A stretch of 64,000 bases of DNA from an uncultured Clostridium sp. (GTDB lineage Bacteria; Bacillota; Clostridia; Peptostreptococcales; Peptostreptococcaceae): positions 1 through 64,000 of the forward strand of contig CAMBXR010000009.1 of assembly GCA_945871955.1 (NCBI GenBank), written 5' to 3'. Below are positions 1 through 64,000 of this stretch, piece by piece (the first letter of the stretch is position 1; each line of letters begins with the position of its first letter). Position numbers and translations under genes: made by a program. The notes below the pieces were generated by a model. The model saw nothing but the letters and a program-made list of their open reading frames with translations. It had not been told where the DNA came from and did not search any database.

Positions 1-136
1 ATGTATAAATAGGTTATATTTTACACATTTTTTATATTTAATCTTAAATCACTCTCATCATATACACTTTCAGTATTTGTTTTCATATCTATAAATCATA
101 TTCTAGCTTTATATCTATCTGAATTTTTAAAAATTA

Positions 137-203
137 TAACAATATAAAAAGGTACTCTAGATAATATATTTTCTTCTATCTAAAGTACCTTTTTATATTG
201 TTA
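137..203 (-). terminator. Long stem-loop terminator of the SEL1-repeat gene
   Basis: 27-nt inverted repeat with one mismatch: taacaatataaaaaggtactctagata (137-163) / tatctaaagtacctttttatattgtta (177-203). The right arm includes the gene's stop codon. Confidence 0.7.
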
Positions 204-1448
204 TTTACTAATATTTACAATCTCTTTTAAAGAATTAAGTTTTTCTTTTGCTTCTTCTAGTCCATAGCTTGCTGATTTTTCATATAATTCTATGGCCTTA
301 TTATAATCTACTTTTACTCCGTATCCCATTTCATGCATTTCAGCTATGTTAAAAAGAACTATTGATATTTCTTCTTCATCACCTATTTTTACAGCATCAC
401 TTAATGCTTCTTCATAAAGTTCCATAGCTTTTTTACAATCTACTTCTACTCCATGACCATGTATATACATTTCTGCCAAGTTACTTTTAGCAATAGACTC
501 ATTTTGTTCTATAGCTTTTTCATACCATTTTATGGCTTCTTCGTAATTAGCTTCTATTCCTAATCCCTCTTGATAAATATATCCTAAATTACATTGAGCA
601 TCAGAACATCCTAGTTTTGCTGCTTTTTCATACCAATGTCTAGCTTTTTCATAATCTAAATCTACTCCTAGACCTTGATTATACATATATCCTACTTGAC
701 ATATAGCCTCTACATTACCTAATTTAGCAGCTTTTTTATAAAGATTTATAGCCTTATTATAATCTACTTCTACACCTTCACCAAATCTATACATCATTGC
801 AAGATTATAAAGTGCATTATCATTATCCATTTGGGCTGATTTTTCATACCAACTTATAGCTTTTTCATAATTTATTTTTGTGCCTTGTCCCATTTTATAC
901 ATTACACCTAAATTATATGCTGAGTTTGAATTTCCTAAGTCAGCTGATTTTTCATACCACTTCATAGCATTTTTGTAATCTTGATCAACACCTAATCCTT
1001 TTTCATACATGTGTCCTACATAAAAACAAGCATATTCTGTTTTAGATTTTTTAAACCAATAAATTGATTTTGTATAATCTACTTCTACACCGCTCCCTTT
1101 AAAGTACATATTTCCTAATGCATATTGAGCATCTTTATATCCTTGATTAGCAGATTTTTTATACCATGATAAAGCTTTTTTGTTATCTTTCATTTTATAA
1201 TATTTTTCATCAGCTATTATTTCAGTTTCAAAATACTTTTCTAATCCTTCTATACCATCTTCATAAAATATTCCAAGTATATATTGAGCATGAGAGTTAT
1301 CTTGAAGAGCTGACATTTTACATAAAATCATAAATTGATTAAAGTTATTTTCTTTATCTTTATCACAAATACAGCTTATTGCCTCTTTTAGTTTATTATG
1401 AGCATCTATTTTATTAAATTCATATAAATCATTTTCCAAGTTATCCAT
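201..1448 (-). CDS. SEL1/TPR-like repeat protein
   Basis: Roughly ten repeats of the type 'A..LG.MY..G.GV..DY.KA..WYEKAA..G', typical of Sel1-like repeats. Confidence 0.9.
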   Translation of the reverse strand: MDNLENDLYEFNKIDAHNKLKEAISCICDKDKENNFNQFMILCKMSALQDNSHAQYILGIFYEDGIEGLEKYFETEIIADEKYYKMKDNKKALSWYKKSANQGYKDAQYALGNMYFKGSGVEVDYTKSIYWFKKSKTEYACFYVGHMYEKGLGVDQDYKNAMKWYEKSADLGNSNSAYNLGVMYKMGQGTKINYEKAISWYEKSAQMDNDNALYNLAMMYRFGEGVEVDYNKAINLYKKAAKLGNVEAICQVGYMYNQGLGVDLDYEKARHWYEKAAKLGCSDAQCNLGYIYQEGLGIEANYEEAIKWYEKAIEQNESIAKSNLAEMYIHGHGVEVDCKKAMELYEEALSDAVKIGDEEEISIVLFNIAEMHEMGYGVKVDYNKAIELYEKSASYGLEEAKEKLNSLKEIVNISK

Positions 1449-1537
1449 ATGTCCACCTCTAAATTGTCTAATTATTTTAATTTATATATGCAATAAGCTA
1501 TTATATCATAAATATTTCACAACTTGTTATATATATT

Positions 1538-2341
1538 CTATTTACTCATTTCCCTACTTTTGTTAACACAAGCTTCCACTGCTTTTATAACAGCACCTCT
1601 AAAATTATTTTCTTCCAATACCTTAACAGCTTCTATAGTTGTCCCCCCTGGAGAGCACACCATATCTTTAAGTTCTCCTGGATGTTTATCAGTCTCCAAC
1701 ACCATTTTCGCTGCTCCAAGAACTCCTTGTGCTGCAAATTTATATGCCTTATCTCTAGGCATTCCTGCTAAAACTGCTCCATCAGCTATAGCTTCTATAA
1801 ACATGAAAGCATAAGCTGTTGATGATCCACTTGCTCCTATAACTGCATCTATAAGTTTTTCATCAACTATTTCACTTTTTCCTAAAGCATCAAATATAAA
1901 TTTCACTAAATTTAATTCTTCTTCATTTATATTTTGGTTTGGTGATATAGATGTCATCCCTTCTCCAACTAAAGCAGGAGTATTTGGCATAGTTCTAACT
2001 ATTTTCTTATCAAATCCTATAATTTTTTCAACTGATTCAATAGTTTTTCCTGCTGCTATTGTAACTATTATTTTCTCATTATCTATTTCACTTTTAATTT
2101 CTTCTAAAACTTCATCATATATATTAGGTTTTACACCAACTACTACAATATCGGAGTTTCTTACAACTTCCCTAGAATCTTTAGTCACTCTCACATCATA
2201 AGTATTTTTTATTTTTTCTACAGATTTGTCACTTTTCACACAAGCAATTATATCTTTTTTATCTATTATTTTTGCTTTTAATATTCCCCCTAGTATTGCT
2301 CCTCCCATATTTCCTGCACCAATAAATCCTATTCTTTTCAT
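1538..2341 (-). CDS. proC: Pyrroline-5-carboxylate reductase
   Basis: N-terminal IGFIGAGNMGGAILGG Rossmann motif; RTMPNTPALVGEGMT and CSPGGTTIEAV motifs of ProC. Confidence 0.95.
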   Translation of the reverse strand: MKRIGFIGAGNMGGAILGGILKAKIIDKKDIIACVKSDKSVEKIKNTYDVRVTKDSREVVRNSDIVVVGVKPNIYDEVLEEIKSEIDNEKIIVTIAAGKTIESVEKIIGFDKKIVRTMPNTPALVGEGMTSISPNQNINEEELNLVKFIFDALGKSEIVDEKLIDAVIGASGSSTAYAFMFIEAIADGAVLAGMPRDKAYKFAAQGVLGAAKMVLETDKHPGELKDMVCSPGGTTIEAVKVLEENNFRGAVIKAVEACVNKSREMSK

Positions 2342-2503
2342 AATTTACCTCCCATTATAATAATATAAATAAATTATATCATTAAGTTTTTTAATATTAA
2401 CATCCATATTACTAATTTTAGCATAATACAGTTTTTCAATTATTGATGAAGTTATTATATTAAATTATAATTATATTTATAGACATATACAGGGGGGATT
2501 ATA

Positions 2504-3415
2504 TTGAAAACTTTAGGCATAATTGATATTGGCTCCAATTCCATTAAGTTAATAATTGTTGAAGTAAATAGCAATTCATATAAAGAGATTTGTCATAAAA
2601 AATCTCAGACAAGATTATCCATGTTTGTAGATAAAGAAAGCAAAGAGTTATCTTTAGTAGGTATGAAGCAATTCTTTCAAGTTTTATTTACTTTCAAAAA
2701 ATACTGTAATTATTATAACTGTGAAGAAATAATAGCTGTGGCAACGGAATCTCTTAGACAAATTAAAAATTCAGCTGATATAATTGACTATATTTATACT
2801 TCATTAAATATAAAAATAAAAATTTTATCACCTGAGGAAGAATGTTATTTTGGATATATTTCTTCCATACCCGATAATTTAAATGACTATGTTCATTTAG
2901 ACATGGGTGGGGGAAGTGTAGAGATAGGTCTTGTCAAAAACAAAGTCTTGATTGAAACTATCAGTATACCCATGGGTGCGTTGAAAATCACAAATAAATT
3001 TCATATTAAAGATGGTATCTCTGATGAAGAAGAAGTACATATTCAAGAATATATATATAATAAATTGAGCAATATTGAATGGATTGATAAGTGCAAAAAC
3101 TTGCCTTCTGTTGTTATAGGAGGTTCCATTAAAACCATCGGTAGAATACATCAACATGAGCATAATATTACATCTAATATTCATGGATATGAATTATTTA
3201 ATAAAGATATTGATTATCTTTTACATAAAATCAGTAAACTTACTTTAGAAGAAGTAATTTATTCTACTGGTATATCAAAAACTAGAGGTGATATTTTAGT
3301 TGGGGCTTTAGTTACTTTAAATAGCATTATATCATATTTGCAGTCTTCAAAAATAATTATCAGTAAATATACAATTAGGGAAGGTATAATAAGGGATTAT
3401 ATAAAAAATCAATAA
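2504..3415 (+). CDS. Ppx/GppA-family phosphatase (exopolyphosphatase-like), TTG start
   Basis: IDIGSNSIKLIIVEV, ATESLRQIKNS, LDMGGGSVEIGLV motifs; TTG start after a GGGGGG-type RBS. Confidence 0.85.
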   Translation: MKTLGIIDIGSNSIKLIIVEVNSNSYKEICHKKSQTRLSMFVDKESKELSLVGMKQFFQVLFTFKKYCNYYNCEEIIAVATESLRQIKNSADIIDYIYTSLNIKIKILSPEEECYFGYISSIPDNLNDYVHLDMGGGSVEIGLVKNKVLIETISIPMGALKITNKFHIKDGISDEEEVHIQEYIYNKLSNIEWIDKCKNLPSVVIGGSIKTIGRIHQHEHNITSNIHGYELFNKDIDYLLHKISKLTLEEVIYSTGISKTRGDILVGALVTLNSIISYLQSSKIIISKYTIREGIIRDYIKNQ

Positions 3416-3426
3416 ATTTGCTTACT

Positions 3427-3484
3427 AAATAATCATGACTTACAATTTATTAAAAACTATATAAATTGTAAGTCATGATTATTT
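3427..3484. terminator. Bidirectional hairpin terminator between convergent genes
   Basis: Perfect 24-bp inverted repeat aaataatcatgacttacaatttat / ataaattgtaagtcatgattattt with a 10-nt loop, between ORFs 2504-3415 (+) and 3489-4064 (-). Confidence 0.75.
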
Positions 3485-3488
3485 CTAT

Positions 3489-4064
3489 TTAAAAAGGATA
3501 ATAATTTGGAATACTTTGTTCTAAAGAATTAATATACTCTCCAATGGGAATTTTATTTTCAATCTTATCAATTAATCTACTTATATAAAGATAAGTACTT
3601 TCTGATATCTCTTCACCTAAAATCCCCAGTATTCCTAATATTTTCTGTAAAGAAAGATCATTTTTTCTTTCACATAATATAACAGCACAGTAAATGTCAT
3701 CAGCTTTTTTAGGATTTATATCTAATAATTCATTTTTAATATAATATGTATTATTCCAAAATCCTCCCTTTTCTTCTTTATATATTACTCCATAAAAATT
3801 TTGCTCTTTATCACATACATAACTCTTATCATCTAAATATTTTTCGATTACTATATTTTCATCTATATAAGCTTTATGCTTTTTTATAAAATCTTCACCA
3901 GATTTAAAATTAAAAATTTGATCATATTTAAATGGTTTAATATTATAAACTAATTCTATTATTGCCAACTCATATTTTTGATTATCTGTTAAACTACATT
4001 GAAGTAGTTTATTATTTCTATTTCTTCTGAAGTTAACTTTTATTAATTTACCATTATTGTTCAT
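3489..4064 (-). CDS. Hypothetical protein
   Basis: 191-aa ORF, no family recognised. Confidence 0.6.
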   Translation of the reverse strand: MNNNGKLIKVNFRRNRNNKLLQCSLTDNQKYELAIIELVYNIKPFKYDQIFNFKSGEDFIKKHKAYIDENIVIEKYLDDKSYVCDKEQNFYGVIYKEEKGGFWNNTYYIKNELLDINPKKADDIYCAVILCERKNDLSLQKILGILGILGEEISESTYLYISRLIDKIENKIPIGEYINSLEQSIPNYYPF

Positions 4065-4203
4065 CTTCTCATCCTACTCCTTTGTAAAAATCTTTCTATA
4101 AATTTATATGAGTTGTCCAAAAATAAAATTCATTTTTATTTTGTATTATTAAAAAGAGAATGTCACAAGACATCCTCCTTTATAGTAATTATATAATTTT
4201 TAA

Positions 4204-5004
4204 TTAAAATACTGGCACTATACTTCCATTGTATTTTTCTTCTATGAATTTTTTAACTTCTTCGCTATTTAAAGCTTCAGTTAAGGCTTTTACTTTTTCA
4301 CTATCTTTGTTATCTTCTCTACAAGCTAATATATTAACATATGGTGAATCACTTGATTCTATAGCTAAAGCATCTTTAGTTGGATTTAAGTTAACATTTA
4401 AAGCATAATTTGTGTTTATTACTGCAAAGTCTACATCTGCTAAGCTTGAAGGTACTGAAGCAGCATCTACTTCTACTATTTCAACGTTTTTAGGATTTTT
4501 TGTTATATCTTTTGCAGTTATTAATTCTTTTTTAGCCACTTCTATAATTCCATTTTTAGCTAATAATTGTAAAGCTCTCGCTTCATTTGTTGCATCATTT
4601 GGCACTGCTATTTTTGCCCCATCTTTTATTTCATCTAAACTTTTATGTTTTTCAGAGTAAATCCCCATTGGCTCTATATGAACCTTCGCTGTATAAGTTA
4701 AATTTAAATCTTTTTCACTATTCATTTGTTCTAAGTAAGGAATGTGTTGGAAGTAGTTTGCATCTAAATCTCCTTCTGCTAAAGATGTATTTGGAAGTAC
4801 ATAATCGTCAAACTCAACTACTTCTAAACTATATCCTTGTTTTTCTAATAGTGGTTTAGCCACTTCTAAAATTTCAGCATGTGGTGTTGGTGATGCTCCC
4901 ACTTTTATAGTTTTGTCTTCTCCTGATGAGTTAGAACATCCTACTAATAAAGATGTACTTATTACTCCTGCTAATGTTAATGATAATATTTTTTTTAATT
5001 TCAT
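4204..5004 (-). CDS. metQ: Methionine ABC transporter substrate-binding lipoprotein
   Basis: Lipobox LVGCS; GASPTPHAEILE; NlpA/MetQ-like; adjacent to metI and metN and downstream of a SAM riboswitch. Confidence 0.93.
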   Translation of the reverse strand: MKLKKILSLTLAGVISTSLLVGCSNSSGEDKTIKVGASPTPHAEILEVAKPLLEKQGYSLEVVEFDDYVLPNTSLAEGDLDANYFQHIPYLEQMNSEKDLNLTYTAKVHIEPMGIYSEKHKSLDEIKDGAKIAVPNDATNEARALQLLAKNGIIEVAKKELITAKDITKNPKNVEIVEVDAASVPSSLADVDFAVINTNYALNVNLNPTKDALAIESSDSPYVNILACREDNKDSEKVKALTEALNSEEVKKFIEEKYNGSIVPVF

Positions 5005-5100
5005 AATGAAATCCCCCTTATATATTTTTTATTTGAGTAACGAAATTACCTAAAGCAATAGCTAAGGTATATCGCTAGTAACATAGAATGTGATAACATA

Positions 5101-5760
5101 CTATTTAAGTTTTTTATATGAATAGTCTCCTGCACTTTGTATAATTTGAACTATTACAATAAGTGTCACAACTACATATATCATTACTGAATCATCAAAT
5201 CTTTGATAACCATATGTTATAGCTACTTTTCCAAGTCCACCTGCTCCAACAGCTCCTGCCATGGCTGTACATCCTAAAATAGATATTACTGATAAAGTAA
5301 TTCCAGATACTAGTGAAGGCATGGCCTCTTTTACAATTACTTTAAATATAATTTGCAATTTTGTTGCTCCAAAAGATTTAGCTGCTTCTATTAGTCCTTC
5401 ATCCACTTCATTTAATGCATTTTCTATTATTCTTGCAATAAATGGTGCAGCTGCTATTGTTATGGGTACTATTGCTGCTGTTTCTCCTATACTTGTACCT
5501 ACTATTAATCTTGTAAATGGTCTTAGTGCTACAAGAAGTATAATAAAGGGAAAACTTCTCACTGTATTTACTATAAATCCAAGTATGCTGTATACTGTCT
5601 TATTTGGTTTAAGTCCCTTTGGCTTAGTTACTACTAATATAATTGCCATAATAAATCCTAAAAGAGTTGCCACAATCGTGGGAACTATAATCATATATAA
5701 TGTTTGAACTAAAGCTTCTCCAAGTATTTCTGTTAAATATGTATATAAACTAGTCTTCAT
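5101..5760 (-). CDS. metI: Methionine ABC transporter permease
   Basis: Multi-TM permease with an EAAKSFGATKLQIIFKVIVKEAMP EAA loop; operon context. Confidence 0.93.
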   Translation of the reverse strand: MKTSLYTYLTEILGEALVQTLYMIIVPTIVATLLGFIMAIILVVTKPKGLKPNKTVYSILGFIVNTVRSFPFIILLVALRPFTRLIVGTSIGETAAIVPITIAAAPFIARIIENALNEVDEGLIEAAKSFGATKLQIIFKVIVKEAMPSLVSGITLSVISILGCTAMAGAVGAGGLGKVAITYGYQRFDDSVMIYVVVTLIVIVQIIQSAGDYSYKKLK

Positions 5761-6718
5761 TGATTATTTCCTCCCATCTCACTTCTTTTTCATCTAAGTA
5801 TTTTTTAACTTTCTCTTTATGTTCAAATGAAACATTTATTATTAGTGAGCCCAATATATCTTCTCTGTATTTTTCCAATTTCCCGCAGATTATAGAAAAA
5901 TCTATATCTAAATTTCTTGCCATGGAAGTTATAATCGAATCATTAGATATTTCTTTTGGGAAGATTATTCTTATATTTGTTCCCTTTGGCAGAACTATAT
6001 CTTCTTCTCCCACAAGCTTTTGTAAATTTTTAGAGTTTTGTAAAAATAATTCTTCTGTATCGCCAATTTCTAAAACTTTTCCACCTTCCATAATTGCTAC
6101 CCTTGAACAAATTTGCTTAATTACTTCCATTTGGTGAGTTACCATAATAATCGTAATATTCAGTTTTTTATTTATATCTTGAAGCAAGTTTAAGATTGAT
6201 TTAGTTGTATTTGGATCTAATGCTGATGTAGCTTCATCACATAAAAGTACTTTTGGATTTAGAGCTAAAGCTCTAGCTATGGCTACTCTTTGTTTTTGTC
6301 CTCCACTTAAATTTCTTGGCTTTTGATTTTTCTTATCATCTATACCAACTAATTTTAAAAGTTCATCTACTCTTTTATTTATTTCTTCCTTTGAATATTT
6401 AAAACACTCAAGTGGTAGTGCCACATTTTCAAATACTGTTTTTCTTTCTAGCAGTGAAAAATGTTGAAATATCATTCCCAAATCTTTTCTTAAAAATCTA
6501 AGTTCATTTTCACTTAAATCTTTTACTTCTTTATCTTCAACTAAAATACTTCCCTCTTCATAAGTTTCCAGTCTATTTATACATCTAAGTAATGTAGATT
6601 TACCAGCACCACTGTGACCTATAATTCCAAATATCTCACCTTTCTTCATATGTATGTTAATATTGTTTAAAACTTTTGTTTCACCATAATATTTATTTAA
6701 GTTTGAAATATATATCAT
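5750..6718 (-). CDS. metN: Methionine ABC transporter ATP-binding protein
   Basis: Walker A GHSGAGKST, signature LSGGQKQRVAIARAL, Walker B VLLCDEATSALDP, C-terminal NIL-type domain. Confidence 0.95.
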   Translation of the reverse strand: MIYISNLNKYYGETKVLNNINIHMKKGEIFGIIGHSGAGKSTLLRCINRLETYEEGSILVEDKEVKDLSENELRFLRKDLGMIFQHFSLLERKTVFENVALPLECFKYSKEEINKRVDELLKLVGIDDKKNQKPRNLSGGQKQRVAIARALALNPKVLLCDEATSALDPNTTKSILNLLQDINKKLNITIIMVTHQMEVIKQICSRVAIMEGGKVLEIGDTEELFLQNSKNLQKLVGEEDIVLPKGTNIRIIFPKEISNDSIITSMARNLDIDFSIICGKLEKYREDILGSLIINVSFEHKEKVKKYLDEKEVRWEEIINED

Positions 6719-6763
6719 ATTATTCCCCCTCTAAAAGCTTTATTTGTTTGTCTAATTATATAT

Positions 6764-6909
6764 AAAAAAGCCTAAGTATAAAACTTAGGCTAATTGACTA
6801 ATTTATACTCATCTTTCAACTAATAATAGTTGCTGGAATTAGCACCTTGTACAAACGTACTGGTTGCTGGGCTTCACAGGGCCAGTCCCTCAGCCTCTCT
6901 TGATAAGAG
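6764..6909 (-). promoter_or_regulatory. SAM-I (S-box) riboswitch with intrinsic terminator
   Basis: Minus strand reads cttatcaagagaggctgagggactggccctgtgaagcccagcaacc...aaggtgctaattcc, followed by the terminator gcctaagttttatacttaggcttttttt; immediately upstream of metNIQ. Confidence 0.95.
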
Positions 6910-6995
6910 TTTATTTAATTATTATGCTATATATAGTAAGACTATTTTTTTTTAAAGTCAATTATTTATTTATTTTTTTATAAATAAATTTTTTA

Positions 6996-7610
6996 TTATT
7001 TAGTTGTTTTATGTGTATTATTTTCTTCTACAGTTCCTCTATTTATTCCAAGTCTTTCATTCATATTGTTTAGCATTTTTTCAAATTCATTAGTCTCATG
7101 TTCACCTTCTCTAGTTTTATCATGTACTAATCTAATAAATTCACTTTGAGTTTTTGAATAATCACTTTCTTTTATTTCATTTAATTTAGTTATTTTTCTA
7201 TCGATATCTTTTATTAATTTTTCTCCTTCTCTTATTAAGTCTTCATTCATTTTATTTATTTCTTTATCATCAGTTTTTGCATCATTTTTTAGTCCATCTA
7301 CAAAAGATTGTATTTTATCTCTACTATCTTCGTAAGCCGATCTAACTTCTTTTAAGTATGCTTCATTTCCTGGATATTCTTTGTTTTTATATGCATTTTC
7401 TACAGAATTCAAATCAGTGTACATTCTATATCCACCTAATGTTCCTATACTTTCATTATATAGTCCTGTATAAGTATTGTAGTAAGCATTATCATCTGGT
7501 TCATTTGCAGGTGCTTGAGCGTTATTATTATTGTTATTTGCTCTATTACCACAACCTACCATGGAAAAAAGTAAAAGAAAAGATAAAGTTAAAGTAATAA
7601 ATTTTTTCAT
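6996..7610 (-). CDS. Hypothetical lipoprotein
   Basis: Signal peptide with lipobox (LLFSMVGCGN), then an N-rich linker and a charged helical region. Confidence 0.7.
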   Translation of the reverse strand: MKKFITLTLSFLLLFSMVGCGNRANNNNNNAQAPANEPDDNAYYNTYTGLYNESIGTLGGYRMYTDLNSVENAYKNKEYPGNEAYLKEVRSAYEDSRDKIQSFVDGLKNDAKTDDKEINKMNEDLIREGEKLIKDIDRKITKLNEIKESDYSKTQSEFIRLVHDKTREGEHETNEFEKMLNNMNERLGINRGTVEENNTHKTTK

Positions 7611-7682
7611 ATTTTGTCCTCCATTTTTTATTATGTCTTTAAACTTATTATTTCAAATTTTTATTTTTTTATTTGGTATTAT

Positions 7683-9818
7683 TTAATTGCATTTGCTATA
7701 TCCACATTGAAGGCAAATAGTACATCCTCCTGTTGGTATAACTGCTTCATTACCGCATTCAGGACAAGTAAATTTTTCATGATTTTCTTCAATATGCTCT
7801 TTTTCAATATCTTTTACTTTTTCTTCCTTTTGTTTATTTTCTTTTTCAAAATTTTTATCGTTTAATAAAACACCACTTCTTTCACATCCATCTCTATAAA
7901 TTGTTATACCTTTTAATTTATTTTCCCAAGCTGACATATATATGTTATATACATCTTCCTTAGTTGCTTCGTATGGCAAATTTATAGTTGAAGATATGGA
8001 AGCATCAATATATTTTTGCCAAGCCCTTTGCATGGCTATTCTTTCACTTGCTTTTAAATTCATAGCAGTTACAAATATATCTGGCAAATCTTTTTCATCT
8101 GTTATATCTTTTAAATTCATATATTCTTTCACTATAGGTGTATAAACTTTATAATATACATCTTTTGAATGAAGTGTTTCAGTTTTTCTAGTATAAGAAA
8201 TATTAAACATAGGCTCTATTCCGCCACTTATACCAAGCATAGTTGATATGGATCCTGTAGGTGGTATAGTTAATATTTGTGAATTTCTTATTCCATATTT
8301 TTTTACAAGTTCTTTTACATCTTCATTTATATTTTTTATAAAAAAAGGTGATTTAAATAGAGCTTCCTCATTGTATTTTTCAAAGGCTCCTTTTTCTTTA
8401 GCTATCAAAGCTGATTTTTTAACTGCACTATTTAACATATTTTCAGATATTTCTTCACAAAGCTTAATAGCCTCTATTGATCCATATCTAATATTTAGTT
8501 TAATTAGCATATCAGCTATTCCCATAACTCCAAGACCGATTTGTCTATACTGTGAAACACTTTGTTGCTGTTCTTTTAATGGATGAAGAGGTAGCCCTTC
8601 ATCTAAAACTTCATTTAATCCCAATATACAGTCTTCTACACAACCTTTAAATTTTTCCATATCAAATATAGCATTATCTGTGAAAGGTTCTACCACAAAT
8701 TCTGCTAAATTCATAGATCCAAGTAAACAACTTCCTCCTGCTGGAAGAGGTTCTTCTGCACAAGGATTGACACCGTCATATTTAAATTCTTTATCTTCAC
8801 TTAGTAGATGATTTTTTCTTATATTATCCCAAAATAAAATACCTGGCTCTGCATAATCCCAGTTATTTTTTATTAATTTCATAAATAACTCATGGGCATC
8901 TACTTCTTTGATTATTTCTTCTCCTGAATTTTCCACAACAAACCTACATTTATATTTTTCTTTATTTTTTACTGCATTCATAAATTCATCTGTAACTTTT
9001 ACAGATATATTTGCCTTTGTTACCCTTTGTAAATCTGTTTTTACATCTATAAACTCCTCGATATCAGGATGACTTATATCCATAGAAATCATCAATGCTC
9101 CACGTCTTCCTTTTTGTCCTATTAGTCCCGTAGTCATAGAATATAAGTCCATAAAAGATACGGCTCCTGATGTGGTTTTGGCTGCATTATGAACTGTAGC
9201 ACCATTTGGTCTAAGCTTTGATATATCTATTCCCACTCCACCACCATAGGAAAAAGTTCTTGCCAAATTCTTAGCTGTATCAAATATGCTTTCTAAGTTA
9301 TCTTCTGGGGGACTTAGTACATAACAATTGGAATAAGTAACTTTTATATTATCTTTATACAAACCTCTATTTGCCAGTATTCTTCCTGCAAATAAAAACT
9401 TTCTTTCTCTAATAAGTTTAGCAATTTTGGGATTTCCGCCACTTATTCTTTCTACCCATTCATTAAAACTTTCATCCTTATACTGATATTTGTTTTTCCA
9501 AATAGATTTTTGTAATTCATCCATATCCCATTTTGAATTTCTTATTTCCGTTCTTCTATCTCTATATATAATATATTTTTTTGCAACATCTTTTCTATTG
9601 GAAGACATTAATAAATTTTCAACTTCATCTTGTATATTTTCCACTGCTGGCTCAATTTGTTTGTTTTTTATTTTTTCTTCAATAAGATCAGCAATAGTAC
9701 TTGCAAGCTCACTATCTGTTCCATATTTACTATTTATTGAAGATTTGAAAACTGCATTATAAATTTTCTTCTTATCAAATCTTTCTACTGTTCCATCTCT
9801 TTTAGCTACTTTTATCAT
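7683..9818 (-). CDS. nrdJ: Adenosylcobalamin-dependent (class II) ribonucleotide reductase with N-terminal ATP-cone
   Basis: ATP-cone start VAKRDGTVERFDKKKI; SYGGGVGIDISKLRPNGA; NPCAEEPLPAGGSCLLGSMNL; PPTGSISTMLGISGGIEP; C-terminal CPECG...CLQCGYSKCN zinc-ribbon. Confidence 0.92.
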   Translation of the reverse strand: MIKVAKRDGTVERFDKKKIYNAVFKSSINSKYGTDSELASTIADLIEEKIKNKQIEPAVENIQDEVENLLMSSNRKDVAKKYIIYRDRRTEIRNSKWDMDELQKSIWKNKYQYKDESFNEWVERISGGNPKIAKLIRERKFLFAGRILANRGLYKDNIKVTYSNCYVLSPPEDNLESIFDTAKNLARTFSYGGGVGIDISKLRPNGATVHNAAKTTSGAVSFMDLYSMTTGLIGQKGRRGALMISMDISHPDIEEFIDVKTDLQRVTKANISVKVTDEFMNAVKNKEKYKCRFVVENSGEEIIKEVDAHELFMKLIKNNWDYAEPGILFWDNIRKNHLLSEDKEFKYDGVNPCAEEPLPAGGSCLLGSMNLAEFVVEPFTDNAIFDMEKFKGCVEDCILGLNEVLDEGLPLHPLKEQQQSVSQYRQIGLGVMGIADMLIKLNIRYGSIEAIKLCEEISENMLNSAVKKSALIAKEKGAFEKYNEEALFKSPFFIKNINEDVKELVKKYGIRNSQILTIPPTGSISTMLGISGGIEPMFNISYTRKTETLHSKDVYYKVYTPIVKEYMNLKDITDEKDLPDIFVTAMNLKASERIAMQRAWQKYIDASISSTINLPYEATKEDVYNIYMSAWENKLKGITIYRDGCERSGVLLNDKNFEKENKQKEEKVKDIEKEHIEENHEKFTCPECGNEAVIPTGGCTICLQCGYSKCN

Positions 9819-9989
9819 TTTTTTACTCCTAAATTTAATTTTTCATAAATAAGTCCATTTTTATTTTTATCTTTTGTCATTAAAAATTTATTATTCTATG
9901 AATAATTTAGTTTTTTGATAAGTGATAACTTATAATTTATTTAACATTTAAAAACCTTCTACAAATAAAATTTGAGAAGGTTTTTAACT

Positions 9990-11555
9990 TTATTTATTTA
10001 TTAAATTTTCTTCAACTAGAAAATCATGAGCAACTTTTTCAGGTGTTTGACCTTCTTCATCAACTTTATAATTAAGTTCTATCATTTTTTCCTCAGTTAT
10101 TTTTCCACTTAATTTGTTTAATATTTCTTCTACTTCAGGATGTTTTTCAAGAATGTCTTCTCTAACTAAAGGTACTGCATAGTAAGGTGGGAAAAACTCT
10201 TTATCATCTTTTAATACTTTCAAGTTAAATTTCTTCAAAAGTCCATCTGTGGAAAAGGCATCTATAACTTGAGCATCTCCTCTTTTTAATGCTTGATATC
10301 TTAAGGCTCCATCCATACTTTTAATTTCTTTAAAGTCTAAATCATAACTTGTTTGAAGTCCAGGAAGTCCATCTGCCCTATTCTCAAATGCTAATGTTGG
10401 AGAAAAAACAAAATTCCTAGAATATTTAGTTAAATCAGAATAAGTCTCTATATTATACTTTTTAGCAACTTCTGGTTCCATAGCTAAAGTATAAGTATTA
10501 TTAAATCCATATTGATCTAGTACTTTTATTTCATATTGTTTATGTAATTCATCTTTTACATAATTATATACCTCATCTGCATCCCCTTTAGCTTCTTGTT
10601 GTAGACAATTCATTAATATAGTTCCTGTGTAATCAGTACATACATCTACTTCTCCATTTGTAATTGCATTCCAAAGCACAGTAGTCCCCATATTCATTTT
10701 TCTTACAATTTTATAATCAGTATATTCTTCTAGTAAATCTGCACAGATATTACTAAGTATAATACCTTCTGTATAATCTTTTGAACCAACTATTATGGTA
10801 TCCTTTTTACTAAAACTCTGTCCAAAAGTAGTAAATATAATAGCTACTGCTACAAGAGATGCACAAACTGTTATACCAATATGATTATTTTTAGGTTTCT
10901 TTACAGATGATTTTGAAGAAGAATATTTACCCATTGCTGATTTTTCAACTTTAGAGAATATATAATCAACTAATAAAGCTAATATACATGCTGGTATAGC
11001 TCCTGCAAGTATCATAGTATTATTAACTGTTTGTACTCCAGAGAATACTAAATAACCAAGGCCACCTGCTCCTATAAATGCCGCTAATGTCATAAGCCCA
11101 ACGGCTGTAACTGCAGAAATTCTAATACCTGCCATAATTATAGGTAGAGCCAAAGGTAATTGTATTTTGTATAAAATCTGCTTTGAAGTAAGTCCTATAC
11201 CCTTTGCTGATTCCAATATATTTTCATCTATTCCCAAGATTCCTGTAGATGTATTTTTTACTATAGGAAGAAGTGAATAAAGTACGACTGCTACTATGGC
11301 TGGTTTACTTCCTATACCAAGCATAGGTACTAAAAGCCCTAAAAGTGCCATAGATGGTATGGCTTGAAATATGTTAATTATTCCAATAACATATTTTCTT
11401 AGTTTTTCATTTTTTGATACTAATATACCAAGAGGTATACCTATTAAAATTGCAAATAATATAGCAATTAATGTAAGTTGTATATGTTGAAATAATAAAC
11501 TGAGAATTTGTTCTTTTTGAGATATCATATAATCTATAAATCTACCCAAGAACAC
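9990..11555 (-). CDS. Osmoprotectant (betaine/carnitine/choline) ABC transporter, fused permease and substrate-binding protein
   Basis: N-terminal multi-TM permease with ESAKGIGLTSKQILYKIQLPLALP EAA loop; C-terminal OpuAC-type domain (VGSKDYTEGIILSNICADLLEEYT). Confidence 0.9.
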   Translation of the reverse strand: MFLGRFIDYMISQKEQILSLLFQHIQLTLIAILFAILIGIPLGILVSKNEKLRKYVIGIINIFQAIPSMALLGLLVPMLGIGSKPAIVAVVLYSLLPIVKNTSTGILGIDENILESAKGIGLTSKQILYKIQLPLALPIIMAGIRISAVTAVGLMTLAAFIGAGGLGYLVFSGVQTVNNTMILAGAIPACILALLVDYIFSKVEKSAMGKYSSSKSSVKKPKNNHIGITVCASLVAVAIIFTTFGQSFSKKDTIIVGSKDYTEGIILSNICADLLEEYTDYKIVRKMNMGTTVLWNAITNGEVDVCTDYTGTILMNCLQQEAKGDADEVYNYVKDELHKQYEIKVLDQYGFNNTYTLAMEPEVAKKYNIETYSDLTKYSRNFVFSPTLAFENRADGLPGLQTSYDLDFKEIKSMDGALRYQALKRGDAQVIDAFSTDGLLKKFNLKVLKDDKEFFPPYYAVPLVREDILEKHPEVEEILNKLSGKITEEKMIELNYKVDEEGQTPEKVAHDFLVEENLINK

Positions 11556-12687
11556 TCACCTCCATTTCTAAAAACTGTTCACTAAGTACTGATAGCAAAC
11601 TACTTCTAGTAATAAGACCTGCCAATTTATTATATCTAGTAACTACAGGTACATGTCCTATATTTTCTTTGTTCATAACTTCTAATATTTCTACTAAATT
11701 ATTATCATCATAAACGAATACAGGATTCTTATCCATAATTTCACTTAAATAATGATTTTGAATTCCATTTCTTCTAAGCTCTTTTATTGTAACTATACCA
11801 AGAAAATTCTCTTCTTTATCTGTTACTAACAAGCTATCTACTTTATTTGTTCTCATAATTTCCATACCTTGAATTACTGTTCTTGAAGATTTTACACTGA
11901 TGGGATTTTGTATCATAATGTCTCTTGCTTTTATGTATTCTGGTGTGTTCCATAATCTATCGCTGCCTATAAAATTTTTTACAAATTCATTAGCAGGATT
12001 TCTAAGAAGATTCTCTACTGTATCATATTGTTGCAATTTGCCGTCTTTCATTATACAAATTTTATCTGCTAATTTTAAAGCTTCATCCATATCATGGGTT
12101 ACAAATATTATGGTTTTCTTCAATTCTTCTTGTAAAGAATATAACCATTCTTGGAGTTGTGTTCGTGTTATTGGGTCTAGGGCACTGAAAGGTTCATCCA
12201 TAAGTATTATTTTAGCGTCTGTTGCTATGGCCCTTACAAGACCAATTCTTTGTTGTTGTCCACCACTAAGTTCTGATGGGTATTTATCTAAAAATTCTTT
12301 TGGGTCTAATCCCACCATTTTCATAAGTTCTAAAGTTTTTGCTTCTATTTCTTCTTCACTTTTTTCCTTTTTCAACTTAGGAATTAGTTCTATATTTTCC
12401 CTTATTGTTAAATGAGGAAATAATCCTATACTCTGTATTACATATCCTATGTTTCTTCTTAATTTTATTGGATCTTCTTTTGATATAGGTTTTCCATCGA
12501 TATATATTTCACCACTTGTTGGCTCTATTAGCTTATTTATTAATTTTAAAGTTGTTGTCTTTCCACATCCGCTGGGTCCTATAAATACTACAAAGCTCCC
12601 TTCGTCAATTTTCAAAGAAATATCATCTAGAATAGTTTTATTTCCTACTTTTTTAGAAATATTTTTTATTTCTATCATAATATTCAT
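11542..12687 (-). CDS. Osmoprotectant ABC transporter ATP-binding protein with CBS domains
   Basis: Walker A GPSGCGKTT, LSGGQQQRIGLVRAI, DEPFSALDPITR; C-terminal CBS pair. Overlaps the permease/SBP start by 14 nt. OpuCA-like. Confidence 0.92.
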   Translation of the reverse strand: MNIMIEIKNISKKVGNKTILDDISLKIDEGSFVVFIGPSGCGKTTTLKLINKLIEPTSGEIYIDGKPISKEDPIKLRRNIGYVIQSIGLFPHLTIRENIELIPKLKKEKSEEEIEAKTLELMKMVGLDPKEFLDKYPSELSGGQQQRIGLVRAIATDAKIILMDEPFSALDPITRTQLQEWLYSLQEELKKTIIFVTHDMDEALKLADKICIMKDGKLQQYDTVENLLRNPANEFVKNFIGSDRLWNTPEYIKARDIMIQNPISVKSSRTVIQGMEIMRTNKVDSLLVTDKEENFLGIVTIKELRRNGIQNHYLSEIMDKNPVFVYDDNNLVEILEVMNKENIGHVPVVTRYNKLAGLITRSSLLSVLSEQFLEMEVSVLG

Positions 12688-12826
12688 CCCCTTTGATAAA
12701 TAACTTTTTATAAAAAAACTATCTATTATATAATTATACCAATTTTTACCATAGTAGACAACATTTTATCAAAAATTATTTAATACTAAAAAAGGACAAA
12801 CTCTTATAAGTTTATCCTTTTTAGTA

Positions 12827-13888
12827 TTATTTTTCAAATTTATCTATTTCTTCTAATAATTCTTCCACTAAAGAATCACCTTTAATTTTTCTAACTATTT
12901 CACCTTTTTTAAATAAAAGACCTTCTCCTTTTCCACCAGCTATACCTATATCAGCTTCTCTGGCTTCTCCTGGACCATTTACAGCGCAACCCATTATTGC
13001 CACTGTCATATCTTTATCTATATCTTTTATTTTTTCTTCTACTTCATTTGCAACTTTTATTAAGTCGATATTACATCTTCCACAAGTTGGACAAGATACT
13101 ATTTTTATTTTATCATTTAATAAATTTAAACTTCTAAGAATATCTTTTCCCACATGTACTTCTTCCACAGGATCTCCTGTTAGAGAAATTCTTATAGTAT
13201 CACCTATACCATTCATTAAAAGTGAACCAACACCTATTGATGATTTAATCGTTCCTTTTTTAATTCCACCAGCTTCAGTTATACCTAAATGAAGAGGATA
13301 GTCTACTTTTTCACTCATTAAAGTATAAGCTTCAACTGCTGTATATATATCAGAAGATTTTAGAGATATTACTATATTATAAAAATCCAAGTCTTCTAAT
13401 ATTTTTATATGTTCCATGGCACTTTCCACTAAAGCTTCGGGTGTGGCATGACCATATTTTTCAAGTAAATGTTTCTCTAGAGAACCGCCATTTACTCCTA
13501 TTCTTATTTTTATATTTCTTTCTTTACACTTTTCAACTACAGCTTTTACTCTATCTATACTTCCTATGTTTCCTGGATTAATTCTAACTCCATCTACACC
13601 TTCTTCTATAGCTTTAAGAGCTAATTTATAATCAAAATGTATATCAGCAATTAGTGGTATATTAATAGCTTTCTTTATTTTTCCTAAGTTTTCAGCTGCT
13701 ATCATATCAGGAACTGCAACTCTAACTGCATCACATCCTGCTTCTTCCAGCCTTTTTATTTGTTCTATTGTCTTATTGGCATCTCTAGTATCAGTATTTG
13801 TCATAGACTGAACTGCTATTGGATTGTTACCTCCAATTTTAATATTTCCTAAAGATACTTCTCTTGTTTTTTTTCTAATGTAACTCAA
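12827..13888 (-). CDS. ispG: 4-hydroxy-3-methylbut-2-enyl diphosphate synthase (GcpE)
   Basis: [39 protein letters not shown] Fe-S ligand motifs. Confidence 0.96.
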
Positions 13889-13911
13889 AACTTCACCTTC
13901 TACTTATATTT

Positions 13912-14937
13912 TTAGAATTTTATTATACCTTTAAATAACTTAGTTATATCACTATAAGTAATAAAAACCATAAATGCCATTAATGCACAGAAACCTATCA
14001 TATTTATCATGGCTTCTTTATCTGGATTTATTTTCTTTCCTCCCCTTAATGCTTCTATTAAAAGTAAAAATAATCTTCCTCCATCTAGAGCAGGGAATGG
14101 AACTAAGTTTATTATTCCAAGGTTTAAACTTATTACTGAACCTAAGTATAACAAGTTGATTATACCCGTTTTAGCAGCATCTGAAACTATGGAAATAATT
14201 ACCACAGGTCCTGCTACAGAATTAGAAAATCCTCCAGGTATAGTTCCTGTTATCATTTGTTTTAGGAAAGTAACCATCTGTACAATCATTTGACCAGTTG
14301 TCACAAAAGATTCTTTTATAGCATTTATTATATTTTTATCTCTTAAAGACGTAACTCCTACTTTATAGCTACCATCTTCACTTTTTTCAGGAGTTATACT
14401 TAAATTTAATTCTTTATTATCTCTCTCAACAACTAAATTTAATTCTTTTCCTTGTGATGAAATTATTTCATTTGTAAAGTCTTGCCATGAAGTAATCTCT
14501 TTTCCATCTATTTTTTTAATTATATCTCCACTTTGTAAAGTAGCAATTTGTGCTGGGCTATTTTCTACAACTTCATCTATAGTTGTCGTTGGAGATCCTA
14601 TGTATATAAATACTGGAATTAAAAACAATACAGCTAAAACTAAGTTGAAAAATGGACCTGCAAATATAACACTAGCCCTTTGAAGTATTGATTTTGTACC
14701 AAAAGATCCTGGCTTATCAGAGTCTTCATCTTCCCCTTCCATAGCACAAAAGCCACCAATAGGTAAAATTCTTACAGAATACATTGTTCCATTTACTTCT
14801 TTGCCAAATAATTTTGGTCCCATTCCAAGGGCAAATTCATGTACTGTAATTCCATTTTTCTTTGCAAATATAAAATGACCAAATTCATGTATTAATACTA
14901 TTACTCCAAAAAGTAATAAGGCTGCAATTATTGTCAT
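13912..14937 (-). CDS. rseP: Site-2 protease, RIP metalloprotease with PDZ domain
   Basis: HEFGHFIFAKKNG (HExxH), PDZ-like domain, NLVPFPALDGGRL motif. Confidence 0.94.
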   Translation of the reverse strand: MTIIAALLLFGVIVLIHEFGHFIFAKKNGITVHEFALGMGPKLFGKEVNGTMYSVRILPIGGFCAMEGEDEDSDKPGSFGTKSILQRASVIFAGPFFNLVLAVLFLIPVFIYIGSPTTTIDEVVENSPAQIATLQSGDIIKKIDGKEITSWQDFTNEIISSQGKELNLVVERDNKELNLSITPEKSEDGSYKVGVTSLRDKNIINAIKESFVTTGQMIVQMVTFLKQMITGTIPGGFSNSVAGPVVIISIVSDAAKTGIINLLYLGSVISLNLGIINLVPFPALDGGRLFLLLIEALRGGKKINPDKEAMINMIGFCALMAFMVFITYSDITKLFKGIIKF

Positions 14938-15008
14938 ATATCCACCTTCCTAATTTTAATTTTTATTATTACAAATCTTATATAAAAATGTCTAAACCCT
15001 ATGTCATA

Positions 15009-16160
15009 TTATTTTAGTAAGTTAGCTAAAAACGCTCTAGTTTCCTTATCAACTTCTAATATGTCTTCTAACGTAGGATTAACTCTATTTTTATGACAGT
15101 CTAAAGTTTTTTCTATGTAATATGGTATGTCATAGAAACCTATTTTATCATTTAAAAATTCATTTACTAAAAATTCATTGGCAGAATTTAATGCCGCTGC
15201 ATATGTTCCTCCTAGTTTTAACACTTTAAAAGCAAGTGCTAAACATGGGAAAGTTTCCATATCTGGCTTTTCAAATGTTAAAGTTGCAACTTTTGCCAAA
15301 TCAAGTCTTTCATAATCTGTTTCTATTCTTTTAGGATAAGTTAGTGCATATACTATAGGAAGTCTCATATCTGGACAACCCATTTGAGATATAACTGAAC
15401 TATCTTTAAAAGATACCATAGAATGTATTATACTTTGAGGATGAACAACAACTTCAATATCCTCCACATCCACATCAAATAGCCATTTAGCTTCTATAAC
15501 TTCAAGACCTTTATTCATAAGTGTTGAAGAATCAATACTTATTTTTCTTCCCATATCCCAATTAGGATGTTTTAAAGCCTCATTTTTTGTAACATTAATT
15601 AAGTCTTCTTTCTTTTTACCTCTAAATGGTCCTCCTGAAGCTGTTAATATTATCTTTTCTATATCTTTGTGTCTTTCTCCATTAAGACACTGGAATATGG
15701 CACTATGCTCACTATCTACAGGAAGAATTTTCACATTGTTTTTCTTAGCTTCCGACATTACTAACTCCCCAGCAGTTACTAATGTTTCTTTATTAGCTAG
15801 TGCAATAGTTTTTTTAGCTTTTATAGCTGCCATAGTAGGTACAAGTCCAATCATTCCAACTACAGCAGTTAATACTACATCTACTTCATCAAGTTCACAA
15901 ATTTTAACTAAACCTTCCATGGAACTTAATACTTCTATATTTATATTTTTAGGAATCATATCCTTTAATTTTGCAGCACTTTCTTCATTATAAACTGCCA
16001 CATATTTAGGAGAAAATTCTAATATTTGTTCTAATAATAGATCTACACTACTATTGGCTGAAATAGCCACAACTTCAAATTTATCCTTATTTTTTCTTAC
16101 AACATCTAAAGTTTGAGTACCTATAGATCCAGTTGAACCTAGTATAGTAATTCTTTTCAT
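15009..16160 (-). CDS. dxr: 1-deoxy-D-xylulose-5-phosphate reductoisomerase
   Basis: [52 protein letters not shown]. Confidence 0.96.
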
Positions 16161-16304
16161 AAACAGTCCCTTTCTTTTACTTACTATATTATCTTTCCTT
16201 ATGTATTATATCATTATTATGCTTATTATTTACAATATTCATCAAAAATTCAATTAGATTTTTATTTATATAATTAAAAAAGCTCCAGTATAACTGAAGC
16301 TAAA

Positions 16305-17084
16305 TTACTTTATAAATAAATTTATTACACTATATACAAATGGTGCAACTAAAATAACACTATCGAATCTATCTAGTACACCACCATGACCTGGTATTAA
16401 TTTTCCATAGTCTTTGATTCCCACATATCTTTTTATAGATGAGGCAAATAAATCTCCAAATTGTGCAATAATACTTCCAAAGAATCCTAAAAATACTATT
16501 ACTTTTAAATCAATATTAAAGAAATATCCAAATGCTAAACATACTAATGTAGAACCTAAAATTCCTCCCACACTACCTTCTATAGTTTTCTTAGGACTTA
16601 CTTTAGGTATTAGTTTATGCTTTCCAAACAAATAACCTGCAAAATACGCAAATATATCTGTTACAAAAGCAATTATAAATATTAGCCAAACATAAATATT
16701 TCCTCTAGCAAAATCATCCATAGTTAACACTATAAAGTCTATTAACACACCTATATAAAATAAACCAAAGAAAGTCACTATAACATCAATAATATTTCTT
16801 TTTACTTTTAATATTGGTATTATAGATATTAAGAATAAAATAAATATTATTGTATATGTATAAGCTATTGGCAATTTAAGATAGTTTTTAATTAATAAAT
16901 AAATAGAGAAAATATAACCTATATAATATAATGGTTTTATATCTTTTTCTTCAAAAGCCTTATAAAATTCATGTAAGGCCATTGAAATTATTATAGCTTC
17001 TCCCACATATAAAGGAGTTCCTCCAAGTATGATAAGGATTAATAATGGAACTAATAATAATCCTGCTATGACTCTTGTTTTCAT
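16305..17084 (-). CDS. cdsA: Phosphatidate cytidylyltransferase
   Basis: Multi-TM protein with C-terminal signature KDYGKLIPGHGGVLDRFDS. Confidence 0.95.
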   Translation of the reverse strand: MKTRVIAGLLLVPLLILIILGGTPLYVGEAIIISMALHEFYKAFEEKDIKPLYYIGYIFSIYLLIKNYLKLPIAYTYTIIFILFLISIIPILKVKRNIIDVIVTFFGLFYIGVLIDFIVLTMDDFARGNIYVWLIFIIAFVTDIFAYFAGYLFGKHKLIPKVSPKKTIEGSVGGILGSTLVCLAFGYFFNIDLKVIVFLGFFGSIIAQFGDLFASSIKRYVGIKDYGKLIPGHGGVLDRFDSVILVAPFVYSVINLFIK

Positions 17085-17095
17085 AAGTGTTCTCC

Positions 17096-17836
17096 TTATT
17101 TTATTCCACCAAATCTTCTGTCACGATTTTGATAAGTAAATATGGCTTTTTGTAGCTCTTTTTCATCAAAATCAGGCCAATATACATTAGTGAAGTAAAA
17201 TTCTGCATAGGCAACTTCCCATAATAAGAAATTGCTAAGTCTTTCTTCTCCACTAGTTCTAATAACTAAATCTGGATCTGGAATATCTTTTGTACTTAAA
17301 TGATTGCTTATAGTATTTTCATCTATTTCATCTAAATTTATTTTATTATTTTTAACATCTTGTATAATATCAACTAAGGCTTTTTTTATGTCTAATCTTC
17401 CACCATAATTTAGCGCTAAGTTTAAATTACAACCTGTATTATTTTTAGTTAATTCTATTGCCTTTTTTAACTCTTCTAAACATTGATTTGGTAAACTTTC
17501 TATATCTCCTATAGCTGTCAATTTTACATTTTCTTCATGTAATGTAGCTACTTCATTTTTTAGATAAGTTGACAGTAAATTCATAAGGGCATCTACTTCC
17601 ATTTTAGGTCTTTTCCAGTTTTCTGTTGAAAATGCATATAAAGTAACATATTTAACATTTAGTTTTTTACATTCTCTAAGCACTGTTCTTATAGTTTCTA
17701 CCCCTGCCTTATGCCCAGCAACTCTCGGTAAAAATTTATTTTTAGCCCATCTTCCGTTTCCATCCATAATTATGGCAATATGTTGTGGAACTCTATTTAA
17801 ATCTATATCATAAAACAAATCGTTTTTCATATTCAT
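17096..17836 (-). CDS. uppS: Isoprenyl transferase (undecaprenyl diphosphate synthase)
   Basis: HIAIIMDGNGRWAK; DPDLVIRTSGEERLSNFLLWEVAYAEFYF. Confidence 0.95.
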   Translation of the reverse strand: MNMKNDLFYDIDLNRVPQHIAIIMDGNGRWAKNKFLPRVAGHKAGVETIRTVLRECKKLNVKYVTLYAFSTENWKRPKMEVDALMNLLSTYLKNEVATLHEENVKLTAIGDIESLPNQCLEELKKAIELTKNNTGCNLNLALNYGGRLDIKKALVDIIQDVKNNKINLDEIDENTISNHLSTKDIPDPDLVIRTSGEERLSNFLLWEVAYAEFYFTNVYWPDFDEKELQKAIFTYQNRDRRFGGIK

Positions 17837-17859
17837 ACTCCAAATATTATTCTGACTCC

Positions 17860-18063
17860 TTATAGTAAGGAGCCAGAAAAGTAAGTTACAAATAATTCTA
17901 CACTTTCTTCTTTTTCGGTAATTTTAATCACTCTTGGATAAATTAATTTATCTTGATCTTTCTTACCTTGAAGAGTTGTTGTAGTGTATTTTATTTGTTT
18001 ATTATCAAAATATTTTTTAACTTCATCTAAAGGAAGGCCTAATAGCTCATAATATTTTTTCAA
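17860..18063 (-). CDS. Small hypothetical protein between frr and uppS
   Basis: 67-aa ORF co-directional inside the frr-uppS block. Confidence 0.65.
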   Translation of the reverse strand: MKKYYELLGLPLDEVKKYFDNKQIKYTTTTLQGKKDQDKLIYPRVIKITEKEESVELFVTYFSGSLL

Positions 18064-18068
18064 AGCTA

Positions 18069-18623
18069 TTATACCGCCATTATATCTTTTTCTTTTATAT
18101 CTAATAAAGTATCTATTTCTTTGATATATTTATCAGTCATTTTTTGCACGTTATCTTGTGCTTTCTTTAAATCGTCCTCTGTTATTTCGCCTTCTTTTTC
18201 TAACTTTTTAAGTTTATCGTTAGCGTCTCTTCTTTCATTTCTTATTCTTACTTTGAAGTCTTCTGAAGCTTTTTTAGCTTGTTTGCAAAGCTCTTTTCTT
18301 CTTTCTTCAGTTAATGCTGGAACGTTTAATCTTATAACTTCTCCATCATTAGTTGGGTTTAATCCTAAATCAGAGTTTCTTATAGCTGTTTCTATATCTT
18401 TCATTGCACTTTTATCCCAAGGATTTATCATTAAAGTTCTTGGTTCTGGTACTGATATAGATCCAACTTGATTTATAGGAGTTGGTGTTCCATAGTAATC
18501 TACTCTTATTTTATCTAACATTTGTGCATTAGCTCTACCAGCTCTTATTGTAGAGAATTCATGCTTTAAAGCTTCTATAGTTTTATCCATTTGTTGTTGT
18601 AACTTGTTTTGTATTTCTTTCAT
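18069..18623 (-). CDS. frr: Ribosome recycling factor
   Basis: FSTIRAGRANAQMLDKIRVDYYGTPTPINQ; full-length 184 aa. Confidence 0.97.
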   Translation of the reverse strand: MKEIQNKLQQQMDKTIEALKHEFSTIRAGRANAQMLDKIRVDYYGTPTPINQVGSISVPEPRTLMINPWDKSAMKDIETAIRNSDLGLNPTNDGEVIRLNVPALTEERRKELCKQAKKASEDFKVRIRNERRDANDKLKKLEKEGEITEDDLKKAQDNVQKMTDKYIKEIDTLLDIKEKDIMAV

Positions 18624-18644
18624 TTTTACTCCTCCTTTATTTTA

Positions 18645-19382
<738 letters not shown>

Positions 19383-19409
19383 TTATTTTTAATTTATCTG
19401 TTTTTTAAA

Positions 19410-19438
19410 AAAGAGAACACATAAGTGTTCTCTTTTGG
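19410..19438 (-). terminator. Intrinsic terminator between tsf and pyrH
   Basis: aaaagagaacac-ataa-gtgttctctttt hairpin; U-tract on the minus strand. Confidence 0.7.
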
Positions 19439-19445
19439 TTAATTA

Positions 19446-20357
19446 TTACTTAAGTTGCTTAGCAACCTCTTCAGCAAAGTTTTCTTCTTTCTTTTCTATA
19501 CCTTCACCAACTTCGAATCTTACAACTCTACCAACTTGTATGTCTGAACCAACTTCTTTAGCAGTGTTAGCTACTAATTTTTTTATAGTTAAATCAGAAT
19601 CTTTTACGAAAGTTTGTTCTAATAAGCAAACTTCTTTTAATTCTTTTTCTAATCTACCTTTAACCATTTTTTCTACTATGTTAGCAGGTTTTCCTTCGTT
19701 TAACGCTTGAGCAGTTAAAACTTCAGTTTCATGAGCTATATAAGCTTGATCAACATCATCTCTTGAAACGTATTTAGGGTTCATAGCAGCAACTTGCATA
19801 GCTATATCTCTACCCATTGCTATTACTCTTTCATCTCTAGCTTCAGTTAATAACTCAACTAAAACACCTATTTTTCCAGCTCCGTGTATGTATCCAGCTA
19901 CTTGACCTTCAGTAGTTATTTTTTCGAATCTTCTGAAGTCTAATTTTTCTCCTATTTTAGCTATTCTATCGTTTAATACGTCTTTTAATGCTTTACCTTC
20001 AGCATGATTTTCTTCTAATAAAGCTTCTATTGTATTAGTTTCAGTAGCTAAAGCCATTTCAGCAGCATCTTTAACGAATTTTTTGAAGTCTTCGTTTTTA
20101 GCAACGAAGTCAGTTTCTGAGTTTACTTCTACTACAGCAGCAGCAGTGTTATCAGCATTTATTTCTATAGTTACTAAACCTTCAGCAGCAACTCTATCAG
20201 CTTTCTTAGCAGCTTTTGATAATCCTTTTTCTCTTAATATATCTACAGCTTTTTCCATGCTTCCTTCAGCTTCTTGTAAAGCTTTTTTACAGTCCATCAT
20301 TCCAGCGCCTGTAGATTCTCTTAATTCTTTAACCATTTGTGCAGTTATGTTAGCCAT
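19446..20357 (-). CDS. tsf: Elongation factor Ts
   Basis: VKELRESTGAGMMDCKKAL; VNSETDFVAKNEDF; YIHGAGKIGVLVEL. Confidence 0.97.
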   Translation of the reverse strand: MANITAQMVKELRESTGAGMMDCKKALQEAEGSMEKAVDILREKGLSKAAKKADRVAAEGLVTIEINADNTAAAVVEVNSETDFVAKNEDFKKFVKDAAEMALATETNTIEALLEENHAEGKALKDVLNDRIAKIGEKLDFRRFEKITTEGQVAGYIHGAGKIGVLVELLTEARDERVIAMGRDIAMQVAAMNPKYVSRDDVDQAYIAHETEVLTAQALNEGKPANIVEKMVKGRLEKELKEVCLLEQTFVKDSDLTIKKLVANTAKEVGSDIQVGRVVRFEVGEGIEKKEENFAEEVAKQLK

Positions 20358-20381
20358 TTTACAAATCCTCCTATATATTGT

Positions 20382-20409
20382 AAATGGTAAGGGAGCCCCC
20401 TTACCATTT
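20382..20409 (-). promoter_or_regulatory. Intercistronic hairpin between rpsB and tsf
   Basis: Perfect 12-bp inverted repeat aaatggtaaggg / cccttaccattt with a 4-nt loop, directly after the rpsB stop and before the tsf RBS; no clear U-tract. Confidence 0.6.
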
Positions 20410-20415
20410 AATTTT

Positions 20416-21141
20416 TTATTGTTCTTGAGCTTCTACTTCCTCAACAACTTCTTCTTCAGCACCTTGTCTACCTTCTATTATAGCAGTAGCCATAGCACCA
20501 GTTATTAATTTAACAGCTCTTATAGCGTCATCGTTTCCTGGTATTGGGAAATCTAATTCATCTGGATCACAGTTTGTATCAACTATACCAACTACTGGTA
20601 TACCTAATCTGTGAGCTTCTTGTATAGCTATATTTTCTTTTCTTGGGTCAACTACGAATATAGCTCCTGGTAGCTCAGGCATATCTTTTATTCCGCCTAA
20701 GTATTTTTCTAATTTTTCTTTTTCAGCTCTTAATTTTATAACTTCTTTTTTAGGAAGAACGTCGAATACACCTTCGTTTTCCATTTTTTCTAATTCTCTT
20801 AATTTTTTAATTCTTGTTTGAATTGTTTGGTGGTTAGTTAACATTCCACCTAACCATCTTTCGTTTACGAAGAACATTCCACATCTTTCAGCTTCTTCTT
20901 TTATAGCTTCTTGAGCTTGTTTTTTAGTTCCTACGAATAAGATTGGTTTTCCAGTTTCAGCTACTTCTTTAACGAATTTGTAAGCTTCTTCTACTTTTTT
21001 AACTGTTTTTTGTAAATCTATTATATAGATTCCGTTTCTTTCTGTGAAGATGAATCTTGACATTTTAGGATTCCATCTTCTAGTTTGATGTCCGAAGTGA
21101 ACACCAGCTTCTAATAATTGTTTCATTGATATTACTGACAT
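20416..21141 (-). CDS. rpsB: 30S ribosomal protein S2
   Basis: [52 protein letters not shown]. Confidence 0.97.
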
Positions 21142-21168
21142 TTTTTACCTCCTTGGTTTTGTACCTCC

Positions 21169-21224
21169 GGCGTGATCAACTTCTTAAAAAACCACTTGTG
21201 GCACCTTTTAAGAATCCCATCGCC
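21169..21224 (-). promoter_or_regulatory. Structured 5' leader of rpsB (putative S2 autoregulatory leader)
   Basis: Minus strand: ggcgatgggattcttaaaaggtgccacaagtggttttttaagaagttgatcacgcc folds as nested helices (GGCG..CGCC; TTCTTAAAA/TTTTAAGAA; CCAC-AA-GTGG) just 5' of the rpsB RBS. Confidence 0.6.
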
Positions 21225-21340
21225 GTGTGTGATATTTTATATTTTATTTTTTCACCTCTGATAGTATAACATAGTGAAAAATAAATTTCAATATAATTTA
21301 ATATAAGCTTACATTTTAATTATTAACTAATTTTATGATA

Positions 21341-22531
21341 TTAATTCTTAAATATCATTTTTATTCTTGTTTTTAATGAAATATCACACAGATCATTTCT
21401 ACTTATGATATTATCACTTCCTAAAACCACTCCATCATCATTATAATATTTTATCACACCTAATACATCACCTTTTTTAATAGGTAATTCAATTTCTTTA
21501 AATGTAATTTGTGTATTTATATTTTCATCATTTTTTTTCACTATAATTAAATCATCTTCACTTTCTAGAGTGATTTCTAGTTCATCTATCCCCTTTAAAT
21601 ATTTTTTACCAATTAAGTCATCTTTACTCATAACTTTTTGCGTTGTAAAATTTTCTCTACCATATTTGAGCATAGCAAGACATGCTTGCATTCTTTTGTT
21701 TTTATGATTAGCTCCTAAAGATACACCTATTAGCCTATTTTCTAAATTTTTATCGTCTTCATTTATTTTCATGGAAAAAGCTAAACAATATCCCGCATTA
21801 CCTGTGTATCCTGTTTTTATTCCATCTACTTCTGGAATAATTGAAAGAAGACCATTTGTATTATTTTTACAAAATCCTCTATCTGAGTAAGTATAAGTTT
21901 GCATATCTGTTATAGCTGTTACTTCTTTTTCATAGTTATCCATCATATACTTTCCAAGTATTGCTATATCCCTTGCTGTAGATATATTTTCTTTAGGAGG
22001 TTTTTTAGGATCAGCCAAACTATAAATAGGAAGTCCATTACAATTAACAAAACTTGTATTTTTCATTCCTATTTCTTGTGCTCTTTTATTCATTATTTTT
22101 ACAAAGTTTTCTTCACTTTTACCAATATGTTTTGATATTGCCACTGCTGCATCATTGCCAGATACTATCATTAATCCTTTCATAAGTTCTATTAAAGGTA
22201 CTTTTTCTCCTACCTTCAAATGATAAGATGAACCTCTAACTTTTGCTATATCTTTATCTACCACAATTATGTCATTTTTATTTACTTCCTTATTATTTAT
22301 GGCTTCAATAGCAATTAAAAAAGTCATCATCTTACTAAGACTGGCAAGAGGTCTTTTTTCATCTGGATTTTTTTCATATAAAACTCTACCCGTATACTGA
22401 TCTATTAATATGGATGATTTTGAAAATTTATCCACATTTGAAATTTGACCATAAGAAATACTTGGTGTAATAAAACTTATTATGATTAATAAAATAAGAA
22501 ATATCTGTACTTTTTTTGTCAAAATTATCAC
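21341..22531 (-). CDS. D-alanyl-D-alanine carboxypeptidase (DacF/PBP5 family)
   Basis: Signal peptide; PLASLSKMMTF (SxxK); SGNDAAVAIS (SxN); DGIKTGYTGNAGYC (KTG). Confidence 0.93.
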   Translation of the reverse strand: MIILTKKVQIFLILLIIISFITPSISYGQISNVDKFSKSSILIDQYTGRVLYEKNPDEKRPLASLSKMMTFLIAIEAINNKEVNKNDIIVVDKDIAKVRGSSYHLKVGEKVPLIELMKGLMIVSGNDAAVAISKHIGKSEENFVKIMNKRAQEIGMKNTSFVNCNGLPIYSLADPKKPPKENISTARDIAILGKYMMDNYEKEVTAITDMQTYTYSDRGFCKNNTNGLLSIIPEVDGIKTGYTGNAGYCLAFSMKINEDDKNLENRLIGVSLGANHKNKRMQACLAMLKYGRENFTTQKVMSKDDLIGKKYLKGIDELEITLESEDDLIIVKKNDENINTQITFKEIELPIKKGDVLGVIKYYNDDGVVLGSDNIISRNDLCDISLKTRIKMIFKN

Positions 22532-22602
22532 CTTCTTGGTAACTTTAGTCTAAATTATTTTTCCCTTTTAACTAGGTAATAATCTTGAATTATTTTCTAG
22601 GT

Positions 22603-23658
22603 TTATTGGATCATTCTACTAAATAATACAGAAGTCCATGTGGCATGAATTGTTATACCTAAAAAGACCTCCATACACACTAAAATTTTTCCTAAAATTC
22701 CTAAAACAATTATATCTCCATATCCCACAGTGCTAAAAGTAATCATAGAAAAATACCAAGCTTCTATATAAAATCTTATGAAATCTTTAAGTGTATACAT
22801 ATTATTAAATAAATTTATTTTAATCAGTCCATAATCCATGGTTTTTATTCCTGTAAACATATATATAAGAGCAAATAAACTTACTATAAAAAAACTTATT
22901 AAGAGCAGCTTAGCTGGCTTTTCTCCATATCCAATAAAATTTTTAGATAAAAAGTCAAAAAAGTTGTCGGCTAAAAATTCTCTATATCCGTTGTATTGTC
23001 TAGTTTTCATAAATTTACTTGTATAATTTCTTTCATTATAATAATAATATCCAATATTCTCATTATCTTCTGTTTGTTTAGCTTGAATTCGTGCAATTCT
23101 ATAATTATTTCTTCCACATATAACATTATCGTCATTATAATTTACATCTTTTAATATAAATTTAGTATATGGTGAAAAAACAATTCCATCTAATCTTGGA
23201 AAATAAGCACATTTCTCCACAATAAGTTTTTGTCCATTGAAATTTGATTTTTGAAATATTTGTTCATTTATGTATTTGGGATTAAATATAGTCTTATTAA
23301 ATACACAATTATTTAAAAAAGTTGAGTTCCTAAAATTAACATAGGATTTAAACTCTGTATTTGTAAAATCAACGGAATTTTCAAATATAAAATCACTAAA
23401 ATTAACATCTTCCTTAAATATTGATTCACAAAATTTTAGTTTTTCATATTTATAATTGACTATTTTATTGATATCAAATTTTTCTTCAAAATAAAATCCA
23501 GTAAAATCACTTATTTCTCCTTTTTTTATATAAGCTTCAAATAAGGCTATCTCTCTTGGACTTTTATTTTGTTTATGAAAAAGACAATACCCTGATGGGT
23601 CAGCATGTCTATAACATTTTATATTTTTGTCTTCTCTTGATGTCCATTTACAATTCAT
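22603..23658 (-). CDS. Pentapeptide-repeat protein fused to a two-TM potassium/ion channel domain
   Basis: N-terminal degenerate pentapeptide-like stretch (FCESIFKEDVNFSDFIFENSVDFTNTEFKSYVNFRNSTFLNN); C-terminal TM helices with pore motif TFSTVGYGDIIV. Confidence 0.85.
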   Translation of the reverse strand: MNCKWTSREDKNIKCYRHADPSGYCLFHKQNKSPREIALFEAYIKKGEISDFTGFYFEEKFDINKIVNYKYEKLKFCESIFKEDVNFSDFIFENSVDFTNTEFKSYVNFRNSTFLNNCVFNKTIFNPKYINEQIFQKSNFNGQKLIVEKCAYFPRLDGIVFSPYTKFILKDVNYNDDNVICGRNNYRIARIQAKQTEDNENIGYYYYNERNYTSKFMKTRQYNGYREFLADNFFDFLSKNFIGYGEKPAKLLLISFFIVSLFALIYMFTGIKTMDYGLIKINLFNNMYTLKDFIRFYIEAWYFSMITFSTVGYGDIIVLGILGKILVCMEVFLGITIHATWTSVLFSRMIQ

Positions 23659-23842
23659 GTTTTTCCTCCATATATATTAAATCTATTTATAGTTTTAATA
23701 TATAAAAATTTAATATACCTTATTTAGTTGATTTATAAAAATAAGAATTTTATAAAAAAAATTCACAGTAACTTTATTTAATTTAATGTATCAAGAATAC
23801 ATTTTTAAATATTAAAAATTTTCAGAATTTTCTAATTTATTA

Positions 23843-23871
23843 TTGACATGAGCTTGTCCCATCCATATAAT
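23843..23871 (+). promoter_or_regulatory. Consensus sigma-A promoter
   Basis: TTGACA-17 nt-TATAAT (perfect -35 and -10 with 17-bp spacing) upstream of the 23919 small ORF. Confidence 0.8.
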
Positions 23872-23918
23872 TTATATTAAATAAATTAAAAGTTTAATAA
23901 AAAAGGTTGGTGTTCTTA

Positions 23919-24119
23919 ATGAATAAAAAAACAAATAAAAATAAGAAAGTAAATAATATAGGTTTAATGGATAAAAATTATGAAGAAATATCTTTTACTT
24001 GTACAGAATCAAATTTATCTTCTGAATCTAGTTATGCAAATTCTTATCTTAACTTCTTTGGTGTTAGAAGTGGATTAACTTATACTAATTTAGATATTAA
24101 CACTCTAGAAAGTCGTTAG
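23919..24119 (+). CDS. Small hypothetical protein (~66 aa)
   Basis: ORF with ATG at 23919 downstream of ggttggtg and of a consensus promoter; followed by an intrinsic terminator. The ORF-track TTG at 23907 lies within the apparent RBS. Confidence 0.6.
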   Translation: MNKKTNKNKKVNNIGLMDKNYEEISFTCTESNLSSESSYANSYLNFFGVRSGLTYTNLDINTLESR

Positions 24120-24140
24120 TTATGAATCTCTTAAAGGTAT

Positions 24141-24187
24141 GAACCTATTGCTATATATAATTATTGGCAATAGGTTCTTTTTTATTA
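24141..24187 (+). terminator. Intrinsic terminator after the small ORF
   Basis: gaacctattgc ... gcaataggttc followed by ttttttatt. Confidence 0.85.
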
Positions 24188-24293
24188 TTGTATTAATCAT
24201 TATTATATGAATAAATTTTAACTTACATCCAATATACAAAATATGGTAATATTAAATTGTAAGGAATACTGCTTTTTAAGGGGTGAGTATTAT

Positions 24294-24800
24294 ATGTTTA
24301 AAATAAATGACTATATTATTTATGGTTCCATGAGCGTTTGTAAAGTTTTAGATATTATTGAAGAAGAAAATCCTTATATTGGACTGAAGTCTTATTATGT
24401 AATACAACCTGTTTATTCAGATAAAAGTACTATAATTAAAGTACCTGTGGATAATAAAAAAATATCCATGAGACATCTTCTTTCTAAAAACGAAATAATG
24501 TCTATCATTGAAAATATTCCTACTTTGGATCTCTTAGAAATAGATAACGAAAAGCAAAAAAGTGAACAATTTAAATCTATAATAAAAAGTAGTACATGTA
24601 CTAAATTAACCCAACTAATAAAAAGTATAAATAAAAGCGAAGAAGAAAGATTATCTCTTGGAAAGAAGTTATCTAAAACTGATGAGGACTTTAAAAAAAC
24701 TGCACAAAAGCTAATTAATGAAGAATTTGCCACTGTTTTAAATATACCTGTTGAAGATGTCCCTTCTTTTATTTTAAATCATTTACATCAAAAAAATTAA
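24294..24800 (+). CDS. CarD/CdnL-like transcriptional regulator
   Basis: FKINDYIIYGSMSVCKVLDI...YYVIQPVYSDKSTIIKVPVDN resembles the CarD/TRCF RNAP-interacting domain; likely start ATG 24294 after aaggggtgagtatt. Confidence 0.75.
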   Translation: MFKINDYIIYGSMSVCKVLDIIEEENPYIGLKSYYVIQPVYSDKSTIIKVPVDNKKISMRHLLSKNEIMSIIENIPTLDLLEIDNEKQKSEQFKSIIKSSTCTKLTQLIKSINKSEEERLSLGKKLSKTDEDFKKTAQKLINEEFATVLNIPVEDVPSFILNHLHQKN

Positions 24801-24921
24801 TTCTAATTTCAAAATCAGCTCAATAAAAAAGATTTCATTTACTTTATTTCAAATATAAATTATAATATTATTTATAAGTGGGAACTTGTACATCTAGTAT
24901 AAGTATAATGCTAGCCCAAAT

Positions 24922-24952
24922 AAAAGGAGCTGAATTTTTTCAGCTCCTTTTT
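24922..24952. terminator. Intrinsic terminator
   Basis: aaaaggagctga-atttttt-cagctccttttt between convergent genes. Confidence 0.75.
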
Positions 24953-24966
24953 CAATTTCAAGTAAA

Positions 24967-26727
24967 TTATATTTCATTGAAATAATCAAATAATGTAAAT
25001 GATTCTTCTGGAGTAAAACTTTCAAGTCTATCTTTTGCTAATTTAATATACCAAGATTTATCTAATTTATCAGGTATTTCTTTATTAATTACATTGCTAT
25101 TATCGATAAAAACTCTATCTGGAGTATAACTTATCTTTTCTAGTTTTCCATCACTTTTCATCTTCATTATGGCATTATCACCACTAGATTTGCTGGCAAA
25201 TATCCTAAAAACTTTTAGATAAATTTCTTCTTTTCCATAAACTGCATGACTATATTTTCCTGTTATTTTAACGCATTTTTGAAAATCCATTAGGTTGTTA
25301 CTGTTATTTATGGTGCTTTCTACATCAATATTATTGATAAGTTTTTCCTTTATGGCTTTATTTACAATAGGCAAATCATTATCTATTAAACTTAAATCCT
25401 TCACATAAGCACCCTTACTTTTTACTTTACCATCTTGTTTTACATATATATAATTATTCACATCTTTTTGAATAATCTTTTTTATAAAGTCATGTTCTAA
25501 ATTCATTTTAGTTCTTCCAGACCACTTTTCACATATTTCAAGATACTTATCAACGTCTTCTTTAGAATTAAATTTAAACATTACTCCATCTGTATTTCCT
25601 TGTATAAACTCTGCTCTATCTCCAAATTCCAGTTCAACTTTTTCTATTAAATCAAGAAGTAATAACTGGCCATTCACACAAATTCCTATACCTTGTCTTT
25701 GATCATATAAATCATTATTCACATCTAAACAAGCACCATAAGTAGAGTTAAGTACAAGTTTTAGAGACTTTTCTATGGGATTATGTTCACTTTTAAATTT
25801 AAATCTTGTATCTCTTATTTCCTTAAATTTATAAGGGTTTTGTACATTTCTACTAAGTAGATTGTATTCAATCATTATGGATGGATAAAAAGAGCTAACA
25901 TCTGAGTTTACTATAAAATCTTCACCCTTATATTTCTTTCTAGCTGAATGAAGACCTCCCCATCCAAAATCCGTATCAACTCCATATACATTTACTCTTA
26001 AGTATTTTTTAAAGTCTCTGTTATCATAATCTTCATACCAAAGCTTAACATTATTATATTTACTTAATTCAATAATATTTATTATTTCAAAATCACTTGC
26101 ATCATCTCTTTTATAGTTAGGTTTTTTTGCACCTAGTATATAAGCACTAAGCTGTGCCTCAGTTTTATTAAATAGTGAATCATCTAAATTAAAATATTCT
26201 ATTAAACCTAATTGAGCTTCATACTTATAATAAACTTCTTTAAATACTTTATAAGTCATTCTCACATCATGAAGACAATAAGCTGTAAGCTCCTCAATTT
26301 CTTCCTTTGTTGGATATCTATTTAAATCAAAAGGTACACTACTTTCCCTTATATCTTCACCCATAAATAACTCCAACTCTTTTAAACTTCTGTAACTATC
26401 ATTTAGTTCAAAAATATACATTGGAATTCTATTTAGATTTCTATCAATTTGATATGGAGACATATTTCGTTCTATAAGTTTGTCTGATACCATACATGGA
26501 TCTATTCCTGCAATTATGGATTTCATTATCCACTGATCATAACCCCTTATATTGTACCCAACCCAAATGGAGTCTTTATTTTTATTAAAAACCCTAATTA
26601 ATTCTTCTCTATTATTAATGATAATATGCTCTTTTTCTGTTTTGTAATCTTTCATACAACACATCCAAAATCCACATTTAGACAATACTTCGAAGTCAAT
26701 AATTATACGTCTTCTCTCTTTTTTCAT
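24967..26727 (-). CDS. Compact family-B-like DNA polymerase with 3'-5' exonuclease motifs (phage-type)
   Basis: Exo I IIIDFEVL (DxE), Exo II GYNIRGYDQ, Exo III YCLHDVRMTY; Pol motif A NSDVSSFYPS, motif B KLVLNSTYGA, motif C variant QGNTDGVMF. Confidence 0.8.
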   Translation of the reverse strand: MKKERRRIIIDFEVLSKCGFWMCCMKDYKTEKEHIIINNREELIRVFNKNKDSIWVGYNIRGYDQWIMKSIIAGIDPCMVSDKLIERNMSPYQIDRNLNRIPMYIFELNDSYRSLKELELFMGEDIRESSVPFDLNRYPTKEEIEELTAYCLHDVRMTYKVFKEVYYKYEAQLGLIEYFNLDDSLFNKTEAQLSAYILGAKKPNYKRDDASDFEIINIIELSKYNNVKLWYEDYDNRDFKKYLRVNVYGVDTDFGWGGLHSARKKYKGEDFIVNSDVSSFYPSIMIEYNLLSRNVQNPYKFKEIRDTRFKFKSEHNPIEKSLKLVLNSTYGACLDVNNDLYDQRQGIGICVNGQLLLLDLIEKVELEFGDRAEFIQGNTDGVMFKFNSKEDVDKYLEICEKWSGRTKMNLEHDFIKKIIQKDVNNYIYVKQDGKVKSKGAYVKDLSLIDNDLPIVNKAIKEKLINNIDVESTINNSNNLMDFQKCVKITGKYSHAVYGKEEIYLKVFRIFASKSSGDNAIMKMKSDGKLEKISYTPDRVFIDNSNVINKEIPDKLDKSWYIKLAKDRLESFTPEESFTLFDYFNEI

Positions 26728-26817
26728 ATTTTTATTCCTTTTTATTTTTATAATTATTTTTACTATATATTTTACCTTAAATACTATTTTTAAAACTATT
26801 AGTTATTGTTTTAAAGT

Positions 26818-26868
26818 AAAGGAGTTGTCTCAAAATAATTTAAAAATCATTTTGAGACAACTCCTTTA
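26818..26868 (-). terminator. Hairpin terminator downstream of the bactofilin-like gene
   Basis: aaaggagttgtctcaaaat ... attttgagacaactccttt, perfect 19-bp stem. Confidence 0.75.
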
Positions 26869-26875
26869 ATTAATT

Positions 26876-27961
26876 TTATATTCTTTTTTCTTTATATTTT
26901 ATTGATTGATAAAAAGTATATACTAAAAATCCTTGAACAATCATTCCACTTACTACCCAAACAAAACCACCTATCATCGGCAATAAACTTAGTAGTCTTA
27001 CTACTAATATACCAATAAATAATTGTAAATATGGATTTTTACCTTTAAGTACAAGTCTTCCTAAAATTATTCCCATTACTACTGGAGATAAATATACTAC
27101 TATAAAATACATCAAAAGTGATAGCATTCCAAGAGGTAAGCCTATTATAGTAATAAATAATAATAAACTAGCTATTGGTACTAATATAAATGATGCAATA
27201 CCTCCAAATACTATTGGAAGCGGCTCCTTAACTAATAGTTCATCGCTGTTTATAAAGAATTTTTTAAATATAGAATATATTACAAATCCCAATATTAATG
27301 ATGCTAAAATAGATATAATTGTTGAAAATCCCATAAAAGTTTTTAACGTATTTTCATCTTGAGAGTTATCTATTGCAGTATATTTTATATCATTCATACT
27401 AACTTTAGAATTAACAATAGGTTCCTTAGGTGAATATACCTCAATTTCACCAGATACTTCACCATTATCTGCAATTATTAACTCATTACAACTCACACTA
27501 ACATTTCCATCAATTTTACCATTAATAATTATAGTTCCACCCGTTGCATAAAGTCCCTTACAACTACCTTTAAAGTTGATATTCTGTCCTGCAAGATATA
27601 CACCATTGGCAACAGTATTTTCATCTATATTAATATTTTGTGCTGCTAATGTAATATTTTTTATATTTTTACTATTTATATTTATAGTTTGAGCTGCACA
27701 TCTAATATTACCATTTACTTCTTTTGAATTTATGTTTACTATTTCACCTGCAATTATAGCATCACCTTTTACATTGTCCCTTACTTGTACTTTTCTTCCA
27801 GCAGAATAAACATCTCCAAATACTTCTTTTGTAATATTAACATTTTCATCAAAAACAAAGTAATTGGATGCACTGTCTACACTATCTGCAAAAACATTTG
27901 TAACAAACAATATCATCACAAATAATGTTAATACAAAAACCCCTTTTTTCTTCATAAACAT
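26876..27961 (-). CDS. Polymer-forming (bactofilin-like) domain protein with signal peptide and C-terminal TM helices
   Basis: Beta-solenoid-like repeats (GDAIIAGEIVNINSKEVNGNIRCAAQTININ...; IINGKIDGNVSVSCNELIIADNGEVSGEIEV), then several TM segments. Confidence 0.75.
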   Translation of the reverse strand: MFMKKKGVFVLTLFVMILFVTNVFADSVDSASNYFVFDENVNITKEVFGDVYSAGRKVQVRDNVKGDAIIAGEIVNINSKEVNGNIRCAAQTININSKNIKNITLAAQNINIDENTVANGVYLAGQNINFKGSCKGLYATGGTIIINGKIDGNVSVSCNELIIADNGEVSGEIEVYSPKEPIVNSKVSMNDIKYTAIDNSQDENTLKTFMGFSTIISILASLILGFVIYSIFKKFFINSDELLVKEPLPIVFGGIASFILVPIASLLLFITIIGLPLGMLSLLMYFIVVYLSPVVMGIILGRLVLKGKNPYLQLFIGILVVRLLSLLPMIGGFVWVVSGMIVQGFLVYTFYQSIKYKEKRI

Positions 27962-27988
27962 ACCCCCTAAATTTTATTATTCATATAT

Positions 27989-29158
27989 TTATTTCATATA
28001 ATCCTCTGTTTCAGTTGGTAAGTTTTTCATTTTTAATTTATACTCAACTTCTTCTTTAATAACTGAGTAAATAATAGCAAACACAGGAACTCCTATTATC
28101 ATTCCCACAAGTCCTAAGAATTTACCTGCTACAAGTATAGAGAATAATATCCAAAATGCTGATATCCCTATAGAGTCTCCTAAAATCTTAGGTCCTATAA
28201 TATTTCCATCTATTTGCTGTATTACAAATACCAAGATTAAGAAAATTAAAGCTTTAGCTGGAGATACAAATAAAATAATAATAAAAGATGGTATAGCTCC
28301 AATAAATGGTCCAAAGAATGGAATTATATTTGTTACTCCTATTATTACAGATATTAATAATACATATGGCATTTTAAATATGGAGAATACAATAAATGAT
28401 AATACTCCTATAATGGCCGAATCAATTATCTTTCCACTTAAAAACCTACCAAATGTTTCATTTGTTCTATGTGTTAATTCAAATATCCTATTTGCTATTT
28501 TTTCTGAAAATAATGCACATGTAATTTTTCTACTTATAGCAAAGAAGTTTTCTTTATCTATTAATAGATATACAGAAATTATAATTCCAAGAACTATATT
28601 CCATATACTTGATGCAATTATCTTCACCGTATTACCCACAACAGGAATTATCTCCTTGGCAAAATCCATTATAAAGTTAATATACTTATCCATTTGCTCT
28701 CTAATTAACTGTGTATATTCTGGACTTAAATCAGTTTTATTCATTAACTCATTAAATAATTTTGTTGCAGTATCCACATACATAGGCACATCATTTACAA
28801 GACCCATAATACTATCCATTAATTGAGGTACAATAAAATGAATAAATAAATAACCTATACCTATAGCTGTCAGATAAGTTAATATTAAACCTATACTTCT
28901 TTTATGACTTCTTTTTAATTTTGAAAACCACTTAGCATCTCCAAGTAAGTCAACTTCATAAAACTTTAATATGAAGTTTAATAGATATGCTATGGCAAAT
29001 CCTATTATAAAAGGATACAATATTCCTATAGCAATACTTATCTTCTCACTAAAAGATCCTATTTGAGATGCTATAAAATAAAAAATTATACTACAGCATA
29101 TTACTATTAATGAATATACCGATATTGTATTGTACTTTGAATTCCAATTTATCTTCAT
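27989..29158 (-). CDS. AI-2E family transporter (YdiK/PerM-like)
   Basis: Multi-TM protein; GVTNIIPFFGPFIGAIPSFIIIL and QQIDGNIIGPKILGDSIGIS signatures. Confidence 0.9.
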   Translation of the reverse strand: MKINWNSKYNTISVYSLIVICCSIIFYFIASQIGSFSEKISIAIGILYPFIIGFAIAYLLNFILKFYEVDLLGDAKWFSKLKRSHKRSIGLILTYLTAIGIGYLFIHFIVPQLMDSIMGLVNDVPMYVDTATKLFNELMNKTDLSPEYTQLIREQMDKYINFIMDFAKEIIPVVGNTVKIIASSIWNIVLGIIISVYLLIDKENFFAISRKITCALFSEKIANRIFELTHRTNETFGRFLSGKIIDSAIIGVLSFIVFSIFKMPYVLLISVIIGVTNIIPFFGPFIGAIPSFIIILFVSPAKALIFLILVFVIQQIDGNIIGPKILGDSIGISAFWILFSILVAGKFLGLVGMIIGVPVFAIIYSVIKEEVEYKLKMKNLPTETEDYMK

Positions 29159-29190
29159 ATTCTTCTCCTGATAAATAATTATTTTTCATA

Positions 29191-30150
29191 CTACTTAAAC
29201 TGAGATAATATAGTAACTAAAATTGTAATTGTTAAAGCAAGAATCATTCCCTTTTGAAAAATTTTGCTTTGATATTTATTTATTTCATTATTTTTCTCAA
29301 CTACTTCTAAAGTATTTGCATTTTTTTCTTCAATATCTGCTTTAACATACATAAATTTGCTTAAATCAATTAATATTTCATTTACACTACTATATTTTTC
29401 AGTTCTTCTAGTAAGCTTTTTGACTATATTTACTAAGGCGATATTTTCATTATTTATACCTACACTATTCCAGTCAATACCTCTATCAATTAATTTTAAC
29501 ATGTCTTGTTCATCTTTACCAATACCAAAAGGCATTTTTTTAAAAATAGCATCAAATAAAATTATACCTAAAGTAAAAAAGTCACTATCCTTATCTGTAT
29601 AGTTAATGTTTAGTTGATATGGCGATAAAAAAGCAATAGAATTCTCTTTTCTAATATTAACTCCTTTATTTGCCTGAGTTATACAGTAGTCATATATTTT
29701 TATATTATAATTTTCATCAACAAAAATATTATCTTCACTAAGACTTCCATGATAAAGATTATTTCTATAACCACTATCTAAAGCTCTAAGTATTTTTTTT
29801 GTAATTTTCACTATACTATTCAAGTCCATATAATTTCCTTTAATAACTTTCTTAAGTTCTATGCCAGAAAAAAATTCATTTGTTATATAATAATATCTTT
29901 CTTCGTCTGTTAAATGAATTCCCACATCTAAAATCTTTGCAATATGAGGTGAGCTAATTTCAAATAACATCATTGATTCATCTATTAAGTTAGGTAAGAA
30001 TTTTTCATTAATATGTTCATTATCCTTAATAAGCTGAATAAAAACTAAATTATCTTCTTGTAGATCTCTCGCTTTATATAGTTTGCCAGATACAATATTC
30101 TTATCCTTATCCTTATCTAATATCTCATATCTTGATGATATAAAGTTCAT
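29191..30150 (-). CDS. Membrane-anchored protein kinase-like protein (probable pseudokinase)
   Basis: Hanks-kinase fold features (YEIL..., HGSLSEDNIFVDENYNIKIYDYC, DSDFFTLGIILFDAI), VAIK Lys and HRD Asp replaced; C-terminal single TM helix. Confidence 0.78.
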   Translation of the reverse strand: MNFISSRYEILDKDKDKNIVSGKLYKARDLQEDNLVFIQLIKDNEHINEKFLPNLIDESMMLFEISSPHIAKILDVGIHLTDEERYYYITNEFFSGIELKKVIKGNYMDLNSIVKITKKILRALDSGYRNNLYHGSLSEDNIFVDENYNIKIYDYCITQANKGVNIRKENSIAFLSPYQLNINYTDKDSDFFTLGIILFDAIFKKMPFGIGKDEQDMLKLIDRGIDWNSVGINNENIALVNIVKKLTRRTEKYSSVNEILIDLSKFMYVKADIEEKNANTLEVVEKNNEINKYQSKIFQKGMILALTITILVTILSQFK

Positions 30151-30280
30151 ATATACACCTCCATTCTCCCCTAATTAACATAATTAAATTATATCAATTT
30201 TCAGCATATTTTTCCATGATAGGCAAAGAAAAAGCTATCTTTATGTAATGTTATTACAAAAGATAGCTTTTTTTATTATA

Positions 30281-31534
30281 TTATTCTTGATATACACTTG
30301 TGTATATATATGATGTTTCACTTTTATCGTTTTTAGTTATTGTTCTATATGTTTTCGCTCCTGGCAATCCATTATATGTAAATTTATCTACTCTAATATT
30401 AGTTTTAACTTTATCTTGTGATGCACCATATATAGCTGCACTGACACTACTTCCACTTCTATAACACTGAACATAAACTGCATGATCAAAGTTATTAGTA
30501 AATTTCAAATCACTACCACTATCATTAACCATTGCATCTCTTCCTCTAGGTACATAATGTGATGTTTTTGAATGATTTCTTACTTCATCTATTTGTAACC
30601 CTGATAATAAAGCCGCATTAAACAATGTAGTTGATGTTTGGCAAACTCCACCACCTGGAGCATCCTGATAAGAACCTGCCATAATAACAGATGCATTTTT
30701 AAAACCATTACTTAAAACTCTCATACCTGTTTGTTTATTGTATGAAAATGTCTCTCCTGGCAATAAGATAACATTGTTGCATCTTTGAGCTGCAAGACCT
30801 ATATTATAGGATCTTTCAACCAATGATGAATTAAAAGTAGTCGAAAAAGAAGCTAATTGAGTATTTATTGCTTTTACATCACTTGTCGATACTCTTGGAT
30901 TTGTTACTGCAACTTTTAAATCAATATCTTCATATTTTTTATTATCTAAAGCTTTAGTAATTAATTTTTTATTTTCTTCTGTTTCAAATTTTAAACCAGT
31001 TTGTGACTGTGTATAACTTATACTACTTCCCACGCTTACTGTAGCATTTTTAGGACTTCTATTAATTTTTTTCGCAATATTACCTATAGCTTCATCAAGT
31101 TTCGCTTCATCATATGATGATTCTATAGAGTATTTTTTGCCACTAAATTTTATACCTATATATGAAGTAATATCTTTAAAATATGATTCTTTTCTTGTAC
31201 TATTATAAGCTTTATCCACTAATTCCTCTGTATTATATTTTAAATTAATATCATCACAAGAAATTTCATAGTTATTTTCATTGTAATTTAAGTTTATATT
31301 TTGTGTTTTATACTTTTTATTTATAGCTTCAACAGCTTCCTTCTTAGTCATATGAGATACTTCTATATCTTGTATAAAAATATTGTCAGCAATTCTTCCA
31401 TTATATAAAGAATGTTTTGTAAAATAATTTAATGCTATACTACTAATTATTACTATAATTCCTAATGATATTCCTATTATTTTATATATTTTATTTTTAC
31501 TATTGCCTGACTGAGTTGTTAAATTATCCACCAT
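30281..31534 (-). CDS. VanW family protein with N-terminal TM
   Basis: NVILLPGETFSYNKQTG...GGGVCQTSTTLFNAALLSGLQIDEVRNHS...YVPRGRDAMV, hallmark of VanW domains. Confidence 0.9.
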   Translation of the reverse strand: MVDNLTTQSGNSKNKIYKIIGISLGIIVIISSIALNYFTKHSLYNGRIADNIFIQDIEVSHMTKKEAVEAINKKYKTQNINLNYNENNYEISCDDINLKYNTEELVDKAYNSTRKESYFKDITSYIGIKFSGKKYSIESSYDEAKLDEAIGNIAKKINRSPKNATVSVGSSISYTQSQTGLKFETEENKKLITKALDNKKYEDIDLKVAVTNPRVSTSDVKAINTQLASFSTTFNSSLVERSYNIGLAAQRCNNVILLPGETFSYNKQTGMRVLSNGFKNASVIMAGSYQDAPGGGVCQTSTTLFNAALLSGLQIDEVRNHSKTSHYVPRGRDAMVNDSGSDLKFTNNFDHAVYVQCYRSGSSVSAAIYGASQDKVKTNIRVDKFTYNGLPGAKTYRTITKNDKSETSYIYTSVYQE

Positions 31535-31733
31535 TATATCACCTCACTCCTAAAAGGATTATATTTTAATTTCGTATTTTTCACAACAATTTTTTTAACA
31601 TGTAACTATATTGTTACATATTTTTCCGCTTTTATTTGATTGTATTTTTCATAAACAATAAAAATAGACCTATAACTTGATATTTGCCAAGCAAGGTCTA
31701 TATTATCAGTTTTATATGTAAATAATGCATTAA

Positions 31734-31904
31734 TTAATGTATTCTCTCTTTCCTAATACGAGTAAATTTTCCAGAATCAGCTACAAAAACAAATCCCATT
31801 TTTTTATAGATTTCATTTAACTGTATTAAAGTTACTTCCCCGTTTTTTATATTGTCTAATGTTATATCTTCTATTCTTTTTTCCTTAGTTATTAATGTTC
31901 CCAT
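31734..31904 (-). CDS. Small hypothetical protein (56 aa)
   Basis: Not in the ORF track. Minus-strand ATG at 31904 preceded by aggagtgatac; MGTLITKEKRIEDITLDNIKNGEVTLIQLNEIYKKMGFVFVADSGKFTRIRKERIH. Confidence 0.6.
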   Translation of the reverse strand: MGTLITKEKRIEDITLDNIKNGEVTLIQLNEIYKKMGFVFVADSGKFTRIRKERIH

Positions 31905-32262
31905 ATGTATCACTCCTAAAATAAATTATTTTTAATATATATATTAATATGCTTGTACTAATATGATAAAAATATAAATTTTATTATTCAAATATTTGTT
32001 CCAAATGTTCGTTCTATAATTTCATTATATACGAACACCCATTCGACTTCAAGTTTATTTTGAAAATTTTTCAAGAAATTTTCAAACATATATACTATAT
32101 TCTTGCCAAAAACTTCAAATATAAGATATCCAAGTAGTTTATAATAATATTTTTTTCTTATAAATATAGTTTATTTTCTATAATAATATATCTAAGTTTG
32201 TTGTTTTTTATAATTACACTATAGTATTATTATATTAAAGAGAATCAAAGGGGGGAGTTGCA

Positions 32263-32823
32263 ATGAAAAACACTAATGTTGATAATAAAATCATATTTAT
32301 TGACAAAAGAACCGAACTAGATGATAAGCATACAACTTCTAAATCGCAATTAAACAAATTAAAGGGGAAAAGTAAAATAATTGGGTATCAAGAGCAAAAA
32401 AAAATTATGGTTCATAAAGCTAAAAAGAAAAAATTTCATAATTCTAAGTTATATAAATTAAGAAAAAAGATTCTTATATCTTTAATTATAATATTAAGCT
32501 TATTTACTCTTACATTTCTATATAACAAGTTTTATAAACCTAATTCCATAAAATCAAGTAAAAGTACATTTGTATCTGAAAACACAAATATATCAGGCTC
32601 AGATATTTCTCTATACTCATCTATTATAAGTAATTCTGTACAAAAGGTTTTAGGTATAAAATATGATGTAAAAGTGCTACAAATACATAAAAATGGAAAT
32701 TTAGTTTATTCTAATGGATATTTTAATGTTCCAGATGAAGGCGATATAAATTTCGATATGATACTTCAAAATTTTTCACCCTATTCTCTAAAAATTAATG
32801 GCTATGAATATATAAAAAAGTAA
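32263..32823 (+). CDS. Hypothetical single-TM protein with basic N-terminus
   Basis: GGGGGAG RBS; lysine-rich cytoplasmic segment then ILISLIIILSLFTLTFLY TM. Confidence 0.65.
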   Translation: MKNTNVDNKIIFIDKRTELDDKHTTSKSQLNKLKGKSKIIGYQEQKKIMVHKAKKKKFHNSKLYKLRKKILISLIIILSLFTLTFLYNKFYKPNSIKSSKSTFVSENTNISGSDISLYSSIISNSVQKVLGIKYDVKVLQIHKNGNLVYSNGYFNVPDEGDINFDMILQNFSPYSLKINGYEYIKK

Positions 32824-32850
32824 GGTGCAAATTGCACCTTACTTTTTATT
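32818..32850. terminator. Bidirectional terminator overlapping both flanking stop codons
   Basis: aaaaagtaaggtgcaa-a-ttgcaccttacttttt, 16-bp perfect stem with poly-A/poly-T flanks. Confidence 0.85.
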
Positions 32851-33033
32851 ACCTTTAACAGCTTTACCTACATTTACGCCTGTATTTATAGTTTCTTTTG
32901 CTACATTCCCTACTCCACTTATAACATCTTTACCTACATTTACGCCTGTATTTATAGTTTCTTTCGCCACATTTCCTACTCCATTTATAACTTCTTTACC
33001 AGCATCAGTAACTGACTTTGTAATTTTAGCCAT
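32839..33033 (-). CDS. Small repeat protein (64 aa)
   Basis: AGGAGGT-type RBS upstream; internal duplication of VI(N/S)GVGNVAKETINTGVNVGK. Confidence 0.7.
   Translation of the reverse strand: MAKITKSVTDAGKEVINGVGNVAKETINTGVNVGKDVISGVGNVAKETINTGVNVGKAVKGNKK
32866..33000. repeat. Two-copy 66-bp tandem repeat inside the small ORF
   Basis: tttacctacatttacgcctgtatttatagtttctttYgcYacatt(c/t)cctactcca(c/t)ttataac occurs twice at 66-bp period. Confidence 0.8.
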
Positions 33034-33194
33034 TTAACATACCTCCTCTAATTTTATTGTTATAAAGTTGTTTACACTATATTATATGACAAATTACTTA
33101 ATATGTTCCTATAAATCACCATTCAAAAACTTTATTTATTATTTTACAATTAAAAAAGCAAGGTATACATTTAATATATACCTTGCCTCAATTT

Positions 33195-33785
33195 CTATTT
33201 TAATATTTGAAGTGTTATTGTTTTAACTCCCCATTTTCTACAGTCTGCTTTAGAGTTCATATAAATATCTATTTTATTTCCTTTTATTCCTCCACCGCAA
33301 TCTTCTGCAACAAATACTTTATTTAATTCTTTTATATATACTTTTGTTCCATAAGGAATAACCTTTGGATCTACTGCTAAAGTACCATATCTAGCTTTAG
33401 TTCCTGTAGCTGTATATCCCCCACCAGTATAAGCGTATGCTTTAACTTTAAGTGTCTTTTTTACATTTAAAGATCCACTTGATGAAGATGTTTTATTAGA
33501 TGTAGATGTTTTAGATTTTTTTATATATTTACTACTAGACCATCCTGTTTTTTTATTATATTGAACTTTATACCATCCATTTTTACTAGATAATATTTTT
33601 ACTTGTGTACCTTTTTTTATTTTTCCTATTGATTTATATTTAGTCGAAGAACCAGTTCTTATGTTAACATTAGCTGTAGTTGTTCCATTAACACTTGCAG
33701 CATCTACTTTCACAGGCTTTGCAAACCCCATAGTTATTACTAAAGCACTTACTATTGAAACAGCTTTTAAAGTCTTTTTACTCAT
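33195..33785 (-). CDS. Secreted SH3b + 3D domain protein
   Basis: Signal peptide; one SH3b repeat (TTANVNIRTGSSTKYKSIGKIKKGTQVKILSSKNGWYKVQY); C-terminal 3D domain (YGTLAVDPKVIPYGTKVYI...AEDCGGGIKGNKIDIYM). Confidence 0.92.
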   Translation of the reverse strand: MSKKTLKAVSIVSALVITMGFAKPVKVDAASVNGTTTANVNIRTGSSTKYKSIGKIKKGTQVKILSSKNGWYKVQYNKKTGWSSSKYIKKSKTSTSNKTSSSSGSLNVKKTLKVKAYAYTGGGYTATGTKARYGTLAVDPKVIPYGTKVYIKELNKVFVAEDCGGGIKGNKIDIYMNSKADCRKWGVKTITLQILK

Positions 33786-34123
33786 ATATTTCCTCCCTAT
33801 ATTTGTTTTTTACGTTTTTATCTAAATGTTAAATTCTCTCGTTGTTTTTTTATTTTTATTAATGTTATATATATATAATATTACATTTTAGTAACTTTTT
33901 AAAGTACTTTTTAGAAAAAAGTTACAAATAAGTAACATTATTCTATGATTTTTATTTTGTACAATCAAGCAAAACATAGTATTTTCAATATATCCACACT
34001 TTCACTATGAAATATCAAAAAAATTTAATTTTTTCTTATTTGTAACTTTACATTATACAATTTGTAAACATTTTCATTTTAATTTAATTATAAATCCCAT
34101 AAAAAAAGCCAAGTAAAACTTGA

Positions 34124-35230
34124 CTATTTAAGTATATAAAGAGTTATATTTCTAACTCCCCAATTTATACATTCTTCTTTTGTATTCATATAAATATCTA
34201 TTTTATTTCCTTTTATTCCTCCACCGCAGTCTTCAGCAATAAAAGTTTTATCAAATTCTGGTATATAAACTCTCGTTCCATAAGGAATAACTTTTGGATC
34301 TACGGCAATAGTTCTTCCAAATGTAGGTTTTGTACCAGTAGCCGTTATAGTCCCTGTATAATAAGCATAAGCTTTAACATCTAAAGTATAAGATATATCA
34401 TCTATGCTACTTGGTTTGTTCGTTACAGAGTCAATTTGACTTTGTGACTTTAAATATGCAGAAGAACAATAACCTATTTTTCCATTTGATAATTTTACTT
34501 TATACCAATTACTATTTGTATCTTCTATTACATTTACCTTATCACCTTTATATACAACTCCAAGTATACTATTTGATGTTGATGGTCCACTTCTTACATT
34601 TAAATTAGCTGTAGCTATTAAGGTCTTTATAACCGTTACATTATTATTTGTATTATTATTGTTAGTAGTATTATTAGAACTTGAATTATTATTTGATGAA
34701 CTTCCTGAGTTGTCACTACTTTCCTTTAAGTATTTATTGCTAGCATATCCTACAGTTCCATTATCAAGCTTAACTTTGTACCATCCAGTACTAGCAGTAC
34801 CAAGAATTTCTACACTTTCATTTTTGCTTATATATCCAACAATTTTATAAGCTGTTGAACCACCACTTCTCACATTTAGATTAGCTGTTGCCACAAGTTT
34901 TTTATTGCTTGTAGGTGAGCTATTTGTAGAATGATTATTTGACGTAGATGAGCTTTTTAGAGAAATATAACTTCCACATACCCAACCATTCTTACTTCCA
35001 TATTTAATCTTATACCAACCATTTTCAGAAGATATAATTTTCACCTTATCTCCTTTTTTAAGTCCTCCTATGGAAACATATGATGTTGATGGTCCACTTC
35101 TTACATTTAGAGAATTTGCTGTGACTTCACCTGTATTACTATCTGCATGTACATTAGTAGCCCCCATGGCCAATAATATTGATGTAGCTGACAGTGCTGC
35201 TAGTGTATATTTTGTATTTTTTTCAATCAT
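34124..35230 (-). CDS. Secreted protein with three SH3b domains and a 3D domain
   Basis: Three 'LNVRSGPST...GWYKVKL' SH3b repeats; C-terminal AVDPKVIPYGTRVYIPEF...AEDCGGGIKGNKIDIYM. Confidence 0.93.
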   Translation of the reverse strand: MIEKNTKYTLAALSATSILLAMGATNVHADSNTGEVTANSLNVRSGPSTSYVSIGGLKKGDKVKIISSENGWYKIKYGSKNGWVCGSYISLKSSSTSNNHSTNSSPTSNKKLVATANLNVRSGGSTAYKIVGYISKNESVEILGTASTGWYKVKLDNGTVGYASNKYLKESSDNSGSSSNNNSSSNNTTNNNNTNNNVTVIKTLIATANLNVRSGPSTSNSILGVVYKGDKVNVIEDTNSNWYKVKLSNGKIGYCSSAYLKSQSQIDSVTNKPSSIDDISYTLDVKAYAYYTGTITATGTKPTFGRTIAVDPKVIPYGTRVYIPEFDKTFIAEDCGGGIKGNKIDIYMNTKEECINWGVRNITLYILK

Positions 35231-35441
35231 TTTCTTCCCCCAGTATAATGGTTTATTTTATTTCATTATTGTTTTATGTATAATTTTCCATTTAACAATA
35301 TATTAACTTAATTTCTTTAAATTTAAAATAGATTAATACATTTTCACCTAAATTTTTGATTCTTTTGGTAAAAAAATTCACTTATTATATTTATAATCTT
35401 TCATATACTAAATAAAAATTAATTAATTTGGAGGATTGATT

Positions 35442-35570
35442 ATGGCTGATAAAAATTACCGTATAGCTTCTATTACAGATGATGAAGCCACTGAAATAAA
35501 AAAAGCTGAAGCTGAAGTAAAAAAAATAACAGGAAAAGATTTTGTATTAATTGCTTGGGAAAAAGACTAA
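35442..35570 (+). CDS. Small protein (42 aa)
   Basis: Not in the ORF track. GGAGG RBS, MADKNYRIASITDDEATEIKKAEAEVKKITGKDFVLIAWEKD, followed by a hairpin terminator (aagaggctg...cagcctctt). Confidence 0.7.
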   Translation: MADKNYRIASITDDEATEIKKAEAEVKKITGKDFVLIAWEKD

Positions 35571-35875
35571 TATACTATTTTTTCTAAGAAAATAAATAAG
35601 AGGCTGTGTATAGAGATTTTTTAATCTTAATACATCAGCCTCTTTATATGCTTGGTGGATTTATTTTTAATTTTTTATTTCTCATTATATCAAAATATTT
35701 TAGTTGTTAGTTATAATTTTAATTTGTAAATAATTTATAAATTGTAAATTGTAAATATAATATTTTCTAATTCCTAACTTTTCATAACCACTTAAAATAT
35801 TTATGTATCTTCACTATCCACCAAAGCATATTTTATTATAAATATGAGATTTTCATCTCATAATATAATAAGCAA

Positions 35876-36421
35876 TTAAATTTCTATAAAAGTTTCATTA
35901 TTAGCTTTATTTATAGCAACTTCCAGTTCCAAAACTTCTTTATTTAAGTTTTTCACTAACTTTTCCATTTCTTCTCTGTCAAAATTTAATTCAGTCACTT
36001 TATAATATACAGAAGTCGCTGCTGCATCTACTTTTCTCTCTCTGCTAACTTTAACATTCTGAAGTAAATCTTCTAATTCAAAAGCTAATTCTCTTTTTAA
36101 TTTTACTTTATTTAAGGCGCCTTGAATAGTAGTTTTTTGTCCTGATACTTCTATCTCTGTAATATTATTAGCATAAGCTATAGCTGTTTTTATTTTTTCT
36201 ATTTCTTTAGATAATGATATTAACTCATCTAATTCTTTAGTAAAATTAAATTTTTCATCGCAATCAAATCTACTTCCATCAGATTCTAGTATATAAGTTG
36301 TACTGGCTTTTTTTCTATTTAAAATATACGGTGATTTATATCTATAACTTCTTTCTAATTCTGCAACTTTTATCATACCTTGGTTTATCGTAAGTTTTTC
36401 CATAAATATTCTCCCTTCCAC
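35876..36421 (-). CDS. DIP1984/septicolysin-like coiled-coil protein
   Basis: Helical ORF with EIEKIKTAIAYANNITEIEV...ALNKVKLKRE...LNKEVLELEVAINKANNETFIEI, resembling DIP1984-family spacing (recalled, not searched). Confidence 0.5.
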   Translation of the reverse strand: MEGRIFMEKLTINQGMIKVAELERSYRYKSPYILNRKKASTTYILESDGSRFDCDEKFNFTKELDELISLSKEIEKIKTAIAYANNITEIEVSGQKTTIQGALNKVKLKRELAFELEDLLQNVKVSRERKVDAAATSVYYKVTELNFDREEMEKLVKNLNKEVLELEVAINKANNETFIEI

Positions 36422-36439
36422 ATCCCTTTTTTATCTATA

Positions 36440-37171
36440 TTAATTATTATTTTCTTCAACTATTTCTATAAATCGTTTTAACAGCATTTCTCCATATTTA
36501 TGCTTCTGTATTTTATTATATATATTTTCATAATTTTTACCAATACCTATTATTTTGTCTTTCTCGAATTTTAAATACTCTTTTGTTGTCTCTGAGAAGA
36601 ACTCTGGATGAAATTGCGTCCCCCAAACATGATTATCATAAGAAAAGGATTGAACTTCATCATGCTCATTATAAGCTAATATTTTAGCACCCTTTGGAAT
36701 TTGTAGTACACTTTGGGAATGAGCCTCATGTCCTTTAAAATTTTTAGGTAATACACCAAGGAGTTTATCTTTTTCACCTTCATCCGTAAGATAAATATCT
36801 ACAGTACCTAATTCCATACCCTTAGGATTATATCCCACCTGTCCTCCTAACATATCTGCCAGTAGTTGATGCCCATAACAAATTCCCAGTACTGGTATGT
36901 TTGTATTTACTATATTTTTTAGATAATCACAAATTTTTACACTCCAAGATTCATAATCAGATACCATGGAATGAGAGCCTGTTATTATAATTCCTTTTAT
37001 ATTGTCTAAGTCCGGTATTTTTTCTTCTTTCTTACAGTCTACTACAACAACTTGATTTTTATCTAATTGTCCCTTATTCATAATATGGTCGTGAAACTCA
37101 CCATATTTATTTGAAATAGATTTTAACGTTTCTCCCATGCTTAATATAACTATTTTTTTCAAAAAATTCAC
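36440..37171 (-). CDS. Class I glutamine amidotransferase
   Basis: GICYGHQLLA (Cys nucleophile), GTQFHPEF (His/Glu). Confidence 0.88.
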   Translation of the reverse strand: MNFLKKIVILSMGETLKSISNKYGEFHDHIMNKGQLDKNQVVVVDCKKEEKIPDLDNIKGIIITGSHSMVSDYESWSVKICDYLKNIVNTNIPVLGICYGHQLLADMLGGQVGYNPKGMELGTVDIYLTDEGEKDKLLGVLPKNFKGHEAHSQSVLQIPKGAKILAYNEHDEVQSFSYDNHVWGTQFHPEFFSETTKEYLKFEKDKIIGIGKNYENIYNKIQKHKYGEMLLKRFIEIVEENNN

Positions 37172-37528
37172 CCCTAAAAAATAAAAGTGAATTAATAACT
37201 TTATTCACCCTTATTTACATCTTATTTATTTAATTATATCAATTTTATTTTATTTTCAAATTACAGTTACTTTACAAAAAAATTAACTCCTCAGACAAAT
37301 TTATTTATTTTATCTTTGAAGTTAATTTTTAATTTCTATGGTATATTAATTTTTAGGCAATAGTATAACTTCTTATGCTATAAAAATCCAACCATAATAA
37401 TTGTATATGAAAGTAATTATTAATTCAACCTATATACTTAGAATTCTTACAGATTGTATTTATATTAGTTGTTTTTAAAATAAAATTATTCCATAATATG
37501 CTTATATAGTATATTTAAGGAGGTACTT

Positions 37529-38353
37529 ATGAATAACTTGAAAATAGGACTAATTCAGATGAAAGTCCATAATGATAAAAAAGAAAATTTATTAAGAGCT
37601 GCTAATTTAATAAAAAAAATTTCTTCAGAAAAGTCAGACATTGTAATTTTACCAGAAATGTTTTCTTGTCCTTATATAACATCAAATTTTCCCATTTATG
37701 CAGAAGAAGAAGGCGGTTATTCTTATAATTTTTTATCAAACATTGCTAAAGAAAATAATATTTACTTAGTCTCTGGATCCATTCCGGAAATAGATAACAA
37801 TAAAATTTATAATACCTCTTATGTTTTTAATAGATATGGTGAAAAAATAGGAAAACATAGAAAAGTACATTTATTTGATATCGATATAAAAGGAAAACAA
37901 ACATTTAAAGAATCTGATACATTAAACGCCGGAGATGAAGTTACTGTATTTGATACAGAGTTTGGCAAAATAGGACTTTGTATATGCTATGATTTTAGAT
38001 TTCCAGAGTTAGCTAGACTTATGGTAAATAAGGGTGCTAAAGCTATAATTGTTCCTGCTTCCTTTAATATGACAACTGGTCCTGCCCATTGGCATGTTAT
38101 GTTTAAATCTAGGGCCATAGATAATCAAGTTTATACCATAGGTTGTTCTCCAGCTAGGGATTATAACTCTTCTTATATTTCCTATGGACATTCATTAATA
38201 GTTTCTCCCTTTGGTGAAATTCTTTATGAGTTGGATGATAAGGAAGATATGATGACATATACTATTGATTTAGATTATGTTGATAAAGTTAGAGAAGAAC
38301 TGCCTCTACTTTATCATAGAAGAAATGATTTATATAAATTAATCGAAAAATAG
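37529..38353 (+). CDS. Carbon-nitrogen hydrolase (nitrilase/omega-amidase family)
   Basis: LPEMFSCPY, HRKVHLFDID, GLCICYDFRFPELAR (Glu-Lys-Cys triad). Confidence 0.92.
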   Translation: MNNLKIGLIQMKVHNDKKENLLRAANLIKKISSEKSDIVILPEMFSCPYITSNFPIYAEEEGGYSYNFLSNIAKENNIYLVSGSIPEIDNNKIYNTSYVFNRYGEKIGKHRKVHLFDIDIKGKQTFKESDTLNAGDEVTVFDTEFGKIGLCICYDFRFPELARLMVNKGAKAIIVPASFNMTTGPAHWHVMFKSRAIDNQVYTIGCSPARDYNSSYISYGHSLIVSPFGEILYELDDKEDMMTYTIDLDYVDKVREELPLLYHRRNDLYKLIEK

Positions 38354-38366
38354 TAAAAATATATTT

Positions 38367-38406
38367 ATTAAAAGGAGTATTGCCCAAATGCCAATACTCC
38401 TTTTTA
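38367..38406. terminator. Bidirectional terminator
   Basis: aaaggagtattg ... caatactccttttt between convergent genes. Confidence 0.8.
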
Positions 38407-38409
38407 AAT

Positions 38410-39528
38410 TTATTTTCTTTTTTTATTATTAAAACTTAAAACTTTAACATCCTTCTTATCTGAAAGAGTTCCTTCTTTAAGTCCCATTAAAATTTCTAAA
38501 TCATCAGCATATAAAATTATATTTTCATTATATAACTTATCCATTAAAGTATTTTTACTTACGATATTATTATCTAAAAGTAATTTATAAGCCTTTCTAA
38601 GACAAGTTGGATGAGTTGCTTTAACATTGTCTAAAGGCTCTCCCTTATGCCATCCATTTTTACTTATTTCATTCATTAGATAATTATATTTTTTGTAGTT
38701 TATTAATCCTAAAGCATATGCTCTATATAAAATCATAGTAAGCGGTACCATAAATTTAGATTTAACTTCTAAATAAGACTGCATTTCATTAGGATTAGAT
38801 AGTTCTTCTATAAATCTTTCTTTTGGTAATAATAATGCACAGGCAAAATCATCTTTGTTAAATCTTTTAGCCGGGATATTTAATTCATTACTTATAATAA
38901 ATCCGAATTCATAAGCTAAGTCATAATTTCTCGCAGCTAAAGAGTTTTTATCATATCCTAAAGATACTATATATTTGCTATTTCCATTTACACTTTGTTT
39001 TTGTGAATATGGAGAAGCACCTTTTCTCTCATTATTCATCCCAGTTACAACTACACCAATAGCTTCCATAAATGAAAGCATGTTTATTATTGGCTCATCT
39101 CCCATTTCATAGTATTCTCTGCATCTAATAGCTAATTCTTCCATTGAAAGATTTTTATTCAAGTTTTCTGGAAGTTGTAATCCTGGGAACTGAATGTAGT
39201 TTTCAAAGAATAAGTAAAGCTTATGAATCATTACTAATTTTTCTCTATATGATATTTCTTCATTTCTTTGTATAGTAGATTGTGGGTTAAAATGTACAGC
39301 ATCCACATTTATTTTTATATTTTCATTTTTATAGAAATAGTCCCTTGGAAAATGAAGTACATTTGATAATTTTAATGCATTTTCCACCGTTGGTTTATAT
39401 TTATTTTCTTCAAAAGCCAATATATCTTTTTTATTTATATTAGTTTCTTTAGATACTTGATCTATAGTTTTTCCTCTGTATATTCTGGCTACTTTTAGTC
39501 TTTTACCATTAAATAATTCTTTTTTCAT
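38410..39528 (-). CDS. XRE-family HTH regulator with degenerate ImmA/IrrE-like domain
   Basis: N-terminal HTH (RLKVARIYRGKTIDQVSKETNINKKDILAFEENKYKPTVENALKLSNVL); C-terminal region NYDLAYEFGFIIS...FACALLLPKERF aligns with the IrrE pattern but lacks HExxH. Confidence 0.8.
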   Translation of the reverse strand: MKKELFNGKRLKVARIYRGKTIDQVSKETNINKKDILAFEENKYKPTVENALKLSNVLHFPRDYFYKNENIKINVDAVHFNPQSTIQRNEEISYREKLVMIHKLYLFFENYIQFPGLQLPENLNKNLSMEELAIRCREYYEMGDEPIINMLSFMEAIGVVVTGMNNERKGASPYSQKQSVNGNSKYIVSLGYDKNSLAARNYDLAYEFGFIISNELNIPAKRFNKDDFACALLLPKERFIEELSNPNEMQSYLEVKSKFMVPLTMILYRAYALGLINYKKYNYLMNEISKNGWHKGEPLDNVKATHPTCLRKAYKLLLDNNIVSKNTLMDKLYNENIILYADDLEILMGLKEGTLSDKKDVKVLSFNNKKRK

Positions 39529-39648
39529 ATTTATGGTCCTTTCCTTGTTGATATTTTAAACAAAGCTAATTTAAGTCTTCAATCTCTTATTATACTGAAT
39601 AAATTATATCTTTTCAAATAATAAGTTGTTTAATAATAAATATAATTA

Positions 39649-40845
39649 TTAATTAGATTTCAGCTTTATTTTCACATAATCAAATAAAGAATCTATATTT
39701 CCATTATTTTTCCCACCACCTTGGGCAAGAACTTTACTTCCTCCACCTTTTCCATCTACTAATTTGATGCTGTCTTTTAGTAAATCATTCATATCAAGAT
39801 TTTCTAAGTTTTTTGAACAAGTAAATAATAGATTTAATTTATCATTGTTAATTAAAACAAATAAACCAACCACATCATCTTTTTCACCTATTTTATTTGC
39901 AATTTTATTTATATAGTTCATAGTTTTATTTTCATAAATTTTAACTACTACACTCATATTATTAATTTTTTCTGCTTCTTCAATCATTGCTTTTATTTCA
40001 TAGTTGCTGATAATTTCTTCAAGTCTTCTATTTTCTTTATTAACTTCATTTAACTTATTATTAAGTTTTTCTATACCTTTATAAGCATCTTCCTCATTGC
40101 TGCTTAGTAATTTACATATTTTATTTAAATAATTATCTCTTTTTAACATTTCTTCTATGGCTTTTGTTCCACATAAAAATTCTATTCTTGTAGCTTTTTT
40201 GTATTTTTCAAATTTTTTTATTTTTATTACTCTTAAATCTAAAGTATTTTTAACGTGAACACCACAACATAAATTTATATCAATATCATCTATTTTTACA
40301 ACTCTTATATCATCGCTAAGCTTTGATAAATCTTCTTTTATTTTTAATTTTTTAGCTTCTTTTTTAGTAATATTAAGAAATTCCACAGGTATATTTTTTC
40401 TTATTATATCATTACACATATTTTCAATTTTTAATATATCTTCTTCTTTGAAAAATCCTTCTATATCAACTGTGGCTGCTTCACTTCCTAAATGAAAACC
40501 TACTGTTTTTGCCTTATATTCATTATTAAAGCAAGCAGATATGACGTGTTGTCCAAAGTGATGTTGCATACCATATTCTCTTCTATCCCAATTAATTTCA
40601 CATTTTACTTTATGAATTCTATTTGGCTTTTTATCCAATACATGATATATTTTTTCATCTTCTTCGTATACATCCACCACAGATATATTATCTATAGTAC
40701 CTAGATCACAGTATTGACCTCCACCGCCTGGGAAAAAAGCTGTTTTGTCTAATAAAACATGATATTTTGAATCTCTTTCCTCAACTTCTTCTATTTCAGC
40801 AGTAAAATTTTTCATATATGAATCCAAATAAAATAATTTTTCCAT
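39649..40845 (-). CDS. Alanyl-tRNA editing protein (AlaX-type, with C-terminal DHHA1-like domain)
   Basis: TAFFPGGGGQYCDLG; HHFGQHVISACF; DINLCCGVHVKNT; KVLAQGGGKNNG C-terminus. Confidence 0.9.
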   Translation of the reverse strand: MEKLFYLDSYMKNFTAEIEEVEERDSKYHVLLDKTAFFPGGGGQYCDLGTIDNISVVDVYEEDEKIYHVLDKKPNRIHKVKCEINWDRREYGMQHHFGQHVISACFNNEYKAKTVGFHLGSEAATVDIEGFFKEEDILKIENMCNDIIRKNIPVEFLNITKKEAKKLKIKEDLSKLSDDIRVVKIDDIDINLCCGVHVKNTLDLRVIKIKKFEKYKKATRIEFLCGTKAIEEMLKRDNYLNKICKLLSSNEEDAYKGIEKLNNKLNEVNKENRRLEEIISNYEIKAMIEEAEKINNMSVVVKIYENKTMNYINKIANKIGEKDDVVGLFVLINNDKLNLLFTCSKNLENLDMNDLLKDSIKLVDGKGGGSKVLAQGGGKNNGNIDSLFDYVKIKLKSN

Positions 40846-40990
40846 TTTTTCCGACCTTTCTTTATTTATTGTTTATTTTTACAATTATTAGTTAATTATA
40901 ACTAAAAAATTATTGCTTTAATAGATATTGTAATGCAAAAGCTACATCTTCTAATTATAATTAAATAAACTGTTAAAAAGGAGGCTTATT

Positions 40991-41479
40991 ATGGATAAAA
41001 AAGAAAAAGTTCTAAAAAAATTAGATGAGTTAAATATTAAATATGAATTAGTAAATCATCCTCCTGTTTATACTATAGACGCCATAGAAAATCTTAAACT
41101 AAACAATCATGGTCATATTGTAAAAAACTTATTTCTAAAAAACTCAAATAACAAGAAATTTTATCTTGTTATGTTAAAAGGTGATAAAAAAGCTGATTTA
41201 AAATCAATAAAAACTCAAGTAAATTCCACTGCCCTTAGTTTTGCATCAGAGGACAAATTAGAAAAATACTTAGGTTTATCAAAAGGCGCTGTAACTCCTC
41301 TTGGCATAATCAACGATGAAGAACATTTAGTAAATGTGATTTTAGATGAGGATTTAAAAAATGAAAAAATTATTGGTGTTCATCCAAATGTGAATACTTC
41401 CACTATTTTTATGAGTTACGCTGATTTAATCAAATTTATTAATACTTTTGGCAATGAAATTTTTTATGTCAGTATATAG
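40991..41479 (+). CDS. YbaK/ProX-type prolyl-tRNA deacylase
   Basis: LKNSNNKKFYLVMLKGDKKADLKSI; LGLSKGAVTPLGIIND; HPNVNTSTIFMS. Confidence 0.88.
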   Translation: MDKKEKVLKKLDELNIKYELVNHPPVYTIDAIENLKLNNHGHIVKNLFLKNSNNKKFYLVMLKGDKKADLKSIKTQVNSTALSFASEDKLEKYLGLSKGAVTPLGIINDEEHLVNVILDEDLKNEKIIGVHPNVNTSTIFMSYADLIKFINTFGNEIFYVSI

Positions 41480-41518
41480 TAAAAAGCTCTACTATCTAAA
41501 ATAGATAATAGAGCTTCT
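41480..41518. terminator. Bidirectional terminator
   Basis: agctctactatcta / tagataatagagct hairpin (one mismatch) with flanking A/T tracts. Confidence 0.7.
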
Positions 41519-41521
41519 TTA

Positions 41522-42013
41522 TTACTTATTTATTCCCTCAAAAACAAATTTACCGCTTTTGCCTCCAGTTTTTTCTACTAAGTGAATATCTGATATGACC
41601 ATATTTTTATCTATTGCTTTACACATATCATAAATAGTTAGAAGAGCCACATTAACACCAGTTAAAGCTTCCATCTCTACACCTGTTTGTCCACTTAATT
41701 TAACTAAAGAAATTGCAGTTATACTTTTTTCTTCTTCATTGAATTCAAAATCAATTTGAGATTTAGTTAGCATTAATGGATGACACATAGGAATTAATTC
41801 TGATGTTTTTTTAGTAGCCATTATTCCAGCTACTCTTGCCACAGCAAGTACATCACCTTTTGCCATATTACCTTCTAAAATCCTTTTATATGTTTCATCA
41901 TTTACAAATATTTTTCCCCTTGCTATTGCTTGCCTCTCTGTAACTTTTTTTTCTGTTACATCTACCATTATGGCATTTCCTTTTGAATCAAAATGATTAA
42001 GTTTACTACTCAT
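41522..42013 (-). CDS. moaC: Cyclic pyranopterin monophosphate synthase
   Basis: [53 protein letters not shown]. Confidence 0.95.
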
Positions 42014-42030
42014 TTTACCCCCACCTTTAT

Positions 42031-42795
42031 TTAATAGTATTTTTTTATTATTTTATTTATTTGTTTATTGTCTAAGTTTTCAGCTTTACCTACATTTCCA
42101 TCTAACATTTCCCATACATAATTATGTACTTCTACTGCATTAGAAAAATCACCTTTTTCCCATTTTCTAAGGCTATTTCTAAGATGCATTCTATCATAAT
42201 CATCACTTATATTTTCTACACCTTCTAATGCCAACTTTATAGTTTTAGGTGTAATTTCGCCACACTGCCATTTATAATCAGCCTCTACAAGTGTATTGGC
42301 TAAAGAATGAATAAGTTTAATTGCTTCATTATTTGTCTTCGGCTTTTTTATATCTTTTTCTTTTATATAAACTGTGTTTATAGAGGAATCTGCACTACCC
42401 TCAACTACTTCTTTTTCATTTGATATCCCCATAAGATATTTTAAATTATCTATTTCTATAAATCTATTTATTTTTTCAAATACAGGATAAACAGTTGGTA
42501 TTTTTTCAAAAACCTTAGGGTTTGCTATACCTGCTACAGGAAGTAAAATTATACTCACAATAAGAATGTCTAAAATGATATATCTAATATTTTTTCTTTT
42601 TTCTTTTTTAATTTCTTTGAAAGGATGTTTTGCACTTTTTTTTATATCATCAGGAATATGAATTTTGTCTACAGCAGTATTATCTATACTAAAATTTTTA
42701 ATATCTTCATTTATATCTCTATCAACATATTTATCTATATCTATACCATCAAAATCTATCTTTTTAATAGTATTATTTAGCAGGTTTTTAACCAT
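42031..42795 (-). CDS. Membrane protein adjacent to ECF sigma factor (probable anti-sigma/partner, DUF6241-like C-terminus)
   Basis: Overlaps the end of the sigma gene by 8 nt; single TM ([19 protein letters not shown]); C-terminal [32 protein letters not shown]. Confidence 0.65.
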
Positions 42796-43285
42796 AAATA
42801 AACTCCCCCTTTATCTTATCTCTCATTATTTTTAAGGAGTTTCTAAGATACATCTTTACAGTACTTTCATTCATATCAAGTATATCTCCAACTTCTTTAT
42901 ATGACATGTTATAAAAATACAATAATATTACCACATTTTTTTGATAAATATCTAATATATCTATAGCTTTATACATATCTATATATCCACTTTCATCTAG
43001 ATAATTTATATCTTCATTATCTACCATTCCCATTTCTTCCATATACTCATTAATCTGTTTTATAGTTACTTTTGTTATATACTTATTAAAATTATTAAAC
43101 TTTGATAATCTATGGATATTTTCATTTATATAAAAAATACTATTTTTCATAATTTCTTTTGAATCATATTCATATTTTGTATGCATAAAAGCTAATTTAT
43201 AAATATATTCACTATTTTTTATCATAAGCTTTTTAAATGCTCTTTTATCACCTTTAATAGATTTTTCTAATAAAGTTAATCCCAT
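42788..43285 (-). CDS. ECF-type RNA polymerase sigma factor
   Basis: C-terminal sigma4 region IDILDIYQKNVVILLYFYNMSYKEVGDILDMNESTVKMYLRNSLKIMRD. Confidence 0.85.
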   Translation of the reverse strand: MGLTLLEKSIKGDKRAFKKLMIKNSEYIYKLAFMHTKYEYDSKEIMKNSIFYINENIHRLSKFNNFNKYITKVTIKQINEYMEEMGMVDNEDINYLDESGYIDMYKAIDILDIYQKNVVILLYFYNMSYKEVGDILDMNESTVKMYLRNSLKIMRDKIKGEFIYG

Positions 43286-43512
43286 ATAAATCTCCTCTCA
43301 AATGAATTATTAATACTAAAACTGTCAGTGATTATAAAAATTCTCTTTTATTTATTTTACACTTTTTTACATATATCTTCAATAATTGGCTTTTTAGTTT
43401 CAAGCATATCTATGGATAATAAAAATTTTATTTATACTTTTTACTATCTTTATAGCATATAAATAGTATATAAATTTAAAATAAGATTTTCTATGATTAC
43501 AGGGAGATAATT

Positions 43513-45078
43513 ATGAAGAAAAGAAATTTATTGATTAACGTAATTTTACTTACTGCATCCACCATGACTCTAGGATTTATATCTATGGCTTTTAGAGTAT
43601 ATTTATCTAATAAAATCGGTGCAGAGGGTATGGGATTATTCCAACTTATTATGAGTATCAATGTAGTATGCCAAACCTTAGCTATTTCCGGTATAAGAGT
43701 TACCATGACAAGACTTGTAGCTGAAGAACTTGGAAAGGGTAATAATCACCTCCTAAAAAACATTGTAATAAAAGGGCTTCTTTATACTTTGTTTTTTAGT
43801 ATCTTAACAGGAATATTGCTATTTAACTTATCTGGATTTATTTCTGCATCATGGATTCAAGATGAAAGAGCAATTATCCCTTTAAAGATTTTATCCTGCT
43901 CTTTACCTTTCGTTGGTATTTCCTGTTGTCTTAATGGTTATTTCTATGGTTGTAGAAAGGTGGTTAAATGCATCAGTGCTGATATTATAGAAACTTTAGT
44001 TATGATTAGCATAGTTTCCTTATGCATCACATCATTTTCCACAGGAAGACTTGACTATACTTGTGCTTTAATTGCTGTTGGTAATTCTATAGGTAATATT
44101 TGCTCTGCTTTTTATTCTTATATTTTATACATATTTGAAAAGAAAGATTTACATATTACTAAAAATATAAGTACTAAATATCCATTTCTAAAAATCATAA
44201 GAGTAGCTATACCTTTGGCCTTTAGTGCTTATATCCAAACATCTTTGAAAACTCTAGAAGATATTTTAATACCAAAATCCTTAAGACTTTATGGCTCTTC
44301 TGGATCCATGTCTTTATCAATTTTTGGTATGGTTAAAGGAATGGTAATGCCTCTTTTATTATTTCCTTCCATATTTTTAGCTTCTTTTTCCACATTAATA
44401 ATACCAGAAATTGCAGAAGCTAATGCTTTAAATAAAAAAAATGCAGTAAATTATATTATTTCAAAAGTAATAAAATTTACTATGTTAATTGCCATATTTG
44501 CCATGGGAATATTTATAGTATTTTCTAGAGAGCTAGGTCTTGGCCTATATAATAATACAGAAGTTGGATATTTACTTAAAATTTTAGCACCTCTAATTCC
44601 TTTTATGTACTTAGATAAAGTTGTAGACGGTAGTTTAAATGCTCTTGATTTACAATTTAGTACACTAAAGTTTAATATTATTGATATGTTTGTAAGAATA
44701 AGCGCTATAACTCTTTTAATACCTAGATATGGAATAAAGGGATTTGTCCTTGTATTATTTATAAGTACAACTTTTAATACATCTTTAGGTGTCATAAAAA
44801 TATTAAGACATACAAAACTTAAATTTCAAATATTTGACTGGATTTTAAAACCATCTTTGTCAGTTACTTTATCAAGCTATGCTACAAAAATTATTTTATA
44901 TTGTTTACATATTGAAAATTCTATTTTTATCAGTATAATTTTAGATTTAGTAATTTATCTTATCATGCTTATACTTTTCAAAGCCATTGGAAAAAAAGAA
45001 CTTCAATGGTTTTTGGATGGGTTTAAAAGAGATGTTAAAAAAGGAAAATGGGAAACAATTGGGCTTTATAAAATGTAA
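43513..45078 (+). CDS. Stage V sporulation protein B-like MATE/MVF-family flippase
   Basis: Multi-TM; LSNKIGAEGMGLFQLIMSI and IAVGNSIGNICSAFYSYILYIFEKKD resemble SpoVB. Confidence 0.85.
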   Translation: MKKRNLLINVILLTASTMTLGFISMAFRVYLSNKIGAEGMGLFQLIMSINVVCQTLAISGIRVTMTRLVAEELGKGNNHLLKNIVIKGLLYTLFFSILTGILLFNLSGFISASWIQDERAIIPLKILSCSLPFVGISCCLNGYFYGCRKVVKCISADIIETLVMISIVSLCITSFSTGRLDYTCALIAVGNSIGNICSAFYSYILYIFEKKDLHITKNISTKYPFLKIIRVAIPLAFSAYIQTSLKTLEDILIPKSLRLYGSSGSMSLSIFGMVKGMVMPLLLFPSIFLASFSTLIIPEIAEANALNKKNAVNYIISKVIKFTMLIAIFAMGIFIVFSRELGLGLYNNTEVGYLLKILAPLIPFMYLDKVVDGSLNALDLQFSTLKFNIIDMFVRISAITLLIPRYGIKGFVLVLFISTTFNTSLGVIKILRHTKLKFQIFDWILKPSLSVTLSSYATKIILYCLHIENSIFISIILDLVIYLIMLILFKAIGKKELQWFLDGFKRDVKKGKWETIGLYKM

Positions 45079-45083
45079 TCTTT

Positions 45084-45122
45084 ACACTAAAAAGAGTTTG
45101 CTAATCATGCAAACTCTTTTAT
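45084..45122. terminator. Bidirectional terminator
   Basis: aaaaagagtttgc-taatcat-gcaaactctttta. Confidence 0.8.
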
Positions 45123-46006
45123 TATTGTATATTATATAAAAAATTAACTATATTTCTTACTGTTATATCCATTTGCTCGTCACTACTGATTAATGCCTCT
45201 CCATCACCACTATATGTTCCATAATTTGCAAATTGAGAATGATTAGCTCCTTCTATCTGCACATATTTTGTATCTTCTGGTAATTTATCCTTAGAATTAA
45301 TCAATTCTTTATAGTCTACAATATTGTCTTTACTTCCCCAAATAGATAATACTTTGAAACCTAATTCTTTTATATTGGCTTTAGGGTAAGATGATATAAA
45401 CACTATTGCCTCAACATTTTTATTGTTTATAGCATAATCAGAAGCTATAGTTCCTCCAAGAGAGTCCCCACCTATGACCCATTTCGTAATATCTGGGTTA
45501 TTTTTTATTACATCATCTGCTTTATTTTCTCCAAATTTAGCATAATTAAAAGGCATATCTACAGCTACTACTTTATATCCATAGCTAGCTATCATATTGC
45601 ATAATTTTGCATAGGATGATGATTCTATTCTTTCTCCAGGATAAAAAATAAATCCTTTTGTTGCATTTACATTTTTAGGAGTAAAATACGTGTAATCTTT
45701 ATCAATAGTTACTTCTACTTTAGAATTACTTTCTAAATACTTAATATAATCACTTTGTAAAGTATAACCATTGCTTAACCATATAAAAAAACCTATTACG
45801 GATATGATAAATACTGACAAAAGAAGAATGATTGATTTTTTTCTTGCTTTAGCTTTTAAAATTTTCTTTTCTTCATTTTCCTTTTGAATATAGTTTTCAT
45901 CATTGTAAAGCAAAGGTCTCTCTAATTCCATTGTAATACTAAAAGTATTATACTCTTCTTCACCACTTGACTTTGCTTTCCTTTTTTTCATATTATCCCT
46001 CCACAA
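45122..46006 (-). CDS. Membrane-anchored alpha/beta hydrolase
   Basis: GGDSLGGTIASDYA nucleophile elbow, TM anchor, C-terminal GANHSQFANYG histidine. Confidence 0.85.
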   Translation of the reverse strand: MWRDNMKKRKAKSSGEEEYNTFSITMELERPLLYNDENYIQKENEEKKILKAKARKKSIILLLSVFIISVIGFFIWLSNGYTLQSDYIKYLESNSKVEVTIDKDYTYFTPKNVNATKGFIFYPGERIESSSYAKLCNMIASYGYKVVAVDMPFNYAKFGENKADDVIKNNPDITKWVIGGDSLGGTIASDYAINNKNVEAIVFISSYPKANIKELGFKVLSIWGSKDNIVDYKELINSKDKLPEDTKYVQIEGANHSQFANYGTYSGDGEALISSDEQMDITVRNIVNFLYNIQ

Positions 46007-46152
46007 ATTTCTTCACTACCATTATATTTTAACATATAAATTTAATCATTTCATCTTAATAAAAGCATCAATTTTCTTACAATTATTTTGGATACAATAT
46101 AAGAGATACAAAAAAGCCTTTATTGTAACTTTTTCATATCTCTTAATAAATA

Positions 46153-46743
46153 TTATTTTATAGAAGTATCTTCATAATTTTTTAAAAATTCTCTTCCTTC
46201 TTTTTCTATTTCTTCTATCATATCAACTTCTGGTGCTTCTTCTGGTTCAGTACTAAAATCAAAATTTTCTTCTTCACAATTTACTTCTTCGTTAAATTGT
46301 TTATCTTCATAATTAAATGTTATTTTTTCTATTTTGCTACCACAACAAGCACAAAAGTTAGAATCTTCATCTGTTTCTTGATTACAATTTGGACAAATTA
46401 TAGATAGTTTTTCTTCTTTTATTAAGCTATTTCCGCATTGAGGGCAAAATTTTTCATTTTTAAAGGCTACATAACCACATTCACAAGTAGTTTTATTATT
46501 TTCCTTTTCAAAGTTTCTAAGACTCATATATTTAGTATAGATTTCTATATCATAATTTTTTATTTCTTCACATAAATCATTAAAGTCTTCATCATATATT
46601 TTATTTTTTCTTATTTTATCAAATGTCATTATCCCTAATTTTAACAAAGCTTGGGCTTTCAAATCTTCATATTCATTTATACTCTTTTTTATTTTTAATT
46701 TTTCTGATTCTTTTTGTATATTGGTTAATTTCTTATCCTTCAT
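46153..46743 (-). CDS. Zinc-ribbon protein with two ribbons
   Basis: CECGYVAFKNEKFCPQCGNSL and CPNCNQETDEDSNFCACCGSKI. Confidence 0.75.
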   Translation of the reverse strand: MKDKKLTNIQKESEKLKIKKSINEYEDLKAQALLKLGIMTFDKIRKNKIYDEDFNDLCEEIKNYDIEIYTKYMSLRNFEKENNKTTCECGYVAFKNEKFCPQCGNSLIKEEKLSIICPNCNQETDEDSNFCACCGSKIEKITFNYEDKQFNEEVNCEEENFDFSTEPEEAPEVDMIEEIEKEGREFLKNYEDTSIK

Positions 46744-48136
46744 TTTCTTCCTCCAAGTTATTAAAAATATTTAATTTATAACCTATTAAAGTCATTATTA
46801 AGCTATATACAAATGAAATTATCACTCCTATTACAAAGTTGAACCCCATTTGCATTGCACTAAGAGAATTTAATATAGATGCTGCATTATCTCCAACATA
46901 TATAGTTGTTAATAAACCAATAACTCCCATTATAACTGCATGAAATCCACTAAATATTATTACTGGTTTAATATCTTTACTTTTATATTTACTTTCTAAC
47001 TTACACCCTATAATTATAAAAACTAAAGATGATAAAGCTATTAAAGATCCTAAAAGTAATATTAAATCTAGTGATAAGTTTGAATTAAATAAAGATAATA
47101 TAGATACTGTTTTCATACCAAGATTAATAGGTATTAAGTTAGCAAAAGCCCACAAATAAATTGCTAACTGACTTAGTACAAATCCTAATGATGTAGTACT
47201 TGTGTAGTTATTTAACCCTAAGTCATAAATATAGTTTATCTTGGCTAAATGTAATGATAATAATATTATTAAAGTTAAAATATATCCTATTAATAGAGTT
47301 TTTAAAGCAATTTTTATTATATTTACAACCCTATTTTCTTTTTCATAGTCTCTTTTTAATCCCATAAAAAATATAGAAATAAATCCTATAATAAATGCCT
47401 TAAATAACACACTTATCATATTAAATCCAAGATAAATTCCATAACTATATGTATTAAACATATTTAATCCATCAAATCCATTTGATAAACTTACTTGCAC
47501 CTGAGACATTCTAGATAATACTACTAAAAGAAGAGAATATATAATCCCTACCACTAATGAGTTCTTCACATGCGACACAAAAGATATATTGTTTTTCTTC
47601 ATAAACATTCTATATGGCAATATAAATGATATTATTGGTAAAATTAATAATATTAAAAATCCAAAATTAACACTAGACTGCGCACTATTCATAAACAGAG
47701 ACATATATATATCCATACTAGCTAAATTACTAAATAACATTATATGTATTGGATTTATTAACTCACTTATTTGATTATTTTCTCCTACTAATAATACTTT
47801 TATTATTAAAGAAAAAACAAATAATATACCAAGAGCTGATATAGATGTTTTAAATCCACCTATTAAATTAAAACTTGATGCTATGTTTTTGAAATTAGCT
47901 TTTTCACCTTCTTGATTTATAAATTTTTCCCTTTTACTTTTAACATTTTCTAGTATTTCTCCACAGTTTTTACAATAAATATCCTTTTCGTCTACTAAGT
48001 TTTCACACTTAGAGCAATAAGTATTATTATCTTTTTCTATTGTAAGATAATTAATATTTTTCTTTATATGTAAGCTACCGTCTTCTTTTGAGTAATTACT
48101 GAACTTATTTTCAATTAAATTTTCTTTTATATTCAT
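46733..48136 (-). CDS. Polytopic membrane protein with N-terminal zinc ribbon
   Basis: CSKCENLVDEKDIYCKNCGEIL then about ten hydrophobic segments; overlaps 46153-46743. Confidence 0.75.
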   Translation of the reverse strand: MNIKENLIENKFSNYSKEDGSLHIKKNINYLTIEKDNNTYCSKCENLVDEKDIYCKNCGEILENVKSKREKFINQEGEKANFKNIASSFNLIGGFKTSISALGILFVFSLIIKVLLVGENNQISELINPIHIMLFSNLASMDIYMSLFMNSAQSSVNFGFLILLILPIISFILPYRMFMKKNNISFVSHVKNSLVVGIIYSLLLVVLSRMSQVQVSLSNGFDGLNMFNTYSYGIYLGFNMISVLFKAFIIGFISIFFMGLKRDYEKENRVVNIIKIALKTLLIGYILTLIILLSLHLAKINYIYDLGLNNYTSTTSLGFVLSQLAIYLWAFANLIPINLGMKTVSILSLFNSNLSLDLILLLGSLIALSSLVFIIIGCKLESKYKSKDIKPVIIFSGFHAVIMGVIGLLTTIYVGDNAASILNSLSAMQMGFNFVIGVIISFVYSLIMTLIGYKLNIFNNLEEENEG

Positions 48137-48302
48137 CTTAGTTTCCCTCCTAACTTATAATCTATGAATTATCTTTTTATATTTATGAATTATAACAAAG
48201 TTTTCTTAATTCTACCTTAATTTATTCTTAAGATTTAGTTCTTTTCAATTAGTTTAAAAATATTATAAGTTGACAAAAATAAAAAGCACTTTATTGTGCT
48301 TT

Positions 48303-49154
48303 TTAATCTTCATTTATAAATTTTATTAAGTCTTCGTAACATTTCTTAGCATCATTATAACCCTTATCATAAAGCTCTTTTAATTTAGTTTTATCTTTTT
48401 CTACTCTACTAATATTAACTGGCTCTTTAGGCTGTATTACAAAAACTTCTCCAGTTTTTACTTTTTCTTCAATAAAATCTAGAGTATTATTATACATTTT
48501 ATATCTATTTTCTATAGCGTTTACTAGATTTGGATATTTTCTATATTTTAATTTAAAAATAGGTAAAAAACTAGACTTTTTCTTTCTATATGTTTTATCT
48601 CTTGTCAAAATGACTACATTTTTCCTATGATTATCTTCTATAGATTTTTTTATTGGTATGGAATCTGTAATTCCTCCATCAAGATACTTTTCTCCGTTTA
48701 TTTCCACAATTCTAGCAAGTAGTGGCAAGGAGCTAGATGCCCTTACAGCTATTATATCTTTTTTCATATCTTTGATTTTTATATATTCAGCTTTGCCAGT
48801 TTTACAGTTAGTAACTACTGAATAGAAATTTCCCTTAAACTTATTAAAAGTATCATAATCGTATAGTTCCAGTTTGTTTGGTATAAGATCATATAACATT
48901 TCAACACCAAACATATCCCCTGTTTTTATCAAGCTATTGATACTACAATACCTTTTATCATTAATATAATCTAAAGTAACTTTTATAGATCTTCCTATTT
49001 GTTTCGATACATAGCTTGATATATGACAAGCTCCTGCTGATACACCATAACAATCATCGAAATAAAGATTCTTTTCCATAAAATAATCTAATACACCAGC
49101 AGTATAAACGCCTCTCATTCCTCCACCTTCAACTACAAGTCCAGCTTCTATCAT
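48303..49154 (-). CDS. Patatin-like phospholipase (YjjU/RssA-like)
   Basis: GGGMRGVYTAGVLDYF oxyanion loop, YGVSAGACH (GxSxG), LDGGITDSIP (DGG). Confidence 0.92.
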   Translation of the reverse strand: MIEAGLVVEGGGMRGVYTAGVLDYFMEKNLYFDDCYGVSAGACHISSYVSKQIGRSIKVTLDYINDKRYCSINSLIKTGDMFGVEMLYDLIPNKLELYDYDTFNKFKGNFYSVVTNCKTGKAEYIKIKDMKKDIIAVRASSSLPLLARIVEINGEKYLDGGITDSIPIKKSIEDNHRKNVVILTRDKTYRKKKSSFLPIFKLKYRKYPNLVNAIENRYKMYNNTLDFIEEKVKTGEVFVIQPKEPVNISRVEKDKTKLKELYDKGYNDAKKCYEDLIKFINED

Positions 49155-49357
49155 TTGTGATACTTACCCCCTTGATATTATCGTATAAATAAAATATAGT
49201 TCTTATTATTAATATAGTCAAATAATAGCAATCTTAATTATATTTTTCAAAACCTTACTATATTTCTATAGAATAAGTTTTTGAAAAAATTAATACAATT
49301 ATTCAAAAAAATGACTTATTATGATTAAATCATAATAAGCCATTTTTTTATTTTATA

Positions 49358-50755
49358 TTAGAATTCACAGTTTTTAGGCGTTCTTGGGAATGGTATAACG
49401 TCTCTTATGTTTGATACACCTGTTAAGTACATTATCATTCTTTCAAATCCTAAACCGAATCCTGAGTGAGTAGCAGTACCGAATTTTCTAAGTTCTAAGT
49501 ACCACCAGTAATCTTCTTTATTTAATCCGAATTCTTCTATTCTTTCTAATAGAACATCTTCTCTTTCTTCTCTTTGAGATCCTCCGATGATTTCTCCAAC
49601 ACCTGGAACTAATAAGTCCATAGCTCTAACTGTTTTACCATCTTCATTTAATCTCATGTAGAATGCTTTTATATCTTTTGGATAGTCAGTTACAAATACT
49701 GGTGCTTTGAATATTTGTTCAGTTATATATCTTTCATGCTCAGTTTGTAAATCTATTCCCCACTCTACTGGGTATTCGAATTTTTGTCCTGATTCAAGTA
49801 ATAATTCTACTGCTTTAGTATAAGTTATTCTTATGAAATCAGAGTTTACTATATTATGTAATCTTTCTAATAATCCTTTGTCTACGAATGCATTGAAGAA
49901 TTCCATTTCTTCTGGACAATGTTCTAATACATAGTTGATTATGTATTTAACCATATCTTCAGCAAGTTCCATATTATCTTCTAAGTCAGCAAAAGCTATT
50001 TCAGGTTCAATCATCCAGAACTCAGAAGCATGTCTACCTGTATAAGAGTTTTCTGCTCTGAAAGTTGGTCCAAATGTATAAACATTTCTGAAAGCTAGTG
50101 CCATTATCTCAGCATTTAATTGTCCTGAAACTGTTAAGTTAGCTTCTTTTCCGAAGAAATCTTGAGAATAGTCTATTTTTCCTTCTTCAGTTTTTGGAAC
50201 ATTGTCTAAGTCAAGAGTAGTTATTCTAAACATTTCTCCTGCACCTTCACAGTCACTTCCTGTTATTATTGGTGAATGTGCATATACAAAGTTTCTTTCT
50301 TGGAAGAATTTATGTACTGCATATGCAGCTACACTTCTAACTCTGAATATGGCTGAGAACATATTACTTCTTGGTCTTAAGTGAGCTATAGTTCTTAAGT
50401 ATTCTACAGTATGTCTTTTCTTTTGTAGAGGATATGAATTATCTGATTCACCTTCTACAACTATGTTAGTAGCATGTATCTCAACTGGTTGTTTAGCACC
50501 TTCTGTTGATACTAATTTACCTTCTACTAGTATAGATGAACTTATTGGTAACTTTCCTATTTCTTTAAAGTTTTCTAATTTTTCATCTAAAACTATTTGC
50601 ATATTTTTGAAGAATGATCCATCATTTAACTCTATAAATCCGAAATTTTTTGATAATCTAGATGTTCTTATCCATCCAGCCACTTTTACAGTTTTTCCTA
50701 TGTACTCTTCTTTTTGTCTGTAAAGCTCTTTTACAGTTAAAAATTCTTTTTGCAT
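49358..50755 (-). CDS. asnS: Asparaginyl-tRNA synthetase
   Basis: Class II aaRS motifs ([39 protein letters not shown]); start ATG 50755 after aggaggaagtaaa; Asn T-box upstream. Confidence 0.96.
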
Positions 50756-50829
50756 TTTACTTCCTCCTATAAATTTTTTTAGTTTAATTATATTTCCCTT
50801 AGTCATTAAGAATATAAATTTATTTTAAA

Positions 50830-51085
50830 AAAAGCCCTTCATCCCCATAAAAAGGGACGAAAGGCTATTACTCTCGCGGTACCACCCTAGTTGTCAATAT
50901 AATTGACCTCTTAGTTAAGCTTTGCTTATGGTCTATAACGGGACCCTTCCGTCTATATCTACTTGCTTATTTATCGCTTTCGGATAGAAACTCCAAGATG
51001 TTATTCAATATAAACTATGTATTGAGCTTCCACCATCCTCAACTCGCTATAACTAGGTTTTATATTTACTTCTTCTTTTCTTAGT
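50830..51085 (-). promoter_or_regulatory. T-box riboswitch, Asn-specific
   Basis: Minus strand contains ctagggtggtaccgcg (T-box core) followed by terminator agcctttcgtccctttttatggggatgaagggcttttttt; candidate specifier AAC at 51000-51002 (gaatAACatc). Confidence 0.93.
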
Positions 51086-51257
51086 CTTTACTTCTTAAAT
51101 TTAGTATTACAATTATTTAACAAAATTATACCAACTTATAAATTTTTAGTCAATATTTTATTCAATTTGTATTTTTTTCTATTTTTATTTTAAACAAATA
51201 TTTTAAATAATTATTAATAAAAATAAAAGTGAAGAGCTAAGTCTTCACTTTTAATCT

Positions 51258-51458
51258 TTATAATTTACTACCATTATCTACCCATTCTTTTGCATTTATA
51301 ACATCTTCAAGAGATGGCTGTGTAACTTGACTCTCTGGCATTATATTATCTACATCAGCCCAAGCTGCTGTATATTCATTATTTACAGGAGTTGTTTCTT
51401 TAAGTCTTATATTATTTTTTCCATTTAATGGTTGTGCTTTTATGTTTTTTCTATCCAT
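51258..51458 (-). CDS. Small putative spore-surface protein (DUF3787-like)
   Basis: 66-aa ORF with NEYTAAWADVDNIMPESQVTQPSLEDVINAKEWVDNGSKL; resembles small clostridial spore-associated proteins I recall next to csp genes. Confidence 0.55.
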   Translation of the reverse strand: MDRKNIKAQPLNGKNNIRLKETTPVNNEYTAAWADVDNIMPESQVTQPSLEDVINAKEWVDNGSKL

Positions 51459-51524
51459 GATGTCACCTCTTTTTCTTTTGTATGTATTTATTTTTAACCA
51501 ATATTATTTTTTAAATTCATATAC

Positions 51525-53198
51525 TTAAAGTTTATTGGCTATAGCTTCTATTGTCCTTTGTAAATCTAATACTCCATATCCTTGTGTATCATTAGGATAT
51601 GAATATATTGTATTTTTTGTTGCTCCAAGCATTAAATATGTCTTTAAAACACGTGTATACAAAGCTCTACTAGCATACGTCCCTTGATTATTAATATATT
51701 CTATAATTAGTGCCATTACTCCACATGCTAAAGAACTGCTAACCCCCGTTCCCGTTGCTTTTGCATAATTATTGTTTATATAAGGTCCTATAATATCTAC
51801 TCCTGGCGCTACTATATCAGGTTTAATCAATTCCCTACCTTTCAAAGGACCTCTTGACGATCCAATCCACATACTATTAGTTTTATCATTATATGCTCCT
51901 ATAGTTATTACACTTTCTGTACCTCCATAAAAAGTTATTGTAGAATAAGAGTTAGGATCTAAGAATCTAGTTTCTTCTGCTATTAAATTTTTATTCGGTA
52001 AGTAAATATCAACTTCTCCTGTTATTACGATGTCTGGATATAATCTTATAGTCCATATTCCCGGCTTTATATCTATAATCCTAATAAGTAATTCTTCATT
52101 ACCTGATAATAACCATGGATATATTAATCTTGTCTCATATGGTGAATCCTCTAAATTATATTCACCCTCATACTGCTCATTATCAGGGGCATACTCTACT
52201 TTATAGCTTATTTCTCCTGATGGTGATATCACTTCAACTCCAACCCTTCCTGGATCATTTAAGGCTATTGTTATATCTAGACTTTTCTGCTCACCAACTT
52301 CAAGGATAACATCTTGGAAAGTATCTACTCCTTGCAAAGATCCTTCATAATGAACATCTGTATTACCTTCATTTCCTGCTCCACTAACTACAAATACACC
52401 ATTACTTCTTATCTCCGAAAAAGTATTTAATAAAGTTGTTAAAATTAAGGATCTAGGTCTTTGACCTAGTGTTAAATTTATAATTAAATATTTATCTTCT
52501 TTTTTTGCTATATCTAAAATATATTTTATTCCAGCTAGAAAATCTGTATTAATATAATTTATTCTTCCTTCTTTGAATGTTCCTTCGTATTGTCTTAACT
52601 TAACTACAATCAATTCACTTCCTAATGCTACACCTCTATACAATTCATTAACTCTTCCATTACCTACAGCAATACCAGCTGCAATAGTACCTGTACCTAT
52701 ATTATCTTTAGTTAATGTATCATCATTATTAGATATAGCTTGATTTATATCATCTCTAGTAAATTCACTGCCAAATATCATTCCTTCTGGAGGAGGTTTT
52801 ACTTCACTTTCTTGATCCCATATAGATATTATTTTGCTCGTATTATCTTCATTTATAAAGTCTGGATGAAGATAATCTATACCTGAATCAATTATGCCTA
52901 TTAATACATCTTTTCCATTTAGGTTTATATATGGATTATCTTCTATAAAATTAATTCCTGCAGCAGTTGCAACTCTTTCTCCACCTTGTATATTTTCATT
53001 TATTTCTATCATTGTACTCATTGTTTTAGATTCTTGATACCAAGCTACTTCATAAGTATTATCTAGTATATCTCCATTGAAATCATCTGCTACATATGCC
53101 ACTGCAAGTAAATCATTTAAAATCATAAAATCTGTAATACCAATATTATTTAGAGCTGTGGCTATGTCACCTTGATATACAATAGGATAAGACTTCAT
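51525..53198 (-). CDS. cspC: CspC-type subtilisin-like germination pseudoprotease
   Basis: Subtilase fold; Asp retained ([13 protein letters not shown]), His site TGTIAAG (H->T), Ser site GTGVSSSLACG (S->G); adjacent to cspBA; aggaggaatatt RBS. Confidence 0.88.
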   Translation of the reverse strand: MKSYPIVYQGDIATALNNIGITDFMILNDLLAVAYVADDFNGDILDNTYEVAWYQESKTMSTMIEINENIQGGERVATAAGINFIEDNPYINLNGKDVLIGIIDSGIDYLHPDFINEDNTSKIISIWDQESEVKPPPEGMIFGSEFTRDDINQAISNNDDTLTKDNIGTGTIAAGIAVGNGRVNELYRGVALGSELIVVKLRQYEGTFKEGRINYINTDFLAGIKYILDIAKKEDKYLIINLTLGQRPRSLILTTLLNTFSEIRSNGVFVVSGAGNEGNTDVHYEGSLQGVDTFQDVILEVGEQKSLDITIALNDPGRVGVEVISPSGEISYKVEYAPDNEQYEGEYNLEDSPYETRLIYPWLLSGNEELLIRIIDIKPGIWTIRLYPDIVITGEVDIYLPNKNLIAEETRFLDPNSYSTITFYGGTESVITIGAYNDKTNSMWIGSSRGPLKGRELIKPDIVAPGVDIIGPYINNNYAKATGTGVSSSLACGVMALIIEYINNQGTYASRALYTRVLKTYLMLGATKNTIYSYPNDTQGYGVLDLQRTIEAIANKL

Positions 53199-53208
53199 AA
53201 TATTCCTC

Positions 53209-56200
53209 CTATCTAAATAATTCCATTATATTTCTTATATTTAAATTTCCATATCCTGTATTATTGTTTGGATATATTATATCTGTTGACCTTATAGCCC
53301 CTACTCTAAATATAGTTCTTATATTCTGTACAAATGCTTTTTCCCTATAATTTTCATCTATCAAAACATATTGCATAAACATGGCTATACATCCTGAAGT
53401 ATAAGAAGCTGCTGCAGATGTAGAAGTTATAGTAGCATATCCTCCACCTGGATATGGTCCTATTATATTAACTCCTGGTGCAACTATATCTGGTTTTAAT
53501 AACCCTGAAATTGTTGGTCCCCTGGATGAACCTTGCCATAATCCTCTATTTATACTATCATAAGCTCCCACAGTTATATTATCTGAAAGAGTTGCTGGAT
53601 ATACTATTGTACTACTTGGGTCAGGATTTCTAAATCTAGTTCCACTATTTATAAATACTCTATTTGGTAAATAAGCATCGTATCGACCATTTGTAATAAT
53701 ATCCCCAGTTAATCTTATTTTCCAAATACCACTTTTTACATTTGTCATATTTATTATTGTGTGCTGCTGACCAGAATATATGGTTGGATATATATATGTT
53801 ATAGAATAGTCTGTGTTTTCAAAATTAAATAAACCCGATATAGTATTTAAATCAGATACTCCTACAGATTTACTTACTTCACCACTTGGACTTACTATTG
53901 ATACTATTGCTGTATCTGGTATTTCAATCCATATCTGTATTTCAAGATGTTCTTCCATACTCGTCACTTCAAATTCAATTTCTTGAACATCTCCGCTAGA
54001 TAATATATTTCCACTTGTATGAGTTTGAGTATTTCCTTCATCACCTGCAGCGCTAACGAAACAAAATCCTCTACTAAAATAAAGTTGAGGTCTATTATCT
54101 GAACTTGATATTCCTACAACACTATTTGTTCCACTTATATTATTTAAAATTAATGGTACTCCTAATTGAACTGACTTTTCATAAGCATATTGAGATGCTA
54201 CCAATAACATTGCATTATTATAAAATCCATCTATTTTAGCCATTTTGATTATTATTAATTGAGCATCTTCAGCTACTCCGGAGTATTCACTATTTACATT
54301 TCCAAGACCTGCACATATTCCAGATAAAATAGTTCCATACCCTTCCTCATCTGTAGATAAAGCCCTATCATTATTTGCTATGGCTTGATTTATCTCTTCT
54401 CTCGTATACTCAGTACCAATATAATACCCCTCTGGAGGATTACCCTCCTTTGTTTGGTCCCATAAATACAATATTTTTGATGTTCCGTCTGGATTAATGA
54501 AATCTGGATGTAAGTAGTCAATTCCCGAGCCTGCTATAGCTATAGCTACACCCCTACCAGTTAATTGTATATTGGGATTATTTTTAAAAAAGTTTACCCC
54601 CAAATCTTCATTTGCATTAACTCCTCCTTCTGTACCTCGTGTTATCTCTCCTAGTAAAGCTACTCTAGTCAATGATTCTATTCCTCTAACCGATGGTAGT
54701 GTCAATATAGTTTTTATTATATTTGTATTATAATTACTTGGATATATAATTCCAAAATTATCACTTAGCTTATTGAATTCAATATTAGGAGCTGCTGCTC
54801 TTAATTCTTCTTCGAAACCAGGTCCATATTCTACATTTATCCCTGCTCTTATAGTACCTTGCCTAAACATATTTATATTTATATCTATATTTTTATCTAA
54901 GTTTAATTTATTACTACGATGTCTTCTTAGTTTTTTTTTCCTATAATAAAAGTCTAAGCTTTTGTTTATATCTGCAATTTGATCTAGTTCTAGTGTAGAT
55001 AAATTTAAAAAGCCATACCCTCTTAAGTTATTAGGATAAACTATATTACTCTTTCTTCTTGCAGATTTCATAAGTAAGGATTTAAGTTTAGCAGAATATA
55101 AAAAAGGATCATTATTATTGACTATTCCCCACTCATGGAACAAAGAACACACTCCTGTTACATGAGGTGTTGCCATACTTGTTCCCGTCAGAGCACCTTG
55201 ATTTCCTCCTGGTAAAAATGAAATTATATCTTCTCCTGGGGCTAAAATATCTGGCTTACTTACACAAAAATCAATATCCCCTTCTCCTGAAAAAATTGAT
55301 GCTGTATCAGTTCTAGAGTTATAACTTCCAACAGTTAAAACTCTACTTGCTGTTCCTGGAACTGTAACTGTTAACTCTGTTGTAGGTGTTAAAAATCTCG
55401 TATCTTTACTTAATCCTTCTGAAGTTGGTAAATATATATTTATATTTCCATCCACTATATTGATTGGTGTAAATACTATCTTCCATATCCCTGGTGTTAT
55501 CTGACTACTAGTGGTTAATTGAAATGTAATTCTTCTTTGTAGAGAGTATGGTGCTATTGGATAAAAATATCCTTTTATTCTAGTAGTTCCAATAGAATTT
55601 CTCACTTCTCCTGATGTGAGTGATATTGCTTGTGTCCTTTGATTAGATGGGTTTACTAAATGCACTGTGAAATTATCTGCAAAATTGGGCCATATATTTA
55701 TATTGATTATAGTTTCATTTGATCCTATAGTAAGCTCTACTTCTTGTATTTGATCTTCTAGTTTTATATGTTTATGACCTCCTTTATCACGATTATTTCC
55801 TGCTGCTACTACTATATTATTTTTCCAATATAAACACATATCATCTATATATTCTTCAAATAAAGAAAGGCCTCTGTGTGATCCTTCATTACTTCCATAA
55901 CTAATATTTATGGATACTGGCATATTTAACTCTAGGGATCTATCTAAAATAAACTTAATTGCTCTCATAAATTCTGTACTTCTCGAATAATAATCTGTCG
56001 CTCTATTTCCAACTCTAACTACAATTAAATTTGCCTCACTAGCTATACTGGCTGCTATTCCTGCAGTATGAGTACCATGAGTTGCTGTGGATGATACAGG
56101 AATAAAAGTTTCCCCATTTATTGCCTTATCAATATCTTCTTTTGTATATAATGTTCCTTCTTTAAACCCCTCTGGCGGTGTTCCTACTATAGATTGATCC

Positions 56201-56553
56201 CAATAGTATAATATTTTTGAAGTACCATTATTATCTTTAAATATAGGTAAGTTATAATCTATTCCCGAATCTATTAATCCTATTAAAGTTCCCTTGCCAG
56301 TTAGACCACTTCTATTTTTAAAATTTGTTATGCCTGTGCTAGAAAAACTTTGAGTATCTTGAGTTTCTAGAATAAATGGCTTTTCAACATATTCTATTTG
56401 TTTATATTTTAATAAGTCATTGAGAACATTTGGGTTATCAGAGCTTATTATTGCATAAGTAGGACTTAAAATTTCTACACTTACACCTAATTCATTTTCT
56501 AATGATAAAATATCTCCGTTAAATTTAACTATTACTTCATACTCTATATTAAT
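53209..56553 (-). CDS. cspBA: CspBA fusion: germination protease CspB plus pseudoprotease CspA; non-canonical start
   Basis: ORF-track frame 53209..55968 continues uninterrupted upstream to 56553: (I)[29 protein letters not shown]...[14 protein letters not shown]...[13 protein letters not shown]...MRAIKF. 1114 codons plus stop. CspB triad intact; CspA triad degenerate. RBS aataggagggag precedes ATT AAT ATA. Confidence 0.88.
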
Positions 56554-56692
56554 CTCCCTCCTATTCTATACATATAAATAACTATATTTAAATTATATTA
56601 ATCGCCATTTTTTTTTATGATGATATACATTATCAAGATAATTTTTCACAAATTAAAAAAGCTCCATTTATTAATGGAACTTTTATTAATTT

Positions 56693-56899
56693 CTAACGAG
56701 TATCTTCAATTTTTTTACCCAGCCTAGCTATCATATTCTTTGAAAAGTTAGAAATATTCTTAGGAATACACTTATATTCAGATAACATACAATAAATCTC
56801 TAATGCCCTTTTATAATCCCTCTTGCTAGAATAAGCTCTAAAAGCTTCTTCTGCTAAGTTCTTTGAGATTTCATTAATTCTATCATATCTTCTTTTCAA
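56693..56899 (-). CDS. Small hypothetical protein
   Basis: 68-aa ORF upstream of cspBA, with RBS aggagag. Confidence 0.6.
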   Translation of the reverse strand: MKRRYDRINEISKNLAEEAFRAYSSKRDYKRALEIYCMLSEYKCIPKNISNFSKNMIARLGKKIEDTR

Positions 56900-56987
56900 G
56901 ATAAATCTCTCCTAAATCAATCTTTTTATTATATATATTCTTAAAAATATTTCTATATGAGTAGATTGATTTAGAAGGTTGTTTTTA

Positions 56988-58364
56988 TTATTCACTCTCG
57001 CTAATAATATCATCTGGTGTAGTGGGTTCTTGTTGTGTTGGAGAATCATCTGGCTTTTCTGAGTTATTTGGCTCTTGTGGTTTTTGTATTTGTTCATCAT
57101 CTTCTAATTTAGCATTAATATAAACTATATTGCTAGGCTTAGAAGTTCCAGCTTCATTTCGACCTACTACATAAATTTCATAATCAATATTTGGTTTATC
57201 ACTATCAACTTTTATTGATAATTTAACTTTATTCTTTTTTATAAAAGATTCTTGTGTTAAAGATCTATATAATTCATAAGAACCACTAGAATCATTATTG
57301 TTTTTCATATAAATATCATAATTAGTTGCTCCATTTAAAATGTCCCAACTAAGTTGAATATTCAAATTATTTTCTTTTAAACTATATGTTGAGTATAGGT
57401 TTGTAATTACACTATTTTCAATAGATCCCTCTTTAACGTTTATAGTTATAGTTTTTATTTTTTTGTTTTTACCTACGCCACAACTAATTAATATTTTTTC
57501 TTTACCTTCTCTAATTCCCATAATATTACCGTATTCGTCTACAGTAATAGACCTTTGTATAGGAAGTTTTGATTGAGCAAATTTATAAGTAATCACTGGC
57601 GGTTGTAAATTTCTAGGTGATGTAATTATATTAGGATTTAATTTTATTTTTTGACCTATAGTTATATGGTAGGTATTTTGAATTTCAATGCGTTTTACTT
57701 TTGCTACTATATTAAATCTAAGAGCTTCTACTTTGTTTTTTGATTTTGCATATATAGTTGCATTTCCTACTCCTACAGCTTCAACTTTATTGTTATCGAC
57801 CTTTAAAATATTTTCATTAGAACTTTCATATGTTACGTCATAGGTATTATTAAATTCTTTATAATCAACTTCCACTAAACTTGAAAATTCTCCCTTATCA
57901 CCAACATATTTTAGAGAACCATTTAATGAAACATTTAAACGCTCTACTGTTGGATCTACAACAAGTATTGTTGCTTTTTGTAATACCCTAGAGTTTTTCA
58001 TAATTGCTACTGATGTATATCCTGTTTTTAATCCGTCTAGAATAACTGTATTTTCTTCTTTATCTCTATTGTCTGTAAGCTTAATAGTCTTTGAGTTATC
58101 TAAAATTCTAAATTGAATTTCAGGGTCTTTAGCATAAGTAGGTAACTTTATATAGTCTCCTGGAGATAAAACTACAGGTTCTCCAACTTTTACTACATAT
58201 TTATCTATATCTTGTATATATTCACCTTCTATTATTTTTATATTTACTCCTTTTATTAACGGAGATATTATACCCAATTTAAACATATAGTATTGGGTAA
58301 TAAATAATAAAGGTAATAATATTATAATCATAATGATTTTATTTTTTTTATCAATCTTTCTCAT
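56988..58364 (-). CDS. Membrane-anchored protein with bacterial Ig-like (Big2) and fibronectin-III-like domains
   Basis: N-terminal TM; EYKEFNNTYDVTYESSNENILKVDNNKVEAVGVGNATIYAKSKN (Big2 pattern); FnIII-like segment (LSWDILNGATNYDIYMKNN); acidic Pro-rich tail. Confidence 0.8.
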   Translation of the reverse strand: MRKIDKKNKIIMIIILLPLLFITQYYMFKLGIISPLIKGVNIKIIEGEYIQDIDKYVVKVGEPVVLSPGDYIKLPTYAKDPEIQFRILDNSKTIKLTDNRDKEENTVILDGLKTGYTSVAIMKNSRVLQKATILVVDPTVERLNVSLNGSLKYVGDKGEFSSLVEVDYKEFNNTYDVTYESSNENILKVDNNKVEAVGVGNATIYAKSKNKVEALRFNIVAKVKRIEIQNTYHITIGQKIKLNPNIITSPRNLQPPVITYKFAQSKLPIQRSITVDEYGNIMGIREGKEKILISCGVGKNKKIKTITINVKEGSIENSVITNLYSTYSLKENNLNIQLSWDILNGATNYDIYMKNNNDSSGSYELYRSLTQESFIKKNKVKLSIKVDSDKPNIDYEIYVVGRNEAGTSKPSNIVYINAKLEDDEQIQKPQEPNNSEKPDDSPTQQEPTTPDDIISESE

Positions 58365-58698
58365 CTCCGCCCTCCTTTAAAAGTAAATTTATCCTAATAC
58401 AAATTAAAATATTAAATATATTTGTTATTTATTACTATTATTTATAATTAATATAAATCCTTGTTATAAACGATAAAAATATTACTCTAAAATAAAAAAT
58501 TATTTTATTAAATAACTTTATTTTCATTAATATAAATTAAAATAATCATATATTTTTTCTTACATATTTCAATTATTATCATTATTTATTTTTTTAAAAC
58601 TAAAGATTTTTATATTATTTTATTAATACTATTTGTTTATAAAAATAAATATCATTATAATATTTATAAAAGATAATTTTGTTGAAGGGAGATTTATT

Positions 58699-59748
58699 GT
58701 GGGGAAAGTTAAAAATAGACGAAGTATAAAACAATTTGCTAAAGATAAAAATATTGAAATATCTGTTCAGAGATATTTAATCGATGCATTAAGCTATATG
58801 GCTCTTGGTCTTTTTGCATCCTTATTAATAGGTACAATTTTTAATACATTGGGAGATAAACTTAATATTACTCTTTTTACAGAAGTTATAAGTCCACTAT
58901 CTAAACAAGTCACTGGACCTGCTATAGCTGTGGCTATTGCTTATGGTCTTCAAGCACCTCCTCTTGTTATGTTTTCTTGTGCTTTAGTTGGTGCCTGTGG
59001 TAATGAATTAGGTGGACCTGTTGGCGCTTTTATTGCAACTATTTTTGCTGTAGAATTTGGTAAGATAGTGTCAAAAGAAACTAAAGTTGATATACTTGTA
59101 ACACCTGCTGTAACAATTATAGTTGGGGTTTTAATTGCTGAATTTACAGGGCCTGCAGTATCAGCATTTATGACTTCCTTTGGAAATTTAATTATGAAAG
59201 CTACAGAGATGCAACCTATATTTATGGGTGCCTTAGTTGCTGTTTTAGTTGGTATTGCACTAACTCTTCCTATTAGTAGCGCTGCTATTTGTATAATGCT
59301 AGAACTTAGTGGACTTGCTGGTGGTGCTGCAACTGTGGGATGTTGTTGCCAAATGATTGGTTTTGCTGTTATGAGCTACAAAGAAAATGGTACTGGTGGA
59401 CTATTCGCTCAAGGAATTGGTACTTCTATGTTACAAATGTCAAATATAATAAAAAACTGGAAAATTTGGATACCTCCAACTTTAGCTTCTGCTATCATTG
59501 GACCTTTATCAACTACAGTATTTAAAATGGAGAATATTCCAATTGGATCTGGTATGGGAACTTGTGGTTTAGTTGGACAATTTGGTACAGTTACTGCTAT
59601 GGAGGCTGCTGGAAAAGGCGGAGTCATGATGTGGAGTGGAATTTTACTTTTACATTTTATTTTACCGGCAGTTATAACTCTTCTAATTGCTAATTTTATG
59701 AGAAGAAAAAATCTAATAAAACCTGGTGATTTAAAATTAGACATATAA
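58699..59748 (+). CDS. PTS-type sugar transporter EIIC-like membrane protein, GTG start
   Basis: Multi-TM; GALVAVLVGIALTLPISSAAICIMLELSGLAGGAATVGCCCQMIGFAV typical of the PTS_EIIC_2 family; GTG at 58699 after gaagggagattta. Confidence 0.8.
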   Translation: MGKVKNRRSIKQFAKDKNIEISVQRYLIDALSYMALGLFASLLIGTIFNTLGDKLNITLFTEVISPLSKQVTGPAIAVAIAYGLQAPPLVMFSCALVGACGNELGGPVGAFIATIFAVEFGKIVSKETKVDILVTPAVTIIVGVLIAEFTGPAVSAFMTSFGNLIMKATEMQPIFMGALVAVLVGIALTLPISSAAICIMLELSGLAGGAATVGCCCQMIGFAVMSYKENGTGGLFAQGIGTSMLQMSNIIKNWKIWIPPTLASAIIGPLSTTVFKMENIPIGSGMGTCGLVGQFGTVTAMEAAGKGGVMMWSGILLLHFILPAVITLLIANFMRRKNLIKPGDLKLDI

Positions 59749-59780
59749 AAATAAGGCTGTATAATCACAGCCTTATTTTT
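59747..59780. terminator. Bidirectional terminator
   Basis: aaaaataaggctgt-ataatc-acagccttattttttt. Confidence 0.8.
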
Positions 59781-60843
59781 TTAATACATTTTTTAATAAC
59801 CAGTCTATAGAACCTTTAGTTTTTTTCCATAAATCTATTGATTCTTCACAGTAGTAGTTTGCTTCACTGAATAATACTGGGTTTATATATACTCCTGACA
59901 TTTCCATGAAAGCAGTCCATTTTATTAATTTTAATGCTATATATTTATTACTATTTAAAGCTTGTTTTAAAGCATCTTTAGCCATAAACATATTGTTGTT
60001 TTTGTAGTAGTATAATACTTTACTGTATAACCATATAGCTGATTTATCAGTACTGTATTTTGCAAATAAATCATTTATTTCTTTTCTTGAATTATGTTTT
60101 ATTAGTATATTTATTAATTTATATCTTATTCCTTGATTATCTAATGGATTTAAGCTTAATAATAATTCGTATACTTTTATAGCTTCATCATAGTTCTCAT
60201 TTTTGTTTAGTGCATTACCTAAATCTTGTAGAGCTATCATATATGGTTTAGTTTCTTCATCTTTCCAGTAAGCAACTTCACCATCTTTATTTATCATTTC
60301 TGAAGCAACTTTTATAGCATTTTCAAAGTTTTCAACTTTTTCTTTTATATCATTAGATTCATGAGCTAATTTCATGAAGTTTTGATACATTTCTTGTTTT
60401 TCATTTTTTACTTTTTTAACTGGTGCTTCAGTTGTTGCAGCAACTTCTTCTTTAGCTACTGTTTCTTTTTTCTCTTCTACTTTTTCAGCCGATTCATTAG
60501 CAGAAGATATCATTACTCTTGCATCATTTTCTTGTATATTTAAGATTTCTTTAACAGCTTCAGCTTTATTTTTTATCGTACCAGCTGATACTCCTATTTT
60601 TTGAGAGAAATCTTTTTTAGTCATATACATTGCATGTTTTTTATTAAATACACCGTTCATATCTAACACTATGTTTAATATTGAAGCAGCCCATATATCA
60701 GTTCTTGAAGTTTCTAATATTTCTGCATTTGCTTCTTCTACTTTGTCTAGAATTTCTATACTTTTTTCTGTGAACTCTTTATTTAAGTTTTCATTACAGA
60801 AATTCACTATTATGTCTTTTATTTGCGATTTCGTATTGCTCAT
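59773..60843 (-). CDS. TPR protein with N-terminal DUF6398-like helical domain
   Basis: IVNFCNENLNKEFTEKSIEILDKVEE...DIWAASILNIVLDMNGVF...TKKDFSQKIGVSAGTIKNKAEAVKEIL; C-terminal TPR-like region. Confidence 0.65.
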   Translation of the reverse strand: MSNTKSQIKDIIVNFCNENLNKEFTEKSIEILDKVEEANAEILETSRTDIWAASILNIVLDMNGVFNKKHAMYMTKKDFSQKIGVSAGTIKNKAEAVKEILNIQENDARVMISSANESAEKVEEKKETVAKEEVAATTEAPVKKVKNEKQEMYQNFMKLAHESNDIKEKVENFENAIKVASEMINKDGEVAYWKDEETKPYMIALQDLGNALNKNENYDEAIKVYELLLSLNPLDNQGIRYKLINILIKHNSRKEINDLFAKYSTDKSAIWLYSKVLYYYKNNNMFMAKDALKQALNSNKYIALKLIKWTAFMEMSGVYINPVLFSEANYYCEESIDLWKKTKGSIDWLLKNVLKK

Positions 60844-61012
60844 TTACATCCTCCATATCATATTAAAATAACACTATTTACTATTATAACATTTTTTTTG
60901 AAAATGTATATTTAAACTTTTAAATTCTTTAATATATGATAATAAAATTTTATCACTCTAGTGCAAATCATATTGAGATTAAAAAACTCTAGGAACATCC
61001 TAGAGTTAAAAA

Positions 61013-61357
61013 TTACTCATTTATTACAAGGGCTATAAATACTAAGTCTTCATCACCTATATTTTCAATATAGTGTTTATTTCCATCTGCGGTGTATATT
61101 GCATCACCTTCGTTTACTTCTACAAACTCGTTATTATCTAAAACCTTACCCCTACCTTTTAATATATAGTAAACTTCAAAATCATCTACATGATCATGCA
61201 TTCCAATGGAATTTCCTACTGGTATGGTAATTTTAGAAAATAATTTTGCCTTATTTCTTAAGTCATCTCCCTCAACAATAAATTCTCTTTTTACTAGTCC
61301 CTTTCCACCTTTTAAATTAGATTCATCAACTCTAATTTGTGATTTTCTTATTATCAT
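61013..61357 (-). CDS. Cupin-domain protein
   Basis: GNSIGMHDHVDDFEVYYILKGRGKVLDNNEFVEVNEGDAIYTADGNKHYIENIG. Confidence 0.9.
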   Translation of the reverse strand: MIIRKSQIRVDESNLKGGKGLVKREFIVEGDDLRNKAKLFSKITIPVGNSIGMHDHVDDFEVYYILKGRGKVLDNNEFVEVNEGDAIYTADGNKHYIENIGDEDLVFIALVINE

Positions 61358-61427
61358 ACAAAATCCCCCCTCTTGTAATACACAAATATAATACCAAAAT
61401 TATTAAACTTTATCAATAAAAGCTCCT

Positions 61428-61453
61428 TTATTTAAATTAAAGGAGCTTTCTTA
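61428..61453 (-). terminator. Intrinsic terminator of the peptidyl-prolyl isomerase gene
   Basis: agctcctttatttaaattaaaggagct hairpin with flanking A/T tracts. Confidence 0.75.
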
Positions 61454-61458
61454 TTATA

Positions 61459-62562
61459 TTACATATTTATTTTTACATTGTACTTTTCTAAAGCATCTTG
61501 TAATAATGTATTTTGTTTATTACTAGTTAAAGCCTCTATTAATGAATCCTTTTCATCTTCAAAGTCACTATACTTTTGCCCAGTCTTCTTAATTATATGA
61601 TAGCCATAACTAGTTTCTACAACTTTAGAATAAATTTCATTATTTTCTAGTGAAAAAGCAGCCTTTTCAAAATTCTCATCCATTTGTCCTTCACTAAAAT
61701 ACCCTAAATCGCCACCATTGCTTGCTGTAGCTTTATCATCTGAATATTCTAGTGCTAGATCATCAAAACTTTCACCATTTTGTGCTCTTTTTAATATCTT
61801 CTCTGCCAGCTCTTTATTTTCTTTCTTTTTCTCATCACTTAATTCTTTACCATCTTCATCATAATTACTAATTAATATATGAGAAGCTCTGACTTCAAAG
61901 AAGTCGTCCTTATTGTTGTTGTAATAATTTTTAGCCTCTTCCTCACTTACTTCAGAGTTATTTTGTAAATACTGAGTTGCTATTATTTCCTTTTTTAGAT
62001 TTTCCTTTATATAATTTTCTGTTAAATCAAACTTGCTTAAAAATTCCTTTTCTGTTAAGTTAAAGTATGTTGTTATTGTTGACATAGTTTTAGAGTAGTT
62101 ATCACTAAGTTCTTCATTACTAATTTCAATACCATCTTCTACACCAGCTTTATATAAAGCTTCTAAATTAGTCATATAATTTAAAGTATTAGTTTCTTGT
62201 GACTCAATTTCTTCATCTGATAACTTCTTTAAACCTTTATAATAGAAAAATGGATTCATTCTTTTTTCTAAGTCTTCTCCTGTTATTTTCACATCTTCAA
62301 TAGTAGCTAAAACCTGTGATTTTGAATAAGCCCTATGATTTATTGGTAAACTTCTACCAAATTCTTTTCCAACGTAAAATCCTACGCCGATGCCTATAAT
62401 TGCTACAAATAATAAATATAATACTATTTTGCTATCTTTTTTGCTTATAAATTTTAATTTATTTTTTGTTTCATTTTTATGTGAATTCTCTATAAGTTTT
62501 TCATCTATAATAGGGTTATTTTTCAATTTTTTATTTTCTATATTTTGCCTATTTTGAGACAT
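61459..62562 (-). CDS. Membrane-anchored peptidyl-prolyl cis-trans isomerase (PrsA/SurA-like, parvulin domain)
   Basis: N-terminal TM; parvulin EVRASHILISNYDEDGK...FDDLALEYSDDKATASNGGDLGYFSEGQMDENFEKAAFSLENNEIYSKVVETSYGYHIIKKTG. Confidence 0.92.
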   Translation of the reverse strand: MSQNRQNIENKKLKNNPIIDEKLIENSHKNETKNKLKFISKKDSKIVLYLLFVAIIGIGVGFYVGKEFGRSLPINHRAYSKSQVLATIEDVKITGEDLEKRMNPFFYYKGLKKLSDEEIESQETNTLNYMTNLEALYKAGVEDGIEISNEELSDNYSKTMSTITTYFNLTEKEFLSKFDLTENYIKENLKKEIIATQYLQNNSEVSEEEAKNYYNNNKDDFFEVRASHILISNYDEDGKELSDEKKKENKELAEKILKRAQNGESFDDLALEYSDDKATASNGGDLGYFSEGQMDENFEKAAFSLENNEIYSKVVETSYGYHIIKKTGQKYSDFEDEKDSLIEALTSNKQNTLLQDALEKYNVKINM

Positions 62563-62675
62563 TTCTCTCCTCCTAAATTTCTTTTGCTTATATATTATAT
62601 ATTACAACATATAATAGTTTTTGTGTGAATAGTAATGGAAAGTAATATGAAATTTTTATGAATTTTAAAATAAAT

Positions 62676-63233
62676 TTATAATTTTCGTATTAAAAATGGA
62701 GTTATTATAACTGCGCCGATCAACCCGTCAACCATATCTACCATAGTATCTTTTAATCCTCCTGCCTGACAATTTATTTTAAATAAAACATCTAAAGTAA
62801 ATTCTAATACTTCCCACAAGTTGCCAATAGCTAAACTAAACATAAAAATAAATATAGCGAAAAATATGTTTTTTATATTTTTCCTATCTTCTTCTTTAGT
62901 ACAAACCTTAATAACTATATATCCAACCACACCTCCAATGCATCCTGACCATATATGCAAGGCATCGTCATAATGATTTACTTTGTATAGTCCATAGCAA
63001 GTCCCAAGGATTAGTGAAGATAATATAAATATATCTAACATAATTGTTATCATGTCATTGAATAAATAATCAAATTTTTTATTGCATACTTTAAGTATAA
63101 TTGTAAGAACAATACAACCTAAACATATGGCTGAGTAATTATATTTTTTGATGATTATAAAATAAATTATTGATATAAAATAAAATACACATAGTACTAT
63201 ACTTAATATTTTTAATAAATTAAGCTTTTTCAT
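62676..63233 (-). CDS. Polytopic membrane protein (DUF2238/YjdJ-like)
   Basis: YDDALHIWSGCIGG...LAIGNLWEVLEFTLDVLF...GLKDTMVDMVDGLIGAVI pattern. Confidence 0.6.
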   Translation of the reverse strand: MKKLNLLKILSIVLCVFYFISIIYFIIIKKYNYSAICLGCIVLTIILKVCNKKFDYLFNDMITIMLDIFILSSLILGTCYGLYKVNHYDDALHIWSGCIGGVVGYIVIKVCTKEEDRKNIKNIFFAIFIFMFSLAIGNLWEVLEFTLDVLFKINCQAGGLKDTMVDMVDGLIGAVIITPFLIRKL

Positions 63234-63249
63234 AAAATCTTCATTTTCT

Positions 63250-64000
63250 CTATTTATATAATTTAGGATCTATATGATTTTTCTCTTCACCATAGAACTT
63301 CAAAGGTTTTAGAGCTGGTCCATTTAAAATCTCACCTTTGTAATTAAATCTACTTCCATGACATGGACAATCCCAAGATTTAGCTTCACTATTAAATCTA
63401 AGTTCGCATCCTAAATGTGTACATGTTATATCAACTATATATAAATGTCCTTCTTTATCTCTGTAAACACCATATCTTTCTCCATTGATATTTACTATTT
63501 TTCCTTCATCCTTTTGTGGTAATTCACTATCACCAGCATTCAATTTTCCTTTTATATAGTCATATGCTACTTCCAAATTAAATCCTAAAAACTTCGTATT
63601 TAAATAACTTTTAGCTCTAGTTGGATTATATAGTTCTTCATATTTAGATGAATTTTTACATATTAAATCCTTAATTATTAAGCTTCCTACACTTCCATTA
63701 CTTAATCCCCATTTGGACGTTCCTGTAACAATATAAACATTATTTTGTTTTGAATTTATTCGACCTATATAAGGTATATTATCAAAGGATACATAATCTT
63801 GAGCAGACCATTTAGATATAATTTCACCTATTTCAAAATTATCTCTAGCATATTTCTCTATAGTTTCATAAGTTTTCTCTTCATTATTACATTTTCCTGT
63901 TTTGTGGTCCTCTCCACCTATTATTAAATAATTTTCTCCCTTTGCATCTTCATAATTTCTAAAAGTTCTTGTAGGTTTTTCCACATTGATATAATTTCCG
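63250..64000 (-). CDS. C-terminal part of FAD-dependent oxidoreductase with Rieske [2Fe-2S] domain (truncated by window edge)
   Basis: CTHLGCELRFNSEAKSWDCPCHGSRFNYKGEILNGPALKPL; the frame stays open to the window end beyond the ORF-track ATG. Confidence 0.88.
   Translation of the reverse strand, partial: GNYINVEKPTRTFRNYEDAKGENYLIIGGEDHKTGKCNNEEKTYETIEKYARDNFEIGEIISKWSAQDYVSFDNIPYIGRINSKQNNVYIVTGTSKWGLSNGSVGSLIIKDLICKNSSKYEELYNPTRAKSYLNTKFLGFNLEVAYDYIKGKLNAGDSELPQKDEGKIVNINGERYGVYRDKEGHLYIVDITCTHLGCELRFNSEAKSWDCPCHGSRFNYKGEILNGPALKPLKFYGEEKNHIDPKLYK

Follow-up and report, generated by a model that had tools for sequence, protein, structure and literature searches.

A compact phage-type B-family DNA polymerase kept as a stand-alone gene in Peptostreptococcaceae, with a predicted DinB-like clamp-binding tail

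Introduction

B-family DNA polymerases (PolBs) are described in the main texts of two surveys (PMC12926913, PMC7544198) as rare and virus-derived in bacteria, where they form groups G1-G3 and minor groups without an N-terminal domain. One member, E. coli Pol II of group G1, is an accessory-type enzyme encoded on the chromosome that combines proofreading with a probable clamp motif. Among phages, the closest described enzymes are the polymerases of PHROG 1252 (Paenibacillus phage Wanderer, Staphylococcus phage PI-Sepi-HH2, clostridial prophages); other groups for comparison are a crAss-like one (EpsilonN-like clade), reported to have profound differences in motif C and in the KxY region (PMC7544198), and the protein-primed phi29-type enzymes, which have a TPR1 insertion and a DTDS motif C.

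Here we describe a PolB gene in a 64,000-nucleotide stretch of an uncultured Clostridium sp. genome (contig CAMBXR010000009.1; hereafter the window). It shares with the PHROG 1252 phage polymerases full-length homology of 44-50%, a compact exonuclease-plus-polymerase architecture, an NTDG motif C and the KxY region, but these lack its C-terminal TLFD tail, and their prophage copies lie in a replication module whereas the window copy stands alone on the chromosome. Homology to the crAss-like group is recognisable but only at about 23-31% identity, and the NTDG motif C is common to both. It has in common with phi29-type enzymes the B family and the pairing of exonuclease and polymerase, but motifs A and B lie too close together, DTDS is replaced and no terminal-protein gene was seen. 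Like E. coli Pol II it lies on the chromosome and has a proofreading domain, and its tail may supply a clamp motif. In contrast to that enzyme, it lacks an N-terminal domain (586 aa, starting from Exo I) and a LexA box, its fingers are short, NTDG takes the place of DTDS and its ancestry is phage; it is not an orthologue (PMC12926913). It resembles the minor bacterial groups of Timinskas et al. 2026 in having no N-terminal domain and, like most of them, in keeping the proofreader, and the main text of that paper names no Peptostreptococcaceae or Bacillota PolB group (PMC12926913). Neither such a Peptostreptococcaceae group nor a phage-derived polymerase with a DinB-type tail is named in the main texts of PMC12926913 and PMC7544198 or appeared in the literature searched, which yielded nothing on this group.

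Results

A solitary gene between a carD-like gene and a membrane operon

The polymerase gene (24967..26727, minus strand, ATG start) encodes 586 aa with predicted 3'-5' exonuclease and polymerase functions, and both the open reading frame and every motif named in the preliminary description are present. Its flanks are also as first read: on one side a CarD-like gene (24243..24800, plus strand; Pfam CarD_TRCF_RID, E 5.5e-8), which is kept beside the polymerase in Terrisporobacter and is treated here as a flank only, and on the other a membrane operon with a gene for a bactofilin-like membrane protein (26876-27961, minus strand). Integrase, terminase and capsid genes had been noted as missing nearby, and we find none of these, nor any tRNA gene, in the stretch from 20 to 33 kb of the window. 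Of the terminators proposed on both sides, the upstream one is a strong hairpin between the bactofilin-like gene and the polymerase (26820..26865, minus strand) recovered by a terminator scan; the downstream one, between the convergent carD-like and polymerase genes (24923..24950), can be read from the sequence, is absent from the scan's list, and is probably a bidirectional terminator.

No LexA-like box (GAACN4GTTC, at most one mismatch) occurs in the 160 bp upstream of 19 polymerase copies, which gives no hint of the SOS control found for Pol II. A sporulation sigma-F promoter considered upstream of the window gene (GGTAAAATATA) was rejected as inconsistent across orthologues by eye. Elsewhere in the window, positions 22603-23658 encode a protein, conserved in Terrisporobacter, in which pentapeptide repeats are joined to a two-helix ion channel domain (Pfam Pentapeptide_3, Ion_trans_2).

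A phage-type polymerase with invariant catalytic residues

Profile searches, which had been suggested as a check on the family, returned a full-length match to phrog_1252 (phage DNA polymerase; residues 3-575, E 1.1e-137), sub-threshold matches only to Pfam DNApol_Exo and DNA_pol_B, and no match in NCBIfam, pointing to a polymerase of phage type. A profile built for the family matches archaeal PolB, Pol alpha and E. coli Pol II; single-sequence search gave no solved relatives. The AlphaFold (AF2) model, the second check suggested, is a confident one (pLDDT 89.7, pTM 0.84) of a compact polymerase with a disordered C-terminal tail, and Foldseek matched it both to PolBs of phages, with a TMq of 0.87 and E 1e-46, and, at E ~1e-14, to those of archaea. 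The IME199 DNA polymerase was considered as a characterised relative and ruled out, as it is a 95-kDa phi29-like enzyme. Profiles and predicted fold together identify a compact polymerase of the B family and of phage type (PHROG 1252).

To assess residue invariance we aligned 16 stand-alone copies with 5 from prophages; every exonuclease and polymerase catalytic residue is invariant across the stand-alone group. On the minus strand of the window these comprise Exo I (D11-F-E13; 26689..26697), Exo II (N59-x4-D64; 26536..26553) and Exo III (Y150-x3-D154; 26266..26280), motif A (D276VSSFYPS, residues 276-283; 25879..25902), with D276, Y281 and P282 invariant, motif B (K323LVLNSTYG, residues 323-331; 25735..25761), with K323, N327 and G331 invariant, and a KxY-like motif (QK421DVNNY426; 25450..25470). 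Motifs A and B are separated by 47 residues, against the roughly 48 first estimated, which leaves no space for a TPR1 insertion, as had been argued.

Motif C reads QGNTDG (residues 376-381; 25585..25602, minus strand). Because the family profile places it exactly over the YGDTDS of solved B-family polymerases (Sso Dpo1 and Pol alpha; E. coli Pol II more weakly), the preliminary description was right to read an Asp-to-Asn change, at N378. In the B-family mechanism the second Asp of DTDS is an essential metal ligand, and this metal-binding residue is retained as the catalytic D380. Q376, N378, T379, D380 and G381 are unchanged in stand-alone and prophage copies alike (21-sequence alignment), and NTDG occurs in almost all of 194 relatives as well as in distant phage PolBs from CAjan, NP1, barbavirus and crAss-like phages, Efquatrovirus having NTDA. 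As far as these alignments reach, then, an NTDG motif C is a family-wide phage trait and nothing special to the window gene, about which the substitution is therefore uninformative: it gives no support to the earlier suggestion that the variant marks specialisation, and degeneration is ruled out by its presence across the family.

A single stand-alone clade nested among phage polymerases

Of 71 Peptostreptococcaceae genomes, 20, belonging to 11 genera, have a stand-alone orthologue at 64-87% identity (in Terrisporobacter, Romboutsia, Metaclostridioides, Faecalimicrobium and other Peptostreptococcaceae), so that the word "orphan" used for the gene at the outset suits its gene context but not its distribution. 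The polymerase is missing from the other 51 of the 71 and is therefore dispensable. Eighteen of the 20 copies are undisrupted, one of them (in G001) being split over two contigs, and the remaining two (G033, G060) have a common poly-A frameshift at codon 313, with an additional stop in one. These two frameshifted genes (loci L049 and L048, respectively) come from different genera and are 93% identical in nucleotides, which may reflect the transfer of a pseudogene or else a slippery site.

Wherever both flanks of a Terrisporobacter copy are assembled, the gene occupies the same locus as in the window, close to tsf-rpsB and the bactofilin-like operon; the synteny comparison suggested earlier yields one fixed locus in this genus and a different picture outside it, where the neighbours (YgjP, S30AE, CorC, GGDEF, OGG, MatE, ABC-F) vary at nearly every locus. 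The locus might have been a prophage in other strains, but no phage genes were found among the classified neighbours at any stand-alone locus examined. A second group of polymerases, at 43-47% identity, lies inside phage replication modules together with genes for a primase, an SSB, an exonuclease and a helicase; such a module never accompanies the stand-alone copies. This difference in context argues for a cellular offshoot of the PHROG 1252 family rather than a phage gene.

The window's own genome holds a polymerase of the prophage type, with 43-46% identity to the stand-alone one, on its contig 47 (L052). There, genes for a primase, SSB, an exonuclease/annealing protein and a helicase surround a polB interrupted by a 280-nt group I intron (L052:4337-4616, minus strand; Rfam RF00028, with 42.7 bits at E 8e-10, short of the gathering score of 50), which sits exactly in the motif C codons, between QS and NTDG, and whose removal by exon joining restores one open frame. 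Larger relatives of about 880 aa and 31-35% identity, with a long additional C-terminal region, were seen in two further genomes (L059 in G030 and L222 in G109).

In a tree of 146 proteins, the 17 stand-alone sequences form one clade (SH-aLRT 100) on a long stem (0.59), nested within clostridial phage/prophage PolBs, and a single supported clade in this position points to one capture. IMG/VR contains no viral relative above 50% identity.

Purifying selection and lone-gene transfer

For almost all pairs of polymerases dN/dS is 0.05-0.13, the same range as for the core gene dxr, with dS above 0.3 in most pairs; the lone exception, G015-G046, has a dS of 0.04 and too little synonymous change to judge. 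The stand-alone polymerase is kept intact under purifying selection, and on the strength of dN/dS, context and tree we reject a prophage remnant. The preliminary description had suggested a domesticated phage polymerase, and domestication by Peptostreptococcaceae is well supported by comparative sequence evidence: one nested clade, no phage neighbours, synteny in Terrisporobacter, low dN/dS and no virus above 50% identity.

The polymerase also moves horizontally, as follows from near-identical copies in unrelated contexts: those of G015 and G046 are 98.1% identical in nucleotides, against 83.9% (dS 1.06) for dxr, which is 16% apart. For the cross-genus pairs G013-G015 and G048-G015 the polymerases are 91-92% identical and dxr 72-75% (92% versus 75% for G013-G015). 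Outside Terrisporobacter it is passed between species as a lone gene. Within the Metaclostridioides clade, the DNA in common extends upstream for about 180-444 bp, to a point within a decaying ABC-F gene, and downstream for mostly 8-43 bp after the polymerase stop codon; further out the flanks are unrelated. A mobile element with fixed ends was considered and rejected: the decayed ABC-F stretch has different break points in each genome of this clade, and transfer of a lone gene therefore fits better than a transposon.

Two observations bear on individual loci. In the g9 genomes (Clostridium sp. CCUG 7971 and Faecalimicrobium dakarense; L043/L049) the polymerase is preceded by an intact gene for an ABC-F-type ATPase, and in related genera (L044, L045, L046, L048) by truncated remnants of that gene. 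Romboutsia timonensis (G043) has a 9-kb island (L041:6538-15689) with 2.5 tandem identical polymerase copies and small cyclase-domain genes; it is absent from Romboutsia G006, an empty site in which the island's flanks are joined (query positions 2538 and 11689 adjacent at G006:C1:1375551-1375555). With 100% identity among the copies and in some of the flanks, the arrangement may be an assembly artefact.

A C-terminal tail that resembles the end of DinB

The chain of the window polymerase ends in ESFTLFDYFNEI, within which S576FTLFDYF583 (24979..25002, minus strand), disordered in the AlphaFold model, is a predicted sliding-clamp-binding motif. Other stand-alone tails read PEITLFDLLN and QGATLFDFL; all intact stand-alone copies follow the pattern x-[FYIA]-T-L-F-D-[YFL], with TLFD invariant. 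The TLFD tail occurs in none of the phage/prophage relatives, which stop about 12 residues earlier or have unrelated tails. Searching 428 non-redundant ORF tails from polymerase loci with [FIYVLA]T[LI]F[DE][YFL] gave 20 matches, every one a stand-alone polymerase, and none among the other 408.

DinB, by precedent, carries its clamp motif at the C-terminus. In the same bacterial family DinB tails have the consensus N-I-[TS]-[LI]-F-E-Y-I (NITLFEYID in Terrisporobacter, NISLFEYINN in the window genome, NITIFEYI or NVTIFEYI in Romboutsia and others), giving polymerase and DinB tails a common core of [IFYV]-[TS]-[LI]-F-[DE]-[YFL]. The DinB of Romboutsia timonensis (NITISEY) is off the pattern, and the Metaclostridioides Y-family sequences fetched do not end in NITLFEY, so the match is not seen in every host genus. 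There is no pattern of DinB loss where the stand-alone polymerase occurs.

Clamp motifs of polymerases have been described (PMC4564189); the clamp consensus is QxxLF, of which DnaE3 (xxxLF) keeps only LF (PMC12309361). The Gln usual at position 1 is missing from the tail described here, a canonical QLSLF closes the host PolC, and dnaN is present as a single copy. Among the phage relatives, three IMG/VR contigs (L207, L211, L214) and the crAss-like phage cr130_1 (L277) have a canonical QLELF at the same place, which suggests that some phages of this polymerase family may use the host clamp; in Queuovirinae relatives a clamp gene adjoins the polymerase gene. On the simplest view of these comparisons, the TLFD tail would be a DinB-type host clamp motif gained on domestication.

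Discussion

Computation on the genomes shows that the polymerase came from phages, forms one clade, retains its catalytic residues, is under purifying selection, is transferred horizontally and has a tail that matches DinB. We think it fairly probable, with some reserve, that behind them lies a phage-derived, stand-alone accessory polymerase recruited by the host clamp through a DinB-like tail. A phage replicative PolB of PHROG 1252 type would have been captured once by a Peptostreptococcaceae ancestor and become a chromosomal accessory enzyme. If enzymatically active, it would extend primers by the two-metal B-family mechanism, using D276 of motif A and D380 of motif C, and proofread with its own 3'-5' exonuclease. 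The short disordered tail (xFTLFDYF), mimicking that of the host DinB, may tether the polymerase to DnaN and so replace the phage replisome as its means of recruitment, so that, in the manner of E. coli Pol II, it could take charge of the clamp at stalled or damaged forks. The DinB-like predicted clamp tail favours an accessory polymerase, which may have a role in repair. Against this explanation count the lack of a LexA-like box, the absence of the gene from 51 of 71 genomes, the two frameshifted copies, and the Metaclostridioides Y-family sequences that do not share the DinB tail.

The tail is also where this explanation is most open to an alternative, namely that it interacts with a partner other than the clamp, or serves in C-terminal packing, while the polymerase works alone. 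The missing Gln at position 1, beside a host PolC motif of QLSLF, speaks for this, but the tail is disordered in the model, its core is that of DinB tails, a few relatives have QLELF at the same place and Queuovirinae relatives keep a clamp gene beside the polymerase, all of which leave a tail without clamp function unlikely, though still a serious contender. Less probable again is that the gene is a lone mobile cargo that moves as many defence genes do and whose benefit lies not in DNA repair but in conflict with plasmids or phages, for instance through competition for the clamp or by poisoning the replication of phages. Near-identical polymerases in unrelated contexts (98.1% in nucleotides for G015-G046), flanks that are unrelated beyond about -180/+43 bp, and a patchy distribution (20 of 71 genomes) would all fit such a cargo, and phage ancestry would suit interference; yet the polymerase has no match in PADLOC-DB at E 0.1, the neighbours sampled include no defence genes, and in Terrisporobacter the gene occupies one fixed syntenic locus.

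Impaired catalysis would be suspected from the replacement of the first Asp of DTDS by Asn, and archaeal PolB2, also with one motif-C Asp, was long thought inactive (PMC7544198), so that the protein could be a poor or dead polymerase whose main function is that of a 3'-5' exonuclease or of a structural ligand for the clamp. This we regard as very improbable: primer-independent PolBs without the first motif-C Asp are highly active (PMC7544198), the replication modules examined have just one identified polymerase, and it carries NTDG, and D276, D380, K323 and Y426 are all invariant. That the gene is a neutral, decaying leftover of a prophage is hardly credible. It is a phage-type polymerase, two relatives have the same codon-313 poly-A frameshift, one with a further stop, and a true prophage polymerase at 43-46% identity lies elsewhere in the window's genome, but the dN/dS values of 0.05-0.13, at dS above 0.3 in most pairs, largely refute decay, and 18 copies are undisrupted (that of G001 split over two contigs), the clade-specific tail is conserved, and the loci examined hold no phage genes, replication modules being the setting of prophage-type copies and never of stand-alone ones.

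Returning to the clamp-recruited accessory polymerase, we also consider it a little better than an even guess that these genes constitute a new cellular PolB group, in which a phage replicase would have gained a DinB-type tail in one event and then spread in Peptostreptococcaceae by repeated lone-gene transfer. How a viral replicase turns into a repair enzyme of its host can seldom be observed. In this one bacterial family the donor family, a single capture, an intact enzyme and the likely molecular change, a clamp tail copying that of DinB, can all be seen, and sequenced relatives without the polymerase exist in the same family. With capture, donor and likely tail change in view, the domestication of a polymerase, and the way in which a foreign polymerase may gain access to the host clamp, become directly testable.
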